From assembly GCA_011390415.1 (NCBI GenBank), contig JAABSL010000066.1, forward strand, positions 1 to 34,206: a DNA stretch of 34,206 bases. The letters run 5' to 3'. The notes under the pieces were generated by a model that did not search any database, was not told the DNA's origin, and worked only from the letters and a program-made list of their open reading frames with translations. Within the stretch, counting starts at the first letter, position 1; every line of letters starts with the position of its first letter. Positions 1 through 34,206 of the stretch are shown here, one piece after another. Source of the stretch: Desulfobacteraceae bacterium (GTDB taxonomy: Bacteria; Desulfobacterota; Desulfobacteria; Desulfobacterales; Desulfosalsimonadaceae). Both the position numbers and the translations under genes were made by a program.

Positions 1-970
1 GAAACACTTCATGGTGGAGAATGCGAAGTGTTTCTTCGGACACATCATAGGGATTTAGCGTCCGGTGGGGGACCGTAAGGAGTTCTCCCCAGATCATGGT
101 GCCGTGCCCTTCCGGATAGACCACCACGCCGATGTCTTTGGTGGTGGTGGTGCCGGCGATGAGATCATTTTTCCGGATCAGGGGTTTCCGGTTTTCCATC
201 AGGTATTTAAAGGCAAGAGCTTTTCGGAGCAGCGGGTGCCAGGGGTTTCCCGAGTTATCCGTTTCATAGCCGTTCTGCTTGTACCAGTCTGTCACCAGTT
301 TGGGCAGTTCCGGGCAGACTTCCGGCCTGACGTCAAAATGAATGTCTAAAAATTGTTTCACCCGGGGAAAATCATCAATGCCGAATTCGGACAAAAAGGG
401 GTCGGTGAGAAATTGGACGTTTTTGTCAATGGTTTCAGCCTTCATCCGGTATTGAAATCGTTTTTTCAGGTCATGGCTCAACGTTTTTTTAGGGGCCGGG
501 GATTCTTTGAGCAGGCTTTTTGCCGATATTTTGCGTTCTTTTTCCATGAGTTTTTTCTGCTTGCTGTTTAACAGCAGCGACAGGAAAAAGAAAAACAGGT
601 TCAGGTAGGAGGCGTTGCCCGTGGGGCTCAATTCTCCCTTGAGCACCATGAATATCTGTTCGGTCGGTGTTGCGGAAAGCAGACGGATCACCGCTTTTTC
701 CGAGTAAAAGGTCAGCAGGGTATCCACCGGGTCCGGAATGATTTTGGATACCGATACCTTGCCGTTTTCAAAGATCACTGTTGCCGCCACTGTCCCGGAA
801 TCCGTGCGAAACCCGATGGAAAAATCAATCCAGCCCTGATCGCTTTTCAGGTATTGCTTCAATTTCGGCCGCAAATTAAAATTGACGGCAAACACCTTGA
901 GCAGGGTATTTAACAGGATATTGGTGGGTGAAAATCGGATTTTTGAAACCGGGGATTGGAAGAAAAACAT
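1..970 (-). CDS. Glycyl-radical enzyme (PFL-like), N-terminal part, with SCP2-like N-terminal domain; partial
   Basis: The reading frame opens with ATG at 970, behind a strong AAGGAGG ribosome site, and stays open to the left edge, giving 323 visible residues. From about residue 175 it resembles the N-terminal portion of pyruvate-formate-lyase/diol-dehydratase family enzymes (for example AGTTTTKDIGVVVYPEG at 272-288). The catalytic Cys and glycyl-radical loop would lie outside the window. Residues about 45-130 look like an SCP2 sterol-carrier-type fold (WIDFSIGF at 47-54, FENGKVSV at 67-74, LKGELSPTGNASY at 110-122), which is not part of ordinary PFL. A Lys-rich linker (about 136-175) joins the two. 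The gene lies downstream of its probable activase and of an SDR on the same strand. The substrate is unknown; the lipid-binding-like domain hints at a hydrophobic one, which is inference. The family call is firm and the SCP2 assignment is moderate. Confidence 0.8.
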   Translation of the reverse strand, partial: MFFFQSPVSKIRFSPTNILLNTLLKVFAVNFNLRPKLKQYLKSDQGWIDFSIGFRTDSGTVAATVIFENGKVSVSKIIPDPVDTLLTFYSEKAVIRLLSATPTEQIFMVLKGELSPTGNASYLNLFFFFLSLLLNSKQKKLMEKERKISAKSLLKESPAPKKTLSHDLKKRFQYRMKAETIDKNVQFLTDPFLSEFGIDDFPRVKQFLDIHFDVRPEVCPELPKLVTDWYKQNGYETDNSGNPWHPLLRKALAFKYLMENRKPLIRKNDLIAGTTTTKDIGVVVYPEGHGTMIWGELLTVPHRTLNPYDVSEETLRILHHEVF

Positions 971-1074
971 GGCAGGCCTCCTTTTTATAAAGGTTTTACA
1001 ACTTTTTTTGACCACAGAGGTCATAAAAGACCCTCATTAATGCTGTTTCTCAGCGTGCTCCGTTTCCTCTGCGG
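971..1074. repeat. Intergenic inverted repeat of the CACAGAG family
   Basis: The gap between the SDR stop and the glycyl-radical-enzyme ribosome site contains ACCACAGAGG near 1012 and CCTCTGCGGTT near 1068 in inverted orientation. The sequence resembles the element at 3050-3145, so it looks like a degenerate copy of the same intergenic repeat. It could also form a hairpin in the operon mRNA upstream of the enzyme gene. Confidence 0.5.
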
Positions 1075-2058
1075 TTAATTCAATAAATTTTCCTTCACCC
1101 ACTTGCTGATTTCTTCCATGGCTTCCGGATAAGAAATCCGCGTTTTCCAACCCAGTTCTGTTTTTGCGCGGGTGGTATCCACATCATTGTCCCGGCCCAT
1201 GACAGCAACGGCCAGGCGGGTGACCGGCGGACGGATGCCAAGGGGCGTGAGCAGCATTTCGGTGGTTTTTGCCACAGGCCATGCCACCCGGAACGGCAGG
1301 CTGCCCATGGGTTTTTTGCCGAACAGGGCGGATAAATCCGTCAGGTATTGTTTCCAGGTCACGTCCCAGTCGTCTCTGAGGTGATAAGTCTGCCCGGCGG
1401 CGGCATCCGCATCAGCGGCTTTAATAATGCCGTCCGCCAGATTGTCCACATAGATCAGGCTGGCGCTGTATCTGCCGCCGTCAATCAGGGGAACCACGGA
1501 TTTAGCGAACTGTCTGCCCAGTTCATCCACCCAGGCGCTTCTCGGCCCGATCACATTGGCCGGCCGGATGATGGTGCAGCCGTTTTCAAACCGGTTCTGA
1601 AACGTCCGGACCATTTTTTCCGCATCATTTTTGGCGTCATTATAGGGAATGCCCGATTTCAGGGGGATATCGGCTTCGGTAAAACCCTTTAAATGCCGGC
1701 CCAGGCCGCACGCGGCAATGGAACTGACAAAGAGAAATCGTTTTGAGCGGCCTGCGCAGACATCCAGCATATTTCGGGTGCCGTCAAAAATGGGCGCGTA
1801 AAATTGTTTTTTTGATCCGTAATCCAGCACCCGGGCCGCCAGATGAAACACCACATCCGCGTCGTCGCCAATGCCGGAAAGGGTTTCCGGCCGGGTGATG
1901 TCGCCGAAAACAATTTCCGAAACGTCTTTTTCAATTGTATCGCAGTTTTCGTCCGGCAATGCCAGTGCCCGGATGTCCCAGTATTCTTTTTTCAGTTGCC
2001 GGCACAACCGGGCGCCGATAAATCCGGTGGCCCCGGTAACCAGTGCTTTTTTGGGCAT
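1075..2058 (-). CDS. NAD(P)-dependent epimerase/dehydratase, extended SDR (3-beta-HSD / dihydroflavonol reductase-like)
   Basis: This 327-residue protein begins with a Rossmann fold, LVTGATGFIGARL (TGxxGxxG). It carries the SDR catalytic pair YxxxK in YNDAK (about residue 139), followed by the RPANVIGPR segment typical of extended SDRs of the 3-beta-hydroxysteroid dehydrogenase/dihydroflavonol-reductase group. It should be a cytosolic NAD(P)H oxidoreductase acting on a hydroxyl or keto group. The start lies 13 bp after the activase stop, so the two are cotranscribed. A glycyl-radical enzyme follows after a 104-bp gap. The context suggests it handles a precursor or product of that enzyme, but nothing visible identifies the substrate. 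Confidence 0.85.
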   Translation of the reverse strand: MPKKALVTGATGFIGARLCRQLKKEYWDIRALALPDENCDTIEKDVSEIVFGDITRPETLSGIGDDADVVFHLAARVLDYGSKKQFYAPIFDGTRNMLDVCAGRSKRFLFVSSIAACGLGRHLKGFTEADIPLKSGIPYNDAKNDAEKMVRTFQNRFENGCTIIRPANVIGPRSAWVDELGRQFAKSVVPLIDGGRYSASLIYVDNLADGIIKAADADAAAGQTYHLRDDWDVTWKQYLTDLSALFGKKPMGSLPFRVAWPVAKTTEMLLTPLGIRPPVTRLAVAVMGRDNDVDTTRAKTELGWKTRISYPEAMEEISKWVKENLLN

Positions 2059-2071
2059 ATTCCCTCCTGAT

Positions 2072-3004
2072 TTATCCGGTGTTAATCTTCCGTTCCCTGA
2101 AAATGGAATGTAAAGTTTCTAATTTTTCTGTGCAAATCCACTCGCGCATCTCTTTGTTATTTTTAAATTTGTCGGATGTGCCGATTTTTTTATTTTTTTC
2201 ATGCCACAAAGGATTGTAGGCCAGCAGCCGCGCATGAGCGATTCCCTGATGGTTTAAAAAATCCGCGATGGCCGTCAGGTTCTTTTCCGTTGCCGTAATA
2301 TCGGGTATGAGCGGTGTGCGGGCAAGCAGTTCAACGCCGGTGTCAGGGCAAAGACCATGGAGCCGGATGAAATTTTCAAGGATGCGGTCGTTTTTTACGC
2401 CGCAGAATTTCCGGTGGGTGTCAGGATCAAGGAATTTAATATCATAATAAATAGTGTCGATGTAGGGCAAAACTTTTTTTTCAAAGGATGCAAACTCAAA
2501 CAGGCCGCAGGTTTCCAAAAGCGTATGAATGTTTTCCGCTTTTAACTGTTTCAGCAGGTCAGATAAAAAATCCATATACAGCGTGGGCTCCCCGCCGGAC
2601 AGGGTGACGCCGCCGCCCGAGTTTTTAAAAAACGGCCGGTCTTTTTCCACGGTCCGGACAATTTCATCAACAGTCATGGTATGGCCCACCATGGACAGCG
2701 CGCCGGACGGACAGTTGGCCGCACATTCGCCGCACAGGGTGCAGCGGGTCCGGTCGATAAAAAAAACGTTTTTGCGATCCAGGGCATTTTCCGGACAAAC
2801 ATCCATGCAGGTGCCGCAATCCACGCATTCGTTTTTATCAAAGGATATTTCCGGGCCGGGCTGCTTGCTTTCCGGGTTGTGGCACCAGACGCAGGACAGG
2901 GGGCAGCCTTTAAAAAACACCACACTCCGGATGCCGGGGCCGTCATCTAAAGAATTGCCTTTGATGTCTAAGATCAGGGGAGTTTTGGTGTTTTCACGGG
3001 CCAT
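2072..3004 (-). CDS. Glycyl-radical enzyme activating enzyme (radical SAM, PflA family)
   Basis: This 310-residue protein has the radical-SAM motif CPLSCVWC (CxxxCxxC) near residues 34-41. A ferredoxin-like insert with two four-Cys sets follows: CVDCGTCMDVCP near 60 and CTLCGECAANCP near 87. That is the architecture of activases for glycerol dehydratase, choline lyase and related enzymes, rather than of the short PflA of pyruvate formate-lyase. The SGGEPTLY motif is present. It would use SAM to place a glycyl radical on the partner enzyme, almost certainly the gene at 1-970. It is first in the activase-SDR-enzyme operon. The ATG is preceded only by a weak purine-rich site. Confidence 0.93.
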   Translation of the reverse strand: MARENTKTPLILDIKGNSLDDGPGIRSVVFFKGCPLSCVWCHNPESKQPGPEISFDKNECVDCGTCMDVCPENALDRKNVFFIDRTRCTLCGECAANCPSGALSMVGHTMTVDEIVRTVEKDRPFFKNSGGGVTLSGGEPTLYMDFLSDLLKQLKAENIHTLLETCGLFEFASFEKKVLPYIDTIYYDIKFLDPDTHRKFCGVKNDRILENFIRLHGLCPDTGVELLARTPLIPDITATEKNLTAIADFLNHQGIAHARLLAYNPLWHEKNKKIGTSDKFKNNKEMREWICTEKLETLHSIFRERKINTG

Positions 3005-3049
3005 TTGGTGCGCCTATTTACAATGGAAAATGTTTCCAAAAATTTTTAT

Positions 3050-3145
3050 GGAACTACAGAGAACACGGAGACCACAGAGAAGGGTGATTCAAAACAAAAA
3101 ATGCTTTCTCTGTGTTCTATGTGAGCTCTGTGGTTAAAAAGTTCC
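3050..3145. repeat. Inverted repeat element, CACAGAG family
   Basis: The ends are GGAAC (3050-3054) and GTTCC (3141-3145). Between them are oppositely oriented ACAGAGAACACGGAG and CTCTGTGTTC blocks, with ACCACAGAG and CTCTGTGGT further repeated. The whole folds back on itself and resembles the 971-1074 sequence. No open frame spans it. It is probably a dispersed intergenic repeat. Confidence 0.65.
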
Positions 3146-3222
3146 TTGCTGAAAAAACGCGGCATTACAGATTCAACCGCTTCTTCTTCTAAATAAATTA
3201 ATTGTTGACGGTGAACCAAATT

Positions 3223-3287
3223 GTAGGTCGGGATTCCATTCCCGACTAATAGCGCCCGCTGATTGCCGGGTAAGAAACCCGGCCTAC
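3223..3287. repeat. REP-like double hairpin (GTAGGTCGGGA type)
   Basis: The outer pair is GTAGG and CCTAC. Inside are two hairpins, GTCGGGA/TCCCGAC and GCCGGGT/ACCCGGC, separated by about 14 bases. This is the form of a paired REP (BIME-like) element. A single unit of the same family occurs at 24000-24022 between pstC and pstA. Confidence 0.75.
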
Positions 3288-3413
3288 GATGCAGACGTTA
3301 TTTGGTGATAATGTCATTATTCGTCATTATGAAAAGCTTTTTACGATTGTGATCCCGATTCAGCATTCTCTGCGAGAGTCCTATTTTGAGCATTATATTG
3401 GCTTTCTTCTTTG

Positions 3414-4064
3414 TCAAAGGATCGGTTGGATATGGCATAAAAATCTTTCATGCACTTCGTCCAGCATCCGTTCCTTCAAGGCTGTTGGATTCTCATGCAT
3501 ATAATCGAGCAGCGTATTGTTGATCCCGGCAATAAATCCGTGCATCTGACTCCACATGGAAATCATGTGAAACCGGGCAGACGCTTCGGCCATGCCGTTA
3601 TCACCGGCGGCCGCCATGATGGCCTTGATAAAAATGTCCGACACCGTGAGTGCGGTTTCAAGCTCGGTCCGGGCTGCCGGTTCCATGGGGGTTCCCACGT
3701 AATCCTTAAATTTCGGCACATGCCAGGTGAACATGAGGTTGTAGATGTTGGCCTGTTCAAGGCCGAAATTCAGATATTCCCGGCCCATCTGTTTCAGCCG
3801 CGCCACCGGGTCCGGGTGATCGGAAAAGACTTTTTCAAACCGCTCATAGAGCGTTGAAAATCCCCGGGTTAAAATGGCAAGATACAGTTCATCCTTGTTT
3901 TGATAATAATTGTAAATGGTTTTGGCTGACACGCCCAGCCGGCTGCCCAGCCTGCGCATGGAAAATCCGTCAAAGCCCTGACGGTTCATCAGATCCAGGG
4001 CCTGTTCCAGGATTCTTTCCCTGATGGTTTCCACTTCTTCAGTCGTTTTTTTCGGTCGGGGCAT
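3414..4064 (-). CDS. TetR/AcrR family transcriptional regulator
   Basis: This 216-residue protein has an N-terminal TetR helix-turn-helix (about residues 14-60; FSMRRLGSRLGVSAKTIYNYY) and an all-helical ligand domain, with length typical of the family. It lies upstream of, and in the same direction as, the activase-SDR-glycyl-radical-enzyme operon, separated by 409 bp of repeat-rich DNA. It is therefore a candidate local regulator of that cluster. Two palindromes directly upstream of its own start (4086-4104 and 4102-4124) suggest autoregulation. The ligand is unknown. Confidence 0.9.
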   Translation of the reverse strand: MPRPKKTTEEVETIRERILEQALDLMNRQGFDGFSMRRLGSRLGVSAKTIYNYYQNKDELYLAILTRGFSTLYERFEKVFSDHPDPVARLKQMGREYLNFGLEQANIYNLMFTWHVPKFKDYVGTPMEPAARTELETALTVSDIFIKAIMAAAGDNGMAEASARFHMISMWSQMHGFIAGINNTLLDYMHENPTALKERMLDEVHERFLCHIQPIL

Positions 4065-4085
4065 AATTTTCCTTCAGATTGTATA

Positions 4086-4124
4086 CAGTGTTAAAGTAAC
4101 GCTGTTGATTTTATAAGTCAACAG
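4086..4124. promoter_or_regulatory. Candidate TetR operators upstream of the 3414-4064 regulator
   Basis: Two overlapping palindromes start 22 bp upstream of the regulator's ATG. CAGTGTTAAAGTAACGCTG (4086-4104) has 7 of 8 matching arm positions. CTGTTGA(4102-4108)/TCAACAG(4118-4124) has perfect 7-bp arms. Position and symmetry fit TetR autoregulation; no binding data support it. Confidence 0.45.
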
Positions 4125-4326
4125 ATTTTTAAGGGCAATTATCCGTTCGGAGAAAGTTCAAGCGCCGGCAAAAAAATGAATGATCTATTTATCCGATGGG
4201 CGCAAATCAAGTCGCTGTTTTTTTTTAGTTACGTCGTGAGTTTTTTGATTTTAATTCCCATTCCGGCGAACTTCGAAAGCAGCATCACTTCAGGCATAAA
4301 GAGAAGAAGATAACAGTGAAAAGGAC

Positions 4327-4977
4327 TCAATAGCACCAGATGGCAAAAATCCCCACCCCCTTGGTCCCGGCAGAGAGAACCGGCACCCAGTCGGGAGGAT
4401 TCTTGGCAAACAGTCTCCAGCCGTCAAGCAGGGCCGGGATTGCCGCCAGCAGCGCGACCTGATCTGTCGAAAGCCCTGTTGCCGCTGCTGCGCCGACCAT
4501 ATCTCCCTTCTCGTGGTCCTTGAGAAACGTCGTGTACGCCGCTGTCGCGGCCAGGTGGAAAACCACCAGTCCGGCACTGAAATTATTCTCACGATCAGAG
4601 AGTCGGCGGTTTTCGCGGTAACGAAGCGCCGCCTCGGACACTATCCACTGGGCCTGAAAACCAGCCGTCGCAATCTGAAGCTGATCCGGGCTCCCTTCCT
4701 TAAGATCGGGATAAACCAGTGACGGCCCATCCAGTTCAACGCAATACCCTTTGCCTTTGGCTACCAGAACATGACCCAGTTCATGGGCCATGTAACCGGT
4801 TGCAACCCCCAGCAGAAACGAGGGACTGCTGTGGCCAATATCCGAGAATTTCCAGGGGGCGGCATCGACGGTTGAACAGAGCAGCAGCGCGGTCAGAATT
4901 GTTCCGAGCGCTCCGGTTGTCCAAAATTTTCGTTTATCGCCCTTTTGCCGGTCGGATGTCAGCATCGCTCCAATCAT
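4327..4977 (-). CDS. Small membrane metalloprotease-like protein with HELGH motif (possible site-2-protease/M50 relative)
   Basis: This 216-residue protein has an N-terminal hydrophobic segment (about residues 20-38, signal-like, ending VDAAP). HELGH lies at 65-69 within a second hydrophobic stretch, AGFQAQ at 105-110, and IPALLDG at 180-186. In M50/site-2 proteases, zinc is held by HExxH plus an Asp in an LDG motif on a later membrane helix. Here His65, Glu66, His69 and Asp185 could play those parts, but the usual Asn before the LDG motif is absent and the protein is short. It is a stand-alone gene with no recognisable partner. ATG at 4977 and ATG at 4965 are both possible starts, and neither has a good ribosome site. 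The gene itself is fairly sure; the protease call is tentative. Confidence 0.6.
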   Translation of the reverse strand: MIGAMLTSDRQKGDKRKFWTTGALGTILTALLLCSTVDAAPWKFSDIGHSSPSFLLGVATGYMAHELGHVLVAKGKGYCVELDGPSLVYPDLKEGSPDQLQIATAGFQAQWIVSEAALRYRENRRLSDRENNFSAGLVVFHLAATAAYTTFLKDHEKGDMVGAAAATGLSTDQVALLAAIPALLDGWRLFAKNPPDWVPVLSAGTKGVGIFAIWCY

Positions 4978-5292
4978 TTCGCAAATTTGTAATTTCTACC
5001 CGGAACGGGGTTTAATGATGGTTCCCCATCTCGAATCAAGTAAATATAATGTTTATACGCCATTTATCAAAAAACCGCAGTGAAAAATTCAAGAGAAAAG
5101 ACGACCTGCGGCACCACCGGTATAACAATTTTTTCCATTATTCTGAAGCTTGTATAGTTTATATGAACCTGATATAAAAATTCGGGATAGAGGAAGCATC
5201 ACATGCAGACAAAAAATTTTTTTCCGTGATCCCTAAAGATTATCGGGTCGAATCACAACCTTCAGGCTGATACCGCAGAGCAGGGATTTATT
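4978..5292. other. Gene-free stretch between divergent genes
   Basis: This 315-bp AT-rich stretch separates two divergently transcribed genes, so it must hold promoters for both. I see no convincing consensus promoter, strong palindrome or additional ORF. Confidence 0.5.
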
Positions 5293-7440
5293 GTGCAAGA
5301 TATAAGAAAAAAACCGGATAACTGGTTGGGGCAGATTATAGGAAGCAGAGCGTGTTTTACCATGGAACACCGCTGTCTTAATGGGATCTGCTTTTTAGGG
5401 TTTGTCTTTCTTATAATCTGCTCTGTGATTAACTTCTTAATTTCACTGCCATTGCAATTTGTAATAGGCGCATTTTCAGGTGGCGTTATTTATGGGGTTC
5501 TCTATTATTTCTGTCGATTCAAAAAAAAATTCAGGCCTGTTTACTGGCTGATGCTGGCATTGTCCTGCCTGCTTGTGTGTCTCACCTGGTTCAATGCCGG
5601 CGGTATTTCAGGTCCCTTTGCGCTTCTTGCACTGATCATTGTGTCAATGGTCAACCTGATTTCCAGAAAAAAGGAGCTGATTTTATCCCTTATTATCATT
5701 GTCGTTGGGGTCGGACTGCTTTTTTTAATAGAATACGGCAATCCTGTGCTGACCATCGCCTATCAAAGCCGTAATACAAAATATATTGATAATTATGCAA
5801 CCTTTCTTCTTGCCGTCTTAACTATCTGTTTTATAATTAATTTTGCGTTGACCCATTATAGGACGGAAAGAAAAAAATCTCAAGAAGCCGCAAGACAACT
5901 CAAAGCATCGGAAGCGCATTTTCGGTTGTTGGTGGAAAATGCACCCGATGCCATTTTTATCCAGACTGAAGGTACTTTTCAATACATCAATCCGGCCACA
6001 ATCAGACTTTTTGGCGCAGAAACATCTCAGGAGTTAAACGGGCAACCAATACTAAATCGAGTTCACCCGGACCACCGGGAAGCCATCAAAGGGCGTATCC
6101 GGTTCTTAAATCAAGAGAAACAGCCGATACCGAACCATGAAGAGACATATCTGAAAATGGACGGCAGTGTGGTATATGCAGAAGTTTCAGCGGTTCCCTT
6201 TGAGTACAAGAATAACGATGGCGCATTGGTGTTTGTGCGCGACATTACAGCGCAAAAAAAGGCCGACCAACATCAAAAAGAAATAGAGAAACGATTGCAA
6301 CAGTCTCGGAAAATGGAATCGTTAGGTCTTCTTGCCGGCGGCGTGGCCCATGATTTGAATAATGTGTTGTCCGGAATTGTAAGTTATCCGGATTTGCTGT
6401 TAATGGACCTTCCTGAGGACAGCCCGATAAGAAAACCGATTTTGACCATGCAAAAATCAGGTCAGAATGCTGCCGACATAGTTCAGGATTTGTTAACCCT
6501 GGCCAGAAGAGGGGTCAGCAATAAAGAGGTGGTGAACTTAAATGATTTGATTTTGGATTATCTTAAATCACCGGAGTATCATCAATTGTTAACTTTTTAT
6601 CCGGCTTTGTCTGTTGAAACAAATTTTGAAAATGCGCTGCTGAACATCAAAGGCTCGCCCATCCATCTCATAAAAACAATTATGAATCTTGTTGCCAATG
6701 CATTTGAAGCCCATCCCGCTTCGGGGAAAATTCTTATTTCCACGTATAATAAATATATCGATGTTCCCAAAAAGGGATATGAAGAAATTCAGGAAGGAGA
6801 TTATGCTGTACTGGAAATCGCCGATCACGGAATCGGCATCGCCGGCGAAGATCTCAACAGAATATTTGAACCCTTTTACTCCAAAAAGGTGATGGGAAGA
6901 AGCGGCACAGGGCTCGGCATGGCAGTTGTATGGGGATCGGTCAAGGATCATAGCGGTCATATCCAGGTGCAAAGCAAAAAAGGAGAAGGCACCACCTTTT
7001 CTCTTTATTTCCCGGCCACGAGAGAAAAGCCTGCAAAAGAGAAAAACCTTATTTCTGTTGAGGATTATATGGGGAACAACGAATCAATCCTTGTGGTTGA
7101 TGACATCAGGGAACAACGGGAAATTGCGGCAAGCCTCCTGAGCCGGTTAAATTATAAAGTTTCCGCTGTTTCAAGCGGAGAAGCTGCGATCGAATATTTG
7201 AAAGCCAATTCCGCGGATCTGCTGATTCTGGATATGATAATGGATCCCGGTATGGATGGGCTGGACACTTTCAAAAATATAATCGCCGGCCATCCCAAAC
7301 AAAAAGCTGTCATTGCCAGCGGGTTTTCCGAAACCGATCGGGTGAAGGAAGCTCAGCAGCTTGGCGTGGGCCAGTATATTAAAAAACCTTACACACTGGA
7401 GAAGATAGGCATTGCCGTAAGGGCAGAATTGGAAAAGTGA
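5293..7440 (+). CDS. Hybrid sensor histidine kinase with membrane domain, PAS and C-terminal receiver
   Basis: The 715 residues run in this order. An N-terminal membrane domain of about six hydrophobic helices (about 25-190) comes first, then a PAS domain (about 205-325). A HisKA domain has phosphoacceptor His353 in VAHDLNNVLSGI. A HATPase domain (about 450-580) carries NLVANAFEA, the DHGIGI G1 box and GTGLGM G2 box. A receiver domain (about 593-715) has Asp647 in LILDMIMDPGMDG and a conserved Lys in KKPY. The HDLNN H-box is common in PAS-type hybrid kinases. The first GTG (5293) is used here because a GAGCAGGG-like site precedes it; ATG at 5362 is an alternative. No separate response regulator is adjacent, but the iron-sulphur protein at 7508 follows after 67 bp and may be cotranscribed. 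The signal is unknown. Confidence 0.93.
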   Translation: MQDIRKKPDNWLGQIIGSRACFTMEHRCLNGICFLGFVFLIICSVINFLISLPLQFVIGAFSGGVIYGVLYYFCRFKKKFRPVYWLMLALSCLLVCLTWFNAGGISGPFALLALIIVSMVNLISRKKELILSLIIIVVGVGLLFLIEYGNPVLTIAYQSRNTKYIDNYATFLLAVLTICFIINFALTHYRTERKKSQEAARQLKASEAHFRLLVENAPDAIFIQTEGTFQYINPATIRLFGAETSQELNGQPILNRVHPDHREAIKGRIRFLNQEKQPIPNHEETYLKMDGSVVYAEVSAVPFEYKNNDGALVFVRDITAQKKADQHQKEIEKRLQQSRKMESLGLLAGGVAHDLNNVLSGIVSYPDLLLMDLPEDSPIRKPILTMQKSGQNAADIVQDLLTLARRGVSNKEVVNLNDLILDYLKSPEYHQLLTFYPALSVETNFENALLNIKGSPIHLIKTIMNLVANAFEAHPASGKILISTYNKYIDVPKKGYEEIQEGDYAVLEIADHGIGIAGEDLNRIFEPFYSKKVMGRSGTGLGMAVVWGSVKDHSGHIQVQSKKGEGTTFSLYFPATREKPAKEKNLISVEDYMGNNESILVVDDIREQREIAASLLSRLNYKVSAVSSGEAAIEYLKANSADLLILDMIMDPGMDGLDTFKNIIAGHPKQKAVIASGFSETDRVKEAQQLGVGQYIKKPYTLEKIGIAVRAELEK

Positions 7441-7479
7441 ATCCTATGCGTGAAGTGAGGTTTGAGTCCTTGTTTTGAA

Positions 7480-7497
7480 AAGATATTAAAATATCTT
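7480..7497. promoter_or_regulatory. AT-rich palindrome before the Fe-S protein gene
   Basis: AAGATAT (7480-7486) and ATATCTT (7491-7497) form a perfect 7-bp inverted repeat around TAAA, 11 bp upstream of the chosen ATG. It could be an operator or a weak hairpin; there is no T-run to make it a terminator. Confidence 0.3.
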
Positions 7498-7507
7498 GCC
7501 GGGGGGC

Positions 7508-8665
7508 ATGATGACAAAAAATGATGGCATTTATCGCAAGCTGCAGAAACATCTGAACCGGCAGCCCGTGGGATATCCGAAAACCGTTTCCGGCGCTGAA
7601 ATCAGGGTGCTGAAACATATTTTTACCGAAGAAGAGGCCCGGGCGGCCGTGCTGCTGGATTACCGCTTCGAGGACCTTGAAACCGTATACGCCAGACTGT
7701 CGTCCCCGGAATACACGAAAGACGAGTTAAAGACCATTCTGGACCGGGTGGCGTCAAAAGGCGGGATCGGATACCGGCGGTCCGGGGGGCGGGATTTTTA
7801 CTGCAACATGCCCCTGGTGGTGGGGATGTATGAGGGGTTTAACAAGCATCTGAGCCACGAGTTCCTCGCCGATTTCAATCAATACACCGCCTCTCCCTCC
7901 TTTGGCATCAGTTTTCTGGGCACTGCCGTTCCGCAGATGCGCACCATTCCGGTGGACCAAAGCATTACGCCGGATCACCAGGTCAGCAGTTTTGACCGGG
8001 TCTCGGAACTGATTGAAACATCACCGGGCCCGTTTGCGGTGTTGGAGTGTATCTGCCGGAAGAAAAAAGCCATGGAAGGCGAACCGTGCGCGGTGACGGA
8101 CCGGAAAGAAACCTGCATGGCGGCCAATGAAACAGCGGCCGCGGTGCTGCATCACCAGATGGGCAGGGAAGTTTCAAAACAGGAGGCCATCGGCCTGCTT
8201 TCGGAAAATACAAAGCAGGGTCTGGTGCTTCAGCCGTCCAACACACAGGAGATTGAATTTGTCTGTTCCTGCTGCGGGTGCTGCTGCGGTATGCTGGGTA
8301 TTCAGAAGCTGCTTCCCCGGCCTTTAGATTTCTGGGCCGCCAATTTTTATGCGGTTCTGAATACGGATAACTGCACCCTGTGCGGCCTGTGCGCGAAAAT
8401 GTGTCAGGTGGATGCCATTACCGTAAAAAAGAAAAACAAAAAAATTAAAAAAATACAGGTCAAGGCGAAGAAATGCATTGGCTGCGGCAATTGCGTGGCC
8501 GCCTGTAAATTTGACGCAATTTCGCTGGTAAAAAAAGAAAACGAAATCATCCCGCCAAAAAATTTTGAAGCACTTGCTGACACCCTGATGACAAATAAAA
8601 AAACCACCTGGAGCAAGGTAAAAATGGTGGCACGGATGGTTCTGGGTATGCCGCAGCAGAGATAA
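7508..8665 (+). CDS. Multi-cysteine 4Fe-4S dicluster protein, function unknown
   Basis: The protein is about 386 residues. The N-terminal half has a helical, winged-helix-like segment (about 15-80). The middle has clustered cysteines (CICRKK and EPCAVTDRKETC, then CSCCGCCCG near 255). The C-terminus is a two-cluster ferredoxin domain, CTLCGLCAKMCQ and CIGCGNCVAACK, which would bind two [4Fe-4S] clusters. The CSCCGCCCG motif resembles cysteine-rich sites of electron-transfer Fe-S proteins. The frame extends upstream to TTG 7496, but ATG 7508 or 7511 behind GGGGGG (7501-7506) is more likely. It lies 67 bp after the hybrid kinase, so a redox role linked to that kinase is possible but unproven. 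I do not recognise a specific reaction. Confidence 0.85.
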   Translation: MMTKNDGIYRKLQKHLNRQPVGYPKTVSGAEIRVLKHIFTEEEARAAVLLDYRFEDLETVYARLSSPEYTKDELKTILDRVASKGGIGYRRSGGRDFYCNMPLVVGMYEGFNKHLSHEFLADFNQYTASPSFGISFLGTAVPQMRTIPVDQSITPDHQVSSFDRVSELIETSPGPFAVLECICRKKKAMEGEPCAVTDRKETCMAANETAAAVLHHQMGREVSKQEAIGLLSENTKQGLVLQPSNTQEIEFVCSCCGCCCGMLGIQKLLPRPLDFWAANFYAVLNTDNCTLCGLCAKMCQVDAITVKKKNKKIKKIQVKAKKCIGCGNCVAACKFDAISLVKKENEIIPPKNFEALADTLMTNKKTTWSKVKMVARMVLGMPQQR

Positions 8666-8673
8666 AAATTCCA

Positions 8674-8701
8674 TTGACACCATAAAATTTGACTCTATAA
8701 T
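8674..8701 (+). promoter_or_regulatory. Consensus sigma70 promoter for the TetR-RND efflux operon
   Basis: TTGACA (8674-8679) and TATAAT (8696-8701) are both perfect hexamers, 16 bp apart. Transcription would start near 8708, about 150 nt before the TetR gene. The predicted start lies inside the palindrome ATGACGATTCAT (8702-8713). Confidence 0.75.
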
Positions 8702-8780
8702 ATGACGATTCATTTCACAAAATGACGCGCAATTCATTTTTTGAAAACTGAAAAGCTTTTCATGGTGACAAATCACCATG
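8702..8780. promoter_or_regulatory. Palindromes at the efflux-operon promoter (candidate TetR operators)
   Basis: Three symmetric sites follow the -10 box. ATGA/TCAT lies within 8702-8713. AAAATGA (8719-8725) pairs with TCATTTT (8734-8740). CATGGTGA (8761-8768) pairs with TCACCATG (8773-8780). A fourth, GAAAAGCTTTTC, covers 8750-8761. The first two share ATGAC..TCATT half-sites and would block the promoter at 8674-8701, as expected for a TetR autorepressor. Confidence 0.5.
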
Positions 8781-8855
8781 TACCAGCATTTCAATCAATT
8801 ACGAATAACTTAGTTGGAAGCCCACGGGTAAGAAAAGATCCGGAAAGAAGAGATA

Positions 8856-9476
8856 ATGACAGATAAAAAACTTTCCCGGCGCGAGCGGGAAAAGTGTCGG
8901 CAGCGCAAGGAGATGATTGCAGCCGCTTTGTCGCTTTTTTCAGAAAAAGGCTACCATAATGTTTCCATGCAGGAAATTGCAGAAACGGCTGAATTTGCCA
9001 TCGGCACCCTGTACAAGTTTTTTCAGAACAAGGAAGACCTGTATAAAGCCCTGGTTATGGAGCAGAGCGAGCGGTTTGAAGTGGCTTTTGAGGCTGCCAT
9101 CGCCGGGCCGGCGGATGAGATTGAAAAACTGAGAAATTTTGTTCGTATCCGGAGGGACATGTGTCGGGACAATTTGCCGTTTATTCGCCTGTTCCTGGCC
9201 GAAAGCAAGGGGGCGAGCTTTAATCTCAAGGCAGGTCTGGATGCGGATCTGCGCAAAAAAATCGATGCCTTTATGGAAAAACTCGCCCACATTTTTGAAT
9301 CCGGAATGGAAAACGGCCGGTTTCAGAAAATCGCTGATCCTTATTCCCTGGCCATTGCGTTAGACAGCGTCATTGATGCATTTATACTGCTCTGGGTCGA
9401 ATCCCCGGAGCGTCATCCCTTTCCGGAGGACCCGGATGTTATTTTAAATATTTTTTTCAAAGGATTACTTAATTAA
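8856..9476 (+). CDS. TetR/AcrR family repressor of the adjacent RND efflux operon
   Basis: This 206-residue protein has the TetR helix-turn-helix at about 13-60 (HNVSMQEIAETAEFAIGTLYKFF) and a helical C-terminal effector domain. The start ATG 8856 follows a purine-rich GGAAAGAAGAGA. It is the first gene of a four-gene transcription unit (regulator, adaptor, pump, outer-membrane factor), 54 bp ahead of the adaptor. Control of this efflux system, probably by repression relieved by a pump substrate, follows from the family and arrangement and is not shown directly. Confidence 0.93.
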   Translation: MTDKKLSRREREKCRQRKEMIAAALSLFSEKGYHNVSMQEIAETAEFAIGTLYKFFQNKEDLYKALVMEQSERFEVAFEAAIAGPADEIEKLRNFVRIRRDMCRDNLPFIRLFLAESKGASFNLKAGLDADLRKKIDAFMEKLAHIFESGMENGRFQKIADPYSLAIALDSVIDAFILLWVESPERHPFPEDPDVILNIFFKGLLN

Positions 9477-9530
9477 TTCGTGATTTTACGAGTTTTAAAC
9501 ACGCATGTACCTGTATTCTGGAGGCTTTTG

Positions 9531-10751
9531 ATGCAATCAAAAAATAACTATGTTCAATCGTTCGCGTGGGCTCCGGCACTGGCGGTTCTGGCCAGCCTTG
9601 TTTTTCTGATCGGAGGCTGTAAAAAAGAAGACGCACAGCCTGCCGGGCCGCCGCCAGCTCCGGAAGTGTCGGTAATGACCATAGCGCCGGAAGCGATTAT
9701 GCTGACCACGGAATTGCCCGGCCGGACATCCGCCTATCGGGTGGCGGAGATCAGGCCCCAGATCAGCGGAATTATCCAAAAACGGCTGTTTACCGAAGGC
9801 GCTGAAGTCAAGGCGGGGGATGTGCTGTACCAGATTGATCCGGCCCCGTTTGAAGCGGCATTGAAGAATGCGGAAGCGGCCCATGCCAGATCCGAAGCCA
9901 ATCTGCCGGCCGTGCGGTCCCGGGCCGAACGGTATAAAGGATTGCTGGCGGAAAATGCGGTCAGCCAGCAGGATTACGAAGACGCAGCCGCTGCCCTGAA
10001 ACAGGCCCAAGCCGATATCCAGTATTGGCAAGCAGCTCTGGATACCGCCCGCATCAACCTGGAATACACGCGGATTACCGCGCCCATTTCCGGCCATATC
10101 GGTCGATCCAGCGTTACTGAGGGGGCCATCGTTACCGCCTATCAGCCGGTGGCACTGGCTACCATCCAGCAGCTCGACCCCATATACGTGGATGTGCATC
10201 AATCCACCACCGATCTGATGCGACTGAAAAAGCGCCTGGCAGAGGGGCATCTTGATCAGAACGGCGAGAGTCAGAAAGAGGTTAAGATTATAATGGCAGA
10301 TAACACGGAATATCCCGAAAAAGGATCCCTCCAGTTTCGGGATGTGACCGTGGACCCGAGCACCGGTTCCGTAATTATCCGGGCGGTTTTTCCCAATCCC
10401 GAAAGGGCCCTGCTGCCGGGAATGTTTGTCCGGGCGGTGGTTAAGGAAGGCGTCAATGAACAGGCCATTTTAATTCCTCAGCAGTCGGTCTCACGCGACC
10501 CCAGAGGGAATCCGGTGGCATTGATCGTTGGTGCGGATAATACCGTGGGAAAGCGTCTGCTCGAGGTCGATCGCGCCATTGTGGACAAATGGCTCGTTTC
10601 CTCCGGTCTTGTGCAGGGAGATCGCCTGATTGTCGAGGGTATCCAGAAAGTCCGTCCGGGAATGACCGTAAAGACGGTTCCTCTTGAAACGGCGTCCGGG
10701 CCGGATAATTCAGAACCTGGCGCGGCTTCGAATAACCCGGAATCCAATTAG
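9531..10751 (+). CDS. acrA: RND efflux periplasmic adaptor lipoprotein (AcrA/MexA type)
   Basis: This 406-residue protein has a lipoprotein signal ending in LIGGC, so the mature protein would be anchored by its N-terminal Cys. A biotinyl-lipoyl half (PQISGIIQKRLFTEGAEVKAGDVLYQID), an alpha-hairpin (about 105-170) and the second lipoyl half with the beta-barrel (about 175-300, ITAPISGHIGRS) follow in HlyD/AcrA order. The frame is open from GTG 9480, but ATG 9531 has GGAGG at 9520-9524 and gives the clean signal peptide. It bridges the inner-membrane pump (10764) and the outer-membrane factor (13939), which follow directly. Confidence 0.93.
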   Translation: MQSKNNYVQSFAWAPALAVLASLVFLIGGCKKEDAQPAGPPPAPEVSVMTIAPEAIMLTTELPGRTSAYRVAEIRPQISGIIQKRLFTEGAEVKAGDVLYQIDPAPFEAALKNAEAAHARSEANLPAVRSRAERYKGLLAENAVSQQDYEDAAAALKQAQADIQYWQAALDTARINLEYTRITAPISGHIGRSSVTEGAIVTAYQPVALATIQQLDPIYVDVHQSTTDLMRLKKRLAEGHLDQNGESQKEVKIIMADNTEYPEKGSLQFRDVTVDPSTGSVIIRAVFPNPERALLPGMFVRAVVKEGVNEQAILIPQQSVSRDPRGNPVALIVGADNTVGKRLLEVDRAIVDKWLVSSGLVQGDRLIVEGIQKVRPGMTVKTVPLETASGPDNSEPGAASNNPESN

Positions 10752-10763
10752 CGGAGGCGTATA

Positions 10764-13700
10764 ATGTTATCAAAATTTTTTCTGGAACGCCCCGTTTTTG
10801 CCTGGGTGATTGCCATCGTTTTGATGGTGGCCGGTGGGCTGGCAATTTACAACCTGCCCATATCCCAGTATCCGCCGATTGCGCCGCCGTCCATTGCCAT
10901 AGACGCTTTTTATCCCGGTGCTTCGGCGGAAACGGTGGAAAACAGCGTTACCCAAATTATTGAACAGAAAATGACCGGCTTTGATGACATGCTCTATCTG
11001 TCGGCCACCAGTGATTCTACCGGTTCCTCCCGGGTCGAGCTGACGTTTGCACCGGGAACCGACCCCGACCTTGCCTGGGCCAAGGTTCAGAACAAGCTTC
11101 AGTTGGCCATGGCCAGCCTGCCCACGGTGGTTCAGAGCCAGGGTGTTAAGGTGAGTAAGTCCACCCGAAATTTTTTGATGATCGTGGGCATGGTATCGCA
11201 AGACGGCAGCATGGACGGCAGTGATTTGAGGGATTATTCCCAGTCCAATCTGGAAAAGGTGCTGGCCCGGGTGCCCGGGGTAGGGGAAGTGACCACCTTT
11301 GGCAGCCAGTATGCCATGCGCGTATGGGTCAATCCGGACAAGCTGACCGAATATCGTCTGACCATAGAAGATGTTGTCGCCGCATTGCGGGCATACAATG
11401 TGGAAATATCCGCGGGCCAGTTCGGCGGTGCCCCGGCAGTGGAAGGACAGCGCCTGAACGCCTCCATCATTGTCCAGAGTCTGCTCAAGACGCCGGCTGA
11501 ATTTGCCGACATCCCTTTGCGCATTAATCCGGACGGATCCGTTATTCGGGTGGCGGATGTGGGCCGTGTGGAACTGGGCACGGAACAGTATAATGTTGAA
11601 GCAAGATATAACGGCATGCCGGCCGGTGCTCTGGCCATCCGCCAATCCGCCGGCGCCAATGCCCTGGCCACGGCGGATGCGGTCAAGGCCAAACTGGAAG
11701 AAATGAGCCGGTTTTTCCCCACCGGCATGAAAGTGGTATATCCTTATGATACCACCCCCTTTGTGGAAGTCGCCATTACAGAAGTTTTTAAAACCCTTGC
11801 CGAGGCGGTGATCCTGGTTTTTCTGGTGATGTATCTGTTCATGGGAAACCTGCGGGCCACCCTGATTCCGACCATTGCCGTGCCGGTGGTTATTTTGGGA
11901 ACATTTGCCGTGCTGGGGATGTTCGGATTTTCCATCAACATGCTGACCATGTTTGCCATGGTGCTGGCCATCGGCCTTCTGGTGGACGATGCCATTGTGG
12001 TGGTGGAAAACGTGGAGCGGATCATGAGCGAGGAGGGGCTGCCGCCCAAACAGGCCACGGCCAAATCCATGGAACAGATCACCAGCGCCCTGATCGGCAT
12101 CGGGCTGGTGCTGTCGGCGGTTTTCGGGCCGATGGCGTTTTTCCCCGGTTCCACAGGGGTTATATACCGTCAGTTTTCCGTGACCATCATTTCCGCCATG
12201 CTCCTTTCGGTAGTGGTGGCCCTTATTCTGACGCCGGTATTGTGCGCTTCTCTGCTCAAACCGGTCCGGGCGGGCCATGAACCCGCGGATAATGCGGTTT
12301 TTTTCATGCGTCCTTTTTTCCGATGGTTTGACCGGGTGTTTTACCGGTCCAGGGATATATATATAAAAGTGGTGGGACATTCACTGGCCAAGAAATTTCG
12401 CTATCTGCTGATATTTATCGTTATTGTCGGCTTGATGGGATTTTTGTTCCGCCAGATGCCCACCGCCTATCTGCCGGAAGAAGACCAGGGCCTTCTTTTT
12501 GTCCAGGCCATGCTCCCGGCCAATTCCACTTTGGAACAGACCGAAGCGGTTTTGAGCAAGGTAAAGGATCATTTTCTGACCCGGGAAACCGAGGCCGTGG
12601 AGTCGCTGATGACGGTTGCCGGATACAGTTTTTCCGGCCGGGGCCAAAACGTCGGTCTGGCGTTTGTCCGGCTCAGGGACTGGGAATTGCGGGACCGGCC
12701 GGACCTGAAAGTAAAAGCAGTGGTCGGAAGGGCCATGGGTGCTTTTTCACAATACAAAAATGCCATGGTCTTTGCTTTCCCGCCTCCGGCGGTTGTGGAG
12801 TTAGGCCAGGCCAACGGGTTCGATTTTCAGCTGCTGGACCGGGGCGGACTGGGGCATGCCAAACTGATGGGTGCCCGGAATCAGTTGCTGGGAATTGCCG
12901 CACAGGACCCCCGGCTGATACGGGTTCGTCCCAACGGTCTGGAAGATGTGCCCCAGTACCGGATTAATGTGGACTGGGAAAAGGCCGGGGCCCTGGGTGT
13001 GCCCGTTAACGCCATTCATAATACCATATCCGCGGCATTCGGCAGTGCCTATGTCAACGATTTTATCCAGTCCGGCCGGGTCAAGCGGGTGTTTGTCCAG
13101 GCGGACGCGCCGTACCGAATGCTTCCCGAAGACCTGGAAAAACTCTATGTCCGCAATAATCAGGGCAAGATGGTCCCGTTTTCTTCGTTCGCGTCCGGAC
13201 ACTGGACTTCCGGTTCGCCGAAACTGGAACGCTTCAACGGCTTTCCGTCCATTAATATCTGGGGGGAGGCCGCACCGGGCAGAAGCTCCGGCGAGGCCAT
13301 GAAAGCCATGGAAGAGGCGGTTCATCAGCTCCCGCCCGGAATCGGTTACGACTGGACCGGACTCTCCTATCAGGAACGGATGTCCGGCTCCCAGGCCCCG
13401 ATACTGTATGCGTTTTCCATTCTGGTAATATTTTTATGCCTGGCCGCTCTTTATGAGAGCTGGCCCATTCCCATATCGATTCTGCTGACCCTGCCGCTGG
13501 GCGCCATCGGCGGCGTGATTGCCACCAGCCGGATGGGAATGCCCAATGATGTTTATTTCCAGATCGGGCTGCTGACCATTTTAGGGCTTTCCACAAAAAA
13601 CGCCATTTTGATTGTTCAGTTTGCCCGGGCCCGGGTGGATGAAGGCATGGAGCTGATTGCAGCAACGCTGGAAGGGGCCAAGCTGCGGCTGCGGCCCATC

Positions 13701-13946
13701 ATCATGACCTCTCTGGCATTCGGCTTCGGGGTCTTGCCCCTGGCATTGGCAAGCGGAGCCGGTGCAGGCGCTCAGCGGGCCATTGGTATCGGTGTGCTGG
13801 GCGGGGTGGTGACATCCACTTTCCTGGTCACTATTTTTGCACCGCTTTTTTATGTGCTGATTTATAATCTGCTCGGCCGTCACCGGAAACGCGGCGGCAA
13901 CACAGTCGCTGAAACAAATGCATCAGGGAATCAATATCATGAATAA
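10764..13946 (+). CDS. acrB: RND multidrug efflux permease (HAE1 family, AcrB/MexB type)
   Basis: The length of 1060 residues is standard for the family. It has twelve expected membrane helices and two large periplasmic loops. The proton-relay residues are intact: the Asp pair in LAIGLLVDDAIVVVENVER (TM4) and the Lys in GLSTKNAILIVQFA (TM10). The N-terminus FFLERPVFAWVIAIVLM is classic HAE1. It would export amphiphilic compounds by proton antiport as a trimer with the adaptor and outer-membrane factor. It starts 12 bp after the adaptor stop behind GCGGAGG, and its end overlaps the next gene by 8 bp. The substrates cannot be inferred from sequence. Confidence 0.97.
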   Translation: MLSKFFLERPVFAWVIAIVLMVAGGLAIYNLPISQYPPIAPPSIAIDAFYPGASAETVENSVTQIIEQKMTGFDDMLYLSATSDSTGSSRVELTFAPGTDPDLAWAKVQNKLQLAMASLPTVVQSQGVKVSKSTRNFLMIVGMVSQDGSMDGSDLRDYSQSNLEKVLARVPGVGEVTTFGSQYAMRVWVNPDKLTEYRLTIEDVVAALRAYNVEISAGQFGGAPAVEGQRLNASIIVQSLLKTPAEFADIPLRINPDGSVIRVADVGRVELGTEQYNVEARYNGMPAGALAIRQSAGANALATADAVKAKLEEMSRFFPTGMKVVYPYDTTPFVEVAITEVFKTLAEAVILVFLVMYLFMGNLRATLIPTIAVPVVILGTFAVLGMFGFSINMLTMFAMVLAIGLLVDDAIVVVENVERIMSEEGLPPKQATAKSMEQITSALIGIGLVLSAVFGPMAFFPGSTGVIYRQFSVTIISAMLLSVVVALILTPVLCASLLKPVRAGHEPADNAVFFMRPFFRWFDRVFYRSRDIYIKVVGHSLAKKFRYLLIFIVIVGLMGFLFRQMPTAYLPEEDQGLLFVQAMLPANSTLEQTEAVLSKVKDHFLTRETEAVESLMTVAGYSFSGRGQNVGLAFVRLRDWELRDRPDLKVKAVVGRAMGAFSQYKNAMVFAFPPPAVVELGQANGFDFQLLDRGGLGHAKLMGARNQLLGIAAQDPRLIRVRPNGLEDVPQYRINVDWEKAGALGVPVNAIHNTISAAFGSAYVNDFIQSGRVKRVFVQADAPYRMLPEDLEKLYVRNNQGKMVPFSSFASGHWTSGSPKLERFNGFPSINIWGEAAPGRSSGEAMKAMEEAVHQLPPGIGYDWTGLSYQERMSGSQAPILYAFSILVIFLCLAALYESWPIPISILLTLPLGAIGGVIATSRMGMPNDVYFQIGLLTILGLSTKNAILIVQFARARVDEGMELIAATLEGAKLRLRPIIMTSLAFGFGVLPLALASGAGAGAQRAIGIGVLGGVVTSTFLVTIFAPLFYVLIYNLLGRHRKRGGNTVAETNASGNQYHE

Positions 13947-15351
13947 AAATCTGTTTTTTACGCTGGGGATGGTCATTATGATCACCGGCTGCACCATGAT
14001 CCCAGAGTACACTCGTCCCGAGGCCCCGGTACCCGATGCCTGGCCGGAGGGACCGGCATATTCACAAACCGACGCAGACAGCGAAAAATCCGCTGTCGAA
14101 ATAGAGTGGCGCACATTTTTTACGGACAAACGTCTCCAGAAGGTGATCGAAACGGCCCTTCTGAACAACCGGGACCTTCGTCTGGCCGCATTGAATGTGG
14201 AACGGGCGCGGGCGATCTACGGGATTGCCCGTTCGGAAATTTTCCCGGCGGTGGACGCCACCGCCTCCGGCAGCAGACAACGGACGCCGGCGGATCTTTC
14301 AAGCACCGGCAAGGCAAGGACTGCGGAACAATACGAGGTTGGCCTGGGGATATTTGCCTGGGAAATTGATTTTTTCGGCCGCATCCGCAGTCTCAAGGAT
14401 CAGGCTCTGGAATCATTTTTTGCAACAGAGCAGGCCCGGCGCAGTACGCAGATACTGATAACCGCAACGGTGGCCGACGCCTATCTGGCCCTGGCCGCGG
14501 ATCGGGAAAATCTGTCCCTGGCAAAGACCACTTATGAAAATCAGCAAAACGCTTACGATCTGGTCCGGCGACGGCACGAAATCGGCCTGGCCAACGAACT
14601 GGATCTGTATCGCGCCCAGACCCAGGTGGATATCGCCCGGGGGGATATTGCCCGGTTCACCCAACTGGTGGCCCGGGATATCAATGCGTTGAATCTTCTG
14701 GCCGGCAACGGGGAATCGCTGCCGGGCGCGATGCTGCCCCAAGATCTTTCCGGTGTGGAACCGTTAAAAGATATTTCTGCCGGTATTTCCTCGGAAGTGC
14801 TGCTTATGCGACCGGACATTATGCAGGCAGAACACCGTCTCAAAGCATCCAATGCCAATATCGGGGCTGCCCGGGCCGCCCTTTTTCCCCGGATTTCGCT
14901 CACCACTTCCATCGGCACGGCCAGCAGCGAGTTGTCCGGGCTCTTTGACGCCGGTCAGGATACCTGGCGGGTTGCACCCGGCCTGACGCTGCCGATCTTT
15001 GATGCCCGGCTGTGGTCGGCCCTGGATGCGTCCAAAGCCGAAAAAGAGATCGCTCAGGTGACCTATGAAAAGGCCATTCAGACGGCTTTCCGGGAAGTGG
15101 CAGATGCCCTGGCGGTGCGGGGAACCGTGGATGAGCAGTTATCCGCTCAGAAGTCTTTGGTTCATGCGGTTTCTGAAACCTATCGCCTTTCCGATATGCG
15201 CTATAATAAAGGAATTGACGATTATCTGGGAGTCTTGGATGCCCAGCGCTCTTACTATTCAGCTCAGCAGCAGCTGGTTTATCTCCAGCTGGCAAAGCAC
15301 CGCAATCAGGTAAGTTTTTATAAAGTGCTGGGCGGATACGGAGGGAACTGA
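13939..15351 (+). CDS. Outer-membrane efflux lipoprotein (OprM/NodT family, TolC-like)
   Basis: The protein is about 470 residues and has a lipoprotein signal ending MITGC. Two outer-membrane-efflux repeats contain the usual helical features (LLNNRDLRLAALNVERARA near 75; YDLVRRRHEIGLANELDLYRAQTQV near 210). The C-terminal half repeats the motif (VSETYRLSDMRYNKGIDDYLGVLDAQRS). It forms the trimeric exit duct for the upstream pump. ATG 13939, preceded by AGGGA (13925-13929), is preferred over ATG 13918; it overlaps the end of the pump gene, implying translational coupling. Confidence 0.95.
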   Translation: MNKNLFFTLGMVIMITGCTMIPEYTRPEAPVPDAWPEGPAYSQTDADSEKSAVEIEWRTFFTDKRLQKVIETALLNNRDLRLAALNVERARAIYGIARSEIFPAVDATASGSRQRTPADLSSTGKARTAEQYEVGLGIFAWEIDFFGRIRSLKDQALESFFATEQARRSTQILITATVADAYLALAADRENLSLAKTTYENQQNAYDLVRRRHEIGLANELDLYRAQTQVDIARGDIARFTQLVARDINALNLLAGNGESLPGAMLPQDLSGVEPLKDISAGISSEVLLMRPDIMQAEHRLKASNANIGAARAALFPRISLTTSIGTASSELSGLFDAGQDTWRVAPGLTLPIFDARLWSALDASKAEKEIAQVTYEKAIQTAFREVADALAVRGTVDEQLSAQKSLVHAVSETYRLSDMRYNKGIDDYLGVLDAQRSYYSAQQQLVYLQLAKHRNQVSFYKVLGGYGGN

Positions 15352-15357
15352 TAAAAA

Positions 15358-15404
15358 AAGCGCTTCGTGATCTTTTATTCTCTTTTATCGATCACGAAGC
15401 GCTT
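15358..15404 (-). terminator. Rho-independent terminator for the minus-strand porin
   Basis: Perfect 15-bp arms at 15358-15372 and 15390-15404 pair around a 17-base loop. On the minus strand the stem is followed by seven T residues (plus-strand A-run 15353-15359). On the plus strand there is no T-run, so the direction is clear. It starts 7 bp from the outer-membrane-factor stop codon. Confidence 0.85.
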
Positions 15405-15412
15405 AAAGGCCC

Positions 15413-15435
15413 AATGGTGCTGTGCACCATTTTTT
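15413..15435 (+). terminator. Rho-independent terminator for the efflux operon
   Basis: AATGGTGC (15413-15420) and GCACCATT (15424-15431) form a tight hairpin with a TGT loop, and a T-run extends to 15435. It lies 60 bp after the last efflux gene. Confidence 0.8.
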
Positions 15436-15453
15436 GAGGAGGGGCCAGGTGTT

Positions 15454-16554
15454 TTAGAATTTATATTTCAGATCCACATGATACGTTTTGGGGTCCTGGT
15501 CAATGTCTCTTTCCTTGGCTTCATACAGATATGCAGTGGCGGCCAGTTCGCAGTTTTTGGTCAGTTTATATCCCAGGCCGATTTTGAATCCTTCAACATC
15601 CGTGGAACCCAGCGCGTCTCCCCAGTCAGCGTCCTTTAATGTCGGAATACAGGCATCCGCGCCAACACTGGCATAGTCAACGCCGATTTTAAATTTGGCG
15701 ATACTGGCGGAAACACCCACCAGGTAACCCATGTTCTCCTCTTCCGGATCAAGGTCGCCACCCTGAATGCTCTGGCCTTTTTCGCCTTCCGCGCCCATAT
15801 TATAAAATATCTGGGCATGGGGGGAAATTTTTGCCATGTCGGTTTTGATTTCAGCACCCAGGAACAGATCGATGATCTGGTAGCCGTAATCACTGTCCAG
15901 GGTGGTCGCGTCACCGTATGCGCTGATGAGTTCTTCGGCATCATGGTAGTTATAGAATGCCAGGGCAGCGGTGAACATATCCAGATTCGCACCCACCTGA
16001 ATGGCTTCCATCTGGGCGATGTCTTTGTCAACATAATAGACGTCATACCACCCGGCGGTGATGAAAATCGGTTTCAAATCAACCATACCGGTAAACCCCG
16101 CCGGCCGGACATCACCGTCCCACAGGGCCCAGGTGGTTTTAAACGGATTTTTCTGCTGGCCGGCAACAAATTTAAAATTGCTCAGATTGTGTTCTGAATA
16201 GGCGTAATCCAGACGGATGTCGCCGGTTTCGAAAAATGCGCCGTCCGACCAGGTGTCGTTGGTGGAGGTGGCATCAGAACCACCCGTAGCAAGCCCTGCG
16301 GCAATTTTCCAGTTTTCCGCCGGATTGGTCCATTTCATGCCCAGGCGAAAACGGGTTCTCATGCGATCCGTGGCATCCTCGCCGGATACATCCTTTTCCT
16401 TGTATTCATACCGGATTCTCAAGTCTCCCTTTAATTCCATGCTTTCGATGAAATCCTGGAGCACCAGGCTGGCGGAAGCCGTCATCGGCAGGAATAAGGT
16501 TGCGCCGATAAAACATGCAACGGTTAACAAACACACTTTGATTTTTTGTTTCAT
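15454..16554 (-). CDS. Outer-membrane porin, putative-porin (Porin_5-like) family
   Basis: This 366-residue protein has a signal peptide of about 29 residues (hydrophobic core then MTASAS). The mature part is rich in alternating beta-strand segments (GDLRIRYEYKEKD, DRMRTRFRLGMKW, VGVSASIAKFKIGVDYASVG) and ends in a terminal aromatic (VDLKYKF), as outer-membrane barrels do. The arrangement ELKGDLRIRYEY...RMRTRFRLG matches porins found in deltaproteobacteria. Upstream, at 16701-16722, lies a Pho-box-like site closely similar to one in the phoB-pstS intergenic region, so the porin may be induced by phosphate starvation. Selectivity for phosphate is inference. A strong terminator follows at 15358-15404. 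Confidence 0.85.
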   Translation of the reverse strand: MKQKIKVCLLTVACFIGATLFLPMTASASLVLQDFIESMELKGDLRIRYEYKEKDVSGEDATDRMRTRFRLGMKWTNPAENWKIAAGLATGGSDATSTNDTWSDGAFFETGDIRLDYAYSEHNLSNFKFVAGQQKNPFKTTWALWDGDVRPAGFTGMVDLKPIFITAGWYDVYYVDKDIAQMEAIQVGANLDMFTAALAFYNYHDAEELISAYGDATTLDSDYGYQIIDLFLGAEIKTDMAKISPHAQIFYNMGAEGEKGQSIQGGDLDPEEENMGYLVGVSASIAKFKIGVDYASVGADACIPTLKDADWGDALGSTDVEGFKIGLGYKLTKNCELAATAYLYEAKERDIDQDPKTYHVDLKYKF

Positions 16555-16700
16555 TTTTTTTCTCCTTGTTTAATCTTTAGTCAACAAAATGATTTTTTAC
16601 TTATAAGTCTGTCGCTGTAATTGTTCAGGTGAATTTAATACGGTAAAGTAGAGTCATTGTGTGAACGTATAATGTCAATTCTGTGAATAAAAAAAGAAGT

Positions 16701-16722
16701 CTGTGTTACATTTTGATGACAG
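16701..16722 (-). promoter_or_regulatory. Pho-box-like site upstream of the porin
   Basis: Read on the minus strand, this is CTGTCAT, spacer CAAA, then ATGTAAC. That is the 7-4-7 direct-repeat format of PhoB boxes, with a perfect first half. It agrees at 17 of 22 positions with 21936-21957 in the phoB/pstS intergenic region. It is about 150 bp upstream of the porin start. Confidence 0.6.
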
Positions 16723-16795
16723 GCCGTATTGAAAGACTTTGCGGGAAGTCTGGAATGTGACGATTCCAATCAGCGGCCAATGATGATTTATATCA

Positions 16796-16908
16796 AAGGG
16801 GCGAATGGCCTTCGCCCATCTTTGTCAAATGGCATTCGCCTATTGCGTTTCAACCACAAAAAGGCGTATCCCATAAAAAGGCGTATGTCATACGCCCCTA
16901 CGGGGTCG
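16796..16908. repeat. REP-like palindromes (GGGCGAATGGC / GGCGTATGTCATACGCC type)
   Basis: Several short inverted repeats occur in tandem: GGGCGAATGGCCTTCGCCC near 16799, GGCATTCGCC near 16830, and GGCGTATGTCATACGCC near 16881, followed by CCTAC. The form is that of dispersed intergenic REP sequences. Confidence 0.65.
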
Positions 16909-16983
16909 CAGTGGCCGAAACAATGATCAAGGCCGTCGTGAAGCGATGAAACGTTCAATTTCAATTCAGGAAAAATATAAAGG

Positions 16984-17718
16984 ATGGACAAAATTCAGAA
17001 CAGTGAAACAAACAACCTGATCCGGCTGCAGAAATTTCTCTCAGGTGCGGGGCTCTGTTCCCGGCGCAAGGGGGAAGAATATATAAAAGCCGGGCGGGTG
17101 GCGGTCAATGGTGAAATTGTTTCCCAGCCGGGGGTTCAGATTGACCCGGAAAAAGACCGGGTGACAGTGGATGGAAAAGCCGTCCGTGACGATCAGAAAC
17201 TGATTTATATCATGCTCAATAAACCGGCCGGATACATCACCAGCCGCAGTCACGGCAGCCGGAAAATCGTGTTTGATCTGGTCGATGTCGATCAGCGCTT
17301 AAATCCCGTGGGACGGCTGGATAAGGATTCCACCGGCCTGCTGCTGCTGACCAATGACGGAGAACTCCATAACCGGCTGATTCATCCGTCATTTGATCAC
17401 GAGAAAGAATACGAGGTCGAAACCGTAAAACCCGTCAGCGACAAGGCCCTTGAAAAAATGAGGTCCGGTATGGTGCTGAAAGATAAAAAAACCCGGCCGG
17501 CAAAAATTGACCGGGTAACGGAAAATCGATTTAAAATTACGTTAAAAGAAGGCCGTAAGCGCCAGATCCGCCGCATGGTGGAGCAAATCGATAACCGGGT
17601 GGTCAGCCTGCACCGGATCAGAATGTCCACGCTGATTTTGGGTGACCTGGAAAAAGGCAAGTGGCGCTATTTATCAAAAAAAGAAGTAAGCGCATTGCGC
17701 AAATCCTGCGGTATTTAG
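16984..17718 (+). CDS. rRNA pseudouridine synthase, RsuA/RluB/RluE/RluF family
   Basis: This 244-residue protein has an N-terminal S4 RNA-binding domain (about 12-60; RLQKFLSGAGLCSRRKGEEYI). The catalytic domain contains GRLDKDSTGLLLLTNDGEL with the conserved Asp, plus LNKPAGYITS and the KEGRKRQIRRMV motif typical of RsuA/RluB. It would isomerise a uridine in rRNA. The exact target (RluB position in 23S versus RsuA in 16S) cannot be fixed from sequence alone; RluB-type is my preference. The start has AAAGG immediately before the ATG and AGGA 13 bp upstream, a slightly unusual spacing. The gene stands alone. Confidence 0.93.
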   Translation: MDKIQNSETNNLIRLQKFLSGAGLCSRRKGEEYIKAGRVAVNGEIVSQPGVQIDPEKDRVTVDGKAVRDDQKLIYIMLNKPAGYITSRSHGSRKIVFDLVDVDQRLNPVGRLDKDSTGLLLLTNDGELHNRLIHPSFDHEKEYEVETVKPVSDKALEKMRSGMVLKDKKTRPAKIDRVTENRFKITLKEGRKRQIRRMVEQIDNRVVSLHRIRMSTLILGDLEKGKWRYLSKKEVSALRKSCGI

Positions 17719-17738
17719 TTCTCAAAGGATAAGAAAAA

Positions 17739-17780
17739 AACCAGCGTCTTTGCCGGATGGTTACGATAAAGACGCTGGTT
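17739..17780. terminator. Bidirectional terminator between the pseudouridine synthase and phoU
   Basis: Perfect 13-bp arms at 17739-17751 (AACCAGCGTCTTT) and 17768-17780 pair around a 16-base loop. On the minus strand seven T residues follow the stem, so it should terminate the phoB-phoR-pstB-phoU transcript. On the plus strand the T-run is short. Confidence 0.8.
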
Positions 17781-17848
17781 TTGGATGTTGCGGGGTGATA
17801 TTTTTTGACACGAATCGTTATAAAAAAAGGCGCTTCACGCCGAAAAAG

Positions 17849-18538
17849 TTATTTGTCAAAATCCACTTTCTGATGTTTGATATTAATGGCTTTGACAATA
17901 AACGCCACATGTTCTCCGATATTGGTTGCCAGATCCCCCACCCGTTCCAGGCATCGGGAAATAATAATGGTCTGAATGGACCGGCGGGTATTTAATATCC
18001 GTTTTTCAGCCCCCGGCGTACTTTGCACCATGGTATCGATCAGCGCCTGGAGCACTTCCAGAGTATATTTATCGGCAATATCATCCATTTGACGGATTCT
18101 TATGGCTTTCTGCGTGTCTTCTTCCACAAACGAAGAAATGGCCGCCGCCAGCATCTCCCCGGCAACATTGATCAATTGTTCCATTGCCGGCAGATGCGCA
18201 AGCGGGGGATGCTGGCATAAAAACAAGGTCCGTTCGGAAATATTTACTGCCTGATCGGCAATCCGTTCCAGTTCCTTGCTGATTTTAGTTGTGCCGAGGA
18301 TAAAACGCAGGTCCCGTGCCATGGGCTGTTCCAGAGCCAGCAGTTTTAAAACAATCTGGTCTATTTTGAGTTCCAGATCATTGATCTTTTTGTCTCCTTC
18401 AATGACGCGCCGTGCCCGGTCCTCGTCTCTTTTCAAGTAAGCCTGTGTCGATTCTTCAAAAGCCCGCCGGGTTGCCGCCGCCATCTCCAGCAGTGTCATT
18501 TTCAGATCGTCCATTTCTTTAATAAAATGACGTTCCAT
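17849..18538 (-). CDS. phoU: Phosphate signalling complex protein PhoU
   Basis: This 229-residue, all-helical protein has two PhoU repeats with the metal-binding-type motifs. The first half contains DLELKIDQIVLKLLALEQPMARDLRFIL and ELERIADQAVNISE. The second has the matching SRCLERVGDLATNIGEHVAFIVKA. PhoU links Pst transporter activity to inhibition of PhoR/PhoB signalling when phosphate is plentiful. It is last in the phoB-phoR-pstB-phoU unit, 29 bp after pstB, with a good AGGAG ribosome site, and is followed by a terminator. Confidence 0.96.
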   Translation of the reverse strand: MERHFIKEMDDLKMTLLEMAAATRRAFEESTQAYLKRDEDRARRVIEGDKKINDLELKIDQIVLKLLALEQPMARDLRFILGTTKISKELERIADQAVNISERTLFLCQHPPLAHLPAMEQLINVAGEMLAAAISSFVEEDTQKAIRIRQMDDIADKYTLEVLQALIDTMVQSTPGAEKRILNTRRSIQTIIISRCLERVGDLATNIGEHVAFIVKAINIKHQKVDFDK

Positions 18539-18567
18539 TTTTTTTGCTCCTAAATTGCGCCTAATGG

Positions 18568-19329
18568 TTAGCCGAAGCGGCCGGTAATATAATCTTCTGT
18601 TTGCTTTAATGACGGGCGGGTAAACATGGTCTCCGTATCTCCGATTTCAATGAGTTTGCCCATGTAGAAAAATGCCGTGATATCCGATACCCGCGCCGCC
18701 TGCTGCATGCTGTGGGTCACAATAATAATGGTAAAATTTTTTTTCAGCTCATGAATCAGGTCTTCGATTTTCTGGGTGGCAATGGGGTCTAAAGCAGATG
18801 CCGGTTCATCCATTAACACCACATCCGGTTCCACCGCCAGGGCCCGTGCGATGCACAATCGCTGCTGTTGTCCGCCGGATAACCCCAGAGCGGAATCATT
18901 GATCCGGTCTTTGACTTCATCCCACAGGGCAGCCTGCTTTAAGCTGTTTTCAACGCTTTGCTTTAATATTTTTTTATCTCTGACGCCGTTCACGCGCAGT
19001 CCGTAAGCCACATTTTCAAAAATAGTCTTGGGAAACGGGTTGGGCTTTTGAAACACCATTCCCACCCGGCGTCGTAAGTTCACCACATCCACATTGGGTG
19101 CGTAAATGTCTTCGCCGTCAAGCGTGACGGATCCTTCCACACGGGTGCCGGGAATCAGGTCGTTCATGCGGTTCAAACATCTAAGATAAGTACTTTTTCC
19201 GCAACCGGAAGGGCCGATTAAGGCCGACACCTCATTTTTGTTTATTTCAAAGGAAATATCTTCAAGCGCTTTAAAGTCGCCGTAAAAGAAGTTTAGGTTT
19301 TTGGTTGAAAATTTTACTGTATTCGTCAT
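18568..19329 (-). CDS. pstB: Phosphate ABC transporter ATP-binding protein PstB
   Basis: This 253-residue ABC ATPase has Walker [10 protein letters not shown] (39-47), the Q-loop [15 protein letters not shown] diagnostic of PstB, the LSGGQQQRL signature and the [13 protein letters not shown] Walker B. It powers phosphate uptake through PstC and PstA. Unusually, it is not beside pstA: it sits in the opposite-strand operon between phoR and phoU, 20 bp after phoR, so Pst subunits come from two divergent transcripts. An AAAGGAT ribosome site precedes the ATG. Confidence 0.97.
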
Positions 19330-19349
19330 TCAGATTATCCTTTGGCAGG

Positions 19350-21164
19350 TTATAGGTTTTCCGCCTTGTTAAGTGCAATGAAAAAAACCGAACCCGTGGT
19401 TTTGTTGTCCGGGGGGCTTTTCAGCCAGATTTCGCCCCCCATGCCGGCAATGGCATTACGACAGATGGACAGTCCCAGGCCGGTGCCGCCGGACTCCCGG
19501 CTTCTTTCCCTGTCCACCCGGTAAAACCGCTCAAAAATTCTTTTTTGATACCGCTGAGGTATTCCGGCACCTTCATCCTGAATGCCGAAAATGTAGGAGT
19601 TTTTCTTATTTTGTTTATTTTGCCCGTCCTTACCCGCACCGCTGTCTTCATCTGCAAGAAATACCAGGATGGTGCTTTTCTCCGGACTATGGCGGATGGC
19701 GTTGTCCAGGATATTCCGGAAAACCTGTATCAGAGAATTTTCCTCAGCCCATACCAGCAGATGATCCGATAACTGATTGTCGATGCGGATCCCTTTTTCT
19801 TTGAGCATGGGCATGCAGGTCTCTTCCGCGGATTTGAAACAGGCGGTCGCATTGACGGTTTCCATTTCATGCCGCATGTGCCGGTTCTGCTGAAGTTTCG
19901 TCAATTCAAGCAGATCATTGACGATATTTGACATCTGATTGGCATTTCGAATAATGGTTTTAACAAAATGATCCGATGCTTCCGATGCCCTGAATTTTTC
20001 GTCCAAAAGGGTTTCCGCATACCCCTTGATAGAGGTCAGCGGTGTTCTGAGTTCATGAGATACATTGGCGACAAAGTCCTGTCGGACCTTTGCCAGCCTT
20101 ATCAATTCACTGATATCATGAAACACAACCACGGCGCCGCCGTCCGGAATTTTTACCAGATTGATTTCATATGTGGTGTCATCGTTTGTCGATACCTTGC
20201 ACTTAATTGCACCGTCTCCCGCCAGCACCTGGTCACAGGCAGCCTGGATTTCGGGATTTAAAAAAACTTCCATGGGCCGGCGGCCCAGGCAGGTGGGGAC
20301 ACACCGGGCAATCAGCGTCAATGCCTGGTTGATGGACTTTATTTTTCCATTTTTATCCAGCATCATCACCCCTTCGGCCATGCCTTCAAGCACGGCTTCC
20401 AGTTCCTGCTTTTGTTCGGTGATCTGGAAAATATTTTGCCGGATCTTATTTGACATGTCGTTGATACCGGCGGCCAGCCGGGTAAATTCAGGACCGGCTT
20501 CAATGTCTATTTGTTTGCCGAAATCCCCTTCACCGATGGCGGTTGTCGCTTCGATGACGTTTAGGATCGGTTTTTCCAGTCGTCGGGCCAGAAACACACT
20601 GAGAAATGTGAACAGTATGAAAATAAAGACCAGTATGCCCCAGAACCGGTTGTTGAAATAATCCAGCCGGGCTTCAACCGGGGATAGCGGGATGGCGATT
20701 CTGAGAGCACCGGACGGGACAGTGATAAGATTGACATTTTTGGCCGCATAAATCAGTTTACGGTCCAGGGTAATACTGTATCGGATGCTGGCACCTTGTC
20801 CGGCGCTTCTGGCGGTGATGATTTCTTCCCGGTCGGCATGGTTGTCCAGTGATTTGATTTTATCATAGGGGACATCGGAATCGGCAATCACTTTGCCGCC
20901 GGCGGCAATGATGGTAATGCGATAGTGAAGCTGTTCGCCCAAATTCTTGCACCATTGATCAAGAGCCCGGTTATTCTCGAAAGCAGGCTCTTTTTTCAGC
21001 ATCCAGTCAATAAACTGGAGCTGGGTAAATGCATTTTCCTTTGCTTCTTTGTAAATATCTTTTTCAAGGGTTTGAAAAATATAATATGCCGGAACGCACA
21101 AAGACAGGATGATAATAATTGAAAAAGACAGCATCAGCTGTGTTCTAAAACGCATGGATTTCAT
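19350..21164 (-). CDS. phoR: Phosphate regulon sensor histidine kinase PhoR
   Basis: The 604 residues are arranged as TM1 (about 10-30), a periplasmic/extracytoplasmic sensor (about 31-172), TM2 (about 174-193), HAMP (about 194-246), PAS (about 252-350), HisKA with His370 in VANVSHELRTP, and HATPase (about 470-600) with NILDNAI, DEGAGI and GTGLGLSI. The long form with a periplasmic domain is usual outside enteric bacteria. An Asn/Lys-rich insert (about 507-523) interrupts the ATPase domain. It starts 3 bp after the phoB stop, so coupling is tight. It would phosphorylate PhoB when phosphate is low. Confidence 0.94.
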   Translation of the reverse strand: MKSMRFRTQLMLSFSIIIILSLCVPAYYIFQTLEKDIYKEAKENAFTQLQFIDWMLKKEPAFENNRALDQWCKNLGEQLHYRITIIAAGGKVIADSDVPYDKIKSLDNHADREEIITARSAGQGASIRYSITLDRKLIYAAKNVNLITVPSGALRIAIPLSPVEARLDYFNNRFWGILVFIFILFTFLSVFLARRLEKPILNVIEATTAIGEGDFGKQIDIEAGPEFTRLAAGINDMSNKIRQNIFQITEQKQELEAVLEGMAEGVMMLDKNGKIKSINQALTLIARCVPTCLGRRPMEVFLNPEIQAACDQVLAGDGAIKCKVSTNDDTTYEINLVKIPDGGAVVVFHDISELIRLAKVRQDFVANVSHELRTPLTSIKGYAETLLDEKFRASEASDHFVKTIIRNANQMSNIVNDLLELTKLQQNRHMRHEMETVNATACFKSAEETCMPMLKEKGIRIDNQLSDHLLVWAEENSLIQVFRNILDNAIRHSPEKSTILVFLADEDSGAGKDGQNKQNKKNSYIFGIQDEGAGIPQRYQKRIFERFYRVDRERSRESGGTGLGLSICRNAIAGMGGEIWLKSPPDNKTTGSVFFIALNKAENL

Positions 21165-21167
21165 AAA

Positions 21168-21857
21168 CTATTCCTTACACCGATACCCGATGCCCCGCAC
21201 GGTTTCAACGGCATCCGCATATTCTTCTCCCAGTTTTTGTCTCAGCCGGCGGATATGCGTATCCACGGTTCTGGCATACCCGTCAAACTGATATCCCCAC
21301 ACACGGTCCAGCAGCTGATCCCGGGTCCGCACCCGGCCTTTGTTCTGTATCAGTTCCACCAGCAGTTTGAATTCCGTTACAGTCAGCGTAATTTCATTTT
21401 TCTCGATCCAAACCCGGTAACTGTCTAAATCAATCAGAAGATCTTTGTATGTTATTTTTGTTTCTTCCGGTTTCTCTGCCTCAAACCGCCGGAGGATCGC
21501 CCGTACGCGCAGGGTAAGTTCCCGGGGAGAAAAGGGTTTGACAATATAATCGTCTGCTCCCAGTTCCAGGCCGACGATCCGGTCCACTTCTTCGCCTTTG
21601 GCGGTGAGCATCACCACGGGAATGTTTTCCGTTTTCGGGTTCCGCTTTAATGCTTTGCAGATTTCCAGACCATCCATGCCCGGCAGCATAAGGTCTAAGA
21701 TGATCAGATCCGGCAGTTGTGTCATGGCCAGCTCAAGCCCTTTGATGCCGTTTTGTGCGGTCAGAATAGAAAACGCTTCCGCCCGCAAATGCCATTCGAT
21801 CAGGTGCAGAATGTCAGTCTCATCTTCAACAATTAAAATTGTTTTTGCTTTTGTCAT
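21168..21857 (-). CDS. phoB: Phosphate regulon response regulator PhoB
   Basis: This 229-residue protein has a receiver domain with acidic pocket Glu11/Asp12, phosphoacceptor Asp55 (IILDLMLPGMDG) and the Lys of the IVKPFSPREL segment. A winged-helix OmpR/PhoB DNA-binding domain follows (about 125-229), with RTRDQLLDRVWGY and RTVDTHIRRLRQKLG. Position beside phoR, pstB, phoU and pstSCA supports PhoB over other OmpR-type regulators. It should bind the Pho-box-like repeats in its own upstream region (21936-22000). Confidence 0.95.
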   Translation of the reverse strand: MTKAKTILIVEDETDILHLIEWHLRAEAFSILTAQNGIKGLELAMTQLPDLIILDLMLPGMDGLEICKALKRNPKTENIPVVMLTAKGEEVDRIVGLELGADDYIVKPFSPRELTLRVRAILRRFEAEKPEETKITYKDLLIDLDSYRVWIEKNEITLTVTEFKLLVELIQNKGRVRTRDQLLDRVWGYQFDGYARTVDTHIRRLRQKLGEEYADAVETVRGIGYRCKE

Positions 21858-21939
21858 TTATTGTTACCTGCTTTTTTGTAAAAAATTGTTTATAATGAAT
21901 CTGACTAACTGAAAATCATTACCAGCCGATGAAGACTGT

Positions 21940-21957
21940 GTGACATTTTGGTTACGA
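21940..21957 (-). promoter_or_regulatory. Pho-box-like site facing phoB
   Basis: On the minus strand this reads TCGTAAC, spacer CAAA, then ATGTCAC (7-4-7). It lies about 85-100 bp upstream of phoB and shares the CAAA spacer and overall sequence with the site ahead of the porin. Confidence 0.55.
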
Positions 21958-21960
21958 ATG

Positions 21961-22016
21961 ATGTCATTATATTTTCAGCGTTTTGTAACACAATCGTCAA
22001 ATTTGCAGATTATTAT
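21961..22016 (+). promoter_or_regulatory. Tandem Pho-box-like sites and -10 box for pstS
   Basis: Four 7-mers recur every 11 bp: ATGTCAT (21961), TTTTCAG (21972), TTGTAAC (21983) and TCGTCAA (21994). Ten bases after the last is TATTAT (22011-22016), the correct distance for the -10 of a PhoB-activated promoter. The second 7-mer is the weakest match. Confidence 0.6.
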
Positions 22017-22170
22017 CAATCATCTCTTGAAATAAAAAAAGCATTAAATCGATAAACGGTTTTTGTAATACAGAGTGATCGGCAAACAATATGCAATCCG
22101 GCATACGGCTGTCGGTCAGTTGTTAAAGAAACATAAATAGTATATTATAATTAAAAAGGAGAAAATGACA

Positions 22171-22989
22171 ATGAAGATCAATCTTTTAAAAGCAGTTACC
22201 GTATTTTTTTGTGTTTTCTGTCTGAGTTCTGCAGTCCTGGCTGAAAATCTGGAGATCAAGGGCTCCACCACTGTGCTCCCCATAGCCCAGAAAGCAGCGG
22301 AAGCGTTTATGAAAGTGCACCCGGATGTGAATATTTCGGTATCCGGCGGTGGTTCCGGCAACGGCATCAAAGCCATTATCGACGGCACCACGGACATTGC
22401 CGATTCGTCCCGTTTTATTAAAACCAAGGAAGTGGCGTTGGCCGTTGAAAAAGGCGTTTATCCGGTTCCCTTCGGCGTTGCCTATGACTGCATCGTTCCG
22501 GTGGTTCATCCGTCCAACCCGATCAGCAACCTGACCAGTGCCCAGCTCAAGGATATCTATATGGGCAAGATCAAAAACTGGAAAGAAGTCGGCGGAGAAG
22601 ACAAAGCAATTGTGGTGGTTTCCAGAGATACTTCTTCCGGCACCTATGAAGTGTGGGAATCCCTTGTCATGAAAAATGAAAGAGTGTTTCCCGGTGCCTT
22701 GCTTCAGGCATCCAATGGTGCGGTGGCCCAGTCCATTGCAAAAAATAAGTTTGCCATCGGCTATGTGGGACTGGCATATTTAAATGACGATCTTAGAACC
22801 CTCAAGGTGGACGGCAACGAAGCAACCATGGAAAACGCCCTGACCGGTGTTTATCCCATCAGCCGGGTGCTGTACATGTTTACCAAAGGATGGCCTGAGG
22901 GAACGACATTGCAGTTTATTAATTTTGTCATGCATCCGGAAAAAGGCCAGAAGATTGTGGCCGAGGCCGGGTATGTTCCGTTGTATTAA
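22171..22989 (+). CDS. pstS: Phosphate-binding periplasmic protein PstS
   Basis: The protein is about 272 residues with a signal peptide ending SSAVLA before ENLEIKG. The phosphate-binding loop motifs are present: KGSTTVLPIAQKAAE, SGGGSGNGIKAIIDG and SRDTSSGTYEVWE. The short PstS form (about 270 residues) is typical of deltaproteobacteria and Gram-positive bacteria. ATG 22165 and ATG 22171 are both in frame; the AAGGAG at 22156-22161 lies 3 bp from the first and 9 bp from the second, so the second is favoured. It delivers phosphate to PstC/PstA and leads the plus-strand unit under the Pho-box cluster. Confidence 0.95.
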   Translation: MKINLLKAVTVFFCVFCLSSAVLAENLEIKGSTTVLPIAQKAAEAFMKVHPDVNISVSGGGSGNGIKAIIDGTTDIADSSRFIKTKEVALAVEKGVYPVPFGVAYDCIVPVVHPSNPISNLTSAQLKDIYMGKIKNWKEVGGEDKAIVVVSRDTSSGTYEVWESLVMKNERVFPGALLQASNGAVAQSIAKNKFAIGYVGLAYLNDDLRTLKVDGNEATMENALTGVYPISRVLYMFTKGWPEGTTLQFINFVMHPEKGQKIVAEAGYVPLY

Positions 22990-23109
22990 AAATGTAGAAG
23001 GTAGAAGGCAGAAGGTTGAAGGGAACAATCATTTTGTAATTCCTTCAGCCTTCTGCCCTATGCATAAAACATGAACTTTCAGCCTTAAACCTTAAACATC
23101 AGGTCTTCC
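22990..23109. repeat. GAAGG-rich inverted repeat between pstS and pstC
   Basis: GTAGAAGGCAGAAGGTTGAAGG-type sequence (near 22996-23020) is followed by CCTTCAGCCTTCTGCC (23043-23058), an imperfect fold-back. The hairpin lies in the pstS-pstC gap, where such structures often lower expression downstream of the binding-protein gene. It could equally be a dispersed repeat. Confidence 0.5.
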
Positions 23110-24003
23110 ATGAGCACCAGACGTCAGATCAAAGCCAATATTATCCGGTACATTTTTTTTATATTTGCATTTGTCTCCATTACCATTCTCTGCATGATTT
23201 TATATTTTCTGGTCAGGGAAGGGGTGCCGGTCTTTGAACTGGTGTCGGTAAAAGATTTCCTTTTCGGCGATTACTGGTATCCCACATCAGACCCCCCGGA
23301 TTTCGGCATTTTCCCCCTGATCGCCGCATCCCTGCTGGTGACCTTGTGTTCCGCAGCCGTTGCCATTCCCCTGGGGGTGATGACCGCCATTTATCTTGCG
23401 GAAATCGCTTCCCATCGGGTCAAAGAAATTGCAAAACCCATGGTGGAGCTTCTGGCTTCTTTGCCGTCGGTGGTCATCGGCTTTTTCGGCATGGTGGTGG
23501 TGGCTCCGTTTTTACAGAATGTGTTTAATATCCCCACCGGTCTGAATTTGTTTAACGCGTCGCTGATGCTGGCATTTATGTCGGTGCCCACCATCTGCAC
23601 CATATCCGAAGATGCCATTGCCAGTGTGCCGGCAGAACTCAAGGAAGCTTCGCTGGCACTGGGGGCCACTCACTGGGAAAGCCTGGTCCGGGTGATCCTT
23701 CCGGCGTCATTGTCCGGGTTGAGTACGGCGGTTATTCTGGGAATGTCCCGGGCCATCGGAGAGACCATGGTGGTGTTGATGGTGGCCGGAGGGGCGGCCA
23801 TGGTGCCGTCCTCTATATTTGATCCGGTCCGGCCCATGCCGGCAAGCATTGCTGCGGAAATGGCGGAAGCCCCGTTCCGGGGAGATCATTATTATGCATT
23901 GTTTGCCACCGGCATGGTGTTGTTTGTTTTTACGCTGATTTTTAATTTTATCGCGGATTATCTTTCAAACAAACACAGGCAAGTCGGAGCCTCCACATTG
24001 TAG
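23110..24003 (+). CDS. pstC: Phosphate ABC transporter permease PstC
   Basis: This 297-residue integral membrane protein has about six helices. The cytoplasmic EAA-type loop is present (ELKEASLALGATHWESLVRVILPASLSG near 178-205), which docks to PstB. VELLASLPSVVIGFFGMVVV is typical of PstC. Its stop codon TAG (24001-24003) is contributed by a REP-like hairpin (24000-24022). It pairs with PstA to form the phosphate channel. The ribosome site is weak (AGGTCTTCC before the ATG). Confidence 0.95.
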   Translation: MSTRRQIKANIIRYIFFIFAFVSITILCMILYFLVREGVPVFELVSVKDFLFGDYWYPTSDPPDFGIFPLIAASLLVTLCSAAVAIPLGVMTAIYLAEIASHRVKEIAKPMVELLASLPSVVIGFFGMVVVAPFLQNVFNIPTGLNLFNASLMLAFMSVPTICTISEDAIASVPAELKEASLALGATHWESLVRVILPASLSGLSTAVILGMSRAIGETMVVLMVAGGAAMVPSSIFDPVRPMPASIAAEMAEAPFRGDHYYALFATGMVLFVFTLIFNFIADYLSNKHRQVGASTL

Positions 24004-24022
24004 GTCGGGATTTTTTCCCGAC
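24000..24022. repeat. REP-like hairpin between pstC and pstA, overlapping the pstC stop
   Basis: GTAGGTCGGGA, TTTTT, TCCCGAC: the GTCGGGA/TCCCGAC hairpin matches the left half of the element at 3223-3287. The pstC stop lies inside it and the pstA ATG follows 2 bp after it. Confidence 0.75.
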
Positions 24023-24024
24023 AA

Positions 24025-24927
24025 ATGAAAAAGGATAAAAAATTGAGTCAATCCACCTTACAACTGGCCCAACACATCTCCGGACGGAGAAAATATTCCC
24101 AGTCCGTGATGTTTTATCTGTTCCGGTTTGCGGCAATTATCAATGCCCTGGCGTTGATGATTATTTTATTTTTCTTGATTAAAAACGGCTGGCGGGCCAT
24201 TAACTGGACCTTTCTAACCCAGCCCCCCATTGACTCCATGACCCGGGGCGGCATTTTTCCCTGCATTATCGGCACCGTCTATTTAAGCATCGGCGCCATG
24301 CTGGTGGCATTTCCGTTAGGGACCGCATCCGCGATTTACTTGAATGAATATGCCCGGCAGGGAGTGGTGCTGCGGATTATCCGTTTCGGCATCAACAACC
24401 TGGCCGGTGTGCCGTCAGTGGTGTTCGGCCTTTTTGGTCTTGCGCTGTTTGTCACATGGATGCAAATGGGGGTCAGTATCCTTGCCGGTGCTCTGACCCT
24501 CGGATTTTTAACCCTTCCGGTGATTATCGGGACCGCGGAAGAGGCGTTGCGGGCGGTTCCGGATACCTATCGTGAAGCATCATTGGGGCTGGGAGCCACC
24601 AAATGGCAGACCATATACCGGGTGGTGCTGCCGGCGGCCCTGCCGTCCATGCTCACCGGCGGGATTCTGGCACTAAGCCGGGCCGCGGGGGAAACCGCGG
24701 CTATCATGTTTACGGCCGCTGTTTTCTATACCAAAAAAGTGCCCACCTCCGTATTTGATCAGGTCATGGCGCTTCCCTACCATATTTATGTGCTGGCCAC
24801 CGCCGGCACGGACATTGAGCAAACCCGTCATCTGCAATACGGCACTGCGCTGGTTCTGATTATCCTGGTTCTGGGAATGAACCTGATTGCCATCGTCTAC
24901 CGCGCCAAATTGCGCAGAAACCGGTAA
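24025..24927 (+). CDS. pstA: Phosphate ABC transporter permease PstA
   Basis: This 300-residue membrane protein has about six helices and the EAA loop TYREASLGLGATKWQTIYRVVLPAALPS. NNLAGVPSVVFGLFGLALF matches PstA. No ribosome site precedes ATG 24025 because the REP-like hairpin occupies that place. An internal AAGGAT at 24031-24036 lies 6 bp before TTG 24043, which is a plausible alternative start giving a protein six residues shorter. It completes the pstSCA unit; its ATPase is encoded on the opposite strand. Confidence 0.94.
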   Translation: MKKDKKLSQSTLQLAQHISGRRKYSQSVMFYLFRFAAIINALALMIILFFLIKNGWRAINWTFLTQPPIDSMTRGGIFPCIIGTVYLSIGAMLVAFPLGTASAIYLNEYARQGVVLRIIRFGINNLAGVPSVVFGLFGLALFVTWMQMGVSILAGALTLGFLTLPVIIGTAEEALRAVPDTYREASLGLGATKWQTIYRVVLPAALPSMLTGGILALSRAAGETAAIMFTAAVFYTKKVPTSVFDQVMALPYHIYVLATAGTDIEQTRHLQYGTALVLIILVLGMNLIAIVYRAKLRRNR

Positions 24928-25079
24928 CGTCTGGTCGGAGATTTGTTCAGGGGCGTTGATCGGAAAAATCTGTATAATAAAAATGTCACACATCTTTACC
25001 GTATTTCATCATCGGAACGGTCAGAATCAAAACAGGAAAGACTGAAAAACAGGTAAAAATGTTGCCATGAACCGGCCGG

Positions 25080-26198
25080 CTAACACCCCTTGCCGTCGTA
25101 ATAAACCACCTGATTTCTGCCGCTGTTTTTTGCCTGGTACAGGGCTTTATCCGCCTTTTGTATGAGCGATTCTTTTTTATCTTCCAGTTCCGGAATGCAT
25201 GAGGATATTCCCAGGCTCACGGTGGCTTGAATCCGGTGATTGTAGTGAGACAGCGTCATGCTTTCAATTCTGGACCGGACTTTTTCGGCCAGGTCAAAGG
25301 CAGTGTTTCTGTCTGTGTTTTCCAGCAGAAAGACAAATTCCTCGCCGCCGTAACGGGCGACAAAATCCGTATCCCGCTTGAATATTTCGGAAAACACGTC
25401 AGCGATTTTTTTGAGATAGGCATCTCCGGCCAGATGCCCGTACGTGTCATTGATGGGTTTGAAATGGTCGATATCAGCGATGATAATGGTCAGCGGCCGG
25501 GTGTTCCGGGCGGCCGCTTTCCATTGGATATTAAACATTTCATCAAAGTACCGCCGGTTGTACAAACCGGTCAACACGTCTTCCCGGCTGATTTTTTCGA
25601 TTTCTTCGGACTTGAGCTTGAGCAGATGTTCATTTTCCAGGGCATTCCAGTATTCGTGGTTGCCGCGCAAGGCGATCATCATCATATATATGATGAACAG
25701 GAGGATTAAAAAAACAAGGGTTAAATTAATGCCAAGGTAGTACATCACGATGGCGGCAGGCGCCAGCATGAAGACATTATACAATGCGGAAGTGCCCCAT
25801 GACGGAATAAACGCGACCACGCCGCCGGAATTTAGGCCCACAGTGCAGGCCAGCATAATGATTTTTGACGAGGGTTCGCCGGGTTGGATCATAAAATATG
25901 CAAACCCGATGCCCCAGGTCAGAGACGTGGCATAGACGCTGGTAAAAAAAATATAAACATTCAGGCGGGGGAGTCGTTTATTGATTCTGTCGAACAGATA
26001 ATGATGGCAAATTCGAAAAACAGCAAGAATAAGCATTGCCGTCAGGAAAAAGACCGAAAAGGTCAGATGTTTTTTGTAAAATCCATCAGCGGCCAATACA
26101 GCCACGGTAACGGCGATGTAAAAATACATGCCGATGGTGGACCGGTTTTTAAGATCATCGATGACCCGCCGATTTATTTGATGCCGTTTGAACGCCAT
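25080..26198 (-). CDS. Membrane diguanylate cyclase (GGDEF)
   Basis: The 372 residues comprise an N-terminal membrane part with about five or six hydrophobic helices (about 20-180), a short coiled linker (about 183-205), and a complete GGDEF domain (about 207-370). The active-site signature is GGEEF in ARYGGEEFVFLL, so the enzyme should make cyclic-di-GMP from GTP. An RxxD inhibitory site (RDTD) lies five residues before it, so product feedback is expected. No EAL domain is present. It is a single gene downstream of and convergent with pstA, with no functional link evident. Confidence 0.93.
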   Translation of the reverse strand: MAFKRHQINRRVIDDLKNRSTIGMYFYIAVTVAVLAADGFYKKHLTFSVFFLTAMLILAVFRICHHYLFDRINKRLPRLNVYIFFTSVYATSLTWGIGFAYFMIQPGEPSSKIIMLACTVGLNSGGVVAFIPSWGTSALYNVFMLAPAAIVMYYLGINLTLVFLILLFIIYMMMIALRGNHEYWNALENEHLLKLKSEEIEKISREDVLTGLYNRRYFDEMFNIQWKAAARNTRPLTIIIADIDHFKPINDTYGHLAGDAYLKKIADVFSEIFKRDTDFVARYGGEEFVFLLENTDRNTAFDLAEKVRSRIESMTLSHYNHRIQATVSLGISSCIPELEDKKESLIQKADKALYQAKNSGRNQVVYYDGKGC

Positions 26199-26366
26199 TA
26201 TAATATTTTTCTTCCCGTTGTGAATCAGGCAAACGGTTGAAATCAGGTGGGCGTTTTTTATCCGTTTTTTATCTGATTTTATTCAAGTTTCATCTACCGA
26301 CCCGCCCAATATAAATTAAACCTATATTATTATCTGACTTTAAACACAAAAAAAAGAAAAATCTGG

Positions 26367-26570
26367 TTATCCTTTCGAAAACTCCAGGAGATACGGCGCC
26401 GCGCTGAAAGTGCCGACAAACAGTGGCACAAAATGTTCCACGGCCTTGATGGCCGGACTTCCCATCTGTTTTTCGTGGTGCGACGGGAATTTGTCGGTGC
26501 CGGTGTTGAACCGGTTGTCTTTTACAGCGGTTTTGAAAAATGAGAGCGGAAGAGACGATTTTGTGGGCAC
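26367..26570 (-). pseudogene. Short coding remnant, unknown family (C-terminal-like fragment)
   Basis: This 67-codon frame starts at GTG 26570, ends at a TAA, and has codon choice like that of real genes here (many CCG, GGC and CGG codons). The peptide-like sequence continues upstream of the GTG without a start codon to about 26615, at the stop of the PHP-glycosyltransferase gene, and no ribosome site is seen at the GTG. I read it as the 3' end of a gene whose front was lost, but a true small gene is possible. I do not recognise the family. Confidence 0.35.
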
Positions 26571-26611
26571 GGTGACAGTGTCTTTGCCCTTTGGGCCGGA
26601 AGCGCTCGCGG

Positions 26612-29095
26612 TTATGATGCGAACTTGAACAGCGATTCCTCTGTTTTTTTGCGGAATGAATCCGCCGGCGGTTCTGACTGATAAAGCTCCCAGGTTTTAT
26701 TGAACGCCGTTTCAAAGGACCGGTTTTCCATGTATCTTCGGGCGTTTTTCTTCATCTCGGCCAATCGCTGCGGAAATTCGCAGATGTTGAGTACCGCATT
26801 GATCATGGCCTGGTCATCATGGGCCGGGATAATCATGCCGGTGTCACCGTCAATCAGATTTTCCTGGGGCCCGCCGGAATCGGTCACGATCACGGGTATG
26901 CCCGATGCCTGGGCTTCTAAAACCACATTGCCGAAGGTGTCGGTGCTGGACGGAAATATGAACAGATCGCTGGATGCATAGGCTTTTACCAGATCGTCGC
27001 CCTCCAGATAGCCGGTGAACCGGGTGTTGGTGTGTTCAAGCGCTTTGGTCATTTCCCGGCGATAGGGGCCGTCGCCCACCACAATCAACTGCAAATCGGG
27101 CTTTATAAGACTCAGTTTGTTGTATGCCCGGCAGAGCACATCCAGGTTTTTTTCCTTGGATATGCGGCCCACATAAATCAGTTTGATGGAGTTTTTCGGT
27201 ATCTGGTAAGCAGATGTCCAGAAGCCGTTTCTGCTTGCCGGGTGAAACCGGTTGATGTCGATGCCCCGGGGATATAATCGTATTTTTGACTGCCGGATGC
27301 CTTTGTTGACCAGCTCGACACCCGTGGCTTTTGACGGAACATATACGATGTCGAGCTGATTGTAGAACCAGACCATCAGTTTCCAGGCCAGTTCCTCCAT
27401 GGCGTTGTCCCCGGTCAGTTCGGCAGCATATTGCGGAAACGCGGTGTGATAGGTTCCGTAGATGGGAATATCCAGGATGCGGGAAATCGCCAGGGCTGCC
27501 AGGCCGACGGGGCCGGGGGTGGAGGCCATGATATGGGTGAAATTGTTTTCATAGCAGTATTCGAGCATTTTCAGCACCGGCGGATAATGCAGTTTGATCC
27601 CGGGATATTCGGGAATTTCAAACGTGCCGATGGGATCGAAGTTTTGAGCCCCTTCCAGGCTGTGATTCGGCGAACAGGTGATCAGGGACAGGTTTTTGCC
27701 GGTTTTTCTGGCAATTTTCAAATGCATGCGAAGGGTCAGGGCCACTCCGTTGGTTTCGTGCAGGGTGTCCGTAAAAATGGCGATATTTCCGGTTTTTCTG
27801 GCCGGCCGGGTTTCTTTGCAAACAAACTGCTCACGGCAGGATTCCGCAAATGCCCGGTCTTTGGTAAACAGCCGGAACGCCATGAAATAGGGCAGCAGGA
27901 GCGTGTATACGGAACCGGCGGACCCGATGGTCTGGAAAATGTTAAACAGTTTGGCCTTGGACAGGCTGTCTAAGGTCGTGTCGGCAAAACTTTTCATGAC
28001 TTCTTCGGACACGTCGTTAACAAATGCAAACCAGTCTTCTTCTTTCTCCCAGGCTTCTTTGCCGGTGGTGTCTTTTAATATTTTCTGAAAATTGATATTT
28101 TTGCAAATGGCTATCCGGGCCTTTTCTTCAATTAACTCAAACAGATCATCTGTTTTTGAATGAAACATGGAAAGGGTCGGCTTTCGGGAAATGAGATAAT
28201 CGGAAAGCCGGGTTAAAATCCCCCGGTGTTCATCATGGGTGGTCAGGGCACAGTCCACAAATTTTAACAGGGTATTTTTGTGAATATACCGGTCAAAGTA
28301 AAATTTGGATTTGTAAAATTGATACGCAATGCCGTATAGGTTGTGGGCCATGGTCTTGGGGGTGGCCGCTTTGCCATAAACTTCCGCCTTTGCGTTTAAG
28401 ATGCCGCTAAAAAATTCTTCTTTGGTGGTTGCTCCCGGCACAAAGGTATGCATGCGGGCGATGTTTAACGAGGAATGGTCGTCCGAACCGCCGGTGATAT
28501 TTTTTTCCCACGGCCGGATGCCTGCGGGGGTGATATCATGTTTGTTGGCCAGACGTTCCATATCGCTTTGGGTCAGAGACGTTAAAACGGTTTCCAGAAT
28601 TTGATTCTGATGGGCGTCTCGGGACCCGTTGAGTTCGAAATTGGTAAACAGCAGCAGCATTTTTTCAAAATAGTCCATGCTGAGCTTGTGGTTTAAGTCA
28701 AAAAGGGGATGGGCCAGCACATGAAAAATCTTCTCCCGGTTTAAGTAACTTGTCAGATCATAGATGTTTTTTCGGAGATGATGGATTTCAATGTGCTGGT
28801 TTTCGGTGATATCATGGGTCAGAACATGGAGTTTGCACTGGTTTTCCGGAAAGTAGGCGGTGACCTCCTCGCTGATAAACGTATCCGGCAGGTGGGCGAT
28901 CTCCAGGCTGCCGTTGATGTTGTTGTGATCCGTGATGGTCACCAGATCCATGCCGCGGGCTTTGGCAATTTCATAGAGTTTCCGCTGAGAAGTAAAGCTC
29001 TCCGGACAGTCGATTTTCTGTAAAATCCACTGGGACGGCCGGGTGGATGATTTTGAATGCACATGCAGATCCACTTTCATGCCTGATGGGTTCAT
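26612..29095 (-). CDS. PHP-domain / GT4 glycosyltransferase fusion protein
   Basis: The 827 residues contain three parts. Residues 1-240 form a PHP phosphoesterase-like domain with metal-ligand motifs DLHVHSKSS (9-17), ITDHNN and GGSDDHSS. About 250-435 is a helical middle region I cannot assign. About 441-800 is a GT-B, GT4-type glycosyltransferase with IAIFTDTLHETNGVALTL at its start, YVGRISKEKNLDVL, and STDTFGNVVLEAQASGIPV, a form resembling lipid glycosyltransferases such as MgtA or SqdX. The likely role is transfer of a sugar from a nucleotide sugar to a lipid or small acceptor, with hydrolytic PHP chemistry on the same chain. A good AAGGAG ribosome site precedes ATG 29095. No partner gene is adjacent. 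Confidence 0.88.
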   Translation of the reverse strand: MNPSGMKVDLHVHSKSSTRPSQWILQKIDCPESFTSQRKLYEIAKARGMDLVTITDHNNINGSLEIAHLPDTFISEEVTAYFPENQCKLHVLTHDITENQHIEIHHLRKNIYDLTSYLNREKIFHVLAHPLFDLNHKLSMDYFEKMLLLFTNFELNGSRDAHQNQILETVLTSLTQSDMERLANKHDITPAGIRPWEKNITGGSDDHSSLNIARMHTFVPGATTKEEFFSGILNAKAEVYGKAATPKTMAHNLYGIAYQFYKSKFYFDRYIHKNTLLKFVDCALTTHDEHRGILTRLSDYLISRKPTLSMFHSKTDDLFELIEEKARIAICKNINFQKILKDTTGKEAWEKEEDWFAFVNDVSEEVMKSFADTTLDSLSKAKLFNIFQTIGSAGSVYTLLLPYFMAFRLFTKDRAFAESCREQFVCKETRPARKTGNIAIFTDTLHETNGVALTLRMHLKIARKTGKNLSLITCSPNHSLEGAQNFDPIGTFEIPEYPGIKLHYPPVLKMLEYCYENNFTHIMASTPGPVGLAALAISRILDIPIYGTYHTAFPQYAAELTGDNAMEELAWKLMVWFYNQLDIVYVPSKATGVELVNKGIRQSKIRLYPRGIDINRFHPASRNGFWTSAYQIPKNSIKLIYVGRISKEKNLDVLCRAYNKLSLIKPDLQLIVVGDGPYRREMTKALEHTNTRFTGYLEGDDLVKAYASSDLFIFPSSTDTFGNVVLEAQASGIPVIVTDSGGPQENLIDGDTGMIIPAHDDQAMINAVLNICEFPQRLAEMKKNARRYMENRSFETAFNKTWELYQSEPPADSFRKKTEESLFKFAS

Positions 29096-29458
29096 ACGTT
29101 GCTCCTTGCAGCCTGATTGGCTGTTTTCTTATTTTTAGGTTTTAATCAGGCTAAAGGTAGGGATTAATTTTGACACGATTGTGTCAAACCGGTGGTTTGA
29201 TAAGGGAATTTGCGTGACGGATGGGTGACGAGAAAGGCGGAAGGAATGGGATTTTTCCGTGAGGTGTTTCAAAATAACCTGCGGGACCCGCAAGCCATAA
29301 GCCAAGTCGGTGATAAGGGTTTCAGGTGTCGGGTGTCAGATACCAGAATCGCCTTTCCTGACACCAGAATACTAATACCTGCTGCTGGAAAACCGCAATC
29401 CTTAGCCCCACCTCTCCATTTTTTTCTTTTGCGCAGGAATTGAGGGATAAGGCACTAA
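29096..29458. other. 363-bp gene-free stretch with palindromes and repeats
   Basis: Near the PHP-GT start there is a 9-bp inverted repeat (29110-29118 with 29144-29152) just upstream of the ribosome site, and TTTGACACGATTGTGTCAAA at 29169-29188. About 29320-29400 contains degenerate GGTGTCGGGTGTCAG/CTGACACC repeats typical of dispersed intergenic sequence. No gene is supported. Confidence 0.55.
29169..29188. promoter_or_regulatory. Perfect 8-bp-arm palindrome upstream of the PHP-GT gene
   Basis: TTTGACAC and GTGTCAAA flank GATT, 74 bp before the PHP-GT ATG. On the minus strand it includes TTGACA. It is well placed for an operator overlapping a promoter, but no cognate regulator is adjacent. 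Confidence 0.4.
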
Positions 29459-30670
29459 TTAATATAAAAAACCAAATAGATAAAGGGGCAGGGTATGGCC
29501 GTGGGGAAAGAGAATATCGTCTTTCACCAGAAATGAATTCTTCATATTCTCCTTTAGTTGCTTTTTTGTTTTGTTTTTGCCGCCGATTTCAAAATTGGTT
29601 TCCCGCACAGTAAAATCGCCGATATCGCTGTAAAATATTTTTTCCCCGGCGTTTTTCAACATTTTAATAAAAAATATTTCCCGGACAGTGCCTTTTTTGT
29701 AACTTAAGCCGATTTCGTCACCGATGGCTCGGTAAAGGTTCGGGTTGTCCAGGTATATTTTTTCCACGCCTTTTAACAGGCTGCTGCCGGATTGGTTTTT
29801 TCTCACCAGACACGCAAGGCCGGTTTCGTTCAATATATTTAAATAATTATTAACGGTTTTGTTGTCGAGTTGGATGTGTTTTGCAATGCTGTTCCGGTTG
29901 AGTTCGCCCGGCGGAATGGTGGCCATGTAAGAAAGGATTTTTTTAAAAAAAATCAGATTTTCGGTTTTTAATTTATAAAAGTTCGAGATGTCTTCATATA
30001 TGGTTTTATCTATTATATTCAACATCTTTTGGTGGTAATGGGCTTCATCTTCAAACAAAAACGGGTAGTATCCGAATGCCAGATACTCAATAAAATGTCC
30101 CTTTATCCTTTCAATACCAGCCAATTGATCGGCAAAACCGGTGGGATTGTGAACGAGTTCATCAAAGGAAACAGCGGGAACCGGCTTGTTCAGTCTGAAT
30201 TCAAGATATTCGCGGAAAGACATTCCCTCCAGTTTATACAATATACCGCGTCTTGAGAGATCGTATGTTCCTTTGACCAAATCCATACTGGAACTGCCGG
30301 AAAAGACAATGGTGATATCCGGGAAAGAATCATAGATATTTTTCAGTTCCTGGTTCCAGTGCGGGTATTTGTGGACTTCATCAATAAAAAAATACCGGAT
30401 CCCGTCTATTTCGTACAAATCATCAACAAATTCGATTAATTTGGTTTGCGTAAAAAAGATATTATCCAGAGAAAAATAGATGCATTGATTGCTGTTCTCC
30501 ATTTTTTCATTGATATATTGCAGCATCAGGGTGGTCTTGCCGGTGCCCCTGGGGCCGACAAGACCGGTCATGCGGCTGCTGGTGTTGAATGAATCGAATA
30601 AATACCGGTGCGTGGCAAACTTTGTATTGTTCAGTAACCGGCGGCTGGTGGCTATGAATTTGTCTTTCAT
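29459..30670 (-). CDS. AAA-type ATPase with C-terminal DUF4143-like domain
   Basis: The protein is about 403 residues. It has Walker A GPRGTGKTT and Walker B RYFFIDEVHK, sensor-like VFSGSSS, then a helical middle and a C-terminal domain resembling DUF4143 (NSIAKHIQLDNKTVNNYLNILNETGLACLV). Proteins of this design are widespread stand-alone ATPases whose role is poorly defined. ATG 30670 preceded by TGGAG is preferred to the upstream GTG 30685. The ribosome site lies in one arm of a long inverted repeat (30672-30715). The neighbourhood gives no partner. Confidence 0.85.
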   Translation of the reverse strand: MKDKFIATSRRLLNNTKFATHRYLFDSFNTSSRMTGLVGPRGTGKTTLMLQYINEKMENSNQCIYFSLDNIFFTQTKLIEFVDDLYEIDGIRYFFIDEVHKYPHWNQELKNIYDSFPDITIVFSGSSSMDLVKGTYDLSRRGILYKLEGMSFREYLEFRLNKPVPAVSFDELVHNPTGFADQLAGIERIKGHFIEYLAFGYYPFLFEDEAHYHQKMLNIIDKTIYEDISNFYKLKTENLIFFKKILSYMATIPPGELNRNSIAKHIQLDNKTVNNYLNILNETGLACLVRKNQSGSSLLKGVEKIYLDNPNLYRAIGDEIGLSYKKGTVREIFFIKMLKNAGEKIFYSDIGDFTVRETNFEIGGKNKTKKQLKENMKNSFLVKDDILFPHGHTLPLYLFGFLY

Positions 30671-30671
30671 G

Positions 30672-30715
30672 GGACCATACTCCACAAAAAATAGTATTTT
30701 TCTGGAGTATAGTCC
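30672..30715. promoter_or_regulatory. 44-bp near-perfect inverted repeat covering the ATPase ribosome site
   Basis: The arms 30672-30684 (GGACCATACTCCA) and 30703-30715 (TGGAGTATAGTCC) match at 12 of 13 positions. The spacer contains a second palindrome, AAAAATAGTATTTTT. The inner arm contains the GGAG used for the ATPase ATG at 30670. It could be a dimeric operator or an mRNA hairpin hiding the ribosome site. Confidence 0.55.
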
Positions 30716-30766
30716 AATTATTTCTCTTGGTCAAGGAATATTGTGCAGAAAGTTGTTGTGGGGCAT

Positions 30767-30807
30767 AAAACAAGCCGGGATCAGCAATTCTGATTCCGGC
30801 TTGTTTT
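30767..30807. terminator. Bidirectional rho-independent terminator
   Basis: The 18-bp arms (30767-30784 and 30790-30807) match at 17 positions around a 5-base loop, with A/T runs on both outer sides. On the minus strand it lies about 215 bp downstream of the thioredoxin-reductase-like gene and is its probable terminator. Confidence 0.8.
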
Positions 30808-30862
30808 AATTTAATGAATGGTTTTTTTATCTATTATTATATTTAACCGGCAACGGACACTT

Positions 30863-31022
30863 AGGGCCGTGGAAAGAAATAATTGCCCCGGATGGCGCAG
30901 GATTTTGGTTCGTATTCAAGGCGCGATGGAGCGAGCATATCGGGATATATGAACTCCATCGCAACACAGAATACGGACCAATAGACAAGTCAGATGGGAT
31001 AATTATTTCTTTCCACGGCCCT
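30863..31022. repeat. 160-bp foldback (MITE-like) element overlapping the reductase stop codon
   Basis: The terminal arms of 22 bp (30863-30884 and 31001-31022) are perfect inverted copies. Further in, GGTTCGTATTC pairs with GAATACGGACC, and GCGATGGAG with CTCCATCGC. The centre holds CATATC and GATATATG. No transposase is present. The right end includes the last base of the TAA stop of the adjacent gene. Confidence 0.75.
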
Positions 31023-32623
31023 TAAGGTTTATAATTTAACAAATCCCGAAAAATGGTCAAAGCGGCTTCCGCGCCGTGACCGGAGGCGGTCACAATCTGG
31101 TTGAATCCGCCCACCACATCGCCGGCGGCATATACGCCGGGGAGATTGGTCCGGTAGTTTTCCTGTTTGATAAATCCTTCCGAAGTTTTTTCCACGCCGA
31201 TTTTTTCGGCCAGGTCCACGGACGGCAGATAGCCGATGGAGATAAACACACCGGCGGCTTTAATCGTATCGGTTTTGCCGGTCTGGCTGTTGAAAACTTT
31301 CACCCCTTCGACGGATTTTTCTCCAATGATTTCTTTGACCGTGGTGTTGTAGAGGACGGGAATTCCCGAATTGACGACCTGTCTGGCAAGGACCTGCTGG
31401 GCATCGAGTTTATCCGTCCAGTGAACAAGGGTGATGTCCACGCCGATGTTTTTGAGATGAAGCGCTTCTGTTGCCGCACTGTCGCCCCCGCCGATCATTA
31501 TGACTTTCTGGCCGGTAAACAAGGGACCGTCACAGGTGCTGCAATAGCTGACCCCACGGCCGGACAAACGGGATTCCCCGGGCACGTCAAGATGTTTGTG
31601 CGTGGCGCCGGTGGCCAGCAGCAGGGCTTTGGTGATGAACCGGCGCTTGTTGGTGGTAACGGTCATGGGATGGTCTTTGGAAACATCCATGACTTCTTCT
31701 CCCTGAAAAATCTGAATATATTCAAGGGCATGGGAGACCAGAATCTCGACTAATTTTTTGCCGCCGATCTGGGTCAGGCCGGGATAATTTTCCACCATAG
31801 GGGTCAGGGCCACCTGGCCGCCGAGAATGTTACGTTCCAGCACCACCGATTTCAAGCCGCTGCGGGCCGCATAAATGCCGGCCGAAAGCCCGGCCGGGCC
31901 GCCGCCGACGATGACCAGGTCGGTTTCAATTTCTTCGGCGTCATTGTCCGGAATAAACAGGGTCTGCTGTTCCATTTTCTGCAGTGACAGCATGAACAGC
32001 TCTTCGCTCTGGGCACCGAGCGCAATCAGCATTTCATTGGCAAAGGTCTGGGGAACGGACTGGGCATCATAATCTCTGGCAATCTCCGGGTTCGCCTGAA
32101 TGTCAATGATTTCAAGAGAAATCAGATCCGGCTTTTCAACAGCGGCTTTTAAGGCGTTTATCGCCTGCTGGGGGCAGTATGGGCATGAGGGGCTTACAAA
32201 TAACTTGATCGCCCGTTTGTCTTTAATCTGGCTGAGTACTTTAAGGGATTGTTCTCCGATGCCGGTTTTCTTGAAACCGATATACACCAGAGCTTCGATA
32301 AAGATCCGGCCTTCTTCACCCACAGGAGCGCCCAGCCACCGGATATTATAATGTTCCGGGTCAATTAAAAGGGTCGGAGACGTTTCAATCTTCCATTTTT
32401 TTGCCTGTTCATGATCCAGTTTGTATTCGCGAAAGATTATTTTTTTCGTCAGTTGCCTGAAATACCGGATCGCCTGCCGGGCCGTGTCGGAAAAGACATC
32501 ATTTTTCCCGGGCTGGGCAAACAGATATATGGGAATCTCGCCGGGCATTTGATCAAAAACCTGTTTCAATTCCTTTTCCACTTGCTGTTCGGAGGGATCA
32601 GCGGGGTCGTGAGGTGAAACCAT
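31022..32623 (-). CDS. AhpF-like thioredoxin reductase with N-terminal double thioredoxin-fold domain
   Basis: The 533 residues form two parts. About 1-220 is an N-terminal domain of two thioredoxin folds; the first has no CxxC and the second has VSPSCPYCPQQ (CPYC, about 153-156). About 235-533 is a pyridine-nucleotide disulphide oxidoreductase with FAD motif VIVGGGPAGLSAGIYAA, redox-active CSTCDG, NAD(P)H motif IGGGDSAATEA, and the C-terminal FAD motif GVYAAGDVVGG. This matches the AhpF plan, in which electrons pass from NAD(P)H through CxxC to the N-terminal CPYC and on to a peroxiredoxin or other disulphide. No ahpC is adjacent. ATG 32623 has a good AAGGAG site. The 3' end merges with the foldback element. 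Confidence 0.9.
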   Translation of the reverse strand: MVSPHDPADPSEQQVEKELKQVFDQMPGEIPIYLFAQPGKNDVFSDTARQAIRYFRQLTKKIIFREYKLDHEQAKKWKIETSPTLLIDPEHYNIRWLGAPVGEEGRIFIEALVYIGFKKTGIGEQSLKVLSQIKDKRAIKLFVSPSCPYCPQQAINALKAAVEKPDLISLEIIDIQANPEIARDYDAQSVPQTFANEMLIALGAQSEELFMLSLQKMEQQTLFIPDNDAEEIETDLVIVGGGPAGLSAGIYAARSGLKSVVLERNILGGQVALTPMVENYPGLTQIGGKKLVEILVSHALEYIQIFQGEEVMDVSKDHPMTVTTNKRRFITKALLLATGATHKHLDVPGESRLSGRGVSYCSTCDGPLFTGQKVIMIGGGDSAATEALHLKNIGVDITLVHWTDKLDAQQVLARQVVNSGIPVLYNTTVKEIIGEKSVEGVKVFNSQTGKTDTIKAAGVFISIGYLPSVDLAEKIGVEKTSEGFIKQENYRTNLPGVYAAGDVVGGFNQIVTASGHGAEAALTIFRDLLNYKP

Positions 32624-32836
32624 AAAACATTCTCCTTTGCTTAAGATGCCATGAGCCTTGAAATCTATATTATGTATGAATAAATTTGCAGATCAAGAAG
32701 AAATCCGCAGCGCACAAACCAGTTTTTGTTTTTTTTGTTGCCTGTTGTTTTTTTGTCTGGAAAAGTAATTAACATACAGATAATAAGACTTTTTTACCGA
32801 ACCACCATAATTTTTTTAAAATAAAGGAAATATCTT

Positions 32837-33094
32837 ATGAGCCATCACCATCATGATCACGATGATCATTCGCGCGGTCTTCCGGAAATGACGTTTGAAG
32901 AAAAAATCGAAAAGCTTCTGGATCACTGGATCAAGCACAATGATGATCATGCAACAACCTACCAGGGATGGGCGGATCAGGCAAAACAGAACCATCTGGA
33001 TGAAGTGGCGGCCATCATTGAACAAGCCGCTGAAATGAATCTGGCGGTGAATGAAAAGTTTAAAAAAGCCAAAGCCCTGCTTCAGAGCCGTTGA
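32837..33094 (+). CDS. Small His-rich N-terminus helical protein, function unknown
   Basis: This 85-residue protein starts MSHHHHDHDDHSRG, with six His and four Asp in the first fourteen residues, and is otherwise predicted helical (EEKIEKLLDHWIKHNDDHATTYQGWADQAK...). Three more His lie in the helix region. The His/Asp tract suggests zinc, nickel or similar metal binding, perhaps storage or delivery. An AAAGGAAA ribosome site precedes ATG 32837. The last 13 bp overlap the 3' end of the convergent radical-SAM gene. It is a plausible metal chaperone, but no metal transporter or metalloenzyme gene sits beside it. Confidence 0.75.
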   Translation: MSHHHHDHDDHSRGLPEMTFEEKIEKLLDHWIKHNDDHATTYQGWADQAKQNHLDEVAAIIEQAAEMNLAVNEKFKKAKALLQSR

Positions 33095-34206
33095 ATTAAA
33101 TAGATAAAAACCGGCAGCCGGCAAAGGGTCTTGAATTCGGTGAATCGATTTTTGACCTCCTGAACGGAGCCGATGTTTTCCAGAGGAGAAAAATAGATCG
33201 TCCCTTTGCTGTAAAAATGGTCCAGCCCGTTCCGGGTAAGGTCTAAAATCGACGGCATGTGGGTTTCCGGCAGATCCGCGCCGTATAAAAAATTGGCGGA
33301 AATTTCCACCCGGTGGTATGTTTTGTTGATATCCATCATCCGGTTAAAGGCCCGGGTCACCTTTTCTTTATCCAGCGGCTTTTCAATTTGGGAAAATGTG
33401 GCCGGGTCCGCGGACTCCAGTCCGATATTGATAAATGTTTCAAAAGGCAGGTGATTGAGCATTTTAAAAAGCGGGTCTTCTGCCCGAAGAATGGAATCCA
33501 CGCTGCCGAACAGAAAGAGCCTGGGGGCTTTGAGCACGGAATTTTCAAAGTCAAAAATTTCAAAGGCCTGTGTGGCGGCAAATTCAATGTGCTGGGCACC
33601 GGCAAAAAGGGCGTCATGCTGACCCAGAAAAACCGAATTGTAATTGACGATGTCTTTTCCATAATGATCTTTTAACTGATGGATCTGGGCAAGAATGTCT
33701 TTTTTTTGTCGGGATTTGAAACCGTTGCCGGATTTGACCCGGCAGAACCCGCAGTTATAAAGGCAGCCGTCTGCGATTGTTAACGGGATGACATCATACT
33801 CCACATGCCGGGTATCCGGCGGCAAAACCGACACCCGGCCGCCGATGATGTCATGCAGCTGTTGCGCCCGCTGTTCCAGTATCTCCGGCCCCATTTGGCA
33901 GACCCGATCGATAAAATCACGTATTTCAGGAGGTGCTTTGGAAATTTCTGTTCCATTTAACTGATTCAGCTGATCAAAGAGCTGATGCCATGCCGCAAAT
34001 GCATTGGCCACTTCCGGGCTGTCAAACCGGTTATGTCCGAAAATACCGTTGCTGTCATAGGGCAGGCACGGCACATAGTATTCCCCGGTAAAATCATAGG
34101 CCCCGGTGTAACCGCCGGCGGCAAAATAGGTCCAGTCGTTTCCCGCACTTCGCTTGAGCCACTCCGAGGCATCCAGCCACCCCTGGCCCCGTCCCTGGAT
34201 GGTCTT
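33082..34206 (-). CDS. Radical SAM protein, 5' end beyond window; partial
   Basis: The reading frame is open from the right edge (beginning KTIQGRGQGW) to a TGA at 33082-33084, giving 374 visible residues. The GTG near 34074 is internal rather than the start. The radical-SAM motif CLYNCGFC (CxxxCxxC) lies at visible residues about 148-155, in IPLTIADGCLYNCGFCRVKSG. A later INIGLESADP segment is typical of the SAM-binding barrel. The N-terminal approximately 145 residues are not recognised. The fold is clear, but the reaction and substrate cannot be told. Its 3' end overlaps the convergent His-rich gene. Confidence 0.88.
   Translation of the reverse strand, partial: KTIQGRGQGWLDASEWLKRSAGNDWTYFAAGGYTGAYDFTGEYYVPCLPYDSNGIFGHNRFDSPEVANAFAAWHQLFDQLNQLNGTEISKAPPEIRDFIDRVCQMGPEILEQRAQQLHDIIGGRVSVLPPDTRHVEYDVIPLTIADGCLYNCGFCRVKSGNGFKSRQKKDILAQIHQLKDHYGKDIVNYNSVFLGQHDALFAGAQHIEFAATQAFEIFDFENSVLKAPRLFLFGSVDSILRAEDPLFKMLNHLPFETFINIGLESADPATFSQIEKPLDKEKVTRAFNRMMDINKTYHRVEISANFLYGADLPETHMPSILDLTRNGLDHFYSKGTIYFSPLENIGSVQEVKNRFTEFKTLCRLPVFIYLIQRL

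Follow-up and report, generated by a model that had tools for sequence, protein, structure and literature searches.

Does the porin gene that adjoins the pho cluster of a Desulfobacteraceae bacterium belong to the phosphate-starvation regulon, and if so, is its product a dedicated phosphate channel or a general porin? PhoB-controlled porins are an established kind, represented by PhoE, OprP and OprO, and PhoE of Escherichia coli is a PhoB-controlled general porin. OprP and OprO of Pseudomonas aeruginosa are outer-membrane channels expressed under phosphate deficiency (PMC3831634), and KpnO of Klebsiella pneumoniae is a further porin regulated by PhoBR (PMC3405095). We analysed a stretch of 34,206 nucleotides, hereafter the window, for which the original prediction had placed the porin in the phosphate-starvation regulon on account of a Pho-box-like site upstream of it. 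The features on which the argument turns are the following.

15454..16554 (−): porin gene, 366 aa, Porin_5 family (PF16930), predicted 16-stranded barrel; from Pfam and AlphaFold2
16562..16567 (−): AAGGAG, likely ribosome-binding site of the porin gene; read from the sequence
16645..16650 (−): −10-like hexamer TACTTT, 10 nt past the last unit of the array and ~90 bp ahead of the porin ATG
16661..16722 (−): six-unit Pho-box array with 4-bp spacers; scored at 70.2 by an array matrix trained without the window
16701..16722 (−): the Pho-box-like site noticed first, which covers units 1-2 and 4 bp more; 16705-16722 within it scores 12.84 with the matrix
16984..17718 (+): divergent rRNA pseudouridine synthase gene, a conserved neighbour; from family match and synteny
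17849..18538 (−): phoU; PF01895, E 2.5e-40
18568..19329 (−): pstB-like ABC ATPase gene; PF00005, named from its position in the pho cluster
19350..21164 (−): phoR-like histidine kinase gene; best NCBIfam models PnpS, WalK and PhoR, each under its curated cut-off
21168..21857 (−): phoB-like response regulator gene; product shares 46% identity with E. coli PhoB and retains the HIRRLR segment
21929..21957 (−): Pho-box array ahead of phoB, three units; matrix scores 19.6 and 17.5, held out
21961..22000 (+): Pho-box array ahead of pstS, four units, followed by TATTAT at 22011-22016; held-out matrix score 25.4
22165..22989 (+): pstS; TIGR02136, 281.9 bits (cut-off 206.6)
23110..24003 (+): pstC-like permease gene; PF00528, named from its position after pstS
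24025..24927 (+): pstA-like permease gene; PF00528, named from its position after pstC

The best NCBIfam model for the phoB-like product is PhoB, at 260.5 bits and thus under the cut-off of 296.2.

The array ahead of the porin gene

On the forward strand, positions 16701-16722 read CTGTGTTACATTTTGATGACAG and are identical at 17 of 22 positions to CTGTGTGACATTTTGGTTACGA of the phoB/pstS region. A recount bore out this number, and shuffled versions of the 22-mer reached it in that region in three of 2000 cases. The description of the site as a 7-4-7 repeat with a perfect CTGTCAT half was likewise correct (CTGTCAT-CAAA-ATGTAAC on the porin strand), although only two of six in-register units had been noticed. 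Read from 16722 to 16661, the full array is CTGTCAT caaa ATGTAAC acag ACTTCTT tttt TATTCAC agaa TTGACAT tata CGTTCAC, that is, six 7-bp units at 11-bp spacing, of which 16701-16722 forms the distal end. Unit 3 (ACTTCTT) is degenerate, and units 3-4 depart from the phoB/pstS consensus. The boxes are placed as for activation, with the last unit 10 nt from TACTTT, and a hexamer starting with TA stands at equal spacing in all nine aligned porin arrays. The pstS promoter of the window has the same layout (four units, 10 nt, TATTAT), and the same fixed spacing at E. coli phoA and pstS leads to TATAGT and TATTTT, which we take to be the true −10 elements of these genes.

Whether such a site stands out from chance depends on how it is sought. 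A loose consensus matches the window three times against 1.98 expected, which is not significant; a tighter pattern matches twice at no more than one mismatch against 0.29 expected, but was composed after the site was known and is thus weak evidence. Because the loose consensus was not significant, we turned to a more telling test, an 18-bp matrix for which 17 relatives, but not the window, supplied 34 phoB/pstS intergenic sites, these being deemed PhoB sites by their position between phoB and pstS. By this matrix the porin site (12.84) takes fifth place among window sites, after pstS (25.4), phoB (19.6 and 17.5) and a glycosyltransferase promoter (15.7); it thus scores lower than the phoB and pstS sites, and only five of 68,378 window positions, itself included, score 12.83 or more. 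Across 453 kb of related DNA, in which phoB/pstS and porin upstream regions were masked, 11 of 933,588 positions (masked ones counted in the denominator) reach 12.84. This rate corresponds to ~0.0097 expected hits of at least 12.84 per 430-bp upstream region, and some of the background hits are probably real boxes. Applied to E. coli, the matrix scores the phoA and pstS boxes at 14.8 and 15.9, and is low on the phoE (2.0) and phoB (4.1) sites.

At the scale of the 3.4-Mb genome, the consensus YGTMAYNNNNNYGTMA matches 31 times, against 33 for a reversed-pattern control. Thirty of these matches were scored, one (C342, without a locus) being left aside; the four highest scores belong to the pstS, phoB, glycosyltransferase and porin sites, and each of these four lies outside any open frame of at least 100 codons. 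A matrix of whole arrays, trained on eight porin arrays from other genomes, gives 70.2 for the window porin, 14.2 for the glycosyltransferase promoter and at best −4.4 elsewhere in the window, while on 5 Mb of Markov sequence of upstream composition its maximum is 14.0, with 137 positions above 0. A further pattern finds four matches in the genome (control: one), two of them the porin and glycosyltransferase promoters; it was composed from these two promoters and therefore shows rarity only.

Conservation across homologues and the gene served

Sixty genomes were searched, that of the window among them; 15 gave a porin match and 12 hold clear homologues, 17 genes in total, a figure that excludes a remnant in G021 and the weak hits of G048, G052 and G003:C57. 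A family-wide search, which covered 36 genomes, added none to those already analysed. The porin is linked to the pho cluster in nine of the 12 genomes, and in G015 and G006 linkage was not judgeable, given short contigs or porins at contig ends. The search of orthologous porin promoters for the motif, set beforehand as the test on which the prediction could fail, found the six-unit array at nine of 16 homologues with readable upstream DNA, the window included (L064, with no upstream DNA, is excluded, and L063 has only 249 bp). The array stands at seven of nine pho-linked homologues (window included) and at two of seven unlinked ones, being absent from the other five. Membership of the porin in the phosphate-starvation regulon, as originally predicted, thus gains from both the recurrence of the array elsewhere and its absence from most of the readable homologues outside the pho locus.

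The nine arrays score 29.9-75.5 when each is left out of training. Two pho-linked homologues (L066, L067) carry boxes that are arranged differently, at 20.6 on the opposite strand and 10.9 and 13.3 on the porin strand. At a third, L058, no 18-mer exceeds 3.5 on either strand, and an array placed by hand scores 40.2 leave-one-out. In ungapped comparison the arrays are 54-80% identical to that of the window, whereas gapped alignment of the flanks gives 12-42% over 80 bp on the upstream side and 24-53% over 60 bp on the downstream side. Within the nine arrays, mean column identity is 0.65 in units and 0.60 in spacers, so that conservation is not sharply centred on the repeats. In the five genomes that possess two homologues, the array stands at exactly one of the pair in G001, G005 and G008 and at both in G007, and G006 lacks it at one, the other being unreadable. 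On the porin tree, presence of the box changes four times (L058 scored as lacking), which means that gain and loss have occurred; furthermore, orthologous promoters share ancestry and are thus not independent trials. Between the pseudouridine synthase gene and phoU, G007 also carries, at 4560-6521 of L058, a Cache/HAMP sensor-like gene with a box of 15.8 ahead of it and a second PstS-like gene.

The array lies in the intergenic region 16555-16983, which the porin gene shares with the divergent pseudouridine synthase gene (16984-17718), and could in principle serve the latter. Partial porin-type arrays do indeed occur beside the synthase gene in two genomes without a porin match, at L072 6594-6669 (G010; score 25.8) and L073 1530-1605 (G019; score 29.1), although these are likely promoter relics. 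The array is, however, directional, with its −10-like hexamer on the porin side. It is retained in G008, where the porin has a glycosyltransferase gene as its neighbour, and at L059, where the porin adjoins an efflux operon, and at L060 other genes intervene between porin and synthase. In G008 the porin and glycosyltransferase genes are divergent, and one array is directed at each of them (81.0 in training, 67.6 left out; and 30.9). Judged by sequence and gene order, then, the arrays track the porin and not the pseudouridine synthase gene, and we regard service to the synthase as highly improbable.

Two observations belong beside these loci. The intergenic region shared by the divergent porin and glycosyltransferase orthologues of G008 spans L056 2378-2791, and the first 12 kb of that contig showed no gene of the pho cluster. 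In G021, a porin remnant (a 103-codon open frame; L069 8934-9410) lies beside the pseudouridine synthase gene, and two strong Pho boxes (19.3 and 18.7) persist there.

OmpR-family regulators bind similar direct repeats, and units 3-4 are unlike the phoB/pstS consensus, so another member of that family might use the 11-bp repeats in place of PhoB. Against this stands the matrix, which was derived from phoB/pstS sites alone and yet puts the porin site fifth in the window, and which also detects the phoA and pstS boxes of E. coli. The box of Desulfovibrio vulgaris PhoB (DVU1083), determined by DAP-chip as the direct repeat (c/t)GT(n)AC, points the same way, its unit fitting unit 2 of the porin array and unit 1 save for the last base (PMC3333781). 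That motif resembles the array of the window in being a direct repeat in a sulfate reducer, but consists of a 6-bp repeat with a 4-bp spacer, found at 14 of 30 targets, whereas the units here are 7 bp long (PMC3333781). We thus consider another regulator improbable. A functionless chance resemblance could appeal to the simple consensus scans, near chance in the window and not above control in the genome. It has to contend with the rank given by the held-out matrix, an array conserved amid more diverged flanks, the −10 geometry and the contrast between paralogues, and is scarcely credible.

Altogether, membership of the porin in the Pho regulon is very likely on the sequence evidence, and we are confident, if short of certain, that its promoter is a PhoB-activated promoter of the sigma-70 type. 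Because that promoter carries a long, conserved array of the phosphate-starvation type, the porin is probably made when phosphate is scarce. We propose that under phosphate limitation PhoR would phosphorylate PhoB, as in the known pathway, and that PhoB would bind head-to-tail on the 11-bp units ahead of the porin, units 1-2 providing a strong distal pair, the middle units weaker sites and units 5-6 a proximal pair. With the last unit 10 nt from the −10 hexamer, a spacing as at E. coli phoA and pstS, bound PhoB would replace the −35 contacts, and more of the 16-strand, general-type porin would be made. The porin might in turn furnish PstS with phosphate or phosphate esters in the periplasm.

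Phosphate channel or general porin

The porin matches PF16930 with E 2.7e-13 and 49.7 bits (cut-off 22), its sole Pfam match at E of 0.001 or less, with the best stretch spanning residues 61-180 only. All 17 homologues match Porin_5 at E of 1 or less, six of them matching Porin_4 too, and neither PF07396 nor PF00267 is among the ten Pfam families listed for them at that threshold. The porin is therefore, as predicted, of another family than PhoE and OprP. It resembles E. coli PhoE in having a 16-strand barrel and a Pho-box promoter, but differs in that its homologues (n=17) have no listed PF00267 match and that no pho or pst gene stands alongside phoE within 5 kb, whereas the window porin adjoins the pho cluster. 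From OprP and OprO, which are PF07396 proteins, it differs in that the same 17 homologues have no listed match to that family. A search of PDB sequences with the porin profile returned nothing credible (best E 0.34), and a scan of viral contigs found no relatives.

The AlphaFold2 model (mean pLDDT 78.1, pTM 0.74) has 16 strands. Compared with known structures (Foldseek, VIA-align 2), it is closest to OmpM1 (Z 24.9, rmsd 2.7 over 282 residues), followed by OmpF (Z ~20), 1pho, which we take to be the PhoE structure (Z 19.8, rmsd 3.5 over 281 residues, 10% identity in the structural alignment), and OprP (2o4v; Z 19.7, rmsd 3.8 over 285 residues). With Z values within 1 of each other counted as a tie, PhoE, OprP and OmpF are tied, and the predicted fold hence says nothing on specificity. 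The original prediction had spoken of an independent solution to outer-membrane phosphate entry; this is supported in part, the family being a different one but the predicted fold that of an ordinary general-porin barrel.

These data bear on two readings of what a PhoB-controlled Porin_5 porin would do. In the first, the porin is a general or replacement porin of envelope remodelling, without phosphate preference. The predicted barrel agrees with such a role, as do the invariant residues, which homologues share whether or not they have the array, and the presence of the same array at a glycosyltransferase gene that perhaps acts in lipid remodelling. Moreover, a PF07396 match over the cut-off, in some cases partial, is present in ten of the 12 genomes with a Porin_5 homologue, and another phosphate route may therefore exist. 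The genomic link of the porin to phoU-pstB-phoR-phoB-pstSCA speaks against this reading, and so, as a weak point, does a net positive inward wall with a row of arginines. By a crude strand-parity count made without coordinates, the inward wall of the lumen has a net charge of +8, with Arg at 46, 48, 64, 66, 68, 70 and 114. The inward Arg row is also found in homologues without the array, and net inward charge is 0 to +11 in array-bearing homologues and +1 to +8 in array-less ones; the ranges overlap, so the parity count is weak and proves no selectivity. A general role thus appears quite possible, though we would stop a little short of calling it probable.

In the second reading, one Desulfobacterales lineage would have made a Porin_5 protein its dedicated phosphate channel: the protein would have been recruited to the pho locus under a six-unit PhoB promoter and made anion-selective through its own Arg row, a paralogue outside the Pho regulon would serve other solutes, and at least one relative (G020) would use an OprP-type porin instead. 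We consider this full scenario unlikely; were it true, a phosphate porin would have evolved convergently from a different family. The contrast with OprP-type porins rests on the single genome G020, where, at L094, ~650 bp separate an OprP-family porin gene from a pstS-like gene encoded on the other strand, and Pho boxes point both ways (20.7 and 16.9). Among the 12 PF07396 matches with loci, strong boxes occur only at L094 and no site of the remaining 11 exceeds 7.5, but the starts of these genes were taken as the longest frame and their upstream regions may thus be misplaced.

In G012, an OprP-family porin gene (L060 1918-3267; PF07396, E 6.7e-73) stands directly upstream of the Porin_5 gene, and no Pho box was found ahead of its longest frame. 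For a partial PF07396 hit near pstA in G013, the best site scores 5.1 and is not convincing as a box.

In searches of a body of literature with few subscription papers, none of the matches listed describes a PhoB-controlled Porin_5 porin. Neither the PhoB target study of D. vulgaris (PMC3333781) nor the phosphate-limitation fitness study of D. alaskensis (PMC5193443) uses the word "porin" in its main text; both concern another genus. The genome paper of D. phosphitoxidans describes a phosphate-selective porin with an orthologue in no other sulfate-reducer genome then public (PMC4046663).

A glycosyltransferase promoter of the same design

A second array of this kind lies elsewhere in the window.

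26612-29095 (−): GT4 glycosyltransferase gene, 827 aa, GT4 domain C-terminal; from domain match
29170..29231 (−): second six-unit array of the same architecture, ahead of the glycosyltransferase gene, with the −10-like hexamer TACCTT at 29154-29159

Eleven of 18 glycosyltransferase orthologues, the window included, have a same-strand array scoring above 0 within 400 bp, and seven do not; the values for G013 and G035 are identical, and three N-terminally cut loci (L142, L151 and L158) were left unscored. No NCBIfam model is over its cut-off for the glycosyltransferase among the matches listed (best 25). Motifs visible on inspection suggested a PHP-type N-terminus, for which Pfam gave no confirmation at E of 0.1 or less.

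In G021 (L069 1-3346), a DUF3419 gene (E 2e-106) and then a methyltransferase gene come after the end of the glycosyltransferase orthologue, all on one strand; these two genes may possibly act in betaine-lipid synthesis. A strong Pho box (22.8) stands at 3329 (+), after the methyltransferase gene and ahead of an open frame at 3988.

D. alaskensis forms glycolipids under phosphate limitation via the glycosyltransferase Agt (PMC5193443). By analogy, the glycosyltransferase of the window may be a candidate glycolipid synthase of the phosphate-starvation response.

In summary, the route of phosphate through the outer membrane in sulfate reducers has been charted only sparsely, and the locus described here provides a concrete candidate for it. 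The array is a promoter element of defined geometry that can be used to find further members of the Pho regulon in this group, among them a glycosyltransferase that may remodel lipids.
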